Below are positions 1 to 46,139 of a DNA stretch of 46,139 nucleotides, in pieces. A model generated the notes under the pieces. It was not told the DNA's origin. It searched no databases and was given only the letters and a program-made list of their open reading frames with translations. The stretch spans positions 1-46,139 of the forward strand of contig NZ_JALUFF010000030.1 in NCBI RefSeq assembly GCF_027052235.1, read 5' to 3'. Numbering within the stretch: position 1 is the stretch's first letter; the number at the start of each line of letters is the position of its first letter. The position numbers and the translations under genes were made by a program. Source of the DNA: Thermococcus sp. Its GTDB lineage: Archaea; Methanobacteriota_B; Thermococci; Thermococcales; Thermococcaceae.

Positions 1-536
1 ACAACCCCCGGGGCTGGGAGGGGAGAAAGGAGCTCCTCATAAACGCGGCGAGAGCCCTTGAGAGGGCTGGGGCTGAGATAATCGCCATGACTGCCAACAC
101 GCCACACATAGTCTTTCCTGAGGTTCAAAAAGCGGTGAACGTTCCGATGGTCAGCATAATAGATGCCCTCATCGAGGAGATGGAGAGGAGAGGAGTTAAG
201 AAAGTCCTCCTTCTCGGGACGAAGACCACCATGACGGCCGGCTTTTATAAGAACGCCCTTCGGGAGGCGGGCTTCGACGTTGTAACGCCGGGAGAGGAGG
301 AAATTGATGAGATCAACCGGATAATATTTAACGAGCTCGCCTTCGAGAACCTGAGGAGCAGGCTCTACCTTTTAAGCCTCGTCGAGAGGTACGCGAGGGA
401 AAAGGGCATCGAAGGGGTTATCCTCGGCTGCACAGAGCTTCCCCTTGCCATAAAGCCCGGCGACGTTCCGGTTGAAGTCTTCGACACCGCGAAAATCCAC
501 ATGAGGAAGCTAATCGAGTTGGCGAGTGGATTTTAA
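1..536 (+). CDS. Aspartate/glutamate racemase family protein, 5' truncated
   Basis: The reading frame is open from the window edge (first full codon at base 3), so the N-terminus lies outside. The visible 177 residues are the second part of the two-lobed cofactor-independent racemase fold: a lobe-one end with TANTPH, a VLLLGTKTTM strand-turn, and a C-terminal lobe ending in GCTELPLAI, which carries the second catalytic cysteine. It is closer to the YgeA-like branch (FDTAKIH near the end) than to Pyrococcus aspartate racemase. The odd point is that the position normally holding the first catalytic Cys (Thr in YgeA) is Ala in TANTPH. Family assignment is firm; racemase activity is doubtful without that residue, and a one-cysteine isomerase or decarboxylase is an alternative. 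Confidence 0.85.
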   Translation, partial: NPRGWEGRKELLINAARALERAGAEIIAMTANTPHIVFPEVQKAVNVPMVSIIDALIEEMERRGVKKVLLLGTKTTMTAGFYKNALREAGFDVVTPGEEEIDEINRIIFNELAFENLRSRLYLLSLVERYAREKGIEGVILGCTELPLAIKPGDVPVEVFDTAKIHMRKLIELASGF

Positions 537-554
537 GCCCCTCGGGTGAGGGAG

Positions 555-848
555 ATGGAGATAAGGGAATTCCAGCAGATGATCAGGGAGATATACTTCC
601 ACAAGGATTCTAAGCGAGGCGTCGAGAGAACCTTCCTCTGGTTCGTTGAAGAAGTTGGAGAGCTGAGCGAGGCGATAAGGAAAAGGGACAGGGAATCTAT
701 GGAGGAGGAGTTCGCGGATGTTTTGGCGTGGCTAGCCAGTTTGGCGAACCTCCTCGGGATAGACCTCGAAGATGCCGCAAAGAAGAAGTACCCCGGCGTC
801 TGCCCATACTGCGGGAAGAAGCCGTGCGAGTGCGAGGAGAGGTTTTAG
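555..848 (+). CDS. MazG-like nucleotide pyrophosphohydrolase with zinc tail
   Basis: This 97-residue protein has the all-alpha NTP pyrophosphohydrolase signature: an EExxE helix (WFVEEVGELSEAI, residues about 32-44) followed by the ExxD helix (EEEFADVLAWLA). These acidic residues bind Mg2+ in the family, which removes pyrophosphate from (often non-canonical) NTPs. The C-terminus adds CPYCGKKPCEC, a likely zinc knuckle. Start: ATG at 555 is preferred to GTG at 546 because GGTGA at 545-549 then sits at normal Shine-Dalgarno distance. It follows the racemase-family gene after 18 nt, probably in one transcript. The exact nucleotide substrate cannot be read from sequence. Confidence 0.87.
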   Translation: MEIREFQQMIREIYFHKDSKRGVERTFLWFVEEVGELSEAIRKRDRESMEEEFADVLAWLASLANLLGIDLEDAAKKKYPGVCPYCGKKPCECEERF

Positions 849-861
849 AACGGTTTTAGGA

Positions 862-1114
862 TTACTTGTAAAGCTTCTCCCATTTTGCCAATTTAATGAC
901 GAGGATAGGCGGTTTCTTCCACTGGAGTTCACAGGCCATCAATGGCACCTCAAAGGCCGAGCTCTTTCTTGGCCTTTTCCATTCCTCCCTCTAAAGTTTC
1001 CCTGGAGAGTTTCTTAAGCCTCTCTTCCTTTCCCATTCAAGCTCCCGAGTCTTTAACTTGAGGAGCTCCTCTATCCCCTCCAATTTAACCCTTGCGCGCC
1101 TTTTCGACCACCAT
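862..1114 (-). pseudogene. Decayed minus-strand gene pair, possibly a toxin-antitoxin remnant
   Basis: The 330-base gap before tldD has no intact gene but contains protein-like pieces on the minus strand. A piece beginning at ATG 1114 (MVVEKARKG) runs into a stop; the next frame continues VKLEGIEELLKLKTRELEWE; a third frame gives 28 residues (950-1036) ending MEKAKKELGL and a stop. Read across two frameshifts this is one charged helical protein of about 60 residues. Just after it, 862-939 encodes MACELQWKKPPILVIKLAKW and five more residues, resembling the start of a PIN-type toxin. The helix-rich first piece and the order fit a VapBC pair, but the similarity is faint. No function is expected. 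Confidence 0.3.
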
Positions 1115-1128
1115 CTAAACGGAAAGAA

Positions 1129-1136
1129 TTTTATAC
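1129..1136 (+). promoter_or_regulatory. TATA box for tldD-tldE
   Basis: TTTTATAC preceded by purine-rich GGAAAGAA (BRE-like). A start of transcription near 1158-1162 would give a short leader holding the GAGGTG ribosome site at 1167-1172. Confidence 0.6.
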
Positions 1137-1178
1137 TCCAGCGAGCACTATTCCATGCAGTAATCCGAGGTGGTGTGC

Positions 1179-2597
1179 ATGCATGAACTTGTAGAGTTCG
1201 CCGTGGAGAAGGCCCTTGACCTCGGCGCAGACTACGCCGAGGCCCGCTTTGAGGAGAAGAACGGCACTTCTCTGGCAATGAAGAATGGCTCTCCCGAGGG
1301 GCTGGAAATTCTGGCAGATAGGGGCATTGGAGTTCGCGTTCTTGTCGGCGGAGGAATGGGCTTCGCAAGCACGAACGTCCTCACGAGGGAAAGCATGGAG
1401 GAGGCAGTGAAGAAGGCCGTAAAGCTCGCCAAATCTGCCTCCCGCGTCAGGAACGAGCCAATACGCTTTTCAGAGGAGGACTTCCACGAGGTTTACTATG
1501 AGGTCAAGATGCGCAAGGACTTCCGCGACGTTTCTCCCGAGGAGAAGCTTGAGCTCCTCAGGAAAATCGAGGAAGAGGTAAAGGCCACCGGCGCAAACGT
1601 GCCGATGCGCTATCTAAGCTACTCCGACCAGGTTTGGCACAAGGTAATAGCCAACAGCGACGGAGCGTTCATCGAGAGCATCATCCCACGCGTCTCCATG
1701 ATGTACAACCTCGTCGTTTTCGAGAACGGCCAGATGGAGCAGGCGCCCTTCGTGGAAAGGGCCTTTTCAGGTGGCTTAGAGCTCATCGAGAAGGACGAGC
1801 CCTGGGAGTGGGCCGTCAAGGACGTGCAGGCGCTCAAAAAGCTCATCTACGAGGGCAAGAAACCGCCCGAGGAGAAGGTTGACCTCGTTATAAGTCCGGA
1901 GGTAGCTGGCATAGCCGTCCACGAGAGCGTTGGACATCCCTACGAGGCCGACAGAATTTTTGGAAGGGAAGCTGCTCAGGCTGGAGAGAGCTTCGTGAAA
2001 CCGGACATGCTCGGCGAGAGGATTGGTAGCGAGGTAGTTACCGTCATAGACGACCCGACCATACCGAACAGCTGGGGCTTCTACCTCTACGACGACGAGG
2101 GCGTAAAAGCGAGGCCGAGGTATCTCATAAGGGACGGAATCATCACCGAGTTCCTCACCAACCGCGAGTACGCCTACAAGCTCGGCCAGAGGTCGAACGC
2201 AGCAGCGAGGGCAATCAACTACAACCGCGAGCCGATCGTGAGGATGGCCAACACCTATCTGGCACCCGGCGACTACAGCTTTGAAGAGCTGATTGAAGAC
2301 GTCAAGCTCGGCGTCTACATGGTGAGCTTCAACGAGTGGAACATAGACGACAGGAGGTACCAGCAGAGGTACATAGGCAGGGAAGCGTATCTCATCGAGA
2401 ACGGAGAAATAAAGCACCCGGTAAAGAGGCCGATCCTTGAGATAACGACGAGGGCACTCTGGAGCAGCGTTGACGCGGTTGGGAAGGACGTCGAATTCTA
2501 CCCGGGAACCTGTGGAAAGGGCGAACCCGGACAGGGCGTCCCGGTCTGGATGGGCGGTGCTCACGCGAGGCTTCGCGATATACCGCTGAGGTACTGA
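1179..2597 (+). CDS. tldD: TldD zinc metalloprotease subunit
   Basis: 472 residues, full length for TldD. The zinc site is visible as HESVGH at residues 248-253 (HExxxH, the family's altered HExxH) and a C-terminal Cys at 445 in TCGKGEP, which supplies the third ligand in the Escherichia coli enzyme. TldD forms a heterodimer with TldE and degrades short or partly unfolded peptides threaded into its cavity; in bacteria it also trims modified peptides such as microcins. ATG 1179 is chosen over GTG 1170/1173 because GAGGTG at 1167-1172 is the Shine-Dalgarno site itself. The partner gene follows after 10 nt. Confidence 0.95.
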   Translation: MHELVEFAVEKALDLGADYAEARFEEKNGTSLAMKNGSPEGLEILADRGIGVRVLVGGGMGFASTNVLTRESMEEAVKKAVKLAKSASRVRNEPIRFSEEDFHEVYYEVKMRKDFRDVSPEEKLELLRKIEEEVKATGANVPMRYLSYSDQVWHKVIANSDGAFIESIIPRVSMMYNLVVFENGQMEQAPFVERAFSGGLELIEKDEPWEWAVKDVQALKKLIYEGKKPPEEKVDLVISPEVAGIAVHESVGHPYEADRIFGREAAQAGESFVKPDMLGERIGSEVVTVIDDPTIPNSWGFYLYDDEGVKARPRYLIRDGIITEFLTNREYAYKLGQRSNAAARAINYNREPIVRMANTYLAPGDYSFEELIEDVKLGVYMVSFNEWNIDDRRYQQRYIGREAYLIENGEIKHPVKRPILEITTRALWSSVDAVGKDVEFYPGTCGKGEPGQGVPVWMGGAHARLRDIPLRY

Positions 2598-2607
2598 GGT
2601 GGTGGAA

Positions 2608-3930
2608 ATGTTCGAGCTTAACGATTTCATCCTGAGGAAGGCCAAAGAGCTCGGTTTCGGCGATGTGGTTGTTCTCGCCTATGAAACGAACAGGAGGCAG
2701 GTTAGATTCGCCAACAACGAGATAACGGTGGCGAAAAACTGGCACGAGAGGAAGGTCGAGCTCTTCGTCGAGCTTGACAAGAGAATCGCCGGGACGACGA
2801 TAACCGAGCTGAGCGAGGAGAACATCGAGCGCACCCTCAAAACGCTCCTGAGCAACATGAGGGGCATGGCGCCGAAGGAGGACTACTACGGAATAGCGGA
2901 GGGACCGTTCGAGTATAAGGACATTCCGGAGACCTTTGATAAGGCCATCGTCGAACTCGACGAGCCGAACGAGTACGTTGAGGTCGCCATAAACTCGGCC
3001 CTTGAGGAAGGGGCAAAGCGCGTTGCCGGGGTTCTCTACACCGACCACAACAGGATTTACCTCACCACGAGCAACGGTGTGGAGGCCTTTGATGAAGGAA
3101 CGGGAATAGAGATAAGCGTTAGAGCCTTCGTCGGCGATCTTGAGAGTGGCCACGGGACTAACTCAGTGAGGGTTTTGAAAAAGTTCGACCCTGAATCGGC
3201 CGGAAGAAAGGCCGGCGAGATAGCGAGCTTAGCTAAAAACCCGGAGCAGGGGTCTGAAGGGCGCTTTGACGTCATCTTTGACCCGCTTGCCTTTGCCAAC
3301 CTGCTGAGCTACATGAGCTTCATGACGTCAGCTTACGCTGCAGAGGCGGGCTTTTCGCCCTTCGTGAGCAAACTCGGCCAGAGGGTTGCCAGTGAGATTG
3401 TTACGATCAGGGACGTCGGCAACATGCCGAACGGCTACGGCACGAGAAAGTTCGACGACGAGGGCGTTCCAACGAGGGAGACGACGATAATCGAGAAGGG
3501 AACCTTCAAAACCTTCCTCCTCAACACGAGTTTAGCGAGGAAGTACAAGACCGAGACGACGGCAAACGCCGGCTTGATAATGCCCCACGCATGGAACGTC
3601 GTCCTTGAGCCCGGCGACTACTCAAAGGATGAGCTCTTCGGCGAGGTTAAGCGGGGAATCTACATAACCAACGTCTGGTACACGCGCTTCCAGAACTACG
3701 TCACCGGTGATTTCTCGACCATCCCTAGGGACGGCATCTTCCTCATCGAGGACGGCAACTTGAAGCCGATTAGAAACATCCGCGTCAGCGACAACCTCCT
3801 CGGGATTTTAAGCAGGGTCGAGGCCATGAGCAGGGAGAGCCACCACATCCACTGGTGGGAGGTGGAAACTCCGGTAACGACGCCCTACGTCTTAGTGAAG
3901 GACGTTGGCATAACGAGGGCGACGAAATGA
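2608..3930 (+). CDS. tldE: TldE (PmbA-like) non-catalytic protease subunit
   Basis: 440 residues of the TldD/PmbA fold (N-terminal alpha/beta domain, C-terminal beta-rich domain with the FDDEG turn shared with TldD's YDDEG). It lacks the HExxxH motif, as expected for the structural partner that completes the cavity. ATG 2608 is preferred over GTG 2599 because GAGGTGG at 2596-2602 serves as ribosome site. It lies directly behind tldD with the same type of ribosome site, so the two subunits are made together in the cytoplasm. Confidence 0.93.
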   Translation: MFELNDFILRKAKELGFGDVVVLAYETNRRQVRFANNEITVAKNWHERKVELFVELDKRIAGTTITELSEENIERTLKTLLSNMRGMAPKEDYYGIAEGPFEYKDIPETFDKAIVELDEPNEYVEVAINSALEEGAKRVAGVLYTDHNRIYLTTSNGVEAFDEGTGIEISVRAFVGDLESGHGTNSVRVLKKFDPESAGRKAGEIASLAKNPEQGSEGRFDVIFDPLAFANLLSYMSFMTSAYAAEAGFSPFVSKLGQRVASEIVTIRDVGNMPNGYGTRKFDDEGVPTRETTIIEKGTFKTFLLNTSLARKYKTETTANAGLIMPHAWNVVLEPGDYSKDELFGEVKRGIYITNVWYTRFQNYVTGDFSTIPRDGIFLIEDGNLKPIRNIRVSDNLLGILSRVEAMSRESHHIHWWEVETPVTTPYVLVKDVGITRATK

Positions 3931-3947
3931 TTTTTATTTTTTACTTT
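3931..3947 (+). terminator. T-rich archaeal terminator after tldE
   Basis: Two T runs (five and six T around one A) follow the tldE stop directly. Archaeal RNA polymerase terminates at such T tracts without needing a hairpin. A GAAGGAT/ATCCTTC inverted repeat lies a few bases downstream but has a long loop. Confidence 0.45.
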
Positions 3948-4050
3948 GGAACGTGAAGGATGATCAAAAAGTGGCTTGTAATCCTTCAGATGAACGATTT
4001 CTTAATCTTTAATTTTGTCGTAGTTTCATTTTGAAAATGCCCGAAATTCC

Positions 4051-4057
4051 TATATAC
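4051..4057 (+). promoter_or_regulatory. TATA box for P-type ATPase; decides start codon
   Basis: TATATAC centred near 4054 predicts transcription from about 4078-4080. That is downstream of the ATG at 4071, so the in-frame ATG at 4089, preceded by AAGGGGGAG (4077-4085), must be the real start. Confidence 0.65.
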
Positions 4058-4088
4058 TCTTTCCTCGAATATGACCAAGGGGGAGAAC

Positions 4089-6500
4089 ATGGTCGTTGGA
4101 AAAAATTACAAGCACGTTAGCGTTGATGAGGTTCTCAAGGATCTCGGGACGTCGAGAAACGGACTGAGCTCTGATGAAGCTAAGAGGAGGCTTGAGAAGT
4201 ACGGGCCAAACGAGATACCTGAGAAGAAGGTAAACCCTGTTATAAAGTTTCTCTCATACTTCTGGGGTCCAATTCCTTGGATGATAGAGCTCGCAGCGGT
4301 TCTTTCGGCGATAATAAGGCATTGGGCCGACTTCTGGATAATCATGACCCTTTTGGCTCTCAACGGTATCGTCGGCTTCTGGGAGGAGCACAAAGCTGAG
4401 AACGTTATCGAATACCTCAAGCAGAAGATGGCGCTGAAGGCAAGGGTTCTGCGCGACGGCCAGTGGAAAGTCATCCCGGCGAGGGAGCTCGTCCCGGGCG
4501 ATATAATCCGCCTGAGGATGGGAGACATAATCCCCGCTGACGTCAAGCTCATAGAGGGTGAATACCTTCTCGTTGATGAATCGGCACTCACTGGTGAGTC
4601 ACTTCCAGTTGAGAAAAAGATAGGGGACATAGCCTTCTCAGGTTCTCTCGTTAAGAAGGGCGAAATGACGGCAGTTGTCACCGGAACCGGTCTGAACACC
4701 TACTTCGGCAAGACGGTTCAGCTCGTTGAGAGCGCTAAAACGGTCAGCTCGTTCCAGAAGATGGTCATCAAGGTCGGCGACTACCTTATAATCCTCGCCC
4801 TCCTTCTCGTCTCCGTCGTGTTCATTGTGGCTATCCACAGGCACGAGAGCCTCATCGAGGCCCTGCGCTTTAGCCTCGTCCTGACGGTGGCGGCTATACC
4901 AGCGGCAATGCCGGCGGTGCTTTCAATAACGATGGCGATAGGTGCTTTGAACCTCGCCAAGAAGCAGGCCGTTGTTACGAAGCTCGTCTCAATCGAGGAA
5001 TTGGCTGGGGTTGATGTCCTCTGCTCCGATAAAACTGGAACGCTCACGAAGAACGAGCTGACGGTTGGAGACCCTGTTCCCTTCAACGGCTACAAAAAGG
5101 AGGACGTTGTTTTCTATGGTGCGCTGGCGAGCAGAGAAGAGGACAACGACCCGATAGACCTTGCGATTTTAAGGGCCCTCGACAGGTTCAAGCTTAGAGA
5201 TGCAATATCGAAGTTCAAGCAGGTTCATTTCACGCCCTTTGACCCGGTGATAAAGAGAACCGAGGCAGAGATAAGCAACGATGAGAAGTTCAAGGTAGCC
5301 AAGGGCGCACCGCAGGTTATTCTCGACCTCTGCAAGGCGGATGAGAAGCTCAGGGAGGAGGCAACAAAGGTCGTTGATAGTCTCGCCGAAGAGGGCTACA
5401 GGGCCCTTGGAGTTGCGAGAACACGGGACGGTAAGTGGGAGTTCGTGGGTATAATCCCGCTCTTCGATCCGCCGAGGGACGACGCGCCGAGGGCCATAAA
5501 AGCCATAAGGAAGCTCGGCGTTAATGTCAAGATGGTCACGGGCGACCACATAGCGATAGCGAGGCACATAGCGAAGATACTAGGTCTCGGGACGAGGATA
5601 GTGTCCATGACCGAACTGCTCAAGGCGAAGCGCGATTCTGAAGTTGAGAGGCTCGTAGAGGAAGCCGACGGCTTCTCCGAGGTTTTCCCGGAGCACAAGT
5701 TCAGGATCGTTGATGCACTTCAGAGGGCGGGGCATATGGTGGCCATGACCGGCGATGGCGTAAACGATGCTCCCGCACTCAAGAAGGCCAACTGTGGTAT
5801 AGCGGTCTCGGGAGCGACTGACGCGGCAAGGGCAGCGGCGGATGTTGTCCTCCTCCAGCCGGGACTGTCGGTTATAGCCCACGCGATTGAAGAGGCAAGG
5901 AGAATCTTCCAGAGGATGGAGAGCTACGTCATCTACCGCATAACCGAGACGATAAGGGTCCTCTTCTTCATAACCCTCGCCATACTCGTCTTTAACTTCT
6001 ATCCGATAACGGCAATAATGATAGTTCTCCTCGCCCTCTTCAACGACGCTCCTATACTGGCCATAGCGTACGACAACGTCGTAACACCGAGAAAGCCCGT
6101 CCGCTGGAACATGTACAAGGTCCTCGTCCTCTCGACACTTCTCGGCTTCGTCGGAGTGATAAGCTCCTTCCTCCTGTTCTACATAGCTGAGAGGGTTCTC
6201 CTGCTCAGCAGACCAGAGATACAGTCCTTCATCTTCCTGAAGCTCGCGGTGGCAGGACACCTGACGATATTCGTGACGAGGGCGAGGGGTCACCTCTGGG
6301 AGAAGCCCTATCCGAGCAGTCTCCTATTCTGGTCGGCGGTGATAACAAAAGTCCTCGCGACACTTATAGTGGTCTACGGCATCTTCGTGACCCCGATAGG
6401 CTGGAAGCTTTCGCTCCTCATCTGGGGCTACGCCCTCGCCTGGATGCTGGCGCTCGACGAGGCAAAGGTAATCGTCCTAAGAAGGATGGAGGGACTCTGA
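4089..6500 (+). CDS. P-type ATPase, plasma-membrane H+-ATPase type (IIIA)
   Basis: 803 residues with every P-type landmark: actuator motif TGES (168-171), phosphorylated Asp 314 in CSDKTGTLT, nucleotide-domain KGAPQ, hinge MTGDGVNDAP (about 553-562), and about ten membrane segments. The N-terminal cation-ATPase domain (SSDEAKRRLEKYGPNEI) and the short C-terminus place it with archaeal homologues of fungal/plant proton pumps such as Methanocaldococcus MJ1226. It probably exports H+ using ATP, though ion choice is inferred from family only. It is monocistronic, with its own TATA box and a T-rich stretch (6521-6533) after the stop. Confidence 0.93.
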   Translation: MVVGKNYKHVSVDEVLKDLGTSRNGLSSDEAKRRLEKYGPNEIPEKKVNPVIKFLSYFWGPIPWMIELAAVLSAIIRHWADFWIIMTLLALNGIVGFWEEHKAENVIEYLKQKMALKARVLRDGQWKVIPARELVPGDIIRLRMGDIIPADVKLIEGEYLLVDESALTGESLPVEKKIGDIAFSGSLVKKGEMTAVVTGTGLNTYFGKTVQLVESAKTVSSFQKMVIKVGDYLIILALLLVSVVFIVAIHRHESLIEALRFSLVLTVAAIPAAMPAVLSITMAIGALNLAKKQAVVTKLVSIEELAGVDVLCSDKTGTLTKNELTVGDPVPFNGYKKEDVVFYGALASREEDNDPIDLAILRALDRFKLRDAISKFKQVHFTPFDPVIKRTEAEISNDEKFKVAKGAPQVILDLCKADEKLREEATKVVDSLAEEGYRALGVARTRDGKWEFVGIIPLFDPPRDDAPRAIKAIRKLGVNVKMVTGDHIAIARHIAKILGLGTRIVSMTELLKAKRDSEVERLVEEADGFSEVFPEHKFRIVDALQRAGHMVAMTGDGVNDAPALKKANCGIAVSGATDAARAAADVVLLQPGLSVIAHAIEEARRIFQRMESYVIYRITETIRVLFFITLAILVFNFYPITAIMIVLLALFNDAPILAIAYDNVVTPRKPVRWNMYKVLVLSTLLGFVGVISSFLLFYIAERVLLLSRPEIQSFIFLKLAVAGHLTIFVTRARGHLWEKPYPSSLLFWSAVITKVLATLIVVYGIFVTPIGWKLSLLIWGYALAWMLALDEAKVIVLRRMEGL

Positions 6501-6551
6501 GAACCTAAAGATTTGTTCCCGTATCTTTTTATCAATCTTCTGTCAAATGTC

Positions 6552-7736
6552 TCAGTCGAGGACATCGCCGAGGACGCCGAGGGCTCGAATGACCTTAAAG
6601 GCAACGCCTATTCCTAAGAGAAACACTGCAAAGAAAAACCTCGCCTCCCGCAGTCCAAGCCAGTCAACCGCAAAGCCATAGATGATGTAAAACACCGATG
6701 TAACGAGTGCCAAGACCATGTTCCTAAGGGAAATTACAGTTGCCCTCTTCCCACTTGAAATCCTCCTCTGGAACTCCACCGAGAAATTGAAGGTAAAGGC
6801 TGATGCGAAGAGGGTGGCAATAACCCCAAGAAGAACAACAAGAACGGGATTTGGAATAATAACTGATAAAACCGTCGCGAGGGGGATTCCAAGGGGCGCG
6901 ATCTCATGGAGAACTCTCCCGATTTTTCCCTTCACTGCAACCCCTGCATACCGGGGGATGACTTTTACGAGAACCTCAACGAGTCCAAGAATCCCGAGGG
7001 TTCGTGTAATAGTTGTGCCCAAAAAGACCGCGAGGATGCTCCCGAGGTACGGTTCAAAGAATTTCCTGAACTGGTTCAGGGCGAGGGTAACTGAGAGAAG
7101 GTAGGCAATTAGCCACGCGATCTCGGGTTTTCTCAGCTCGCGCCAGGAATTTATAATGTGGAGCGTGTAAGAGGTTTCGGGCTTTGAAAATCCAACCTCA
7201 GGTATGCTCATGGCCAGAGGAACTAGAAGGATCTGCACAAGGGCAGTCAGGACTATGACCGGACCAAACCCGAAGAACTGTGCGATAAATCCACCGAGTA
7301 CCGTTGTGGTCGAGCTGACAGCCAGGGAAAGCTTCTGGGTTGACCTCCAGATTTCCCTGAACTGACTCTCCATTCCCACAGCCTTTAGATTGTCAAAGAA
7401 CCACGCCTGGAGGCTCCCGCTCACAAAGGAAGCCCCCAGCGTCCCAAGAAGCTCCGAGGCAAGAAGAACCCAGAAACTCTTGAGGAGGATAAGGAGAAGG
7501 GTCGCAAGGGGCATTATTGACAGTCCGATTAGAACGCTGGTCTTCCTGCTCACTTTGTCACCGACAACTCCAGTGGGAACCTCAAAGAGGAAAAATCCAA
7601 GCCCGGCTATGGCCGTGGCAAGGCCTATCTCACCGTAGGTCAGCCCACGGGAAAGGTAGTATATCACCGCAATGTTTCCGAGGAATCCCGCGTAGGTCAT
7701 GGAAAAGAGGAGCTTAAACCTCCTCAGGACGTCCAT
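6552..7736 (-). CDS. MFS transporter
   Basis: 394 residues with about 12 hydrophobic segments. The loop-2 signature of the major facilitator superfamily is present as GVVGDKVSRKTSVLIG (residues about 56-71). Such proteins are H+-coupled uniporters, symporters or drug exporters in the cytoplasmic membrane; the substrate is not readable, but the short loops and size resemble archaeal drug-efflux members. The start ATG at 7736 has GAGGTGG just upstream. It is divergent from a second MFS gene and convergent with the ATPase gene. Confidence 0.85.
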   Translation of the reverse strand: MDVLRRFKLLFSMTYAGFLGNIAVIYYLSRGLTYGEIGLATAIAGLGFFLFEVPTGVVGDKVSRKTSVLIGLSIMPLATLLLILLKSFWVLLASELLGTLGASFVSGSLQAWFFDNLKAVGMESQFREIWRSTQKLSLAVSSTTTVLGGFIAQFFGFGPVIVLTALVQILLVPLAMSIPEVGFSKPETSYTLHIINSWRELRKPEIAWLIAYLLSVTLALNQFRKFFEPYLGSILAVFLGTTITRTLGILGLVEVLVKVIPRYAGVAVKGKIGRVLHEIAPLGIPLATVLSVIIPNPVLVVLLGVIATLFASAFTFNFSVEFQRRISSGKRATVISLRNMVLALVTSVFYIIYGFAVDWLGLREARFFFAVFLLGIGVAFKVIRALGVLGDVLD

Positions 7737-7765
7737 TTAACCACCTCTGAGTGTTCTAGCAGGGG

Positions 7766-7778
7766 AATTTAAAGCTTT
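7766..7778. promoter_or_regulatory. Shared AT box between divergent MFS genes
   Basis: AATTTAAAGCTTT is nearly palindromic and is the only TATA-like stretch between the two MFS genes. Read leftward it predicts transcription near 7745 (start codon at 7736); read rightward near 7797 (start codon at 7837). One box could therefore serve both directions. Confidence 0.5.
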
Positions 7779-7836
7779 GGGCCGGGAAACCCTTAAAACT
7801 CCCCCTGCCCTACCCCGATTGGGGGGGGGGAGGGAA

Positions 7837-9117
7837 ATGGAGGCCATCGAAAACTCCCGCTTGAATAAGTTCCACTACTGGCTTTTAGCGATCCTCGGAA
7901 CGGTGTGGGCCTTCATAGCGGTCAACACAATCTCGGCCGGCTTTGTCATCGCTCTGCTGAAGAAGGAACCCAAGTTCCAGGGAAGCTTAGCCAAGCTCGG
8001 CTCCCTCGGCTCATCGGCGCTCTTCGGGATGCTCTTCGGGGCGTGGCTCTTCGGCTATCTGGCAGACAGGATCGGGAGGAAGAGGACGCTGGTTCTCGCG
8101 GTTGCCACCTTTTCGCTCGGCTCAATAATAAGTTCATTTGCCGGAAGCCTTGACCAGCTCATACTTCTGCGCTTCATCGTCGGCCTCGGCCTCGGAGGTT
8201 CGCTCCCGGTCGCGAGCTCATACTTCGCCGAGTTCATGCCCAGCTCGATAAGGGGCGCTATGATCTCAATCCTTGAGAGCTTCTGGGCGGTCGGGACGAT
8301 AATAATCGGAGGCGTGGCATTGCTCGTAAAAGCCGACTGGAGGAGCATACTGCTCTTCGGTGGCGCGATAATCCTTATCCTTCCGGCTCTCCTGGCTCTT
8401 CCGGAGTCTCCCCGCTTCCTCCTTGCAAAGGGACGTCTCAAAGAGGCCGAGGAGACAATACGGAAAATCTTTGGGGTGAGCGTAAGACTTGAGAAGCCCG
8501 AAGAAAGGAGAAAGGCCTCCGTCAGTGACCTCTGGAGGGGCTACGCCAAAACGACGCTCATGCTCACCATCGCGTGGTTCAGCATAGCCTTCGCCTACTA
8601 CGGCTTCTTCATCTGGCTCCCGAAGTTCCTCTCGGCCACTCTCGGCATAACCGTCTTCAAGAGCTTCCAGTACTTCATAATAACGGCCATAGCACAGCTC
8701 CCCGGCTACTGGAGCGCCGCTTACCTCCTCGAAAGGATAGGCAGGAAGAAGACGCTCTCCTACTACCTGCTCCTCTCGGGCATAGCGGGCATAGCCTTCT
8801 ACTACTCAGCCAGCTCGGCCAGGGAGGCGATGATAATGGGGAGCGCAATAGCCTTCAGCTTCTTCAACCTCGGTGCATGGGGAGCGATATACGCCTACAC
8901 CCCTGAGCTCTACCCGACTGAGGTCAGGGGCACAGGAACGGGCTGGGCCGGGGCGATGGCGAGGATTGGAGGTGGCATAGCGCCGATACTGGCCGGGAAG
9001 ATAATGGAAGCCGGGAGCGCCGCTCTGGCGGTTCTGGTTATAGCGGTTGTTGCGATAGCTGGAGCGCTGGACGTTCTTGCGCTTGGTGAGGAGACGATGG
9101 GGAGGGAGCTCTCCTGA
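7837..9117 (+). CDS. MFS transporter, sugar/organic-acid (NiaP/SP-like) type
   Basis: 426 residues, about 12 membrane segments. Signature loops are GYLADRIGRKRTLV (loop 2), LPESPRFLL after segment 6, a second LLERIGRKKTL, and PELYPTEVRGTGTG near the end of the second half. The PESPRFL and PELYPTEVRG motifs are typical of the sugar porter and nicotinate/organic-acid branches. ATG 7837 is chosen because it follows a G-rich ribosome site; a TTG-started extension would begin inside the promoter. An unbroken run of ten G (7821-7830) lies in the leader just before the ribosome site. Confidence 0.88.
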   Translation: MEAIENSRLNKFHYWLLAILGTVWAFIAVNTISAGFVIALLKKEPKFQGSLAKLGSLGSSALFGMLFGAWLFGYLADRIGRKRTLVLAVATFSLGSIISSFAGSLDQLILLRFIVGLGLGGSLPVASSYFAEFMPSSIRGAMISILESFWAVGTIIIGGVALLVKADWRSILLFGGAIILILPALLALPESPRFLLAKGRLKEAEETIRKIFGVSVRLEKPEERRKASVSDLWRGYAKTTLMLTIAWFSIAFAYYGFFIWLPKFLSATLGITVFKSFQYFIITAIAQLPGYWSAAYLLERIGRKKTLSYYLLLSGIAGIAFYYSASSAREAMIMGSAIAFSFFNLGAWGAIYAYTPELYPTEVRGTGTGWAGAMARIGGGIAPILAGKIMEAGSAALAVLVIAVVAIAGALDVLALGEETMGRELS

Positions 9118-9124
9118 TTTCCCC

Positions 9125-9586
9125 TTATCCGAACAGCCCAAGGGTCGGCCCGAGGGTTATGGCCATGCTCAGAAGGCCACCGAGGATTAGAGCTGGAACC
9201 GTCTGCCTCTTCTCTATGCCGAAGACGTAGGCGGCGAGGGAACCCGTCCACACTCCCGTTCCCGGCAACGGCACTGCAACGAAGAGGAGGAGCCCCCAGA
9301 AGCCCCACTTTTCTACGTAGGGGTGGGCCTTTTTCCTGACGCGCTCGATGTAGTATAGGTAGAGGCGGGCTATTCTCTTCAAGGTAGTGCCCTCAAGCCA
9401 GAGCATGAGCCTGTCTATGTAGGGTAAAACCGCAGGAAGGACGAGCGAGAGAAGTAGAACCCCGAGGGTTGCCGAGAGAAGGGTCTCCCAGAGGGGATAG
9501 CCCCGGCCTATGCCGTAGACTATTGCATACCTCCCCTCGAATGTCGGAATCAGAGAGAGCAGGAAAACCTGAAGGAACTCATTCAA
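9125..9586 (-). CDS. COG2426 small multidrug-export-type membrane protein
   Basis: 153 residues, four to five hydrophobic segments. The family's hallmark PLPGTGVWTGSLAAYVFG (about residues 105-122) and N-terminal PTFEGRYAIVYG match Pfam Sm_multidrug_ex (COG2426). The name is historical; no transport activity is established for most members. It overlaps the end of the PAP2 phosphatase gene by 8 nt and is surely co-transcribed with it, so a role in membrane or lipid-carrier homeostasis is a reasonable guess. It is convergent with the MFS gene (7 nt between stops). Confidence 0.82.
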   Translation of the reverse strand: MNEFLQVFLLSLIPTFEGRYAIVYGIGRGYPLWETLLSATLGVLLLSLVLPAVLPYIDRLMLWLEGTTLKRIARLYLYYIERVRKKAHPYVEKWGFWGLLLFVAVPLPGTGVWTGSLAAYVFGIEKRQTVPALILGGLLSMAITLGPTLGLFG

Positions 9587-10217
9587 CGTCCAGCACCTCC
9601 GCTCCGAGCTTTCTCACAAGAGCTCTGTAAAGGGGTAGCCACCTGTTCTCGGTCAGCTCGACGAGCAGACCCGTCCATGGGCCGAGGAAGAGGGCGAAGA
9701 GCACGTCACTGAACCAGTGGACGTGGAGGAGCAACCTTGAGAGGGCTATCGCAATCGCCCAGCCCCACCAGAGTGGCCAGAGCCTTTTCCAGCGCTTCGC
9801 GAGGAAGTAGGCGAAGACCGAGGCCCTGGTAGTATGACCGGAGGGGAAGGAGAAGTAACCGAGATGCCCGATGCGCTTGAAAATGCCCCAGCTTACTCTC
9901 TCCTCCCCGGGCCTAGGAAGGTCAGTCAGAACCTTGAGAATTGCCACTATGACCATCGAAATGATGAAGGCAACGGTAAGCTCCAGCGTGAACCTGCTGA
10001 GCCTCCCCTCCTTCCTGATGTCAAGGATGAAGAGAAGGAGCAGGTAGAGGATGGTAATGCCTGAGGCCGTAGCTGTTAGAAGGGAAACCGCCGGGCCTCC
10101 GGAGGGGAGGGCCCTATCAACGGCCCGGTTCATGTTCTCGAAAAGACCACCTATCTGGAGGATGAGCAAAAGGGCGAGCAGGGCGGTGAGCATAAGGAAA
10201 ATCCCTTTCCGCTCCAT
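9579..10217 (-). CDS. PAP2-family membrane phosphatase
   Basis: 212 residues, about five or six membrane segments. The three PAP2 motifs are intact: K95-(6)-RP102-103, PSGH 125-128, and SR160-161-(5)-H167-(3)-D171. Family members remove phosphate from lipid phosphates or polyprenyl (here dolichyl) pyrophosphates on the outer membrane face, which recycles the lipid carrier for glycosylation. An AT box (10239-10246) lies about 26 nt before the ATG and no ribosome site is present, so the message is probably leaderless. First gene of a two-gene unit with the COG2426 protein. Confidence 0.88.
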   Translation of the reverse strand: MERKGIFLMLTALLALLLILQIGGLFENMNRAVDRALPSGGPAVSLLTATASGITILYLLLLFILDIRKEGRLSRFTLELTVAFIISMVIVAILKVLTDLPRPGEERVSWGIFKRIGHLGYFSFPSGHTTRASVFAYFLAKRWKRLWPLWWGWAIAIALSRLLLHVHWFSDVLFALFLGPWTGLLVELTENRWLPLYRALVRKLGAEVLDVE

Positions 10218-10251
10218 GGGCCTTGGAAGGAGGACATTATTAAAAGCTTTT

Positions 10252-10836
10252 CTAAATCAGTCCCTCGGCGTAGAGGCCGTGATAGACCTTGAGGAGGGCT
10301 TGCTGAACCCTCTTTGGCCCGAAGGTTCTCACGGCCTTTCCGAGGCCCTCGTTGTAGATGCGGCGCATTATGAAATCAGTCTCGCGGTTGAAGTTGAGCC
10401 TTTCCCGGTTTTCGAGGTAGAGCCTCGCTATCTCATCAGGCTCGTGATAGTTGAGACCCTTAAGCCACCTGAGCGGAATTCCATCTCTAAAGCGCTTGAC
10501 GACCTCAAAGCCTATGACGGTAACCTCATCATCGCCGTAGAGTTCGCCGTAGATTTTGTTCAGCTCCCTCAAAAGCTCCTTAACGTCGGAGAAGCCGTCG
10601 AGCCTGGCGTCTTTGTTCGTGAGTTCTCTCACCTTCTTCCGCTCGACCTTCGTTATCCTGACCTTTGCTATAGCAGTGTCACTCGGCGTTACCACTAGGT
10701 AAACCTCGCTGCCCGGCTTGGCTTCATAGTTCCCGTAGCGTACCGTCGTCACCTTGTCCCCGCGCAGGATTCTGGACTTGTAAGCAGAGTCAATCAGGAT
10801 GAACTTCCTTATCTGAACTCCTTTTTTCTTCTTCAC
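10252..10836 (-). CDS. ASCH-domain protein
   Basis: 194 residues. The N-terminal ~110 residues have the ASCH pattern: a basic start, [15 protein letters not shown], then [10 protein letters not shown] and [17 protein letters not shown] domains have a PUA-like beta-barrel and are thought to bind RNA or modified nucleotides. The C-terminal ~85 residues (from about [14 protein letters not shown]) form an additional helical part without recognised function. GTG 10836 is chosen since GGGAGGT sits at proper distance; this makes the gene overlap the end of the HAD gene by 47 nt in another frame. Probably co-transcribed with the HAD gene. Confidence 0.8.
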
Positions 10837-11521
10837 AGTTGAACCTCCCAACGATTCCCGGAACCTCCTCAAGGGAGCTTATCGTGAAGTCCGCGTACTT
10901 CCTGTACTCAAGCTCCCTGTCGGCGTATTTTCCGTAGCGGAACCAGATAGTTGTCATGCCAACTCTCTTGGCGCCGTAGATGTCCGAGTAGAGTCTATCC
11001 CCCACCATCACGGCCTCTCCGGCCTTCAAGTTAGCTTTCTGAAGGGCCTTCTGGAATATCTTCGGATGGGGCTTTTTAACGCCGAGCTCGTCGGAGATGA
11101 AAACGTGGTCAAAGTACTCGCCGAGTTCAAGGCGGAGTATCTTTTCCCACTGCTTAACGGGGTCACCGTCGGTTATTATGCCCAGAACGTAGCCCTCCTT
11201 CTTCAGGCGGAGCAGGGTTCTCCTCGCCCCCCTAACGCTCTTCAGATAGGCTATCTTGGTGTTGTGGTACGCTATAACTCCCGCAGAGACCCACTTCGGG
11301 TTGTAGGGGAGTTCCAGCCTCCGGAGAAGGTAGTCGAAGTGCCTCGGAAAGTTGCTCCCGTACTCGCTTATTAGCTCCAGCAGTTCACCGTAGGCGGTAT
11401 CGAAGTCAACGGGAAGGCCGTGCCTTATCATGTTCTCTATGGCGTTTCTCCTCGCCATCTCGGCCAGTCGCGTTGTATCAACTATGGTATCATCAAGGTC
11501 AAAGAAGACCGCCTTGATCAT
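10790..11521 (-). CDS. HAD-superfamily hydrolase (subfamily IA)
   Basis: 243 residues. HAD motifs are in order: DLDDT with nucleophile Asp8 and acid/base Asp10, TDG in GIITDGD, Lys in GVKKPHP, and GDRLYSD for Mg2+ binding. A helical cap lies between motifs I and II. These enzymes dephosphorylate small phosphometabolites; the length and motifs resemble the archaeal TIGR02253-type group, whose substrate is not settled. ATG 11521 rather than GTG 11533 fits the ribosome site. The C-terminal 15 residues overlap the ASCH gene. Confidence 0.88.
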
Positions 11522-11554
11522 CCCTCTCCCCACAACCAGTTGTCCCGACCCTAT

Positions 11555-11953
11555 TTAACCCTTGCCTATGCCCAGATCAAGGTATGGGCCCCTAGGGACC
11601 TGCTTCTTGGCCTCGCGCATTGCCCTGAAGTACTCGTCCTCCTGGATGAGCTCGTGGAGGAGTCTCTCCAGTGGCCACTCAAGGCTCGTCTCCGTTGTCG
11701 TGGCGAATATGACCCTCTCCCGCGAGATGCCCCTCACTATCGAGATGACCCTCTTAAGGGTCTCGTTGTCGACCCCGTGCATTATCACGAACTTCCTGTC
11801 AGTCCATATGCCAGCCTTCTCGCATGTCCTCTCAAGGATTTCCCTAACCTTGAGGCCTTTGAAGTGCTCCGGAACCGGGATGACGGGTATGCCCGTCTCC
11901 TTGAGTATTCTCTGCACTTCCTCCTCTGGAAAACCTATCAGGAGAAGTCTCAT
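11555..11953 (-). CDS. DUF3783 protein
   Basis: 132 residues. It starts [21 protein letters not shown] and contains [16 protein letters not shown] and [23 protein letters not shown], the pattern of the small DUF3783 family seen in Thermococcales and some anaerobic bacteria. No catalytic motif is visible and no function is known. Its ATG overlaps the TGA of the sirtuin gene (ATGA), so translation is coupled to it; the HAD gene follows after 33 nt. Confidence 0.75.
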
Positions 11954-12705
11954 ACAACCACCTCCTTAACGAGCTCAACGATACGGGGTAGCACCTCCCC
12001 CGCCTTTCCGCGGATGAAAACGTCTGCTATTGGCGTTATCCCGCTCCTCTCGACGTTTATCTCAACGACCTTTCCTCCGTTCTCCTTCACGATGTAGGGT
12101 ATGTAAGCGGCCGGATAAACGACACCGCTCGTCCCGATGACGAGCACTAGGTCTGCCCTCTCGGCCAGTTCGAAGGCCCTTTCAAGGGCTTCCCTCGGCA
12201 AGGGCTCGCCGAACCAAACAACATCGGGCCTGAGCAGGGAACCGCACTCAGGGCACTTCGGGAGCCCTTCCATTGAGAGGAACTCCTCAAGAGTATCGCT
12301 CTCCTTCAGGTTTTCTCGATAGGAGCAGGATGTGCACCTGACCCTGAAGATGTTGCCGTGTAGTTCAATCACATTCCTGCTCCCAGCTTCGCGGTGCAGG
12401 TCATCGACGTTCTGCGTTATCACGGCCTTGAGGAGTCCGAGCCTTTCAAGCTCAGCAAGGGCGTAGTGTGCGGGGTTCGGCCGGGCTTTCAATATGAGCC
12501 TCATCCTCCAGCGGTAGAAGTCCCACACTAGCTTTGGATTTTTCCTGAAGGCCTCGGAAGTCGCCAGCTCCTCGGCTTTGTAGTTCTTCCAGAGCCCGTC
12601 CCTGTCCCTGAAGGTTGGAACTCCGCTCTCGGCGCTTATTCCTGCCCCGGTAAAGGCTATTGCGGAGCGGGAGGAGGCGAGCAACCTTGCGGCCCTCTCG
12701 AGCAT
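11950..12705 (-). CDS. cobB: Sir2-family NAD-dependent protein deacylase
   Basis: 251 residues, single-domain sirtuin. NAD site GAGIS 20-24, TQNVD 97-101 and catalytic His116 are present. Four zinc cysteines are C124, C127, C151, C154, followed by [10 protein letters not shown]. Tyr64 and Arg67 form the YxxR pair that in CobB/SIRT5-like enzymes admits succinyl or malonyl lysine, so desuccinylase/demalonylase activity is possible besides deacetylation. Transcription is predicted only a few bases before the ATG, so the message is nearly leaderless. First gene of the run sirtuin, DUF3783, HAD, ASCH. Confidence 0.93.
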
Positions 12706-12718
12706 GTTATCACATACT

Positions 12719-12746
12719 CGGCGGGGCTTAAAAATACTGCCCGCCG
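12719..12746 (-). promoter_or_regulatory. Sirtuin promoter flanked by inverted repeat
   Basis: CGGCGGG (12719-12725) and CCCGCCG (12740-12746) are perfect inverted arms that bracket the AT-rich TATA element (12728-12737) of the sirtuin gene. As the arms cover the BRE and the region just after TATA, they look like a repressor operator. No known factor is recognised. Confidence 0.4.
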
Positions 12747-12851
12747 GTTTTTGGAGTCCAAGCCTGAACTCGAATATTTTTTGAAAACCCTTTCAAATTC
12801 CCGTGCGAGGGTTTAAATTGTGCTCATCTGTACGTTAAACCGGTGAGAGAA

Positions 12852-14081
12852 ATGCCGGTCTCGGAGGGTGTTGAGAGAAAAAAGGTCGCCACTTCTCATG
12901 GGAGGTACTATTCGGCCCGGATAGCCTCCCAGAGGAGGAAAAAGCTCACTGTAATCCAGAACATAAGGAGGAGGAAGTGCGCGAGGGGACTGAGGGTCAG
13001 CACGATAAGGGTTGAGGGAAGGAGAATCAGCGAGGGTGAGGCCCTTGCAATCCTCGTGGGGACGCAGATAGGAGCGGGAGTCCTCGGACTGCCGTACGCG
13101 GCCAGTAAGGTCGGCCTCATTCCAGCGCTTGGAGTTCTGACGGGCGTAATGCTCCTCCTGCTCGCCACGGCCCTGATAGTCCTCAGGTTCTCTGCGGGGA
13201 TGGGAGGGGCCCAGATGAGCACGATTGCCGGAAAGACCCTTGGAAAGCCCGGTGGCTGGCTGATGTACCTCAGCATAACGCTGATGAGCTTTGGGGCCCT
13301 GCTGGCTTACGTGGCCGGCATGGGGCAGGTTCTGGCGAGCCTTCTCGGGGTTAGCGAAACCCTCGGCGGGCTACTCTTCTGGCTTCTGGCATCGGCGGTA
13401 ATCTACCACGGCCTCGAAGCCAGCGGGAAGACGGAGCTAATAATGAGCTACGTGATGCTCGTCCTCTTCATCGGGGTTACCCTTATGCTCATACCCCACG
13501 CGAAGCTGGAGAACGGCCTCTACGCCGACCTCTCGGGGATACTCAGCATAACCGGCGTTGCTATCTTCGCCCTCGGCTGTCACACGGTTATCCCCGATGT
13601 TTACAAAGGGCTCGGGAGCTATGAAAAGACGAAGAGGGTCGTCGTTCTGGCTTTCCTCATACCGACTGCGGTATACGCGATCTTCACCGCATCGTTCCTC
13701 CTCGTCTTCGGCAGGAACACGCCCGAGGTTGCCACGCTGGCCCTTCAGGAACTCTACGGAAAGCCTGGCTGGCTTATCGGGAACCTCATACCACTCCTCG
13801 CGATAACCACGAGCTACATCGGCATAGGGCTTGCCCAGCAGAGCAACAGTGAGGAGTTCCTGAGGCTCAAGAGGCTCCACGCATGGGCTTTGACCGTTGT
13901 CCCGCCCGTCCTAGTTTACATGGCTGGGGTGAGGAACTTCGCTGATGTGCTGGCCTTTGCCGGCGACACCGGAGACCTGCTTGCCTTCATAGTTCTGCCC
14001 TTCCTCATCTGGACGGCCGGGAAGCTGAGGGCAAAGAGCCCCTTCGGTGAACACTTCCGTGCACGTGCACACCTTAGGTAA
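12852..14081 (+). CDS. Amino acid permease (APC / aromatic amino acid transporter type) with basic N-tail
   Basis: 409 residues. From about residue 60 the sequence is an APC-fold transporter: the unwound first helix reads GTQIGAGVLGLPYAASK, the glycine-rich substrate site of the HAAAP/tyrosine-tryptophan permease branch, followed by about ten more hydrophobic segments. Before it lies a ~58-residue, strongly basic, non-hydrophobic tail (many R/K, including RRRKCARG) unusual for the family. ATG 12852 follows GGTGAG; a TATA box near 12811-12819 would start transcription just before it, so the tail is likely translated. Substrate is inferred as a hydrophobic or aromatic amino acid. Confidence 0.82.
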   Translation: MPVSEGVERKKVATSHGRYYSARIASQRRKKLTVIQNIRRRKCARGLRVSTIRVEGRRISEGEALAILVGTQIGAGVLGLPYAASKVGLIPALGVLTGVMLLLLATALIVLRFSAGMGGAQMSTIAGKTLGKPGGWLMYLSITLMSFGALLAYVAGMGQVLASLLGVSETLGGLLFWLLASAVIYHGLEASGKTELIMSYVMLVLFIGVTLMLIPHAKLENGLYADLSGILSITGVAIFALGCHTVIPDVYKGLGSYEKTKRVVVLAFLIPTAVYAIFTASFLLVFGRNTPEVATLALQELYGKPGWLIGNLIPLLAITTSYIGIGLAQQSNSEEFLRLKRLHAWALTVVPPVLVYMAGVRNFADVLAFAGDTGDLLAFIVLPFLIWTAGKLRAKSPFGEHFRARAHLR

Positions 14082-14090
14082 GGTTTATAT
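14059..14090 (+). promoter_or_regulatory. glyA promoter with upstream palindrome
   Basis: TTTATAT (14084-14090) is the TATA box, starting three bases after the permease stop codon; transcription from about 14112 fits the GAGGTG ribosome site. A perfect 12-bp palindrome GTGCACGTGCAC (14059-14070) lies just upstream, inside the end of the permease gene. Confidence 0.5.
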
Positions 14091-14124
14091 CTCCCGCCCC
14101 CAAACCACCATCGAGGTGTTCCCA

Positions 14125-15420
14125 ATGGCCGAAAGCTACCGCGAATACCGGGACAGGGTTCTGGAGTTTATTGAGGACCACGAGCACTGGAGGGCCCACA
14201 CGATAAACCTCATAGCGAGCGAAAACGTGACTTCTCCGAGCGTTACAAGGGCAGTTGCAAGTGGTTTCATGCACAAATATGCCGAAGGCTGGCCAAGGCA
14301 ACGCTATTATCAGGGGTGCAAGTACGTTGACGAGGTCGAGCTTATTGGCGTTGAACTCTTCACAAAGCTCTTCAAGAGCGACTTCGCCGATTTAAGGCCC
14401 ATCTCAGGAACCAACGCCAACCAGGCGGTTTTCTTCGGCTTAACACAGCCCGGAGACAGGGCAATAGTTCTCCACACCAGCCACGGGGGACATATAAGCC
14501 ACATGCCCTTTGGTGCCGCTGGTATGCGCGGTCTCGAAGTCCACACATGGCCCTTCGACAACGATGAGTTTAACATCGACGTTGACAAGGCCGAGAAGAT
14601 GATAAGGGAGCTCGAGCCCAAGATAGTCGTCTTCGGCGGTTCTCTCTTCCCGTTCCCGCACCCGGTCAAGGAGCTCGCGCCTGTTGCAAAGGAGGTCGGG
14701 GCTTACGTCATGTACGATGCCGCCCACGTCCTTGGCCTTATCGCTGGAGGTCAGTTCCAGGACCCGCTCCGCGAGGGGGCCGACATAATCACCGCCTCGA
14801 CCCACAAGACCTTCCCGGGACCGCAGGGCGGCGTCATACTCTACAAGAAGTTTGGCGAAACCGAGGAGATAGCCAGGCTCCAGTGGGCCATCTTCCCCGG
14901 CGTTTTGAGCAACCATCACCTCCACCACATGGCCGGAAAGGTGATTACCGCTGCCGAGATGCTCGAATACGGTGAGGCCTACGCGAGGCAGATAGTCAAG
15001 AACGCGAAGGCCCTCGCTGAAGCTTTAGCCGAGGAGGGCTTCAAGGTAATCGGCGAGGACAAGGGCTACACCGAGAGCCACCAGGTTATCGTCGACGTCT
15101 CAGACCTCCACCCCTCCGCTGGTGGCTGGGCTGCACCGCTCTTGGAAGAGGCCGGCATAATTCTCAACAAGAACCTCCTGCCGTGGGACCCGCTCGAAAA
15201 GGTCAACGAGCCAAGCGGTCTCAGAATAGGTGTCCAGGAGATGACGAGGGTCGGAATGATGGAGGACGAGATGAAGGAGATAGCCCGCTTCATGAGGCGC
15301 GTGCTCCTCGACAAGGAAGACCCGAAGAAGGTTAGGAGAGATGTTTACGGCTTCCGCGCCGAGTTCCAGAAGGTCTACTACTCCTTCGACCACGGTCTGC
15401 CCCTCAGGCTGAGGGAGTGA
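14125..15420 (+). CDS. glyA: Serine hydroxymethyltransferase
   Basis: 431 residues, normal length. The PLP lysine is K228 in STHKTFPGPQGG; other family blocks are ANQAVFFGL, SHGGHISH and YDAAHVLGLIAGG. The enzyme interconverts serine and glycine, passing the one-carbon unit to a tetrahydropterin (a modified folate in Thermococcales), and feeds glycine, purine and thymidylate synthesis. ATG 14125 has GAGGTG eight bases upstream; an upstream in-frame GTG (14047) would lie in the permease gene and before the promoter, so it is rejected. Confidence 0.95.
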   Translation: MAESYREYRDRVLEFIEDHEHWRAHTINLIASENVTSPSVTRAVASGFMHKYAEGWPRQRYYQGCKYVDEVELIGVELFTKLFKSDFADLRPISGTNANQAVFFGLTQPGDRAIVLHTSHGGHISHMPFGAAGMRGLEVHTWPFDNDEFNIDVDKAEKMIRELEPKIVVFGGSLFPFPHPVKELAPVAKEVGAYVMYDAAHVLGLIAGGQFQDPLREGADIITASTHKTFPGPQGGVILYKKFGETEEIARLQWAIFPGVLSNHHLHHMAGKVITAAEMLEYGEAYARQIVKNAKALAEALAEEGFKVIGEDKGYTESHQVIVDVSDLHPSAGGWAAPLLEEAGIILNKNLLPWDPLEKVNEPSGLRIGVQEMTRVGMMEDEMKEIARFMRRVLLDKEDPKKVRRDVYGFRAEFQKVYYSFDHGLPLRLRE

Positions 15421-15505
15421 CCCCTTTCCTTCTTTCACTCCAACCCGGTTCGAAGCGTTGGGAACCGTTAAAAGGGTTTTTATGAACTTTTGACGGGTGC
15501 ATGCT

Positions 15506-15946
15506 ATGAGGCGGGTGCTCGCGCTGCTGCTGATTCTGGTTGTTGGCATCTCCGCCTACTACCTGCTCTCCGGAAAGGAGGGGAAAGCCTCTCAGGGGGA
15601 GCAGAACAGAGCGGTCTTCCTCAAGCTCGACAAGGCCGTTTACACTTCAGAGGACACGATGACTATAACCATCGTCAACAGGGGCAACGTTACAATAACG
15701 ACGAGCTACAACTTCAGGCTCTACAAACTGGAGAACGGGGAGTGGAAAGAAGTCCCCGTAAAGCTGATGTTCATTCAGGTGGCAGTCACCATAGAACCCG
15801 GGAAGAGCTGGGAGCAGAAGGTCAAGCTTAGCGACCTTGGGCTATCCCCCGGCCACTACATGATAGAGAAGTCGGTCTCATTCAAGGACAAAACCGGCTC
15901 TCCAGCGGGGCTTAAACTTCAGGCCGAGTTTGAAGTGAGGGGTTAA
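15506..15946 (+). CDS. Secreted or membrane-anchored beta-sandwich protein
   Basis: 146 residues. It begins with a signal/anchor segment (MRRVLALLLILVVGISAYYLL) without a lipobox cysteine. The rest (from about residue 35) alternates strands in the style of an Ig-like or BsuPI domain: FLKLDKAVYTSEDTMTITI, an NRGNVTI turn, IEPGKSWEQKV, and LSPGHYMIEKS. Such domains act as extracellular binding or inhibitor modules. No specific function can be named. It has its own promoter (T-rich box at 15476-15484); a GTTGGGAAC element at 15457-15465 resembles a SurR half-site, possibly by chance. Confidence 0.65.
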   Translation: MRRVLALLLILVVGISAYYLLSGKEGKASQGEQNRAVFLKLDKAVYTSEDTMTITIVNRGNVTITTSYNFRLYKLENGEWKEVPVKLMFIQVAVTIEPGKSWEQKVKLSDLGLSPGHYMIEKSVSFKDKTGSPAGLKLQAEFEVRG

Positions 15947-15950
15947 AGCC

Positions 15951-15983
15951 GGCAGAAGTTCTTCAACTGCCAACTCTCTTTTT
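15951..15983 (+). terminator. Hairpin plus T-run terminator
   Basis: GGCAG (15951-15955) pairs with CTGCC (15967-15971) and is followed by CTCTTTTT. It sits five bases after the stop of the secreted-protein gene and before the TFS promoter. Confidence 0.5.
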
Positions 15984-16062
15984 GAAGCGGGTCTTGGGGG
16001 GAGAGCAAAACTTTTTATCCCCTTCCAACATACCCGGCCCTCGGCTAAAGGGGGTGAGAAAA

Positions 16063-16395
16063 ATGAAGTTCTGTCCAAAGTGCGGTAACATCATGCTCCC
16101 CGACAGGAAGAGGAAGGTGTGGGTTTGCAGGGTCTGCGGTTACGAGGAGCCCTTCGACGAGGAGAAGGACAGGGAGAAGACCGTGATAAAGCAGAAGGTC
16201 GAGCACAGGCCGGACGAGGAGATAGTGGTCATCGAGCAGGATCTCAAGACACTTCCTATAGCCCACGTCACCTGTCCGAAGTGCGGTAACGACACCGCCT
16301 ACTGGTGGGAGCTCCAGACGAGGGCCGGTGACGAGCCGAGCACGATATTCTACAAGTGCACCAAGTGCGGCTACGTCTGGAGGTCCTACGAGTGA
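16063..16395 (+). CDS. tfs: Transcription elongation factor TFS (RpoM-like)
   Basis: 110 residues with two zinc ribbons: N-terminal CPKCGN...CRVCGY and C-terminal CPKCGN...CTKCGYVW. The C-terminal ribbon keeps the acidic hairpin tip as RAGDEPST, where D and E reach the RNA polymerase active site and stimulate cleavage of backtracked RNA (TFIIS-like). ATG 16063 follows GGGGTGAG, with a TATA box near 16010-16018. It begins the information-processing cluster with pcna and gins51. Confidence 0.95.
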   Translation: MKFCPKCGNIMLPDRKRKVWVCRVCGYEEPFDEEKDREKTVIKQKVEHRPDEEIVVIEQDLKTLPIAHVTCPKCGNDTAYWWELQTRAGDEPSTIFYKCTKCGYVWRSYE

Positions 16396-16568
16396 GGGAG
16401 CTTGAGCGGGAAGTGCTCCTCAGGCTGGCCAGAAAAGCCCTGAAGGAGCTTGAGGAAGCCTACCGCAGAATACCGGACACCGACAACGGAAAAGCTTATT
16501 TATTCCGAGGAAAAGAGAGGGTTAGGCTCATGCTTAAACTGCTGGAGGGTGATGGAGATGCCGTTTGA
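16392..16568 (+). CDS. Small helical protein between TFS and PCNA
   Basis: 58 residues. GTG 16392 overlaps the TFS stop (GTGA) and the stop lies 11 nt inside pcna. The sequence is charged and helical: RELEREVLLRLARKALKELE, then AYRRIPDTDNGKAYLFRGKERVRLMLKLLEG. Overlap on both sides suggests translational coupling with TFS. Against it: the pcna promoter lies inside it and its composition could be a by-product of that. Function unknown; not recognised as a family. Confidence 0.5.
   Translation: MRELEREVLLRLARKALKELEEAYRRIPDTDNGKAYLFRGKERVRLMLKLLEGDGDAV
16494..16503 (+). promoter_or_regulatory. pcn: Internal pcna promoter
   Basis: TTATTTATT preceded by GGAAAAGC lies 55-64 bp upstream of the pcna start inside the small ORF. 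It would give a leader of about 33 nt carrying GGTGATGG, so pcna can be transcribed apart from TFS. Confidence 0.5.
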
Positions 16569-17307
16569 AGTCGTTTTTGACGGGGCCAAGGAGTTCGCTG
16601 ACCTGATAGCGACGGCGAGCAACCTGATAGACGAGGCAGCGTTCAAGTTTACGGAGGAAGGCATCAGCATGCGCGCCATGGACCCGAGCAGGGTTGTACT
16701 CATCGACCTGAACCTCCCGGAGAGCATCTTCTCCAAGTACGAGGTCGAGGAGCCGGAGACGATAGGCATAAACATGGACCAGTTCAAGAAAGTTCTCAAA
16801 CGCGGAAAGGCCAAGGACACCCTCATACTCAGGAAGGGCGATGAGAACTTCCTTGAGGTAACCTTTGAGGGAACCGCGAAGAGAACCTTCAGGTTGCCCC
16901 TCATAGACGTTGAGGAGCTTGAACTTGAGCTCCCCGAGTTGCCCTTCACCGCCAAGGTCGTTCTCCTCGGAGAGGTTCTCAAGGAGGCCGTTAAGGACGC
17001 TTCGCTGGTTAGCGACGCCATAAAGTTCATAGCCAAGGAGAACGAGTTCACGATGAGGGCTGAAGGGGAGACCAACGAGGTCGAGATAAGGCTAACCCTT
17101 GAGGATGAAGGTTTGCTCGACCTTGAGGTGGAGGAAGAGACAAAGAGCGCCTACGGAATAAGCTACCTCAGCGACATGATAAAGGGCATCGGAAAGGCCG
17201 ACGAGGTAACGCTCCGCTTCGGCAACGAGATGCCCCTCCAGATGGAGTACTACATAAGGGACGAGGGCAGACTGACGTTCCTTCTCGCTCCTCGCGTCGA
17301 GGAGTGA
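16558..17307 (+). CDS. pcn: PCNA sliding clamp
   Basis: 249 residues, the archaeal homotrimeric clamp that tethers DNA polymerases, ligase and Fen1 to DNA. Nearly every block matches Pyrococcus PCNA as I recall it: MPFEVVFDGAKEFADLI, GISMRAMDPSRVVLIDLNLP, the interdomain loop before PFTAKVV, SLVSDAIKFIA and C-terminal LTFLLAPRVEE. ATG 16558 (MPFE) is the family start, with GGTGATGG before it; the ATG two codons earlier is not needed. gins51 follows after 28 nt, as is usual in Thermococcales. Confidence 0.97.
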   Translation: MPFEVVFDGAKEFADLIATASNLIDEAAFKFTEEGISMRAMDPSRVVLIDLNLPESIFSKYEVEEPETIGINMDQFKKVLKRGKAKDTLILRKGDENFLEVTFEGTAKRTFRLPLIDVEELELELPELPFTAKVVLLGEVLKEAVKDASLVSDAIKFIAKENEFTMRAEGETNEVEIRLTLEDEGLLDLEVEEETKSAYGISYLSDMIKGIGKADEVTLRFGNEMPLQMEYYIRDEGRLTFLLAPRVEE

Positions 17308-17335
17308 TTCCCTTTTTCTTTCCTTGGTGGTGGGA

Positions 17336-17902
17336 ATGGACATCGTGAAGCTCAGGGAGCTCCTTGAGGAGGAGCTTTCAAAACTTGAGCTGGTAAGGCT
17401 CGATGAGGACTTCTACCGGGAATACGACAGCCTGATAAAGGCCCTCAAGCTGAGTGCCGAGAGCTCCCGCGAGAGGGGTGAAGACGTAGAGGAGCGCCTC
17501 TACCTCGCACAGCTCAAGATAGCGGAGGAGCTGATGAGGGAAATCCTCAGGCTCAGGCTCCACAAGATAGTTGACCTTGCCGTTGATGGGAAGCTTGAGG
17601 ATATGACTGCCGAGGAAAGGAAGCTCTACAGGGTTCTCAGGGCTTTTGTTAGGGGCGAGGAGCTCCCGGGGGAGGGAGTTGAAGAGAAAGCCGAGGAGGA
17701 GAGCGAACCCACTCCCGCCGAGAGCCCCCTCAGGGGGCCGAGGTACGCTTACATAGTAGGCAAGAGCCTTCCAGCAGTTATGGGGCCCGACCTCAAGGAA
17801 TACGGTCCCTTTATGGCAGGTGACCTCGTGACCCTCCCGGAGGAAATAGGCTCGGTCCTCGTTAGGCGGGGCGTCGCCGTTAAAATAAGGCTTCCCCAGT
17901 GA
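17336..17902 (+). CDS. gins51: GINS complex subunit Gins51
   Basis: 188 residues. The A-domain is the helical N-terminal part (KLRELLEEELSKLE through KLYRVLRAFVRGEEL, about residues 5-112). An acidic, proline-containing linker follows (KAEEESEPTPAES). The small C-terminal B-domain is PAVMGPDLKEYGPFMAGDLV then LPEEIGSVLVRRGVA, the A-B order of Sld5/Psf1-type subunits. With Gins23 it forms the archaeal GINS that links MCM helicase with GAN/Cdc45 at the replication fork. ATG 17336 follows GGTGGTGGG. Directly overlaps or touches the next gene. Confidence 0.93.
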   Translation: MDIVKLRELLEEELSKLELVRLDEDFYREYDSLIKALKLSAESSRERGEDVEERLYLAQLKIAEELMREILRLRLHKIVDLAVDGKLEDMTAEERKLYRVLRAFVRGEELPGEGVEEKAEEESEPTPAESPLRGPRYAYIVGKSLPAVMGPDLKEYGPFMAGDLVTLPEEIGSVLVRRGVAVKIRLPQ

Positions 17903-17907
17903 TGGAG

Positions 17908-19827
17908 ATGCCGTTCTCGGTCTGCATGCGCGACTGCTATGACACATGCTCCATGATAAGCGAGTTTAAGGATGGAAGGCTTGCAGTCAGGGGAAACCCG
18001 GAGCACCCCGTAACCGCTGGCTTCCTCTGTCCGAAGGGGGCGCTTTTGCCAAGGTGGTTCCACTCACGGGACAGATTGAGAACCCCGCTCATCAGAACGG
18101 GCGAGAGAGGTGAGGGGGACTTCAGAAAGGCGAGCTGGGAAGAGGCGATAAAGCTCGTCGCGAATAAGCTGAGGGAGACGATCGAGCACTACGGGAGCGA
18201 GAGCATCCTCGTCTATCAATACGCCGGCGACAGGGGGGTTGTCAACTACGCCTTCCCGCTCAGGCTCTTTCACTACCTCAACACTGCTATCCTCGACTAC
18301 GGCATCTGCGACAGGGCCGGGCAGGAGGCTTTGAAGGACGTTTACGGCACAGCCGTAGGCCTCGACCCGGAAAAGCTGGGAGAGCAGAGGCTAATCGTCT
18401 ACTGGGGTATAAACCCATTCTGGACGAACCTCCACGGCTTCATGCTGGCCAAGAAGAACAACCTTGAGATATGGACGGTGGATGTGGTTAGAACGGAGAC
18501 CGCCAAGAGGAGCGACAGGTTCTTCCAGATAAGGCCCGACACGGACGTTCTACTTGCCCTTGGTGCTGCGAAGGTTCTCATCGAGGAGGGGCTCTATGAT
18601 AAGGCTTTCGTTCGCGAAAACGTTTATGGTTTTGAGGAATTCAAGAATTATGTAAAAAGGTTATCGCTTGATTATGTGAGCCGGGAGACGGGTCTGAGCG
18701 TTAATGAAATCGAGGAGTTCGCCAGAGGCTACGTCGAAAAGAAAGGGATAATCCACATCGGCTACGGCTTCCAGCGTTCTTTGGCCGGGGGTGAAGCGGT
18801 CAGAGCTATAGCCATCCTCCCGGCTCTAGTGGGTCACAGCTTCGGCTTCATCTACGACATGAAGACGATAGATAAAAGCTACGCGGAAGGAGCCTTCCTG
18901 AGGAGGAAGCCCACTAAGCGGATTCCCCAGATGAAGCTTGCCGAGTACATCGAGCGCGGGGAAATAAGGTTCCTCTACGTCTACAACTCCAATCCTCTCG
19001 CGAGCCTGCCGAACCAGAACCGGCTGAGAAAAGCCCTGAAAGAGAGTGAAGTCTTCGTGGTTACGCACGACCTCTTTTTGACCGATACGGCGCTCTACTC
19101 GGACGTCGTCCTGCCGGCAAACACTTTCTTCGAGAGGCTTGACATAGCCGACAGCTACTACCACCGCTACGTGGCCCTTAACGAGCCAGTTGCAAAGTTA
19201 TACGGAAAGAGCAACAGTGAGGTTACAAGGCTTTTGGCAAAGGCCCTCGGGATAGAGAACCCCCACCTCTACGAGAGCGATGAGGAAGTGATAAGAAAAG
19301 TCCTGGAAATTAACGGGCTGAGCTGGGAAGAGCTTAGAAAGAGGGGCTTCGTCAAAGTTCCGGAAAGGCCGAGGAAGTGGGAAACGCCGAGCGGGAAGAT
19401 AGAGTTCTACTCCCGAAGAGCTGTTAAGCGCGGTCTGAGTCCTTTTCCAGAGTACCGAAAGTTCGAGGGGAGATATCCCCTGAGGCTGCTCACCCCAACC
19501 CACAGGATGACGATAACGAGCCAGTACCACAACACCCATGGAATGATAGACCCTAACCTCTACATCAACCCGGTCGATGCGAGAGAAAGGGGCATCCAAG
19601 ACGGCGAGGTGGTAGAGGTCCTTAACGACTTCGGAAGAGTTCGGACGAGGGCAAAGCTGAACGAAGACGTTCCCGCCGGTGTTGTCCTGCTCTACAAGGC
19701 CTTCTGGGTTAGGCTACTCGGATGGAACGCCAACTTTCTGACAACGGATGAAACTGTTCAAGGATATGGAAACGGCTCAGCGTACCATTCAACGTGGGTC
19801 GAAGTTATGAAACCTAACGGCAAATAG
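17908..19827 (+). CDS. Molybdopterin/tungstopterin oxidoreductase, stand-alone
   Basis: 639 residues of the DMSO-reductase superfamily. An N-terminal [4Fe-4S] site is C6, C10, C14 and C41 (CxxxCxxxC then CPKG). Cys134 in YGICDRAG sits where the metal-ligand residue occurs. The C-terminal beta-barrel domain (LTPTHRMTITSQYHNTHG, VVEVLNDFGRVRTRA) closes the pterin site. No Tat signal, so it is cytoplasmic. No electron-transfer partner is adjacent, and its redox substrate is unknown. ATG 17908 copies the pcna start context (GTGATGGAGATGCCGTT); ATG 17902 is the alternative. Mo-cofactor genes moaB-moeA lie 8 kb away. Confidence 0.9.
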   Translation: MPFSVCMRDCYDTCSMISEFKDGRLAVRGNPEHPVTAGFLCPKGALLPRWFHSRDRLRTPLIRTGERGEGDFRKASWEEAIKLVANKLRETIEHYGSESILVYQYAGDRGVVNYAFPLRLFHYLNTAILDYGICDRAGQEALKDVYGTAVGLDPEKLGEQRLIVYWGINPFWTNLHGFMLAKKNNLEIWTVDVVRTETAKRSDRFFQIRPDTDVLLALGAAKVLIEEGLYDKAFVRENVYGFEEFKNYVKRLSLDYVSRETGLSVNEIEEFARGYVEKKGIIHIGYGFQRSLAGGEAVRAIAILPALVGHSFGFIYDMKTIDKSYAEGAFLRRKPTKRIPQMKLAEYIERGEIRFLYVYNSNPLASLPNQNRLRKALKESEVFVVTHDLFLTDTALYSDVVLPANTFFERLDIADSYYHRYVALNEPVAKLYGKSNSEVTRLLAKALGIENPHLYESDEEVIRKVLEINGLSWEELRKRGFVKVPERPRKWETPSGKIEFYSRRAVKRGLSPFPEYRKFEGRYPLRLLTPTHRMTITSQYHNTHGMIDPNLYINPVDARERGIQDGEVVEVLNDFGRVRTRAKLNEDVPAGVVLLYKAFWVRLLGWNANFLTTDETVQGYGNGSAYHSTWVEVMKPNGK

Positions 19828-19912
19828 AGTTGGAAAAAGCTTCTATTTTTTCAAATTCCTTCCGGTTTGATTTCCATAGCGACGGTTATTACCGGATGAT
19901 CTTTGTCCAAAC

Positions 19913-19985
19913 TTCAAAGAACTTTGAAAGGTATTGCACAGCCGACAGAAAAATGAAGGAAAACGAACCGAAAACCTTATATATT
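19913..19985 (+). promoter_or_regulatory. Peroxiredoxin promoter region with inverted repeat
   Basis: TATA box CTTATATATT at 19976-19985 predicts transcription near 20007, before a GAGGTGAT ribosome site. Upstream, TTCAAAG (19913-19919) and CTTTGAA (19922-19928) form perfect 7-bp inverted arms two bases apart, about 50 bp before TATA: a candidate binding site for an unknown regulator. The rest of the 213-base gap (19828-20040) shows nothing else. Confidence 0.5.
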
Positions 19986-20040
19986 CGAACCCATCAGGTT
20001 TATAGTGAAGACGACACAAAAAAATGAGAGGTGATGAAAG

Positions 20041-20691
20041 ATGGTCGTCATAGGAGAAAAGTTCCCGGAAGTTGAGGTCAAGACCACCCACGGAGTGATA
20101 AAGCTCCCGGACTACTTCGCCGAGAAGGGCAAGTGGTTCATGCTGTTCAGCCACCCCGCAGACTTCACCCCGGTCTGTACGACCGAGTTCTACGCCCTCC
20201 AGAAGAGGGTTGATCAGTTCAGGGAGCTCGGCGTCGAGCCCATCGGACTGAGCGTTGACCAGGTCTTCAGCCACATTAAGTGGATGGAGTGGATAAAGGA
20301 GAACCTCGGCGAGGAGATAACCTTCCCGGTTATAGCCGACGACCGCGGTGACCTCGCCGACAAGCTTGGCATGATACCCAGCGGAGCAACGATAACCGCG
20401 AGGGCGGTCTTCATCGTCGACGACAAGGGCATCATAAGGGCCATCGTCTACTACCCGGCCGAGGTCGGCAGGGACTGGGACGAGATCCTCAGGCTTGTCA
20501 AGGCCCTCAAGATAAGCACCGAGAAGGGCGTCGCCCTGCCACACAAGTGGCCCAACAACGAGCTCATCGGCGACAAGGTCATCGTCCCGCCGGCCAGCAC
20601 CATCGAAGAGGTCAAGCAGCGCGAGGAGGCCAAGGCTAAGGGCGAGATCGAATGCTACGACTGGTGGTTCTGCTACAAGAAGCTTGAGTGA
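20041..20691 (+). CDS. Peroxiredoxin (archaeal 1-Cys/Prx6-like decameric type)
   Basis: 216 residues. Peroxidatic Cys46 lies in [12 protein letters not shown]. Cys205 and Cys211 are in the C-terminal CYDWWFC, matching the three-cysteine pattern of Aeropyrum and Pyrococcus thiol peroxidases, where they help regenerate Cys46. It reduces H2O2 and alkyl peroxides in the cytoplasm; as Thermococcales lack catalase it is a main peroxide defence. Very strong codon bias toward C-ending codons and a good promoter suggest high expression. Confidence 0.95.
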
Positions 20692-20700
20692 GCTTCTTTT

Positions 20701-21231
20701 CTATTCTCTAAACTTTTCGTATATCAGCTCGTCAACGAAGCCGTGTCCCGGAACGTAGTGGTGTTTTCTCAGCCTGCCGGCGAGCTCGAAGCCGTTCTTT
20801 TCAAGGACTCTGATTGAGGCAACGTTGGGTTCGTAAACTCTTGCGTAGACCTTTCTGAGGTTGAGCCACTCGAAGGCGTAAATTAAAGCGAGCTTTACCG
20901 CCTCTGTGGCATATCCCCTCCCCCAGTGCTCCCTGGCTATGGTATAGCCAAGCTCCGCGTTTCCATCGCGGTGGTTTATTTTGTGAAGGCCGAGAAAGCC
21001 GACGAGCGATGATGTTGCGTTTTCAACGATTGCAAAAACCCTGTTGCGTTCTTTTTCACGCCTCAATTGCTCGTACCATTCGAGTTCGTCCTCAAAGAAT
21101 AAGATTCCGTCAGGGTTTGTCAGGAAGAGCCTCACCTGACGGTCGTTGTACCAGAGCCACGCCCGCTTTATATCCTCCTTGACGGGGACCGAAAGGGACA
21201 CCAGCTCGCCCCTAAGAACGAGGGGTCTCAT
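20701..21231 (-). CDS. GNAT-family N-acetyltransferase (RimJ/RimL-like)
   Basis: 176 residues. It opens LRGELVSLSVPVKEDIKRAWLWYND, with the acetyl-CoA loop ELGYTIAREHWGRGYATEAVKL (the R-G-x-G-Y/A motif) and the C-terminal YEPNVASIRVLEKNGFELAGRLRKH. This is the RimJ/RimL pattern, acetylating protein N-termini, antibiotics or small amines; the substrate is open. ATG 21231 fits AGGTG upstream better than GTG 21240. It converges on the peroxiredoxin gene and diverges from the HTH regulator. Confidence 0.88.
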   Translation of the reverse strand: MRPLVLRGELVSLSVPVKEDIKRAWLWYNDRQVRLFLTNPDGILFFEDELEWYEQLRREKERNRVFAIVENATSSLVGFLGLHKINHRDGNAELGYTIAREHWGRGYATEAVKLALIYAFEWLNLRKVYARVYEPNVASIRVLEKNGFELAGRLRKHHYVPGHGFVDELIYEKFRE

Positions 21232-21276
21232 CGGGAACACCTTAACTTTATAACATCGTACTCCTATTTAAATTCG

Positions 21277-22233
21277 ATGGACAGGGAAAGGCTTATCAAG
21301 GCTGTGGAGACGGTACTCAGAGGCGCTGGATACAAAACGGCTAGACTGGACTTTCGCGGGTCCTGCTTTGACCTCGTGGCGAGCAGGACGCTCACGCTCC
21401 TCTTCGTGAAGGTGGTCACCAACATAGACACGGTCACCGAGGAGCAGGCCGAAGATTTGAAGAGGCTCGCCAGGTTCTTCAACGCCTCCCCCATAATCGT
21501 CGGGCTGAAGAGCAAGAACGCTGAGCTTGAGGAGGGGGTAGTTTACGAGCGCTTTGGCATCTATGCCCTCCGACCCGAGACCCTCTACGATGTTCTCGTC
21601 GAAAACGAGCTACCGGCAGTCTTCGCGGAGCGCGGTGGCCTCTACGTCAGGATAAACGGGAAGCTCTTGAGGGAGCTGAGGGAGAGGCACGGCTATTCTG
21701 TGGGCGAGCTCTCCCGCCTTCTGGGCGTCTCAAGGAAGACACTCCTCAACTATGAAAAGGGCGAGCAGGCGGTCTCGCTTGACGTGGCCCTCCTCCTTGA
21801 GGACATCTTTGACGAACCCCTGGTGGAGCCGATAGACGTTCTCAACGCGAAGGTCGAGGCAAAGCTTGACCTGAAGCCCGAGACCCCGCTGGAGAGGGAG
21901 ATATTCGAGCGTCTCAGGGCACTGGGGCTCGGGCTCGTGAAGGTGAAGAAGGCCCCCTTCAACGCGGTCTCAAGGGGCGACGAGTTCAGAATACTTACCG
22001 GCATAGACGAGAAGAAGACCTCCTCAACGGTCAGAAGGGCAGAGATGGTAGCAGAGGTGGGGAGGATAATAAACTCCGAGGGCGTCTTCATCCTTGAGAA
22101 GACTAAGACCGAGGTGGTTGACAGTGTCCCGCTCATCCCGAAGGAGAGCCTCCGCGAGGTCAGGGATGCGGACGAGCTGATAAACCTGATAGAGGAGCTC
22201 AAGAAGGAGATAAAGGCACGGCTCTTCAGCTGA
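21277..22233 (+). CDS. HTH-type transcriptional regulator (archaeal COG1395 family)
   Basis: 318 residues. Residues 1-115 form an alpha/beta domain of restriction-endonuclease-like look (AVETVLRGAGYKTARLDFRG then FDLVASRTLTLLFVKVV). An XRE-type helix-turn-helix follows at about 128-180 (LRERHGYSVGELSRLLGVSRKTLLNYEKG). The C-terminal part is charged alpha/beta and ends in a helix. The family is nearly universal in Thermococcales; its regulon is unknown. A TATA element (21247-21253) lies 27 bp before the ATG and there is no ribosome site, so the message is probably leaderless. The stop overlaps the HD gene stop by 8 nt. Confidence 0.85.
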   Translation: MDRERLIKAVETVLRGAGYKTARLDFRGSCFDLVASRTLTLLFVKVVTNIDTVTEEQAEDLKRLARFFNASPIIVGLKSKNAELEEGVVYERFGIYALRPETLYDVLVENELPAVFAERGGLYVRINGKLLRELRERHGYSVGELSRLLGVSRKTLLNYEKGEQAVSLDVALLLEDIFDEPLVEPIDVLNAKVEAKLDLKPETPLEREIFERLRALGLGLVKVKKAPFNAVSRGDEFRILTGIDEKKTSSTVRRAEMVAEVGRIINSEGVFILEKTKTEVVDSVPLIPKESLREVRDADELINLIEELKKEIKARLFS

Positions 22234-23470
22234 AGAGAACGCGCCTCCAGACTTCCTCCAGCTTCTTTGCGTGTTCTTCGGGTGAGGCTATCAACACCGC
22301 CCAGCGGGGGGTCTGCCTCCTCTTGAGCGCGTTGGCCAGAGGGGTAACCCTTGATAGGGGCTGAACTTCACCGTTTTCGAGGAGAACCTTCACACCGGTC
22401 TCTTTAAGCCTGGGCTCACTAAGCATTAAGTCCGCTATGCTGAACTCAAGGATTACCTCGCCTTCGCCAGCTCCAACGGCCTCTGAGAGGCTCCTCTCAA
22501 GCTCCTGCCTTCTCCTAACGTTTTTGTACGCCGTCAGCAACTCGCGCTTCTCCTCCGCGCTCAGCTCCTCGGCGCTGACCATTACCGCAGCCTTGTAGAG
22601 CTTCCTGTACTTTACCCTCCTCACGAGCTCCGCAGGGAGACCCTCCAGGTCCTCAAGTTCAACGAGAACCCTGCAGTCCGTCATCTTCCAGAAATCCCAG
22701 AGATGGCCCTCCTCAAGGGCAAACTCAAGGGCCCGGGTGAGCATCCCCTCAGCTATCTTAACCGTGTGATGGAAGTAAACCCTCGAATACATCAGCGAGC
22801 GCGCCACCATCATACCTTCAACCGCCTCTATCCCCTTCTCGTCAACGACGAGCTCGTCGCCGTGTATCCTCAGCACCTTAAGGAGCCTTTCAAGGTCTAT
22901 TATGCCGTGGGCGACGCCCGTGTAGTGAGCATCCCTAACGAGATAATCGAGCTGGTCAACGTCAACGCCCCCGTGGAGCATCTGGCCGAGGTAAGGCCTC
23001 TTCGCCCTGCCGAGTATAAGCTCCGCGACCTCCTTCGGGTCAAGGCCGTAGCTTGAAAGTATCTCCCCTATTCTTCCCCCATCTTCTTCCTCTGTTATGT
23101 TTATCCTCCCGGTTATTATGTCCTGACCGAGGCGCATATGGTCGCGCTCTTTGACGTAGTGCTTGTAGATGCTCTCGAAGGTGTGACTGAAGGGGCCGTG
23201 TCCTATATCGTGAAGCAGGGCACCAGCCTGAAGGAGCATCCCCTCCTCCTCGCTCAGACCAACTTCCCCTGAGAGTCTTCTCGCCAGGTTCCATGCTCCA
23301 AGGGAGTGCTCAAACCTGCTGTGGTTGGCCCCGGGGTAGACAATGTAAGCTAAGCCGAGTTGTCTGATGTGCCTCAGCCTCTGAAACTCCGGCGTCTTAA
23401 GGATGTCGAAAACCATACCCGAGACCCGCATACTGCCATGAATTGCGTCGTGGATTATCTTACCTCTCAC
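22226..23470 (-). CDS. HD-domain phosphohydrolase (dNTPase/SAMHD1-like)
   Basis: 414 residues. N-terminal HD domain: first His55 in SRFEHSLGAWNLA, the HD pair at 87-88 in LLHDIGHGPFSH, and the final Asp in GGVDVDQLDYLVRD. The DxxxYxxRD-type ending and IHDAIHG start are characteristic of deoxynucleoside triphosphate triphosphohydrolase-like proteins. It probably hydrolyses dNTPs or another nucleotide, though many archaeal members are untested. GTG 23470 fits GGTGAT upstream; GTG 23479 or ATG 23476 are alternatives. Promoter: CTTATTTAAAAC just upstream. Confidence 0.88.
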   Translation of the reverse strand: MRGKIIHDAIHGSMRVSGMVFDILKTPEFQRLRHIRQLGLAYIVYPGANHSRFEHSLGAWNLARRLSGEVGLSEEEGMLLQAGALLHDIGHGPFSHTFESIYKHYVKERDHMRLGQDIITGRINITEEEDGGRIGEILSSYGLDPKEVAELILGRAKRPYLGQMLHGGVDVDQLDYLVRDAHYTGVAHGIIDLERLLKVLRIHGDELVVDEKGIEAVEGMMVARSLMYSRVYFHHTVKIAEGMLTRALEFALEEGHLWDFWKMTDCRVLVELEDLEGLPAELVRRVKYRKLYKAAVMVSAEELSAEEKRELLTAYKNVRRRQELERSLSEAVGAGEGEVILEFSIADLMLSEPRLKETGVKVLLENGEVQPLSRVTPLANALKRRQTPRWAVLIASPEEHAKKLEEVWRRVLFS

Positions 23471-23533
23471 AACCATCACCCGCTGAAAATGTGAGAAGAG
23501 TTTTAAATAAGTTTTCGGCGATATGACAAGAAT

Positions 23534-24817
23534 TCATGAACCTTTGCCGGCTATGTATATTCTCTGTGTCTTGCCGAACTTCACAGGAAGTCCTTCCCTG
23601 AGCTTTTCCGCGGGGACCGCTTCAATTATTAACTCCGCCTGACCCGTCTCCTCGACCTCATAGCGAACTGGATTGTTGGCCTCGTATATCATCTCCCGGA
23701 CTTCGTCCTCGATTCCGGCCGGTTTCTTCCCTGTATAGGCCACCCTTATGATTGCCCTCGGCTTGGGGTTCTGTGGGGAAAGCGGGTAGTAGATTATCAC
23801 GAAGTCCACTAAATCGGGGTGGTTATATACTATTTCCATGACCTGATCTATGTGAAGCTTTGCTCCCGCGAGGCTTATGACGTCCTTGAGGCGGATTATG
23901 TTCCTCACCTCACCGTTCTCAACCCTCGCGAGGTCTCCAATGTCGTAGTTGAAGAGGGGCAACCCCGTCAGCTCACCCTCGCGCATAACCTTGGTTATGT
24001 AAATCCTCTTGTAGTTCTCGTAGCTGTCGCCGGTGTCCTTGAGAACCAGTATCGATTCCTTAAACTGGAACGGGAACGTTTTTCTGCGCTCTATTACACG
24101 ATAGCCAGTTATATCATCCTCTGTTGAACCGAAGTTATCAATGATGACTGCATTCGGGAAGAGCTCAAGGGTCGCCTTGGCGAGCTCTGGTGTGAGAGTT
24201 TCACCGCCAACCACCAGGGTCTGAATGTCGTTCCTTATTGACTCAGGAAGGGTCAGGCCGAGATTGTAAGCGGTGGCCGTGAGGCAGAAGAGGGCAGTTG
24301 GACGGATGTCCTCAAGCTCCCTGAGAAGGAGCTTTTTGTCCAGGAGATATCTTACAGGGATCTGGTAATAGGCGCTCTTGACGTTGAGGAACTCGAAGCT
24401 CCCAAGGGCAAAGACACCCGACGACGATGGGAGCTGGGGAAAGAACGACGCTATCCTGTCGCCTTTGTCCATGTACTCTCTTATCCACTCCTCTACCTGT
24501 CTGGCGGTTCTGGCCTTATCGTCCCTCGTGTAGGGTATTCTCTTTGGTTTCCCTGTGGTTCCGCTGGTTCTCATAATCGCATGAAAGACCTTCCTCTCTC
24601 TGATGTAGTCCGGCCACACGGACTCGGTGTTGTAGAGGTCGTGGGGCTTTATGACAACGTTATCGGTAAGCTTCTCCAGATCCTCAGGTTTAAGGCTCTC
24701 AATGTCAATTCCATCAAACTTTTCCCTCCAGAAAGGAGTGGTCTCTAGGGCTTTCTTCAGGGTGTACCTGAAGTCCCCCACGCTTTCCCGGTCAATCCTT
24801 CCCATTACCAATCCCAT
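23534..24817 (-). CDS. Phenylacetate-CoA ligase-like (CapK/PaaK family) adenylate-forming enzyme
   Basis: 427 residues of the ANL superfamily. The phosphate-binding loop is TSGTTGKPKRIPYTRDD (84-100), with FGSTED (adenine/acid contact) and FNYDIGDLARVENGEV. A C-terminal lid domain (LAGAKLHIDQVMEIVY, and a terminal KFGKTQRIY with the late lysine) is present, so all catalytic parts look intact. It should activate an aryl or acyl carboxylate as AMP ester and pass it to a thiol. ATG 24817 has AGGTGG upstream. Divergent from a second, degenerate relative, with which it probably works. Confidence 0.88.
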   Translation of the reverse strand: MGLVMGRIDRESVGDFRYTLKKALETTPFWREKFDGIDIESLKPEDLEKLTDNVVIKPHDLYNTESVWPDYIRERKVFHAIMRTSGTTGKPKRIPYTRDDKARTARQVEEWIREYMDKGDRIASFFPQLPSSSGVFALGSFEFLNVKSAYYQIPVRYLLDKKLLLRELEDIRPTALFCLTATAYNLGLTLPESIRNDIQTLVVGGETLTPELAKATLELFPNAVIIDNFGSTEDDITGYRVIERRKTFPFQFKESILVLKDTGDSYENYKRIYITKVMREGELTGLPLFNYDIGDLARVENGEVRNIIRLKDVISLAGAKLHIDQVMEIVYNHPDLVDFVIIYYPLSPQNPKPRAIIRVAYTGKKPAGIEDEVREMIYEANNPVRYEVEETGQAELIIEAVPAEKLREGLPVKFGKTQRIYIAGKGS

Positions 24818-24937
24818 AGAAGGCCACCTGTTAATGTTTCAAACCTCATTCTATTAATATTTAACGGAATTCCATGCACACCGAACACTGAAGTTCCCGG
24901 ATAAACCTTTTATAGTAGTTCGCCATAATAACCTATC

Positions 24938-25981
24938 ATGATGTACGATTCCCTTACTGCTGTAATCGAAGACAATCCACTGAGTGTTTCTGAGGAATTC
25001 ACAAAGGACTATCTGAGGAGGATTTTTGAGTTTCATTTCGAGAGAACTCCCTACTGGAGAAGCGTGGCGAGACGCCTTAAGCCCGATCTGGATGAAATCT
25101 TCCAAGGGAACATCAGGAGAATCTTTGAAAACATATTTAACTCTGGACTTGCCGTTGATGAGGACTACCTGCGGGCCAACTGGCTCGACTTCGTTCCCGA
25201 CAACTACCCGGGAAGGATAAGGTTTTACCAGTCTTCGGGAACGACGAGGGAGAGGGCAATCGGCCACTGGGATGCCAACTATCTAAGGGTTCTCCTCCCG
25301 TATTTAAGGAGGGCAATTGACGAGCTTTACCATCTCGATTCAACTTACAGTGACCATCAGATGCGCGCCATAGCCCACGGTCCATACGGCTGGTACCAGG
25401 ACGAGATAAGTGAGCTAGTGTGGAGTTACGGAGGTGTTCTTTACTTCATCGGAATGGAAACCGAAGGTCTGAAGAGGGTTCTGAGGGAACAGGGTTTGGA
25501 GGCGGTTCTGAGACTGCTTGATCCTCTTGTGAGGTACACTCACAGGGTTATGGAGAGGGATAGGATAAACACCGTGAGGACAGCTCCCCAGCTGATGACC
25601 CTCTTTGAGGACTACAGCGACGGGATAGAGACCGCAATAGTGAGTGGCGTTGGTGTAAACCAGGATTTTCTAACCTATCTTGAGGAGACCTTCAGGGAAA
25701 CCCGGATAGTCCCGCTCTACGGCTATTACCTCTTCGGTGATATCGTTGGTCTTCACCGGAGGGGAGAGTTCCACTACTACCCGAATTATCCAACCACCCT
25801 AATATTTCCGGTCAAGGTGGAGGACGAAGTTCGGATTGTGAAGAGGGGGGAGAGGGGTAAGAACGCATTCATAATCGCCAGGCCCGAGGTTCTTGTGGTC
25901 AAACTTGAGAACGAGACGGCAGAGCGCGTTCCCCCTTCAGGGCCCTTTAAGTGGGAGGGCTTTGGGAACCCCCTCAGGTAG
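24938..25981 (+). CDS. Divergent adenylate-forming-like protein without lid domain
   Basis: 347 residues. It shares with its divergent neighbour the N-terminal layout (RRIFEFHFERTPYWRSVARR) and the loop SSGTT (99-103), but the loop continues RERAIGHWD, without the lysine and glycine of active PaaK enzymes. YGYYLFGDIVG takes the place of the FGSTED block. It ends where the mobile lid domain should start. It resembles the PaaK/LuxE group distantly. It may be a scaffold, regulator or acyl carrier-loading partner; activity is uncertain. TATA at 24908-24915 is 26 bp before the ATG and no ribosome site exists (leaderless). The DUF835 gene follows after 9 nt. Confidence 0.65.
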   Translation: MMYDSLTAVIEDNPLSVSEEFTKDYLRRIFEFHFERTPYWRSVARRLKPDLDEIFQGNIRRIFENIFNSGLAVDEDYLRANWLDFVPDNYPGRIRFYQSSGTTRERAIGHWDANYLRVLLPYLRRAIDELYHLDSTYSDHQMRAIAHGPYGWYQDEISELVWSYGGVLYFIGMETEGLKRVLREQGLEAVLRLLDPLVRYTHRVMERDRINTVRTAPQLMTLFEDYSDGIETAIVSGVGVNQDFLTYLEETFRETRIVPLYGYYLFGDIVGLHRRGEFHYYPNYPTTLIFPVKVEDEVRIVKRGERGKNAFIIARPEVLVVKLENETAERVPPSGPFKWEGFGNPLR

Positions 25982-25990
25982 GGTGGGAAC

Positions 25991-27088
25991 ATGAGCTGGG
26001 TACAATACCTGCTGGTTACTGAATTTATCGCCGTTGTTCTGGCCGATATAACGGCCGCGATTCTCGTGTTTAGGGTGTACCTCCAGAACAGAAGAACGTC
26101 GGCACTCGCTTTCTCGCTGGCATGGGTCTTTGACTTGATCTTTGTCGTTGCGTCTATGAAACCCAACGAGCCCCTTATCGAGGCCATCGGTCTCCTGTCG
26201 CTTCCAACCTTTGGGGGTCTCCTTCTCTATGGTTCAGTGAAGTTCCTTGAGGAAGAATCCCTGAGCGTCAGCCACAGAACCCTATCCCTCTTCGCAACGA
26301 TGCCCCCCGCATTCATGCTATACATGCTCTCGGTTTACTACTACACCGGGGACCCCGTCTGGACCGCCAAGATAGCTTCGTCCCTGGGAATAAGCGGGGT
26401 CTTCGTCGTTAGCGGTGGGATGTTGCTGTGGGAGGTCAAGGAAATATATAAGAGTGCCGTTAAGTACCTCTCCATAGGGGTTATACTCTTTGGTCTGCAC
26501 CTGATTCCCGCGGCTATATTCGGTAAAACAGAGCTCTACAAGGTTGCTGGTTTTACGCTGTCAACAGTGCTGATAATTCTCATGGTTTGGGCTATGATAA
26601 AGTTAACGTCCTCCAAGGCGTTCCAAGTAGTCGGCCCCAACGGTGAAGTCGAACTCGACCTCAAACCCGGTGTGATGATAGTCGATACAAGGGACTACCC
26701 CCAGATTAGGGAGCACTTAAGAGACGTCCCTGTTCTGGCATTTTTGAGGGATATCTCAGACGTCCCGGAGAAATGGGAGACCTACTTCGTCACGACAATC
26801 CCCTTCGAGGGTAAATTCAAGGGAACGATAACTCCCACGAACCTCGCCAAGATGACCGAGCTGAGCTACCAGTACCTTGAGGCCCTATCAAAGGCTGGAA
26901 AGAAGGGCATAATCCTGATAGACTGCTTCGAATACCTAATGGTTTACAACTCCTGGGAGAGCCTGATGAAGTTCCTCTCAAAACTCAGGGACATAATTCT
27001 GGTTAACAAAGGCACTCTTATCATAGTTCTCGAAAAGGGGAGTCTCAGCGAACACAAGTACCTTCAGCTTAGGAAGCTTCTTGGCTAA
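25991..27088 (+). CDS. Membrane protein with C-terminal DUF835 domain
   Basis: 365 residues. Residues 1-205 contain about seven hydrophobic segments. Residues about 215-365 form a soluble DUF835 domain (GVMIVDTRDYPQIREHL, VPVLAFLRDISDVPEKWETYF, GIILIDCFEYLMVYNSWESL). DUF835 is common in Thermococcales, often attached to membrane or regulatory parts; it looks like a nucleotide-free alpha/beta signalling fold, and its role is unknown. The gene has a good ribosome site (GGGTGGG) and is co-transcribed with the preceding adenylate-forming-like protein, suggesting a membrane sensor or anchor for it. Confidence 0.75.
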   Translation: MSWVQYLLVTEFIAVVLADITAAILVFRVYLQNRRTSALAFSLAWVFDLIFVVASMKPNEPLIEAIGLLSLPTFGGLLLYGSVKFLEEESLSVSHRTLSLFATMPPAFMLYMLSVYYYTGDPVWTAKIASSLGISGVFVVSGGMLLWEVKEIYKSAVKYLSIGVILFGLHLIPAAIFGKTELYKVAGFTLSTVLIILMVWAMIKLTSSKAFQVVGPNGEVELDLKPGVMIVDTRDYPQIREHLRDVPVLAFLRDISDVPEKWETYFVTTIPFEGKFKGTITPTNLAKMTELSYQYLEALSKAGKKGIILIDCFEYLMVYNSWESLMKFLSKLRDIILVNKGTLIIVLEKGSLSEHKYLQLRKLLG

Positions 27089-27104
27089 TCCGAACTTGAC
27101 AAGG

Positions 27105-27113
27105 TTTTTATAC
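27105..27113 (+). promoter_or_regulatory. Promoter of H/ACA RNA
   Basis: TTTTTATAC preceded by GACAAGG (BRE-like), centre 27109. Transcription 25-26 bp downstream would begin at about 27134-27135, exactly the first base of the first RNA stem. Confidence 0.7.
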
Positions 27114-27133
27114 ACCTTTTCTGAACCAAGCAA

Positions 27134-27348
27134 TGCCCCCGCGCGAGGACCCCGGGGAGAATGAACCGGGGGGCGATGCGGGGGCTACAGCCCGGTCTCA
27201 GCGAGGTCCCCGCGGGAGGGCCTTCCGCGTTACGGAGCGCGATGACCGCGGGAAACCCAGACCGGGCACACTTCTGGCCCGCCTGGGTTAACCCGCCCGA
27301 GTTCGCCGAAGGGCACCGATGGGGGCGGGGGTTACGGGCGGGCCACAC
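27134..27348 (+). ncRNA. Three-hairpin H/ACA guide RNA
   Basis: A very G+C-rich, non-coding block in an A+T-richer gap folds into three consecutive H/ACA units. Hairpin I: lower stem 27135-27142/27178-27185, upper stem 27150-27155/27166-27171, a GA..UGA K-loop at 27156-27165, ACA 27187-27189. Hairpin II: 27190-27198/27259-27267, upper 27209-27215/27246-27252, a K-turn (GAG...GATGA), ACA 27268-27270. Hairpin III: 27276-27283/27337-27344, upper 27292-27298/27323-27329, a K-turn, ACA 27345-27347. In each, exactly 15 bases separate the upper stem from ACA, the spacing needed by Cbf5. Such RNAs direct pseudouridylation of rRNA with Cbf5, Nop10, Gar1 and L7Ae. Ends are predicted, not mapped. Confidence 0.9.
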
Positions 27349-27410
27349 CTTGAGAGTTCTCCAGCAACTCTTGGAAAGTTTCCAAAATTTAATTACCTCT
27401 CCATAAGGTG
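27345..27410. repeat. Nested inverted repeats after the H/ACA RNA
   Basis: ACACCTT (27345-27351) and AAGGTGT (27404-27410) are perfect inverted arms. Between them lie AGAGTT/AACTCT (27353-27358/27366-27371) and the perfect hairpin TTGGAAA-G-TTTCCAA (27371-27385), followed by A/T-rich bases. The first arm starts on the third ACA box. They may form a termination or 3'-end processing structure for the guide RNA, or a small separate element. Confidence 0.4.
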
Positions 27411-27464
27411 TGCAAAAACTGAAGAGCAAAAGTTATTAAGGATGAGGGCATAGATTATAACGCC

Positions 27465-27692
27465 ATGATAGGAGCGGACTATGTTGATATACCGTGCGGA
27501 GATGCCGGCAGGGTAATCCCCTGGCTCAAAGAGAACCCCCTTCGCGAGATAATGGACAAACGGAAGAAAGAGGCTGAGGAAACCCTACAGGATATAGCCG
27601 AAAAGGAAAAGGAGATTATTAAGCTCCTTCCCGAGGAGGTCAGGGAACTCATCAAGGTTCCTGACCTAAAGGAGTTGTTGGAGGAGTACTAA
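27465..27692 (+). CDS. Small charged protein of unknown function
   Basis: 75 residues. The first 20 (MIGADYVDIPCGDAGRVIPW) are mixed; the rest is a long charged helix (MDKRKKEAEETLQDIAEKEK, then EIIKLLPEEVRELIKVPDL). No family recognised. There is no ribosome site; TTATTAA at 27433-27439 lies about 29 bp before the ATG, so a leaderless message is likely. The stop overlaps the moeA stop by 4 nt. Clean codon use and a defined promoter support a real gene. Confidence 0.6.
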   Translation: MIGADYVDIPCGDAGRVIPWLKENPLREIMDKRKKEAEETLQDIAEKEKEIIKLLPEEVRELIKVPDLKELLEEY

Positions 27693-28879
27693 TAGAGTAC
27701 CACCTCGACCTCTTCTCCCTCAAGGTAGCCCTCGCTGTCCTCTGGGATGAGGATAAAGCCGTTGCTCTCGACGAGGGAGCTTATTATCCCGCTTCCCTTC
27801 TTTTTGATTGGCCTTGCCTCACCGTTCTCATACCAGACCTTGACGAACTCAGCCCTCCCGAGCTGGCTCGGAACCCTCTCCTTGAGCCTCGCCCTAACGC
27901 GAACCTCATAGTTTCTGGCCCCCACAAGCTTGGCTAAAGCGTGCTTGACGTAGAGGTGGAACTGCGCAAAGACCGCCACTGGATAACCACTCATAACGAA
28001 TACCCTCTCGCCGTATCCTATCGGCCGGCCGGGCTTTATCGTTGTCCCGTGGAAGAGCAGGTTAACGAACCTGTGGGCGAAGTCCGTATCGCCGAAGGCG
28101 GAACCGCCCGTAACGAGGACGAGGTCGTTCTCCTCCTTCGCACGTAAGATAGTTTCACCCACGAGGCCTTCATCGTCCGGCAAAACACCGTAAAACACCG
28201 GCTCGCCGAAGTACTGCCTCACAAGCCCCTTGAGCATCACCGAGTTGCTCTCAAGGATTTTACCAGCCTTCAGTTTCTCCTCGTCGAACTCCTCTATGAG
28301 CTCGCTTCCAGTAACGATTATCCCAACGCGGGGTTTCCTCTTTACCCTCACACTCCTGAAGCAGGTTGCCTTGAGTAATGCAACGTCCTGTGGCCTTAAA
28401 ACCTGCCCCTTCCTGAGGATTACCTCACCTTCCCTGACGTCCTCCCCGGCAAATGCCACGTTCTGGCCCGGTGCCACAGGGCGAAGAACCCTGATAACGT
28501 CCCCCTCTCGCTCCGCCATCTCCTGCATGAGGACGGCGTTTGCACCCTCTGGTATTTTAGCCCCCGTGGTCAGCTTTACGGCAGTACCGGGCTCAACCTT
28601 AACTCTACTCTCATCCCCTGCTATAATCTCGTCAATGACCTTCAGCTCGACGGGGCTGTACTCCCTCGCCATGAATGTATCCTCTGCCCTAACGGCATAG
28701 CCGTCAACGGCCGCCCTGTCAAAGGGCGGGACGTTTATAGGTGAGACGATATCCTCAGCAAGAACCCTCTCGATGGCATCATCAAGGGGCACTTCCTCCA
28801 CTTCGTTTATCTCCTCGATGTCGTTAAGCAGAAGCTTCAGCGCTTCCCTGTAGGGGGTGAGGCGCTTGAACTCCCTCAT
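27689..28879 (-). CDS. moeA: Molybdopterin molybdenumtransferase MoeA
   Basis: 396 residues. It has the MoeA domain order: substrate-binding start (PLDDAIERVLAEDIVSPINV and PPFDRAAVDGYA), the MoaB-like central domain with VLVTGGSAFGDTDFA and GRPIGYGERVFVMSGYPVA, and a C-terminal beta-barrel (PIKKKGSGIISSLVESNGF). It inserts molybdate, or tungstate in Thermococcales, into adenylylated molybdopterin. It follows moaB with 1 nt between stop and ATG. The product would serve tungsten enzymes and the pterin oxidoreductase at 17.9 kb. Confidence 0.95.
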   Translation of the reverse strand: MREFKRLTPYREALKLLLNDIEEINEVEEVPLDDAIERVLAEDIVSPINVPPFDRAAVDGYAVRAEDTFMAREYSPVELKVIDEIIAGDESRVKVEPGTAVKLTTGAKIPEGANAVLMQEMAEREGDVIRVLRPVAPGQNVAFAGEDVREGEVILRKGQVLRPQDVALLKATCFRSVRVKRKPRVGIIVTGSELIEEFDEEKLKAGKILESNSVMLKGLVRQYFGEPVFYGVLPDDEGLVGETILRAKEENDLVLVTGGSAFGDTDFAHRFVNLLFHGTTIKPGRPIGYGERVFVMSGYPVAVFAQFHLYVKHALAKLVGARNYEVRVRARLKERVPSQLGRAEFVKVWYENGEARPIKKKGSGIISSLVESNGFILIPEDSEGYLEGEEVEVVLY

Positions 28880-28880
28880 T

Positions 28881-29396
28881 TCACTCCCTCCCGTGCTTAA
28901 GCACGTGACCCGCCTCGTTCAGAATGATTTTTATCCCGGTCTTCGCTGCTCCGAGGCTCCCGGGGAGGCAGAAGACCGCCATCGCTCTGCCGGAGCTCCT
29001 GATTATCCCCGCGGTTGCTCTCGTCATGATCGCAGATGTTCCGATTTCCTCGTAGCTCATGAACCTGAAGACCTCGCCAAATCCAGTGAGCTCCTTGTCA
29101 AAAAGTGGCCTGAGGCTCTCAATCGTCACGTCCCTGCTCGCTATACCCGTCCCGCCGGAGGTTACGACAACTTCGGAGCCCGCCCTAAAGGCCTCCACGA
29201 CTGCCCCTATTATCTCCATCTTCTCGTCGGGGACGACCCTGTAGAGAACCCTCTCGTGCCCGGCCTTTTCAAGCTCCTCCAGAAGGAACTTTCCGCTCTT
29301 ATCTTCCTTCTCCCCTCTGCTGGCCGTGTCGCTGACCGTTATAACGGCAAACCTGAAGGTTCTGGGTGCCTTCCTCTTGTGCTCCTCAACTCCCAT
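28881..29396 (-). CDS. moaB: MoaB/Mog molybdopterin adenylyltransferase
   Basis: 171 residues. Core motifs are RFAVITVSDTASRGEKEDKSG, VVTSGGTGIASRDVTIE (GGTG pterin/ATP loop) and a final PGSLGAAKTGIKIIL. The enzyme adenylylates molybdopterin before metal insertion by MoeA. ATG 29396 is preferred to TTG 29408 because GGGTGAT (the ribosome site) lies between them. First gene of the moaB-moeA pair. Confidence 0.93.
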   Translation of the reverse strand: MGVEEHKRKAPRTFRFAVITVSDTASRGEKEDKSGKFLLEELEKAGHERVLYRVVPDEKMEIIGAVVEAFRAGSEVVVTSGGTGIASRDVTIESLRPLFDKELTGFGEVFRFMSYEEIGTSAIMTRATAGIIRSSGRAMAVFCLPGSLGAAKTGIKIILNEAGHVLKHGRE

Positions 29397-29495
29397 GCTA
29401 TCACCCAAGTAAACTTGAAATTGGACTTAATAATGTTTCAGCAAACGGAAGCGTTTAACGGGAAGGGTTATATTCCCCGTAACCAAGGGAAGTGC

Positions 29496-30098
29496 ATGAG
29501 GTTCAGACACTTCATAAAGCCCTTCCCACGGCCTATGCTCGTTCTCAGCAACGCGCCCCACAGAGGAGGTCTAAGCAGGGCCAAAGGCTTCTTCTTCATG
29601 ATGGTTCCCAAGAACTACTCCGGCAACTACAAAGCTGACTGCCTGGCCTTCGAACGGGAGCACGGCTTGAAGGATTTCGTCGGCTTCATGACCGCCGCGG
29701 ACATAGAGAAGGTTCTCTCAATTGCCAGAAGCGGAAAGGTTACGGCCTACGTGACAGCTGGAATAACCAACCCGGCGATAGCCGGTGAGGTTCCTCCACC
29801 ATGGAAGCCGGGCACGATAAACATCGCCCTCGTAATCGAGGATGGCTTAACGGTCGGCGCGATGGCCAACGCGATAATGACCGCGACCGAGGCGAAAACA
29901 TACACCCTTCTAAAACTCGGCTACAATGCAACGGGAACGACGAGTGACGGGATAGGGATTTTCGCCTTTGAAGGAAATAGGGAGTGGGCGGGAACCGCTA
30001 CAGAGCTTGGCTTGAACATCGGAAGAGCAGTAAGACAGGCCTTGGAGGAGAGCTTGAGGAAGTGGGAGAGAACGAGAAGGGCCAGCGATAGCCCTTAA
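29496..30098 (+). CDS. cbiZ: Adenosylcobinamide amidohydrolase CbiZ
   Basis: 200 residues. Matches the CbiZ family in PRPMLVLSNAPHRGGLSRAKG, CVTAGITNPA-type strand (AYVTAGITNPAIAGE), INIALVIEDGLTVGAMANAI and a C-terminal GTTSDGIGIFAF. CbiZ cleaves the aminopropanol side chain from scavenged cobinamide or other corrinoids, giving adenosylcobyric acid that can re-enter the pathway. TTATATT (29468-29474) is 25 bp before the ATG, so leaderless transcription is likely. An open frame extends far upstream antisense to moaB but is not part of the gene. Together with cbiB, cobY, cobS and cobT it completes salvage. Confidence 0.88.
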   Translation: MRFRHFIKPFPRPMLVLSNAPHRGGLSRAKGFFFMMVPKNYSGNYKADCLAFEREHGLKDFVGFMTAADIEKVLSIARSGKVTAYVTAGITNPAIAGEVPPPWKPGTINIALVIEDGLTVGAMANAIMTATEAKTYTLLKLGYNATGTTSDGIGIFAFEGNREWAGTATELGLNIGRAVRQALEESLRKWERTRRASDSP

Positions 30099-30231
30099 GG
30101 ATCTCCTCCTGTTTGCGGAAGAGGGGAATTACACGGACAGTATCGGGGGGGCATAACCGGGTTATACGCTAGAGGAAGGTTAGTTTTGGTTGAACTTCAT
30201 TTGTTTGAGAATTAACTTTCTCATGCATTTG

Positions 30232-30248
30232 GTTGTTAACCTTTGGTT
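30232..30248 (+). promoter_or_regulatory. Candidate SurR site
   Basis: GTT-GTT-AAC-CTTTG-GTT is an exact match to the extended SurR consensus GTTn3AACn5GTT known from Pyrococcus, where this redox regulator controls sulfur and hydrogen metabolism. It abuts two TATA-like elements (TTTAAATA at 30247-30254 and TTATATA at 30259-30265) in front of the cysteine-rich protein gene. Nine fixed positions can match by chance in a window this size, so location is the main support. Confidence 0.45.
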
Positions 30249-30311
30249 TAAATAATGCTTATATACCACAAGCTGTTATAATTCAAGTGAAAACCCCGTT
30301 GGGGGGGGTCG

Positions 30312-30985
30312 ATGAGGAGGCGTGCACTGCTGGCCATACTCGTGGTCTTGCTCCTCATCGGGGCGTACGGAGCCTACGTGGTCAGCTACCCTAAATATCC
30401 AGAAGTCAAGGGTTGCGTGAACCCGTTTGCAGTTGTGAAGCCTGTAAGCAGGGTCAGGAAAACTGGTCAAAAGTTCACGTGTTCTTCAAGCTGGCAACGA
30501 GCAGGGACTTCTGGAAGCTTGCGAAACCTTGGGATGTTGACTACTCTCACGTTAAGGTTGTCAAGCACACGATTGACTATAACGGCGAGAAAGTAACCAT
30601 GCTCGCCATAGGAATCCCGTTGAAGGACAGAAAGCACGTGATAGCACTCTACGAGTTCTCAAAACCAGTACGGGGAATAAAGATATGGGGTGTTGAATAT
30701 TCGTATCAAGGCGATACTGCCAACATCCGTGCTGTATATCTCAATGGAAAACTGAAGAAACTTGATTCAGAATCCTGTAGTCAGGAGTGCCAGAGTGATT
30801 CCGACTGTGGCTTCCTGAGTGACTGTCACTGGTACTGCTGTAAGTTCGATATCATCAAAGCCGCCGAATGCTGTGGGATATGCGGGGACAACATCGCATG
30901 CATTCTAACATGGTGTGCGTATTGTGTGTACGAATCCTGTCAGCAGTGGGGATCCTACTGCGAGGGGTGGACTCCAGGACCCTGA
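30312..30985 (+). pseudogene. Frameshifted secreted protein with 14-Cys C-terminal domain (halocin-like layout)
   Basis: Frame one (from ATG 30312, after an eight-G ribosome site) encodes a signal peptide/anchor, RRRALLAILVVLLLIGAYGA, then YPKYPEVKG. The next frame, open from 30395, continues REPVCSCEACKQGQENW and a ~95-residue beta-rich domain, then a ~65-residue tail with 14 cysteines (pairs CC, CC; motifs CSQEC, CGICGD, CAYC, ending CEGWTPGP). A single G lost at GGG 30410-30412 explains the break. Signal, then globular part, then Cys-rich tail resembles the haloarchaeal C8 precursor (immunity part plus peptide), but no homology is claimed. Could also be a live gene with a sequencing error. 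Confidence 0.6.
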
Positions 30986-30996
30986 GGAGTGATGAG

Positions 30997-31269
30997 ATGG
31001 ACAAAATCTTTATCAAAAACTTTTTATCTGCTCTTTTTTCGATTCTGCTTTTTTGGCTTGTATACCTCTACGAAAAACCCCGGAAGGGACACGTAAGGGC
31101 AAAGATAACGGGCATCATAGTCTTCATAGCGGTGACTCTGCTCCTCTCCGGACTCCGTCTTCTTGCTTGGGAATATGCCAAAGTTGGCACGCTAGCGGCT
31201 CTTTTGATAATGACAGCCGAAGTTATCTGGGGAGAGCATCTTAGGAACCGGGTGATGAGGGGGGCCTGA
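30997..31269 (+). CDS. Small membrane protein, island gene 2
   Basis: 90 residues, about three hydrophobic segments (FLSALFSILLFWLVYLY; ITGIIVFIAVTLLLSGLRLL; a weaker third, GTLAALLIMTAEVIW) linked by a basic loop. ATG 30997 follows GGAGTGATG, 11 nt after the stop of the Cys-rich protein, so it is co-transcribed with it. No family recognised. In peptide-toxin loci such small proteins often give immunity; here that is only inference. Confidence 0.65.
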   Translation: MDKIFIKNFLSALFSILLFWLVYLYEKPRKGHVRAKITGIIVFIAVTLLLSGLRLLAWEYAKVGTLAALLIMTAEVIWGEHLRNRVMRGA

Positions 31270-31270
31270 C

Positions 31271-31588
31271 ATGAGATCCGAAGATAAAGCATGCCTGCCC
31301 TTGGCCAAGGGTTTTCTGGTTCTCCTTCTTTCGGTAGTGTGGACAAGCAACTGGCAATACGAAACCAAGCTGAAGGTTTCTCTCGTGATGGCAGTGCCCG
31401 TTCTGGTGGCTGTGAGCGTCATTCTGACCCTTCAACGATGGATGAGGAAGACGCTATTGGCTTACTCCCCAGGACTTAAAATGCGAGCCAATAATTATGA
31501 GATCCATATTGATGCATACCTCAGAAAGTTGCAATATGAGATCCGAGTATTGGGGGGTGCTGTACTGAACATAAATCGCAGTGTATAG
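31271..31588 (+). CDS. Small membrane protein fused to a duplicated gene start, island gene 3
   Basis: 105 residues. Residues 1-70 have two hydrophobic segments (GFLVLLLSVVW; VSLVMAVPVLVAVSVILTL). From residue 71 the sequence reads MRANNYEIHIDAYLRKL, which matches the start of the protein at 32006 (MRANNTRSIIGAYRRNY), in frame. The tail after it (YEIRVLGGAVLNINRSV) lacks the membrane helices of that protein, so it looks like a truncated copy joined to a membrane gene. The ATG lies one base after the preceding stop. Confidence 0.55.
   Translation: MRSEDKACLPLAKGFLVLLLSVVWTSNWQYETKLKVSLVMAVPVLVAVSVILTLQRWMRKTLLAYSPGLKMRANNYEIHIDAYLRKLQYEIRVLGGAVLNINRSV
31481..31528 (+). repeat. Diverged direct repeat copy 1 (with 32006-32053)
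   Basis: The first 14 bases (ATGCGAGCCAATAA) and most of GCATACCNCAGAAA are identical to 32006-32053 and codons align without gaps, giving MRANN..., I and AY at matching positions. This is a partial duplication of the start of the last island gene. Confidence 0.65.
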
Positions 31589-31604
31589 ATTGGGGTGAGA
31601 TGCC

Positions 31605-31964
31605 ATGAGAAAGGGAGGGGAGTACTTGGTACTTTTTATCCTCATATTTTTGGGCTACTACTGGGGATACAAGGTTAACTTGACATTAGCCATCGGTATG
31701 GCATTGACGACTTATTTTATCCCGCTGTTAATAGTGGAGATAGTAGCTCAGAGGAATCCAGAAAAGACTGGGCTTGTTGGAGTAGCCTTGGGAATTATAC
31801 TTGTCCTCCTTGGAATAAAGACTTATCTTAAAGGCGCGCCCTTTTGGGAGGGGATGCTTATACTTGGTACTGCCGCGGTAATAGGAGGTGTGGCTTTCCA
31901 ATGGAAGAGGGTCTCTTCAAAGCCTACTTCTCAGCAGGCAGAATTACTCAAATTGGAAAGTTGA
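31605..31964 (+). CDS. Four-helix small membrane protein, island gene 4
   Basis: 119 residues with four hydrophobic segments (YLVLFILIFLGYYWGY; LTLAIGMALTTYFIPLLIVEI; GLVGVALGIILVLLGI; GMLILGTAAVIGGVAF) and a polar C-terminus. Strong ribosome site GGGGTGAG before ATG 31605, 16 nt after the previous stop. Visibly richer in A/T-ending codons than the flanking cob genes, which suggests a different history. Unknown function. Confidence 0.7.
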   Translation: MRKGGEYLVLFILIFLGYYWGYKVNLTLAIGMALTTYFIPLLIVEIVAQRNPEKTGLVGVALGIILVLLGIKTYLKGAPFWEGMLILGTAAVIGGVAFQWKRVSSKPTSQQAELLKLES

Positions 31965-32005
31965 GTGAAAACATCCGGCAGTTCATAAAGTGGAGGGGGC
32001 CATAA

Positions 32006-32212
32006 ATGCGAGCCAATAACACCAGGTCCATAATTGGTGCATACCGCAGAAACTATCGTCCCTCAGTAACTTCATTCCTTAAAAGACTAACCGGGTATCT
32101 CGCCGCGACCCTTGTAGTTTACGCCTACGGAAAACCGACTGCGGCATTGATCCTCATAGCATCTCTGATAGTCCTTGACCTCCTGCTAACTTTTGTTTTT
32201 TCCAGAGGATAG
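32006..32212 (+). CDS. Two-helix small membrane protein, island gene 5
   Basis: 68 residues: a basic start (MRANNTRSIIGAYRRNYRPS) and two membrane helices (LTGYLAATLVVYAYG; AALILIASLIVLDLLLTFVF). Ribosome site GGAGGGGG lies before ATG 32006. Last gene of the island unit; a terminator hairpin starts at its stop codon. Its first ~17 codons are duplicated inside island gene 3. Unknown function. Confidence 0.65.
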   Translation: MRANNTRSIIGAYRRNYRPSVTSFLKRLTGYLAATLVVYAYGKPTAALILIASLIVLDLLLTFVFSRG

Positions 32213-32245
32213 GGGGCAATAATTTCACCGCCCTCTCTATTTTTT
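32211..32245 (+). terminator. Intrinsic-type terminator at end of island
   Basis: AGGGGGC (32211-32217) pairs with GCCCTCT (32230-32236, one G-U) and is followed by CTATTTTTT. It marks the end of the island operon before cobT, which lies on the other strand. Confidence 0.55.
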
Positions 32246-32314
32246 GATGAGGTAATCGGCACAAAAGATTTACAAAAAGCTTTGGGAGAAGAAAGGCCGA
32301 ACTGCTAAGGAAAC

Positions 32315-33316
32315 TCACTTCATCTCCATGAGCCTCTGATAGAGCTCCTCCACCTTCTCGCTAACTTCATCCGGCGAGAAGCCGGCCTTCACAGCCAACC
32401 AAGTAGCCCCTCCAGCTCCGACACCCTCCTTGACGTAGCCCCTCTCGTAGTCCCTCAAGCCTTTGAACTCGCTCTTCGAGAAGTCGAGGTCGGCGGAATA
32501 GGTTATTATCCCAATCTCCTTCGCCGTGTCCAAGAAGGTCGCGCTCCTATCGTTGACAACCCACTTCGTTGTGGCTATCATGAAGCGGTCGAGGCTCTCT
32601 CCGAGGGCCTTTAGCAGGGCAGAAACCGCCAACATCTGGGTTCCTCCGGCCAGAACTATCTCCTTCCTGAAGCCTAAAGATAATCCTACCACCGTCGCCA
32701 TCATCGGGTCTCCGAACTGCCTTAAGGCCTCGAGCGGATTATCTTTAAGCTGGCCCTTCTCTATACCCGCTCTCCTGAAGGCCTCGGCTATGACCCTCTC
32801 CTTGAGGCCCTGCGGGTTTTCGGGCGAGGCCGAGCTCGTCCTTGCATCGTATCCGAGCGCCCAGAGAACGGCCTGCGCTGTGGTCGTTCCTCCCGGCGTT
32901 GATTCTCCGATGACGAGCTCTCTGATGGGCAACCTGTTCAGCTCTTCTCCGAAAAGTTTGGCGCCCTTGATTATCTCCCCAAACTCCGGTAAAGCTGGCT
33001 CCTTCCTGAAGTCCCTTCCAACGGCGTTGCTGATGTGGACGTGCGGAACGAGCGGAGCGAGGTAAGTCCCGCCCCTTACAACCAGAACCGGGAAGTTCGC
33101 CAGCTCTTTTGCCGCTTTGGTGATTATTGCCGGCGTTGGGTGCCCCTCAGGTGTTACAGGAATGACGTCAATGGTCAAAGGCTTTTCGTGAAAGAGGTAC
33201 TCGGCATCCGCAACAGGAGTTAGCTTCGTAAGTTCAGGCGTTGCCCCGGCGACACTAATGCCTTTAACGGTGCTTATCTCCGTGTTCCCCAAAACCAGCA
33301 GGAAGAGGCTCTCCAT
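32315..33316 (-). CDS. cobT: CobT, nicotinate-nucleotide:DMB phosphoribosyltransferase (archaeal type)
   Basis: 333 residues of the archaeal CobT/UPF0284 family: [57 protein letters not shown], the [15 protein letters not shown] block and [13 protein letters not shown]. It makes alpha-ribazole phosphate from a base and nicotinate mononucleotide for the lower ligand of cobamides. ATG 33316 has GGTGG upstream; the longer frame to 33418 would run into the cobQ promoter. Divergent from cobQ. Confidence 0.9.
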
Positions 33317-33342
33317 TCCAACCACCGCTGGAGGTTTTATCC

Positions 33343-33352
33343 AAGGGTTTAT
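33343..33352 (+). promoter_or_regulatory. cobQ promoter
   Basis: GGTTTATATG, TATA centre about 33348, predicts transcription near 33374, before the CCGGTGGG ribosome site of cobQ at 33374-33381. Confidence 0.5.
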
Positions 33353-33384
33353 ATGGCCTTCGGCCAACGCTCCCCGGTGGGAAA

Positions 33385-34836
33385 ATGGGAAAGGCCCTGA
33401 TGATTCAGGGAACTTCATCGGGAGCAGGCAAATCCCTCCTCGTTACGGCCCTCTGCAGAATCTTCTCCAATCTCGGTTACGAGGTGGTTCCTTTCAAGAG
33501 CCAGAACATGAGCCTGAACTCCGCTCCGAGCATCGAAGGCGGTGAGATAAGCCGTGCCCAGTACCTCCAGGCAATCGCCTGCAGAAAAAAGCCGAGCGTG
33601 AAGTTCAATCCGATTCTGCTCAAGCCCGAGGGAAACATGACAAGTCAGGTCGTCTTTATGGGAAAGCCCATAGGTAGCGTCTCCGCTAAAGATTATATGC
33701 TCTCGCGGAAGGAGGAGCTCTTCCGAAAGGCGATGAAGGTTCTCGACGGGCTGAAGGAGAAGCACGACCTCGTTCTAATCGAAGGCGCCGGCAGTCCGGT
33801 CGAGATAAACCTCAAGGACTACGACATAGCCAACATGCGCGTGGCAAAGCACGCGGGCGCGAAAGTAATTCTCGTTACGGACATAGACCGTGGTGGAAGC
33901 TTCGCCTCGATAGTCGGCACGATGGAGCTTTTGAGCGAGGAGGAGCGGGAACTCGTTACCGGCTTCGTCTTCAACAAGTTCCGCGGTGATGCCTCCCTCC
34001 TAAAGCCGGGCTTTGACTACCTCGAAAAGCGCTACGGGAAGCCGACCCTTGGAGTTATCCCCTACGTCGAGCACCGCCTTCCCGAGGAGGACTCCTTAGC
34101 CGAGTTCCCGAAGGTCAGGGGCGAGCTGCACATTCAAATAATCAAGCTCCCGCACATAAGCAACTTTACCGATTTTGAGCCCCTCCACTGGGCCAACGGT
34201 GTTGACTACGTCACCAGAGCCGAGGAGATAGAGGGCGACGTCATCATAATCCCCGGAAGCAAGAACACGGTCGAGGACTTACTCTGGATGAGGGAGAACG
34301 GCATCGAAGACGCCATCTTAGATGCCCACCGCGAGGGCGCTTTCGTCGTTGGAATCTGCGGCGGCTTCCAGATGCTCGGGGAAGAGATTGTAGACGAAGT
34401 TGAATCGAAGCGCGGAAGAGTTAAGGGCATCGGACTCCTTCCGGCGAAAACGGTATTCATGAGGGAAAAGCGAACGAACCACCTCAAAGCAAGAGTCCTC
34501 TGGGGGCCAGCTGAGGGTATGAGCGTGGAGGGCTACGAGATAAGAATGGGTCGTTCGGTCTCTGAGAGGCCGTTCTCTGTCATAACGTCCGTGAACGGAG
34601 AGAAGACATTCGAACCCGAAGGCGCTATAGGTGAGAGGGCCTTTGGAACCTACCTGCACGGCATCTTCCACAACTTCGCCTTCACGGAGAGATTCCTCAA
34701 CTTTCTGAGGGCTGAAAAGGGCCTTGAGCAGGTTTCGGTCAAGAGGTGGAGCATAGAGGAGGAAATAGAGAAGTTCGCAAGGATTGTGGAGGAGAACCTC
34801 GACGTGGATAGGATTTTAGGTGAGCTTGGACTCTGA
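33385..34836 (+). CDS. cobQ: Cobyric acid synthase CobQ/CbiP
   Basis: 483 residues. The N-terminal dethiobiotin-synthetase-like domain has the P-loop [11 protein letters not shown] (about 9-19) and [13 protein letters not shown]. The C-terminal class I glutamine amidotransferase domain has the nucleophile Cys325 in [11 protein letters not shown] and the His in TYLHGIFHN. It amidates four side chains of adenosylcobyrinate diamide using glutamine and ATP. Presence of cobQ next to salvage genes hints that the cell can use partly amidated precursors. The 3' end overlaps a convergent membrane gene by 21 nt. Confidence 0.95.
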
Positions 34837-35427
34837 GAGCTCTCTAGCCCTTATCTTCAGGAGGTTTTTACGCATCATGTACACGGTTGGGGCCATTGAT
34901 ATAACCGATACGAGGAGTGAAAACCCAAGGGTCGTTGGGATTGGAAACCACAGGAGTAAGAGAACTCCCGTATACCAGGAGAAAAAGTAAAGAAGAGCAC
35001 CGATTACTGGCACGAGAACGGCAACAATCAGGAGGTAGTACACGGAGATTGCAAAGTCAACTGACGTCCTGCGGGATAGCTCAATGAGACAGAAATAACT
35101 TTTAGAAAAGAGCATGGACTTTAGGGTTATTTTCTCACATGACCTCTCGGACTCGGAGACGAGCACTCTGGGGACCACCTTGTTGGCGTCCCTAGCGAAG
35201 AGAAAGAACATTACAAAGAAGAAAACTATCGAGACCCACCCAAGGAGTTTGCTGTGAAGGTAGCACGCCAAATCGAATATACCGATGAGACCAGCTAAAC
35301 CCAAGCTTAACTCCAGTAAGGCCCTTTTAATCTCTGGGGTTCTGTATCTTGCCCGCTTCCATGCGAGCCAGAGGAGGGCAACGATCCCCACAACGAGCAC
35401 GTTCAAGACAAGTAACAGAGCATCCAT
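34816..35427 (-). CDS. Membrane protein of unknown function
   Basis: 203 residues with about six hydrophobic segments ([92 protein letters not shown] and on). A polar central loop ([18 protein letters not shown]) lies about residues 87-107. No recognised family. It is convergent with cobQ and separated from the next minus-strand gene by 47 nt. It is more A/T-rich than its cob neighbours. Confidence 0.65.
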
Positions 35428-35474
35428 TTTCGCTCAGTACATTCACACTGTGGAGGGTTAAAAAGGTTTCTCAT

Positions 35475-35687
35475 TTAAAAATAATCCTCCGGCCCCTCAA
35501 GCTCCTTCGGCGGATGCCTCTTCCGCCACCAGAGCTTCAGGCGGAGGTAGGCGTAAAAGCCGAGAAAGATGAGAAGGCCTATCAGGATTAGAACAGCCGC
35601 TATAATGAGGAAACCGAAGAGGAACAGCAGGCCCAGTATTAGAACACCCGCCAGGGCCAGGGCGCCCTTTATTCCCTCTCCCCTCAT
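35475..35687 (-). CDS. Short membrane protein coupled to cobY
   Basis: 70 residues: a long hydrophobic stretch, probably two helices (LALAGVLILGLLFLFGF, IIAAVLILIGLLIFLGF), then a basic, aromatic tail (LRLKLWWRKRHPPKELEGPEDYF). Its ATG overlaps the cobY stop (ATGA), so it is translated with it. Position suggests a membrane partner for corrinoid assembly, since CobS and CbiB are membrane proteins, but nothing in the sequence proves this. Confidence 0.7.
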   Translation of the reverse strand: MRGEGIKGALALAGVLILGLLFLFGFLIIAAVLILIGLLIFLGFYAYLRLKLWWRKRHPPKELEGPEDYF

Positions 35688-36232
35688 CTTCCCACCAGCC
35701 TCGCTATCCTCTCCGCGAGCTTTAAATCCTCCGGCGTGTTCACGTTTAAAGCCAAAAGCGGGTTGCTCAGCTCGAAAAACTTCTCCCCTTCGTCCCCAAC
35801 CGCGTTTAATCCCACTATCGCGTAGTCCCTGTAAACTACAGGCTTCACATCCACCGGAACTCTCTCCAGCGGGAGAACGCCGGTTAAGCTTACCCTCCCC
35901 TCGAAGGCTTTCGCGATTGAACCGATGTCGGAGGCCTTAACGAAGGGCAGATCGGCTGAGACGCTCACAAAGGGCCCGAACTCCCGGAGAAGCCACCTCA
36001 CATCCTCAACGTAGCCACTTCCCGACGTTTCAACGAAGGGAACTCCTTCCCTGAGGCACAGCTCCCTCGTCTTCGGCGTGTTCCTTGAGAGAGCTATGAT
36101 TGTTTCTCCTATTGCTGAAGCTTCCCCATAAACCCTGAGGAGCATCGGCTTTCCTCCGACCCTTAGGACGGGCTTTTCCTTTCCCATTCGGCTCGACTTT
36201 CCACCGGCGAGGATGACTATTGGATAGCTCAT
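35684..36232 (-). CDS. cobY: GTP:adenosylcobinamide-phosphate guanylyltransferase CobY
   Basis: 182 residues, MobA-like nucleotidyltransferase. The signature VILAGGKSSRMGKEKPVLRVGGKPML is at the N-terminus (given here in description: LAGGKSSRMG at 8-17), then VSADLPFVKASDI with the metal Asp. Archaea use CobY in place of bacterial CobU to make adenosylcobinamide-GDP. ATG 36232 gives the family start MSYPIVILAGG; there is no ribosome site and a TTTTAAC box lies about 23 bp upstream, so leaderless translation is likely. Its genomic context (cobQ, cobS, cobT, cbiB) separates it from MobA. Confidence 0.88.
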   Translation of the reverse strand: MSYPIVILAGGKSSRMGKEKPVLRVGGKPMLLRVYGEASAIGETIIALSRNTPKTRELCLREGVPFVETSGSGYVEDVRWLLREFGPFVSVSADLPFVKASDIGSIAKAFEGRVSLTGVLPLERVPVDVKPVVYRDYAIVGLNAVGDEGEKFFELSNPLLALNVNTPEDLKLAERIARLVGR

Positions 36233-36280
36233 GGATTGAGCTTGGGCAAGGGTTAAAAGAACCTTTCCCAAAGGGAGTTC

Positions 36281-37309
36281 ATGAAGGCCGCTGGTGCGTT
36301 CCTTGCAATTATCCTTGCCCTTGTCCTCCTGACCTCAGGATGCCTGGGAAACGGTTCAAGTAAGGAGGCCCAAACGACATCCAGCGTACCACCTATAAGC
36401 GTTGACACGCCCTCAAGCGGTTCAGGAGGGCTATCTTCTCAACAACCTCACTCTAGCGGCCAGTTCAAAATCGGGAGCTGGGCCTACTGGCTCCAGAACG
36501 CGAGTCCAGAGGTTATAGCGGAGAGCGGCTTTGATCTGGTCGTCATTGACTATTCGCGGGACGGAAGCGATGAAACCGCCTATACGCGGGAGGAGATTGA
36601 AAAGCTTAGGAAGGCCGGCGTGATTCCGGTAGCTTACCTCAGCATAGGCGAGGCCGAGGACTACCGCTTTTACTGGAACGAAAGCTGGGCGAAGAACCCT
36701 CCAGAATGGCTCGGCCCGGAGAACCCGGAATGGGAGGGCAACTTCGCTGTGAAGTACTGGAGCGATGAGTGGAAGCGCATCGTCTTTGCGTACCTCGATA
36801 AAATTATTGCCCGGGGCTTTTCCGGCGTTTACCTCGACAAGGTTGACGAGTTCGAGTACTGGAGCGATAAGGGCTACGACGAAAACTGGACGGCAAGGGA
36901 GATGATTGACTTCATCATCGAGATAGCAAACTACACGCGCTCGAAGGCAGGCGAAGACTTTCTCGTAATCCCCCAGAACGGTGAGAGACTGCTTGAATAC
37001 GACGACGGACGGCTTTTGAAAGTCGTCTCCGGCTGGGCGAGCGAGGACGTCTTCTACGACGGCCTTAGGCCGAGTCCGTGGCGGGATGAAAAGATTTCCC
37101 TCCTCGATAGGGTTGCCGAAGCCGGGAAGCTCGTCCTCGTTGTTGACTACGTCGATGACGGAACAGAAAGCCCGGAGAACATGGCAAGGATAAGGGACTT
37201 TGTCGAGCGGGCGAGGAGGGGGGGCTACGTTCCCTACGCGGCGAGAGCGGACAGGGAACTCGACGAGCTGGTGGTGATCCCGGGGGTTCAGCCCCCTACA
37301 GGAAGATAA
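36281..37309 (+). CDS. Lipoprotein, GH114-like (COG2342) TIM-barrel glycosidase
   Basis: 342 residues. Lipobox LLTSGC with Cys21 follows a hydrophobic signal, then a Ser/Thr/Gly-rich linker to about residue 60, so the enzyme is anchored outside the cell. The catalytic domain matches the MJ1477/TM1410 (GH114) family: GSWAYWLQNASPE, DLVVIDYSRDG, VIPVAYLSIGEAEDYR, GFSGVYLDKVDEFEYW and FLVIPQNGE. Relatives cleave alpha-1,4-galactosaminan or similar surface polysaccharides; the true substrate is unknown. Faces cobY divergently; a GGTTAAAAG box between them may serve both. Its 3' end overlaps vapC by 14 nt. Confidence 0.85.
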   Translation: MKAAGAFLAIILALVLLTSGCLGNGSSKEAQTTSSVPPISVDTPSSGSGGLSSQQPHSSGQFKIGSWAYWLQNASPEVIAESGFDLVVIDYSRDGSDETAYTREEIEKLRKAGVIPVAYLSIGEAEDYRFYWNESWAKNPPEWLGPENPEWEGNFAVKYWSDEWKRIVFAYLDKIIARGFSGVYLDKVDEFEYWSDKGYDENWTAREMIDFIIEIANYTRSKAGEDFLVIPQNGERLLEYDDGRLLKVVSGWASEDVFYDGLRPSPWRDEKISLLDRVAEAGKLVLVVDYVDDGTESPENMARIRDFVERARRGGYVPYAARADRELDELVVIPGVQPPTGR

Positions 37310-37676
37310 CCTTTACCGAATACGGAGCCTTCCTAAAATCCTCGTCAATCGTCACAATCGTTAAGCCCTTAGCAAGGGCAACTGCGCACTGATAAGCGTC
37401 ATCGAAGTCCAACCCATACTTCAGGTGGAGTTCCGCAACCTTCTCATACTCCGATTCAGGGAGGGTCACAACTTCGACGTTTGGTAGGACATCTCGAACA
37501 AACTCCAGAAAAATCTCTGGGCGTTTAAGCCTGAAGAGAACCACGCCAATCGAATGGAGAGTAAAATCCGTAATAAAAAGCTCGCCCCGGTGAGAGCTCA
37601 GAAACTGTTTTGCAGTTTCCTTCTTTTCTTGGCCCAGAAGAATTTCAAGGAAGACGTTTGTGTCAATCAGATACAT
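37296..37676 (-). CDS. vapC: PIN-domain toxin VapC
   Basis: 126 residues. PIN acidic residues are visible: Asp in MYLIDTNVFLEIL, Glu mid-chain, Asp in LDFDDAYQCAVAL and Asp in IVTIDEDF. These bind Mg2+ for RNA cleavage, typically tRNA or rRNA. ATG 37676 begins at the conserved YLIDTNVF; a longer frame to 37712 would extend into the antitoxin. It overlaps the antitoxin gene by 14 nt. Confidence 0.92.
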   Translation of the reverse strand: MYLIDTNVFLEILLGQEKKETAKQFLSSHRGELFITDFTLHSIGVVLFRLKRPEIFLEFVRDVLPNVEVVTLPESEYEKVAELHLKYGLDFDDAYQCAVALAKGLTIVTIDEDFRKAPYSVKVIFL

Positions 37677-37878
37677 CGGTTCGCCACTCCAGAGCTTTGT
37701 GCTGGAGTTCAATGGATGTAAGCTTAACGTCTTTCAGCTTTCCCTCCCAGGAGAAAGTGAAACCTCTCTTTTTTTCACCTTTTCTACCGTACTTCTGCAG
37801 AAGAAACTCGGCGTAGTCTAAAAGCTCCCTTCGCGCCTCTGGTGGAAGTTGGGAGAGAACCTTTTCAACGTCCTGCAT
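37663..37878 (-). CDS. vapB: VapB-type antitoxin (DUF2281)
   Basis: 71 residues. MQDVEKVLSQLPPEARRELLDYAEFL is the DUF2281 helix pair, and the C-terminal FTFSWEGKLKD...ELQHKALEWR is the toxin-wrapping segment. ATG 37878 has GCGGTGG upstream. It lies 34 nt after cobS on the same strand and precedes vapC, so the pair is probably transcribed with the cobalamin genes. Confidence 0.88.
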   Translation of the reverse strand: MQDVEKVLSQLPPEARRELLDYAEFLLQKYGRKGEKKRGFTFSWEGKLKDVKLTSIELQHKALEWRTDVSD

Positions 37879-37911
37879 GGTTCCACCGCATGAGTTTAGG
37901 TGGTGCAATAT

Positions 37912-38607
37912 TTAAAGGTAAGCCCACACAAAAGCTAAAACGAGCAGCGTTCCCGTCCTCGTTATTTCCGCGATGGCTCCGAGGCAGTCGCCGTTTATCC
38001 CGCCGAAGTTCCTAAGGGAGAGCCTTATGGTGTACGCGCCGAAGAGGAGACCCGTTATTCCGGCAAGGGCGAGCGGGTTGTAGAGTGCAACCGGGAGATA
38101 GAGGAGCGCGTAGAGGACCGTCCCAACGGCGAACTGCTTTCCGTTCATTCCCTCCATGAAGTACGCTCCTAATCCCTGGCCAAGGGGCTTTTTCGTTGCC
38201 AGTCCAAGGAGGAGGGAAAACTTGGAGTTCAGCTCGGCGAGGTAAAGGGAGTAGAACGGCACCAGCGGGAGCGAATAAACCTGGAGGAATAGGACCATCA
38301 CGACGGCAAAAAGGCCCGCTATTCCAGTGTTGACGTCCTTCATTGCCCTAATCTTCCTTTCGCGGTCGCCTTTGGCCATTATTCCGTCTGCCCAGTCGGC
38401 CAATCCATCGAGATGAAGGAGGCCTATCGTGAAGTAGAGCGCCAGAAGGGCGAGGACGTTCGAGAGTGGCAGCTTGAGGTAAAGGACAAGAACCGGGATG
38501 ACCGAGCTTATTGGGGCGATTAGGGGGATTGCCCATAGCTCCCCCGGAATTTTCTCAAAGTCCCCTTTGGTTGGAATTCTGGTCAGGAAAGGCAGGATGT
38601 CCTTCAC
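37912..38607 (-). CDS. cobS: Adenosylcobinamide-GDP ribazoletransferase CobS
   Basis: 231 residues, about six to seven membrane segments. Family signature [23 protein letters not shown] (Asp-rich, Mg2+ and phosphate binding) is near residue 64, and the C-terminal [17 protein letters not shown] is typical. CobS joins adenosylcobinamide-GDP with alpha-ribazole (phosphate) in the membrane, the last assembly step. GTG 38607 has GAGGTGGG upstream and overlaps the stop of the frameshifted zinc-ribbon gene (GTGA). Confidence 0.95.
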
Positions 38608-38860
38608 AGGCCCACCTCTGTCCTCTTCTCCTCAAACTCTTCCCTGAGCCTCGAGAGCTTATCCTCGTCCACGAACGCTAAAACAATGCCGCAGTCGAGG
38701 CAGAGCCAGGGGTAGCTTCGATGAAGGGCCTCAGCAGGCCGGTGGTTCTGCTCTTCCACGGCGGCTGCCAGAAGAACCTCGCGTGGCCGGCCTTTTCAGA
38801 CTTGCTCTTAACCATTGTGCCCCCGCAGATGGGGCACTTCCGGGTCTCAATCCTGCTCAT
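38604..38860 (-). pseudogene. Zinc-ribbon protein gene with one-base frameshift
   Basis: From ATG 38860 the frame gives MSRIETRKCPICGGTMVKSK and continues through LLRPFIE, then drifts into a stop. One base before, in the other frame, YPWLCLDCGIVLAFVDEDKL continues to RTEVGL and a stop that overlaps cobS. Adding one G near 38717-38721 (GAAGGC for GAAGC) restores an ~85-residue protein with CPICG and CLDCG knuckles. The gene overlaps cobZ (14 nt) and cobS, so it is an integral operon member; either it is recently broken or the base is a sequencing error. Confidence 0.75.
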
Positions 38861-39272
38861 CACAACCACCCTCAAAGAGTTTTGTCATGCAGCTGGCTAT
38901 AAACCCTCCTATCGCGTCATCAAGGAAGGGCGGAAGCTCAGCTAAGATCCCGGGCTTCCTCGTGTCGTAGTAGAAGAAGTTGAAGAGCGCCATCTTCCCG
39001 CCTATGTACTCGGCGATGTCAATTCCAATCAGCTCGTCGGCGACGAGGTTAACAGGATCTCCTTCAACCTCAAAGTTCTCCTCAAGGAGGAGCGCGGCCA
39101 TGAGAAGGGATTGGATGTTCATATCATCGAGGTAGCGGAGCATCAGTCTTTCGAGCCTCTTTCTGATTTTATCGTGTTCTCCTCCGACGTAAAGCTCCAT
39201 GGCGGTGTTGAGCATTTTCTCCATCGTTACTCCGTGCTTTTCAAGCCTTTGAAGGAGTTCTTCGGCGTTCAT
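38847..39272 (-). CDS. cobZ: Alpha-ribazole-phosphate phosphatase CobZ (PgpA-like)
   Basis: 141 residues. The C-terminal half has PgpA-family motifs: VADELIGIDIAEYIGGKMALFNF (described: DELIGIDIAEYIGG), FFYYDTRKPGILAELP and LDDAIGGFIASC. In methanogens CobZ of this family removes phosphate from alpha-ribazole phosphate or adenosylcobalamin phosphate. The position beside cobS supports CobZ rather than phosphatidylglycerophosphatase. ATG 39272 overlaps the PIN gene stop by 4 nt. The helical N-terminal ~65 residues are usual for archaeal members. Confidence 0.8.
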   Translation of the reverse strand: MNAEELLQRLEKHGVTMEKMLNTAMELYVGGEHDKIRKRLERLMLRYLDDMNIQSLLMAALLLEENFEVEGDPVNLVADELIGIDIAEYIGGKMALFNFFYYDTRKPGILAELPPFLDDAIGGFIASCMTKLFEGGCDEQD

Positions 39273-39703
39273 AGCAATCCCTCTTTAAGAACAGCAAGAA
39301 GCTCCGAGGGAGAGTATACTTTGAGTTCGCCTTCTATTTTCTCCCTAAGCTTTAGATCTCCGGTGAGAAGGGGAATTTCGAGGGCCATTGCCAGGGCAAC
39401 GTAGGGAACGTCCTTTGGATCAGGGGAGAGTTTTTCTGCCTCCCCGAGCTTCCCTGAGAATATCTCCGGGGGGATCTCGACGGTCTGAGACTTTATTACT
39501 CTCAAGACAAAGTTCAGTTCATTTTCCGTGAGCTTTGTTATCTTCAGGAGTTTCTCCTTCTTTCCCTCAAACTCCTCCCAGAAATAGGCCGGAACGAGGA
39601 ACGTCACTTCTCTAACGACGTGATTCAGCGTGAATATCTCTCTTGAAACCCGCCCACCGTAAAGTGCAGAGAAAACAACGTTGAAATCAAGGACAATCTC
39701 CAT
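39269..39703 (-). CDS. PIN-domain toxin-like ribonuclease
   Basis: 144 residues. VLDFNVVFSALYGG (Asp5-type first acid), a mid-chain Glu, SPDPKDVPYVALAMAL and LLTGDLKLRE give the acidic PIN site, in the variant seen in COG-type archaeal PIN proteins with DxNV start. The ATG follows immediately on the stop of the small helical gene upstream, a toxin-antitoxin arrangement. It ends in ATGA overlap with cobZ, thus inside the cobalamin transcription unit. Confidence 0.85.
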   Translation of the reverse strand: MEIVLDFNVVFSALYGGRVSREIFTLNHVVREVTFLVPAYFWEEFEGKKEKLLKITKLTENELNFVLRVIKSQTVEIPPEIFSGKLGEAEKLSPDPKDVPYVALAMALEIPLLTGDLKLREKIEGELKVYSPSELLAVLKEGLL

Positions 39704-39943
39704 TCAAATCCCCTTATAGCGCTTTGCGAGGGATAGCTTGATCTCATCTTCCAGTTTTTGAGCCTCGTCTTGGTCTTCAATTTTAACCCTCTTCAAAATT
39801 TCCTCAAACGCTTTAGCTTCCTCTATTCTCTCCTGAATCTCCTTGGCCACTTCCACCAGGAGCTTCCTCCGAACGATGGCAAGTGTATCTCTGTCCCAGT
39901 CATCGGGAACGCTGAAGCGTATGACTATTTCACCCTGGCTCAT
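39704..39943 (-). CDS. Putative antitoxin partner of PIN protein
   Basis: 79 residues. A short strand (EIVIRFSVPDDWDRDTLAIV) is followed by a long charged helix (EVAKEIQERIEEAKAFEEIL and on to the basic end LAKRYKGI). It is the size and composition of VapB-like antitoxins of Thermococcales, with GGGTGAGGTT before ATG 39943. No DNA-binding fold can be named with certainty. Confidence 0.7.
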   Translation of the reverse strand: MSQGEIVIRFSVPDDWDRDTLAIVRRKLLVEVAKEIQERIEEAKAFEEILKRVKIEDQDEAQKLEDEIKLSLAKRYKGI

Positions 39944-39979
39944 AACCTCACCCTGGCTTGGGTTATCGTTTCTACTTTA

Positions 39980-40621
39980 TTACCTTTCCTCCAGCCCAAA
40001 GCGAACCCAGTAATACCTCTCGCTTTCCTTGGGGGACTCTACCTCAAGGTTAAAGCGTCCCTCGAAGAGGGGCGAGACCAAAACAACGGTGTGGAACTCG
40101 CCGAACTCTCCGACCGGATCAACACAAGGGTAAGCCTTCAAAAAGTTCTCTAAGTCGTTTTTTGAGCTGAATGCGTAGGCCAGCGCTTCTTTTGGCAGCT
40201 TTTTTCTGTCAACGGCTATTATTGCCCACTCAAAGCCCTCCCGGAGCATTTCCCTCGCGAGTTCAAGGGTATCCTTTCCCCATAACGGCTCAAGGGGCTT
40301 GATTCCAGCGTTTTCGGCGATGTTCTCAACCCACTTTTTGTGGTCTTCGAGGAGAACATCCCCCGCTATAAGATAGTCAACACCGAGGGAGCCGATGAAT
40401 TTAGCTAAGGCGTCGCTCCCTCTGGCCATGTCGAAGGTTAGCAACTCCTTTCCCATTGCCTTGGCGAGCGTTTTCAGCGCCTCTAAGTTCTCCCAGTGGG
40501 GTGAGAGACCTATCGTGGTCTTCAAAGCCAAAAGGTACGGAACGTCAATTCCACTCTTTTCTGCCAGATAAAGCGCGTAAAGCCCGTCCTTGCCACCTGA
40601 ATAGAACGCCACTCCCCTCAA
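39980..40621 (-). CDS. PP-loop ATPase, diphthine-ammonia ligase (Dph6)-like
   Basis: 213 residues. N-terminal SGGKDG PP-loop (residues 8-13), then SPHWENLEALKTLAKAMGK, DYLIAGDVLLEDHKKWVE and the C-terminal CVDPVGEFGEFHT. The EFGEFHT ending is the mark of the Dph6/MJ0570 family, which amidates diphthine on EF2 with ATP and ammonia. As the first gene of a unit leading to cobZ-cobS, a corrinoid-linked amidation role is a possible alternative. TTG 40621 is chosen since GGAGGCGAT lies just upstream; GTG 40612 is the alternative. Confidence 0.8.
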   Translation of the reverse strand: MRGVAFYSGGKDGLYALYLAEKSGIDVPYLLALKTTIGLSPHWENLEALKTLAKAMGKELLTFDMARGSDALAKFIGSLGVDYLIAGDVLLEDHKKWVENIAENAGIKPLEPLWGKDTLELAREMLREGFEWAIIAVDRKKLPKEALAYAFSSKNDLENFLKAYPCVDPVGEFGEFHTVVLVSPLFEGRFNLEVESPKESERYYWVRFGLEER

Positions 40622-40669
40622 GCTATCGCCTCCGTCAGGGTTATAAGGAAACTGGAGCTTTTATCCATT

Positions 40670-41416
40670 ATGCTCCTGAAGTTCGAAGAGCTTGAGAGAA
40701 CGGGCGGAATCTACCTCAACCTCCGAAACCTCAGGACAAAACCTCTGAAACTCACGAACTGGCGTGATCTGCTTTCCCTCGACGAGAAGACCTACGGGAC
40801 CTACGCGAGAACCATCTACAACCCGCGCGAGAGGTTCCTTATAAGCGATGAAGAAAGCGAGGCCAGGGGAATCGAGCTTTCAGCGCTATACTGCTCGCTC
40901 TTAACCGACCCGGAGTACTTCTGCGGTGAGGAGAACCTGAGTTATCAGCTGAAGGTCGGGGAGTTCGAGGGGCTGCCATTCGCCAACGGTTTTACCGGCT
41001 CAAAGGTCGCGATCGTGGGTGAAGCCCCCGGAAGGCGCGGGTGCGGGAAAACGGGGGTATGCTTCTACCGCGATGCCTCCGGAATGCTGCTCCGCAGAGT
41101 TCTTTTCTCCCTCGGCATCAACCCAGACTTCCTCTACATTACCAACGTCGTCAAGTGCAACCCGCCGGAGAACAGGCTGAGGAGGATTCCTCCTGGAGCC
41201 TACGAGCTTTTGGCGAGGGAGCTGGAGATTTTAAAGCCGAAGGCCATCTTCGCGGTTGGGAGAACCGCAGAGAAGACCCTCAGGGAGCTTGGGTTCGAGG
41301 CCCAATACCTCAGACATCCGGCATGGTACGTCAGGAGGGGCATCAGGGGGCCGAGCGGCGAAATCCTGGAGGAATACGCTAAAATCAGGGGAGCGTTGGG
41401 GGAATGGACGCCTTAG
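40670..41416 (+). CDS. Family 4-like uracil-DNA glycosylase
   Basis: 248 residues. UDG blocks: IVGEAPG (motif A), [26 protein letters not shown] and LRHPAWYV (motif B). Cysteines (about C79, C88, C125, C130, C164) could hold the 4Fe-4S cluster of family 4. Two departures: a ~100-residue N-terminal part before motif A, and a changed stretch after GEAPG ([14 protein letters not shown] instead of acidic residues and PFVG). It may act on deaminated bases or be a UDG-fold protein of other use. TTATAA at 40641-40646 is 26 bp before the ATG without ribosome site: leaderless. Confidence 0.75.
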
Positions 41417-42288
41417 CAGTCTTTGCCCTGGCACTCCTCTGGGACCTGCTTTTAGGAGAGCCTCCTGCATTAGTTCATCCGGTGGTGTGGTTTGGAAAGC
41501 TCGCCGGTTTATTTGATTCCCGCTACAAACGGCACTCCCCAGCTCTCGATTTCCTTGCTGGAATAGCTACGGCAGTGCTGGTTATTGCCTTCGCGTTCCT
41601 CCTTTCCATCTCGCCCTTCTTTGCTCTTTATCCCCTCAACTATGTCCTTGCCGTTTATCTCCTTAAAAGCTCCTTCGCGATTAGAAGCCTCCACGAGCAC
41701 GTCGCGAGGACGGTGACGGAAGACATTGAAGAGAAGAGGAAAGCGGTCTCGATGATAGTTAGCAGGGATGTTAGAAAGCTCGATAAGCCCCACCTGAACT
41801 CCGCATCGATAGAGAGCCTCGCCGAGAACCTCAACGACTCCGTAATTGCCCCGCTATTCTACTTCCTCTTCTTCGGCCTGCCCGGTGCCTTAATCTACCG
41901 CGCCGTCAACACGCTTGACGCGATGCTCGGCTACAGAAACGAGCGCTACGAGTTCTTTGGCAAGTTCTCGGCGAGGTTGGACGACGTTTTGAACTTTATT
42001 CCCGCTCGCCTGACGGTTCTCTTCTACCTTCCCCTCGGCGGGAGGAGGGTTTTCCGCTATTACCGTTTGGCAAGGTTCAAGATAAACTCGGATAAGCCGA
42101 TAGCGGTCATGAGTGCCGTTTTAGGTGTGTGGCTTGAGAAGCCTGGCGTTTACCGCTTTCCCGGCAGAACGCCGGAGGACAGGGATATAAAGCGCGCTCT
42201 GAGGGTTTACTGGCTTATCGTTGCCGAATGGCTGATAATCGTCTCATTACTGCTCGCGACGGAGGTATGTCCATGCTTGAGCCGGTGA
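41404..42288 (+). CDS. cbiB: Adenosylcobinamide-phosphate synthase CbiB
   Basis: 294 residues, about five membrane segments. Signature parts: [20 protein letters not shown] near the start, [21 protein letters not shown], and [19 protein letters not shown]. CbiB attaches aminopropanol phosphate to adenosylcobyric acid in the membrane. It overlaps the UDG gene by 13 nt and the next PLP gene by 16 nt; the latter makes its co-substrate. It is the enzyme that re-uses the cobyric acid released by CbiZ. Confidence 0.93.
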
Positions 42289-43253
42289 AGTTCTCAACTT
42301 ACCACGGCGGTGCTCGGAAGGAGGGTCTGCTTGACTTTTCGGCCTCACTAAACCCGTATCCGCCTGAGTGGCTCGGCGAGATGTTCGAGCGTGCCAAAGA
42401 GGTAAGCAACCGCTACCCCTACTACGAGAAGCTCGAGGAGAACCTTTCAGAGCTAATCGGCGAAGAAGTCACGGTAACCACTGGAATCACCGAGGCGCTC
42501 TACCTCATCGGGATCCTCGCGCTCCGCGGGAGGAAGGTGGTAATTCCGGAGCACACCTATGGCGAGTACGAGAGAGCCGCGCGCATCTTCGGGGCGAAGG
42601 TTGTTAAGGGTCCGAACGAGCCTGAGAAGCTGGCTGAACTCGTTGAGAGAGACTCAGTGGTCTTCTTCTGCAATCCGAACAACCCTGACGGGAGGTTCTA
42701 CCGCACTAAGGAGCTTAAGCCCCTCCTCGATGCGGTTGAAGATAAGAACGCGCTCCTCGTTTTGGACGAGGCCTTCATAGACTTCGTTAAAAAGCCCGAA
42801 AGCCCGAGCGGAGAGAACGTTGTAAAGCTCAGAACCTTCACCAAGAGCTACGGTTTGCCCGGAATACGGGTGGGCTACGTTCTCGGCTTTTCCGAGGCTT
42901 TCAAAAGCGTCAGGATGCCTTGGAGCATAGGCTCAACTGGAGTTGCCTTTCTTGAGTTTCTCCTCAAAGACAACTTCGAGCACCTTAGGAAGACGATGCC
43001 ACTGATCTGGCGCGAGAAGGAGAGAATGGAGAGAGCTTTGGGCGTTAAAAGCGACGCCAACTTTTTCATCAAGCGCGTTGGAGACGCTAAAAAAGCCGTT
43101 GAATACCTCAAAAGGCGCGGAATCCTCGTGAGGAGCTGTGAAAGCTTCGGCCTGCCGGAATACATCCGCTTCTCCGTAAGAAAGCCTGGGGAGAATGAAA
43201 GACTCATCAGGGCGCTGAAGGATGTCGAAAGGGAAATGGGGAACGGAAGGTAG
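42273..43253 (+). CDS. cobD: PLP-dependent L-threonine-phosphate decarboxylase / aminotransferase (CobD/HisC-like)
   Basis: 326 residues, fold-type I PLP enzyme. [12 protein letters not shown] (Asn contact), [11 protein letters not shown] (Asp to PLP nitrogen), and [17 protein letters not shown] with the Schiff-base Lys are all visible. The short N-terminus ([24 protein letters not shown]) is the hallmark of CobD/CobC rather than HisC. Product: (R)-1-amino-2-propanol phosphate, used by the overlapping upstream CbiB. ATG 42273 is set by GGAGGT at 42261-42266. Confidence 0.88.
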
Positions 43254-43258
43254 GGCCT

Positions 43259-44494
43259 TCAGGCCCCGAACTTCTCGCTCCTGTTCATAAGGTCCATCAT
43301 TATCGGCACGATGTCATGGCCCTTAATTCTGCCGAGGCCGCCGCGCATGCACTCGCGCTCGCCGAAGGCCTCGGTGTGGTCGGCCCTGACACCGCCGCCC
43401 GCTATAAGGAGCGGAACCGGGTCGCCGCTGTGGTTCATGACCTCGCATGGCGTTGAGTGATCGCCGGTTATAGCTATCACCGTCTCCTCAAGGTCGATGT
43501 GCTCGATTATGTAGCCTACCATCCTGTCGGCCTTCTCTATCATCTCCGCCTTGAGCTTCGGGTTGTTGTCATGGCCGGCCGCGTCAGTCGGCTTGAAGTG
43601 GAGGAAGACGAAGTCGTAATCTTTGAGAAGCTCGACGGCCTTCTTGGCCTTGACCATCTCGTCGGTGTTGTACTCGCCCGTTGCCCCCTCGGGGGTGTAA
43701 ACGTCGAAGCCTATTGCCCTCGCGACGCCCTTGACGAGCGAGACCGCTATGACAGCCCCGGCCTTAACCTTCCACTGCTCCGTGAACTTCATCGGTATGC
43801 CCGGATAGGTGCCAGCGCCGCGGATGAGGAGGTAGTTCGCGACGGGTTTACCCTCCTTCCTGCGCTTCTCGTTGATGGGGTGCTTTTCAAGAACCTCGTG
43901 AGCCTGCCTGACGAACTCCTCGAGAATTTCAGCAACGCGCTTGCTCTCCTCGTCTTCCCAGATGAACCTGTGCGGCGGCTTGCCGGCCTCGTGGGGGTCG
44001 TTCTCACCGACTTTATAACCGGAGGCCATGCCCTTGAGAACTAAGACGGCCCTGTGGCCGGTCGCGCCTGCGAAGATGAAGTCAACAGGTATCTTGACGT
44101 TCTCCTGGATGGCTTTCGCAAGCTCGTGGGCCTCCTCCGTGCTTATCCTGCCCGCGCGCCTGTCAGTTATGATGCCGTTCTCGATGGTGGCGAAGTTGAC
44201 GCGGAAAGCTAAGTCGTCCTCGCTCAGGTCGAGGCCAACGCCCATGGCCTCGAGGTAGCCCCTTCCCCGGTAGACCGTGTAGGGGTCGTAGCCGAAGATG
44301 CTGAGGTGGGCAGTGTCGCTGCCAGCCGGCTGGCCGGGCTTTATCGGGTCCTGCTGGCCGAGGATTCCCATCTTGGCGAGCTTATCCATGTTCGGCGTTT
44401 CCGCGTACTCGAGCGGCGTCTTTCCGCCGAACTCCTTGATCGGCCTGTCGCCGAGTCCGTCGAGGATTATGAGCAATCCCTTCCTCTGCTTCAT
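43259..44494 (-). CDS. apgM: 2,3-bisphosphoglycerate-independent phosphoglycerate mutase, archaeal type
   Basis: 411 residues, alkaline-phosphatase fold. Metal ligand Asp12 in LLIILDGLGDRP, likely nucleophile Ser59 in PAGSDTAHLSIFGYDP, late ligands in DFVFLHFKPTDAAGHDN and ITGDHSTPCEVMNHSGD. Interconverts 3- and 2-phosphoglycerate in glycolysis/gluconeogenesis. ATG 44494 has GGTGATAG upstream; the frame beyond it (to 44617) crosses its promoter (AAACCTTTTAACTC near 44522-44535) and is not coding. Confidence 0.95.
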   Translation of the reverse strand: MKQRKGLLIILDGLGDRPIKEFGGKTPLEYAETPNMDKLAKMGILGQQDPIKPGQPAGSDTAHLSIFGYDPYTVYRGRGYLEAMGVGLDLSEDDLAFRVNFATIENGIITDRRAGRISTEEAHELAKAIQENVKIPVDFIFAGATGHRAVLVLKGMASGYKVGENDPHEAGKPPHRFIWEDEESKRVAEILEEFVRQAHEVLEKHPINEKRRKEGKPVANYLLIRGAGTYPGIPMKFTEQWKVKAGAVIAVSLVKGVARAIGFDVYTPEGATGEYNTDEMVKAKKAVELLKDYDFVFLHFKPTDAAGHDNNPKLKAEMIEKADRMVGYIIEHIDLEETVIAITGDHSTPCEVMNHSGDPVPLLIAGGGVRADHTEAFGERECMRGGLGRIKGHDIVPIMMDLMNRSEKFGA

Positions 44495-44652
44495 GTCTAT
44501 CACCTTGGGTGAATAGGGGCGGTGAGTTAAAAGGTTTGTTGGGCTTTTGTGCCTGATGCCGTGAACGCCCAAAGTTTTGCAAATTGTGAAGGTAAAATTT
44601 TTAATCTTGCATGACAAATGTTGAGTAACTATTAACTAAGTGAACCAAGAGA

Positions 44653-45192
44653 ATGAGCAGGAGGAAGCTTCTAATGAGAAGGAGTGCGGTAACGATGGCC
44701 CGGTTCTTCTCTATGTGTACCCGGGGCTTCGTTGTTACCTTTGTGCTCTCGGGATTCGTCGCTTTGAGCGCCCATTACGGTGCTGGTTTAAGCGAGGTTC
44801 TGGTGCCATGGTTTAGAGTGGGAGTCCTCTTTGGAATTGCCTACGCGTACATCACCTATCTCGAGTTCAGCAGGGAAAAGGCCAAGAAGGGAATGTCCCC
44901 TTGGGCCGCTGACAGATTGGCGTGGTCGCTCGCGCCGTGGCTTTTGCTGGACTCCCTTGTGGTTTTCGGGGTTATGATTCCGTTTGGCGGCTACGCTGGA
45001 GGTTCCTTGTACAACAAGTACGGCATCATTCCAAGTCTGCTGGGGTTAGCATTGGCCTCATTCCTGAGCGGTGCGTTTAGAGGGCTAATCTACGCCCGCA
45101 TCGGACTTCCAGAAAAGCCGGGTTTCCTTTATCTCAGGCTGGCGGAAAAGCTTACGGACAATGCCCATAACACACCATCAAAAACTTTATGA
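44653..45192 (+). CDS. Membrane protein of unknown function
   Basis: 179 residues, four hydrophobic segments (GFVVTFVLSGFVALSAHYG; VGVLFGIAYAYITYL; LAPWLLLDSLVVFGVMIPFGGYAG; IIPSLLGLALASFLSGAF) with a basic N-terminus and polar ends. No family recognised. The start is uncertain: ATG 44653 is kept; ATG 44674 and 44695 are alternatives, each with a purine-rich stretch before it. A T-rich box at 44597-44605 would serve as promoter. The end of the gene contains the TATA box of the next gene. Confidence 0.65.
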   Translation: MSRRKLLMRRSAVTMARFFSMCTRGFVVTFVLSGFVALSAHYGAGLSEVLVPWFRVGVLFGIAYAYITYLEFSREKAKKGMSPWAADRLAWSLAPWLLLDSLVVFGVMIPFGGYAGGSLYNKYGIIPSLLGLALASFLSGAFRGLIYARIGLPEKPGFLYLRLAEKLTDNAHNTPSKTL

Positions 45193-45223
45193 AACCCCCC
45201 TCAAACCCCAGCCGGGGGAAGTG

Positions 45224-46139
45224 ATGCTTGAGGCGGCGCTCTGGGTAACGGCGATAGTCATTGGACTGGTCCTGCTCGTCCTTTCGGGCGATAAACTCTC
45301 CGATAAGATAGTTGAGGTTGCGAGGAAGGCGGGCGTTTCTCCCCTCGTCATAAGCATCGTTCTCATAAGCTTCGCCACGACCTTGCCAGAACTCCTGACG
45401 AGCGCCGTGGCGAGCTATCAGGGCCTCACCGGAATGGCCCTCGGAAACGCCCTCGGAAGCATATTCGCCAACATCGCCCTCATCTTGGGAATAGCGGCCA
45501 CGCTGAGACCCCTCAAGGCCACGAGGGAAGCCTACGACAACTCCCTCATCATGCTCGTCTCTTTCCTCCTCGTTATGGCCCTCTCCGCCGATGGAACCCT
45601 ATCGAGACTCGACGGGGCGGTGCTCCTCGGGGCCTACGTCGTCTACCTCCGCTGGCTCCTCAAGAAAAACTCCCGGAAGGACATCGACGGGAATGGTAAG
45701 GGCCGCGCCACGGTTCTCGACTATACAATCCTCTTCGTCCTCGGTCTGCTGCTCGTCTTAGGAGCGAAGCTCGTGGTCTATGGTGGTGCAAACATAGCGG
45801 AGGCCCTTGGGGTTTCCGAGTTCGTGGTTGGGGCCACCATCGTGGCGGTAGGCACCTCCCTGCCGGAAATGACGAACGCCGTCTACGGCGCCCTGAGGGA
45901 GCGAGGAAGCATAAGCATCGGCAACATCATCGGGGCAGATATAATGAACGCCCTCGTCGTCCTCGGCGTTGCTTCGGTGATAAGGCCCCTCCAGACGGGG
46001 GCTTCCATACTCACGGTCATCCTCGTCCTCGCGGCAATGCTTCCGATGGTCGTTTCGCTCAGGAAAACCCACGGTCTTGGGAGGCCGATGGGAATCTACT
46101 TCCTTGTCCTCTACTCCCTGTACATAGTCCTCATGTTCT
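45224..46139 (+). CDS. Na+/Ca2+ exchanger family (YrbG-like) antiporter, 3' truncated
   Basis: 305 codons are visible with no stop before the window edge; the family is about 310-320 residues, so only the last few are missing. Two inverted alpha-repeats are present: SFATTLPELLTSAV then GNALGSIFANIAL, and AVGTSLPEMTNAV then GNIIGADIMNAL, whose acidic and Asn residues bind the cations. The second repeat has ADIMN where SNIFN is common. About ten membrane segments. It exchanges Na+ (or H+) for Ca2+ across the membrane. ATG 45224 follows GGGGGAAGTG; TATA AACTTTATGA at 45183-45192. Confidence 0.9.
   Translation, partial: MLEAALWVTAIVIGLVLLVLSGDKLSDKIVEVARKAGVSPLVISIVLISFATTLPELLTSAVASYQGLTGMALGNALGSIFANIALILGIAATLRPLKATREAYDNSLIMLVSFLLVMALSADGTLSRLDGAVLLGAYVVYLRWLLKKNSRKDIDGNGKGRATVLDYTILFVLGLLLVLGAKLVVYGGANIAEALGVSEFVVGATIVAVGTSLPEMTNAVYGALRERGSISIGNIIGADIMNALVVLGVASVIRPLQTGASILTVILVLAAMLPMVVSLRKTHGLGRPMGIYFLVLYSLYIVLMF

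Follow-up and report, generated by a model that had tools for sequence, protein, structure and literature searches.

P2, a short protein encoded in a conserved three-gene locus of the heat-loving Thermococcaceae, belongs to a separate and strongly selected branch of EhpF-type lidless ANL (adenylate-forming) proteins, and its features together with those of the complete ANL enzyme P1 encoded beside it suggest an unusual two-protein acid-activating unit. The locus comprises positions 23,534 to 27,088 of the analysed stretch of 46,139 nucleotides (Thermococcus sp. GCF_027052235.1, contig NZ_JALUFF010000030.1, positions 1 to 46,139), in the following called the window. A preceding sequence-only reading had described three open reading frames at these positions with P1 divergent to P2 and P3, a PaaK-like P1 with all motifs, a short ANL-derived P2 with SSGTT and without the loop lysine and glycine and the lid, and a seven-helix DUF835 protein P3; all of these features were recovered in the window.

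The gene of P1 (427 amino acids) is located on the minus strand (23,534 to 24,817) and is separated by a spacer with putative facing promoters (24,818 to 24,937) from the genes of P2 (347 amino acids, 24,938 to 25,981) and P3 (365 amino acids, 25,991 to 27,088) on the plus strand. The spacer contains the TATA-like element TTTTATA upstream of P2 and TTAAATAT (minus strand) upstream of P1, and similar elements, judged by eye, are present in many spacers of other loci. P1 and P2 are apparently each transcribed from a promoter of their own, while P2 and P3, which lie on the same strand with a gap of 9 bp in the window, are probably made from one transcript. The locus is flanked by the gene of an HD-domain phosphohydrolase (22,226 to 23,479, minus strand), a stable neighbour that is present also where the trio is absent, and by that of an HTH_3 regulator (21,277 to 22,233, plus strand), the usual neighbour of the HD gene. 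PADLOC gave weak matches of these two flanking genes to dGTPase and HTH models; in the same search for defence systems, P1 to P3 had no match.

The gene order HTH-HD-P1-P2-P3, with the divergence between P1 and P2, was kept in 21/21 loci read, P2 being adjoined by P1 and P3 in each of them, and the arrangement extends across four genera. P2 showed a dN/dS of 0.057-0.169 in 13 close pairs and is under strong purifying selection, although these values are rough in places, as dS exceeded 1 for P2 in two pairs and could not be computed for P1 and P3 of G047-G063. Since the same order occurs in all loci read and the dN/dS of P2 is this low, the conservation of the locus is far beyond chance.

P1 matches the AMP-binding family PF00501 (E 5.6e-13; 48.9 bits compared to a cut-off of 29.9). 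In the motif counts, which comprise 54 sequences each for P1 and P2 with partial genes left out, the P1 residues T84-G89, K92, E233, D295, R309, D312, G318 and K416 were present in 54/54 sequences. The Thr/Ser of motif A5 was likewise found in 54/54, so that the motifs A3, A5, A7, A8 and A10 as well as the lid lysine are complete, and the loop reads TSGTTGKPK. While P1 agrees with the PaaK (phenylacetate-CoA ligase) branch in size and in the key residues of the motifs, the lid lysine among them, it scores far under the cut-offs of the named equivalogs, reaching 26.3 compared to 646.3 bits for PaaK and 52 of 300 bits for the DVU_1553 family. On plasmids, only four weak partial matches to P1 were found.

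For P2, no match was obtained in Pfam or NCBIfam. A profile of P2 matched the EhpF structures (PDB 3hgu, 3hgv and 3l2k) over the full length (E 3.6e-6), and its AF2 model (pLDDT 87.5, pTM 0.87) aligned to EhpF with Z scores of 27.3 over 322, 27.2 over 316 and 27.1 over 320 residues, and to the N-domain of PaaK1 with a Z of 24.0. The fold is that of the PaaK/EhpF N-domain; the part of PaaK beyond about residue 325 has no counterpart, and P2 ends where the C-terminal lid would start. In two-gene carboxylic acid reductases, EhpF-type lidless ANL proteins are the subunits that adenylate the acid. Haloarchaeal relatives were found by tblastn with 23-24% over 96% (E 4e-7 and 4e-6). In a quick tree, in which the inner placement among the relatives stands at 83 and 93 (unstarred), P2 grouped with the EhpF-like relatives and apart from P1. 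Pairwise BLASTP of P1 and P2 was not significant (E 0.11), whereas the profile-profile comparison was (E 4.5e-7). The view of P2 as a degenerate relative of P1, put forward from the sequence alone, had to be given up, since the purifying selection, the grouping with EhpF-like proteins and the non-significant BLASTP rule out a decayed copy of P1.

Two other candidates, PH0802 (2dt4; E 0.0021) and cAMP-kinase regulatory chains (E from 0.033 upwards), arose from the single-sequence search, and both were rejected because the matches were short; in the profile search EhpF leads, and PH0802 falls to an E of 0.11. A LuxE-like acyl-Cys mechanism was rejected as well, because P2 contains no conserved Cys, the sole column with more than three Cys having 5/54.

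The ATP site of P2 is remodelled. Compared to the P1 loop, the P2 loop SSGTTRERA, whose residues 99-106 (25,232 to 25,255, plus strand) are the equivalent of ANL motif A3, has Arg at the Gly position and Ala at the Lys position. The loss of both residues claimed before thus applies to the window, while over all sequences counted the Gly is kept in 9/54 (Arg in 45/54) and position 107 holds Lys in 2/54 (Ala in 43, Ser in 8 and Gly in 1); both residues are retained together in 2/54. S99-T103 (SSGTT) and R106, which aligns with the loop Pro position and not with the Lys position, are invariant in 54/54. Because of the invariant Arg106 and these substitution counts, the loop is regarded as a conserved variant and not as random decay. 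The A5 Thr is lost throughout (0/54; Tyr 46, Phe 7, Ser 1) and the A7 Asp (326) is mostly replaced by Glu (E 52, D 1, N 1), with R330 and E324 invariant. The thermococcal motifs can be summarized as SSGTT(R/G)xR, YGx(Y/F) and ExE; in the relatives aligned, GGTxG, YG[NS]T and ERD are intact in 11/11. The C-terminal tail EG(V/I/L)Y occurs in 11/11 relatives and in 0/19 P2 open reading frames, though two of the latter end in EGVSC (L074) and EGVTC (L080). Since the loop Lys is also absent from 4/11 relatives, its loss alone says little. With SSGTT and an acidic A7 residue retained, P2 may still bind a nucleotide.

Alternatively, P2 could, like EhpF, lack the lid and still be active in adenylating an acid, with Arg106 in the role of the loop Lys; P1 and P2 would then work one after the other or each on an acid of its own, and an aldehyde dehydrogenase (ALDH) or other acceptor would be encoded elsewhere. 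A tblastn search of plasmids gave 6 distant records with P2 and 28 records, many of them near-copies, with a haloarchaeal relative, and the gene neighbours were read at 12 records. In 7 of these 12 loci, an ALDH gene adjoins that of the relative, which has intact ATP motifs, and an eighth ALDH is located about 2 kb away. EhpG is an ALDH (PMC11278526) and GriC is described as forming an acyl-AMP that is then reduced by GriD (PMC10179220). The invariant SSGTT, R330 and E324 and the two sequences with both loop Gly and Lys would also agree with activity, but the lost A5 Thr, the exchange of the A7 Asp for Glu and the Arg replacing the loop Gly in most sequences argue against it. Furthermore, P2 lies between P1 and P3, and an ALDH of the EhpG/GriD type was adjacent in none of the 21 loci, in which open reading frames further out were only partly identified. 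Altogether, an active P2 is considered rather unlikely.

P3 matches DUF835 (PF05763) with 93.4 bits compared to a cut-off of 33.1. In its AF2 model (mean pLDDT 85.7, pTM 0.60), seven long helices are predicted at 3-33, 36-54, 61-88, 104-119, 124-153, 155-177 and 181-206, followed by the C-terminal, inactive KaiC-like domain, for which Foldseek gave weak matches to KaiC/FlaH. P3-like proteins (E<=1e-30) occur in 88/94 Thermococcaceae genomes with or without the P1-P2 pair. In four genomes P3 persists where P1 is gone and P2 is present as remnants only, and in two lineages without P1 the P3 frame is full-length beside a P2 remnant; P3 can therefore work without P1 and P2. The membrane-linked system proposed from the sequence alone stands insofar as P3 accompanies the pair, but since P3 persists without it, the membrane link is weaker than the P1-P2 pairing. 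A signalling module, in which P3 senses, through receptor-like helices and an inactive KaiC output, an acyl signal produced or consumed by the pair, would agree with the position of P3 directly behind P2 in the window and with its presence at all 21 pair-bearing loci read. It would also agree with the similarity of the helices to GPCR-type bundles (Z 12-15, values that helical bundles can reach by chance) and with the fusion of DUF835, listed as inactive KaiC, to response-regulator receivers in other archaea (PMC5847659). As P3 is kept without the pair and is widespread regardless of it, this explanation seems improbable.

P1 and P2 were found in the same 56/94 Thermococcaceae genomes and in 0/94 was only one of them present, the frameshifted P2 beside an intact P1 in the closed genome G077 being counted as present; in addition, P2 of the bin G068 is interrupted by an in-frame stop. 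Frequent separation of the genes, named in the sequence-only reading as the outcome speaking against a joint role, was thus absent for P1 and P2. None of 87 tree rows was discordant for P1/P2, a count for which G088 and G091 were dropped (contigs ending beside the HD gene) and P2 of G058 and P3 of G050, G058, G062 and G085 were added by hand. On supported branches, 5 independent contrasts were available and 5/5 were concordant (sign test p 0.0625). Since one deletion can remove adjacent genes, their joint absence is weak evidence when taken by itself. Between P1 and P2, evolutionary distances are correlated beyond what the neighbouring HD gene accounts for, with a partial r of 0.80 (46 genomes; 0/300 permutations as high), which is 0.55 once P3 is also removed; the P1-P3 correlation is equally high (0.80), and the correlation may therefore reflect shared inheritance of the block. 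That P1 and P2-P3 are independent neighbours with only the divergent promoter region in common is very unlikely: the putative facing TATA-like boxes and the broken P2 of G077 would fit it, but the lack of genomes with only one gene and the arrangement kept across four genera speak against it.

Outside the Thermococcaceae, no relative of P2 was found in 21 other genomes of the phylum (115 searched in all). From the P1/P2 genome count itself, two weak P2 matches (G040 and G006) were left out as chance, being short, with 23-32% identity, and missing from the profile search. A scan of genome contigs with two peptide patterns, which detects close relatives only, yielded 30 stretches, of which 15 were relatives, all Thermococcaceae or Thermococci judging by their titles. 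Regarding a phage origin of P2, zero matches were obtained in phage records or, with two peptide patterns, in viral contigs.

Taken together, it is tentatively assumed that P1 activates a carboxylic acid and that P2 acts as a remodelled accessory or hand-off subunit of one functional unit. P1 would bind ATP and the acid and form an acyl-adenylate, and with intact lid lysine (K416) and hinge it should be able to complete both half-reactions. Because of its remodelled ATP contacts, P2 would most likely adenylate poorly by itself; its role would be to bind P1, or else the acyl group once activated, and to gate, stabilise or hand on the product. The receptor-shaped P3 with its inactive KaiC domain would serve as anchor or read-out of the pair and could also act without it. 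A single unit is favoured by the intact P1 residues beside a P2 that lost the A5 Thr and A7 Asp and kept SSGTT, by the shared presence of P1 and P2, their joint loss with P3 left behind and the distance correlation, with PtmA1/PtmA2 as precedent. The broken P2 of G077 and G068, the retained SSGTT and the apparently separate promoters speak against it. A Thermococcaceae-specific enzyme-pseudoenzyme pair, in which the complete ANL synthetase needs a lidless EhpF-lineage partner that has no adenylation activity, receives the acyl-adenylate or acyl group, and loads or signals via the seven-helix inactive-KaiC protein, is a doubtful extension; if true, it would represent an archaeal membrane system making or sensing an activated acid.

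The data tie an archaeal protein that is unnamed in Pfam and NCBIfam to the lidless adenylating subunits of EhpF type known from bacterial antibiotic pathways, in a form with changed ATP contacts whose neighbour is not a reductase but a full ANL enzyme. This form offers concrete tests of the way in which an ANL protein might give up adenylation and turn into a partner. The data also link one DUF835 membrane protein, from a Pfam family of unknown function, to an enzyme pair in Thermococcus, a genus with genetics for laboratory strains.

Like P2, EhpF of the Pantoea phenazine pathway is a lidless ANL N-domain. EhpF keeps GGTTG, YGST and ERD, which are changed in P2, and the Pantoea gene lies directly 5' of an aldehyde dehydrogenase gene, whereas P2 has neither an ALDH neighbour nor the EG(V/I/L)Y tail. 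Proteins annotated as arylcarboxylate reductase on Streptomyces plasmids are distant relatives of P2 as well, but they keep GGTxG, YGNT and ERD, and their genes lie beside polyketide synthase or menaquinone genes (ALDH in other relatives), without an adjoining full ANL enzyme and DUF835 protein. GriC is tied to the P2 relatives by description only and not by sequence. Titles and abstract starts of the literature on EhpF, EhpG and GriC gave no such ANL pair beyond the cited papers, and a search of the accessible papers for Thermococcus ANL or F390 enzymes and for ANL pseudoenzymes had no result. PtmA2 keeps its lid, whereas P2 has none. With the PtmA1/PtmA2 pair of the platensimycin pathway, compared by description only, the P1-P2 pair shares the presence of two ANL proteins, which in the former appear to divide the two half-reactions (PMC6594144). 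With the DUF835 (inactive KaiC) proteins of archaea, P3 shares the domain, which in P3 scores above the Pfam cut-off; P3 differs in the seven-helix membrane portion joined to this domain and in its association with an ANL pair.

ORF reading of the window sequence confirmed the three genes described in the sequence-only reading. P1 (23534-24817, minus strand) encodes an AMP-binding protein of 427 amino acids, P2 (24938-25981, plus strand) a protein of 347 amino acids to which no Pfam or NCBIfam model matched, and P3 (25991-27088, plus strand) a protein of 365 amino acids with a DUF835 domain. The 120 bp spacer between P1 and P2 shows by eye one TATA-like box in each direction, and such boxes were likewise seen by eye in many P1/P2 spacers of relatives, while only 9 bp separate P2 from P3. 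The final codons of P3 overlap the start of the H/ACA-type HgcG RNA (Rfam RF00064, 27080-27352, plus strand; 210.6 bits against a cut-off of 77), which spans most of the GC-rich stretch beyond P3.

P1 is present in 56 of the 94 whole genomes of the family. A single-sequence search found P2 in 57 of them, with two weak matches dropped, and a 19-row P2 profile, run against 115 genomes of the phylum, matched in 56, the very set that carries P1, with none outside the family. In G058 the P2 match is an end piece on a separate contig. The order HTH_3 regulator (21277-22233, plus strand), HD-domain phosphohydrolase (22226-23479, minus strand), P1, P2, P3 was found in all 21 loci read (the window and 20 of the other 55 genomes with the pair of P1 and P2), with an additional ORF within the block in L074, L075 and L078. 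P2 is split over three frames in the closed genome G077 (L079) and carries one in-frame TGA in the metagenome bin G068 (L069), which may reflect recent loss or else sequencing errors; block order, P1 and P3 are kept in both.

Neither P1 nor P2 was found in 38 of the 94 genomes, including G088 and G091, in which the contig ends at the locus and the absence is unproven. In 32 loci around the HD gene from pair-less genomes, no match to P1 or P2 was obtained (E up to 1e-5). Eight of them (G018, G024, G027, G028, G049, G054, G066, G069) show HD followed about 0.6-0.7 kb on by MoeA, which in the window lies beyond P3, and none of P1-P3 stands in between. In four others P3 adjoins HD, and a search of the gap alone revealed P2 remnants with E values of 2e-3 to 2e-6: residues 5-73 and 93-110 in G016, 28-88 and 92-107 in G023, 5-73 and 92-110 in G040, and 305-337 in G052. 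In at least two lineages, loss of P1 thus accompanied loss of P2, and P3 was retained. The remaining 20 loci fit neither arrangement or break off too early. The convergent HTH_3 and HD genes (21277-23479) remain near each other in 24 of the 32 loci; in five loci of genus g3 read with wide flanks, HD was found and HTH_3 was not.

On the HD-gene tree (89 rows, 53 with and 36 without the pair), the pair requires 13 changes, at least six on supported branches, or 11 without the two contig-end cases. With these cases dropped, P1 and P2 were discordant in none of 87 rows, compared to four for P1 and P3 at the locus. Because only five independent supported contrasts are available (5/5 concordant, p 0.0625), the joint gain and loss is suggestive only, and a single deletion can also remove two adjacent genes. 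In 46 genomes the P1-P2 distances correlate beyond HD (partial r 0.80, 0/300 permutations), but the P1-P3 correlation is equally high (partial r 0.80), and shared inheritance may be the cause of the former.

The sequence-only reading had called P2 degenerate. Its altered motifs are conserved and its dN/dS of 0.057-0.169 (HD: 0.014-0.069 in the same 13 pairs; NG86, some dS values saturated) indicates strong selection, and P2 is therefore remodelled rather than decaying. Among 54 P2 sequences, SSGTT and Arg106 at the Pro position of the A3 loop (SSGTTRER, residues 99-106) are invariant, the Gly position holds Arg (45) or Gly (9), the Lys position Ala (43), Ser (8), Lys (2) or Gly (1), and the A5 Thr position Tyr (46), Phe (7) or Ser (1); in 52 sequences Glu stands at the A7 Asp position. 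In contrast, all 11 aligned relatives of P2 resembling EhpF, the lidless ANL protein of the Pantoea phenazine pathway, retain the GGTxG, YG[NS]T and ERD motifs as well as an EG[VIL]Y tail, and seven keep the loop Lys.

P1 scores far under the cut-offs of named groups. Judged by its motifs it is a complete ANL enzyme: all 54 sequences keep the loop, the Glu of A5, the Asp of A7, the hinge and the lid Lys. The favoured, still tentative reading is that P1 and P2 act as a two-protein unit for acid activation: P1 would carry out the chemistry and P2 would be an accessory descended from the EhpF lineage. The main rival is that P2 itself still adenylates, which the invariant SSGTT would fit. The weakest part of the proposed mechanism is a membrane link via P3, which combines seven predicted helices with the domain named DUF835 by Pfam. 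DUF835 is given in a table of PMC5847659 as an inactive KaiC that other archaea have fused to receiver domains. Foldseek gave weak matches throughout (best E 0.007), of the helices to GPCR-type bundles and of the C-terminal domain to KaiC/FlaH; homology to the former was not accepted, as Z 12-15 is near chance level for helical bundles.

Distant relatives of P2 found by tblastn lie on Halalkalicoccus, Halomarina and Streptomyces plasmids; of the six, three cover more than 90% of P2, and some are annotated as arylcarboxylate reductase. One of them, used as query, retrieved 28 records, including a Pantoea gene beside phenazine genes, and in a quick tree P2 groups with these EhpF-like proteins on a long branch, apart from P1. 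An aldehyde dehydrogenase (ALDH) gene directly adjoins the EhpF-like gene in seven of 12 loci read, after it in L178, L181, L182, L183, L184 and L186 and before it in L189, and lies about 2 kb away in L185; the neighbours are polyketide synthase genes in L179, L180 and L188 and menaquinone genes in L187. The EhpF-like gene of L187 (3441-4523, Streptomyces angustmyceticus plasmid), an annotated arylcarboxylate reductase, lies amid menaquinone genes of the futalosine pathway. On the unannotated Streptantibioticus cattleyicolor plasmid (L189, 1213-7336), the ALDH-containing and EhpF-like ORFs are flanked by two B12-binding radical SAM genes. The EhpF-like and ALDH genes on the haloarchaeal plasmids L178 (8977-11593) and L181 (8986-11434) likely represent an archaeal two-gene carboxylic acid reductase. 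The L178 genes have a sodium:solute symporter gene before them and an SDR gene after them, and ORFs of similar appearance are present in L181.

Gene pairs of this type are named ehpF/ehpG in PMC11278526, and PMC10179220 describes that GriC forms the acyl-AMP which GriD reduces. Compared to solved structures, the P2 profile matched EhpF (E 3.6e-6, residues 20-345), the sole other chain listed having an E of 0.11. The AF2 model of P2 (pLDDT 87.5, pTM 0.87) resembles EhpF with a Z of 27 across 316-322 residues; for the N-domain of PaaK enzymes the Z is about 22-24.

Follow-up and report, generated by a model that had tools for sequence, protein, structure and literature searches.

The window, the whole 46,139-nt stretch of contig NZ_JALUFF010000030.1 analysed here, comes from an uncultured Thermococcus-like genome and carries, at 27134–27348 on the forward strand, the H/ACA guide RNA HgcG (aliases Pab40, Pf7 and Tko1; Rfam RF00064), an ordinary copy of this known three-hairpin pseudouridine guide. 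The assignment is based on a match to the RF00064 covariance model, an alignment of 37 genomes and covariation. A gene for a DUF835 protein lies on its 5′ side (25991–27088). Directly 3′ of the guide RNA there is a 75-aa ORF (27465–27692, forward strand) with no Pfam match, and a convergent MoeA-like gene occupies 27689–28879.

A TATA-box-like element (TTTTTATA) can be read directly at 27105–27112 on the forward strand, and its position, with the box centre ~25 bases 5′ of 27135, suggests that it serves the guide RNA gene. The Pyrococcus abyssi copy of Pab40 (G064) was located at 382332–382604, identical to the published coordinates, and the 5′ end mapped there by RNA-seq, 382,389 (PMC4652768), aligns with position 27135 of the window; the 5′ end in the window is likely at 27134–27135. 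The preliminary description had proposed a promoter, a start at the first stem and a length of ~215 nt, all consistent with the measured data on the P. abyssi orthologue. Scanning for sigma-70 promoters and terminators gave no match; the sigma-70 model does not apply to archaeal promoters.

Identity and fold of the HgcG copy

The RF00064 covariance model, whose curated gathering cut-off is 77 bits, matched the window with 210.6 bits (E 4.5e-60) over 27080–27352, covering model positions 1–276 in full length. This is the covariance search that the preliminary description had suggested. Its reading of a three-unit H/ACA guide RNA is borne out by the model match, the geometry and the covariation, but it had not recognized the known family HgcG. 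The model begins 54 bases 5′ of the RNA start in the window, and its positions 1–57 treat the promoter region as RNA. It also draws a small side hairpin in hairpin II; in the 37-genome alignment, a K-turn upper stem covaries there.

An initial search detected HgcG in 37 of 37 same-genus genomes. In the taxonomic family, 88 of 94 genomes carry it, including 74 out of 74 of good quality (completeness ≥90%, contamination ≤5%), and none of the 14 control genomes contained it. Some genomes gave a weaker, paralogue-like second match; the four that were examined belong to HgcE/Pab105, another H/ACA family, and score higher under the HgcE model.

In each of the three units, a pocket separates a lower stem of 8–9 pairs from an upper stem of 6–7 pairs, which is capped by a K-turn or K-loop. 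Hairpin I (27135–27189, forward strand) has its lower stem at 27135–27142/27178–27185 and its upper stem at 27150–27155/27166–27171, with the pocket strands GCGAGG(A) (27143–27149) and (G)GCGA (27172–27176) and a box ACA at 27187–27189. In hairpin II (27190–27270, forward strand), the lower stem (27190–27198/27259–27267) and the upper stem (27209–27215/27246–27252, K-turn GA/UGA) enclose the pocket strands CAGCGAGGTC (27199–27208) and AAACCC (27253–27258), and the box ACA lies at 27268–27270. Hairpin III (27276–27347, forward strand) pairs 27276–27283 with 27337–27344 and 27292–27298 with 27323–27329, carries a K-turn GA/GAUGG, the pocket strands GGGTTA (27285–27290) and GTTAC (27331–27335), and a box ACA at 27345–27347. 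The upper stem is followed by the box ACA at exactly 15 bases in all three hairpins, as the preliminary description had observed, and all three comply with the archaeal H/ACA rule of a box ANA 14–15 nt past the upper stem (PMC4652768).

The minimum free energy of the three-hairpin stretch is −130.6 kcal/mol (z = −5.2), and none of 200 shuffled sequences was equally stable. Across the 37 same-genus homologues, 98.8% of the stem cells are paired, and pairing falls to 31–54% when the stem partners are slid by 1–3 columns. Two-sided changes were detected in 14 stem pairs, against a mean of 6.1 in shuffled alignments, none of which (0/500) reached this number. The pocket strands GCGAGGA, AGCGAGGTC, AAACCC and GGGTTA are invariant in these genomes, as is the GTTA of GTTAC, the last C of which is replaced by A in two of the 37. 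The window has ACA as its third box, where most relatives have AUA. In hairpin III, the K-turn letters, read directly, include UGG in the window versus UGA in most relatives.

Predicted targets of hairpins III and I

The 23S rRNA of this genome was absent from the assembly, both by covariance model and by a pattern search for helix 69 that tolerated as many as three mismatches, and target pairing was scored on the 23S rRNAs of relatives. The pocket of hairpin III matches GUAAC-UA-UAACCC with 5+6 Watson–Crick pairs and no wobble, at U2020 in the first relative's 23S tested, and helix 69 was the best 23S site for this hairpin in each of the four species displayed. The target U corresponds to E. 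coli 1915 and P. abyssi U2016. The helix 69 sequence GUAACUAUAACCC occurs in 17 of 17 same-genus and 4 of 4 Pyrococcus-like 23S genes; the preliminary description had made this target depend on a CCC after UAA in helix 69, and no departure from it occurred in the genus. The same target is published for Pab40, whose hairpin III is listed as Pa40.3-L2016 (PMC4652768): stem III of Pab40/Pf7 is reported to target the helix 69 U both in P. abyssi and in P. furiosus and to be active in vitro (PMC2584109, PMC4652768), and Pab40 makes the pseudouridine at U2016 in vitro, not the one at the 1917 equivalent (PMC2584109).

A matched change of guide and target supports this assignment. In a more distant relative (G044, L063), the hairpin III pocket reads GAGUUA versus GGGUUA in Thermococcus, and in another genome of that relative's genus (G048, L049), helix 69 reads UAACUC versus UAACCC. 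By eye, GAGUUA together with GUUAGU in the former could fit helix 69 in both the 1915 (4+6) and the 1917 (4+4) registers, a double fit like that proposed for HP2 of Haloferax. Two weak class-level matches (G041 and G057) have GAGUAG/GUUAG in this pocket, with no clean helix 69 pairing as read in G041, and are neither for nor against the co-change; both keep the three hairpins and the pocket of hairpin I.

For hairpin I, the best 23S site was UUGC_UA_CCUCGC (6+4 pairs, one of them a wobble) in one relative's 23S and in further species, giving T. kodakarensis U2592 (P. abyssi U2588) as the predicted target. The pocket in the window thereby recovers a published site: hairpin I of Pab40 is listed as Pa40.1-L2588 (PMC4652768), Pab40 guides modification of U2588 in vitro, and the equivalent Psi2592 of T. 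kodakarensis requires Cbf5, Nop10 and Gar1 in vivo (PMC6138745). The preliminary description had left hairpins I and II without targets, both of which were already in the literature.

Shuffling the pocket letters reproduced the score of hairpin I somewhere in 23S in 20 out of 400 cases and that of hairpin III in 7 out of 400; given that random pockets reach such scores, the pairing by itself is suggestive, and the weight comes from orthology and the published assays. As a cross-check, all three Pab40 pockets from P. abyssi (L098) were scanned on that species' own 23S (L118), where the locus numbering equals the published one plus a constant 26. They recovered the published sites as best hits for hairpins III (U2016) and I (U2588) and as second-best for hairpin II (U1932), and for hairpins I and III, the window pockets led to these sites in the relatives' 23S as well.

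Among the 23S genes L031–L047, the Thermococcales displayed have CCUCGCUGUCGG in the peptidyl transferase strand just 3′ of T. kodakarensis U2592; the E. coli counterpart is CCUCGAUGUCGG (A2503).

The window and P. abyssi Pab40 share the order of the hairpins, the pockets of I and III, the box spacing, the position of the 5′ end and the sites of hairpins I and III, but differ in the letters of the hairpin I stem and K-loop and in the 3′ pocket strand of hairpin II, AAACCCAG in the window versus UAACCCUG in Pyrococcus. Tko1 of T. kodakarensis is the homologue of Pab40 (PMC6138745) and probably corresponds to the copy L001 in G011; its sites are the same, that of hairpin I, U2592, agreeing exactly with the published one, and it differs from the window by minor stem substitutions and by a hairpin III with one more pair to either side. 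The Haloferax volcanii counterpart has just two hairpins, set apart by a long spacer, compared with three in the window: HP1, homologous to stem II, and HP2, homologous to stem III and directed to the same helix 69 loop (PMC2584109). The preliminary description was right that a haloarchaeal RNA acts on this loop; the name it gave, sR-h45, did not turn up in the literature consulted, and HP2 is the name of the H. volcanii homologue in PMC2584109. HP2 has been proposed as a guide for both the 1915 and 1917 equivalents (PMC2584109), whereas the hairpin III pocket of the window pairs poorly in the 1917 register.

Proposed mode of action and candidate targets of hairpin II

In H/ACA RNPs, L7Ae binds the K-turn and Cbf5 the lower stem and the box, and the pocket offers an unpaired U to Cbf5. 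The genome encodes Cbf5, Nop10, Gar1 and L7Ae, all four above the cut-off. An HgcG RNA of ~215 nt would be transcribed from its own promoter, and each hairpin would be bound by L7Ae (at the K-turn or K-loop) together with Cbf5, Nop10 and Gar1. Each pocket would then pair on both sides of a 23S U-N, a pattern found for hairpins I and III in the relatives' 23S, and Cbf5 would convert the U to pseudouridine; hairpin II has two candidate sites. The expected products are a pseudouridine in helix 69 (E. coli 1915) from hairpin III, one at P. abyssi 2588, close to the peptidyl transferase centre, from hairpin I, and one at either P. abyssi U1932 or the E. coli 2586 equivalent from hairpin II. The P. 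abyssi orthologue is the only one for which guide-dependent pseudouridylation at the predicted U has been published (PMC2584109, PMC6138745), and we infer transcription and modification activity of the copy in this genome by analogy. There is very little doubt that the locus encodes an HgcG guide RNA with hairpin III directed to helix 69, hairpin I to P. abyssi 2588 and hairpin II to one of its two candidate sites.

A structured non-coding or regulatory element without guide function, such as a leader of the 75-aa ORF or an L7Ae-binding leader, would be compatible with the small ORF starting downstream at 27465 and with the existence of archaeal L7Ae-binding leaders (PMC5539422). We consider it very improbable, given that the stretch holds three full H/ACA units whose invariant pockets match conserved 23S sites, that it belongs to RF00064, and that the orthologue has its own transcript start and in vitro activity (PMC4652768, PMC2584109). 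Structured RNAs of hyperthermophiles are GC-rich, and GC content alone says little about whether the stretch is a chance array of GC-rich hairpins in an AT-richer genome; the fold stability (z = −5.2), the E-value of 4.5e-60 and the compensatory changes in 14 pairs leave such an array a negligible probability, and the covariation refutes it.

More weight attaches to a different target of hairpin II. Pab40 hairpin II is listed as Pa40.2-L1932 in P. abyssi (PMC4652768), and in the window its target is uncertain between P. abyssi U1932 and the E. coli 2586 equivalent, the third U of GGGUUU by the peptidyl transferase centre, which is Psi2621 in Haloarcula. Retargeting in Thermococcus to the latter, unlike Pyrococcus, would fit the 3′ pocket strand, which reads AAACCC(A/G)G in 45 of 45 same-genus copies versus UAACCCUG in 11 of 11 copies from three other genera. 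With CUGGGUU_UA_GACC, at the 2586 equivalent, the window forms 7+4 pairs versus 5+4 in P. abyssi, a score matched by none of 400 shuffled hairpin II pockets, while with AAAGGGUU_UG_UAC, at U1932, it forms 5+0 versus 6+0. PMC2584109 had already put this site forward, both as a target of haloarchaeal HP1 and in an alternative structure of Pab40. However, the 7+4 register is the best among 12 tried, and its two added pairs draw on lower-stem bases. It breaks the one-layer rule that fits hairpins I and III: C27208 pairs with the target though it faces A27253 in the standard ten-layer upper stem, and A27253 stays unpaired, unlike in those hairpins. Moreover, the P. abyssi hairpin could likewise pair with the 2586 equivalent, yet P. 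abyssi lacks the modification (PMC2584109). A literature search for Thermococcus pseudouridine maps that include T. kodakarensis U1936 and U2682 (L044 numbering), the counterparts of the two candidate sites, brought up none. On balance, we regard retargeting as a possible but rather unlikely refinement, and the rest of the preferred reading of the locus as an HgcG guide would stand unchanged with it.

The two distant class relatives G041 (L061) and G057 (L062) have a wholly different hairpin II pocket, UUCCCA or GAUCCCG with AAAAG, which suggests that the target of this hairpin has probably changed across the class.

The discovery value of the locus is small: the RNA family and its helix 69 target are already known from the literature of 2008 or before, and no good-quality genome of the family lacks HgcG. 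The deduction of the helix 69 target from the sequence alone was nonetheless right. If true, the retargeting of hairpin II would be a genus-level event arising from a small change at the edge of the pocket, and the genus-wide difference in this hairpin offers one small, testable question on how guide RNAs switch targets.
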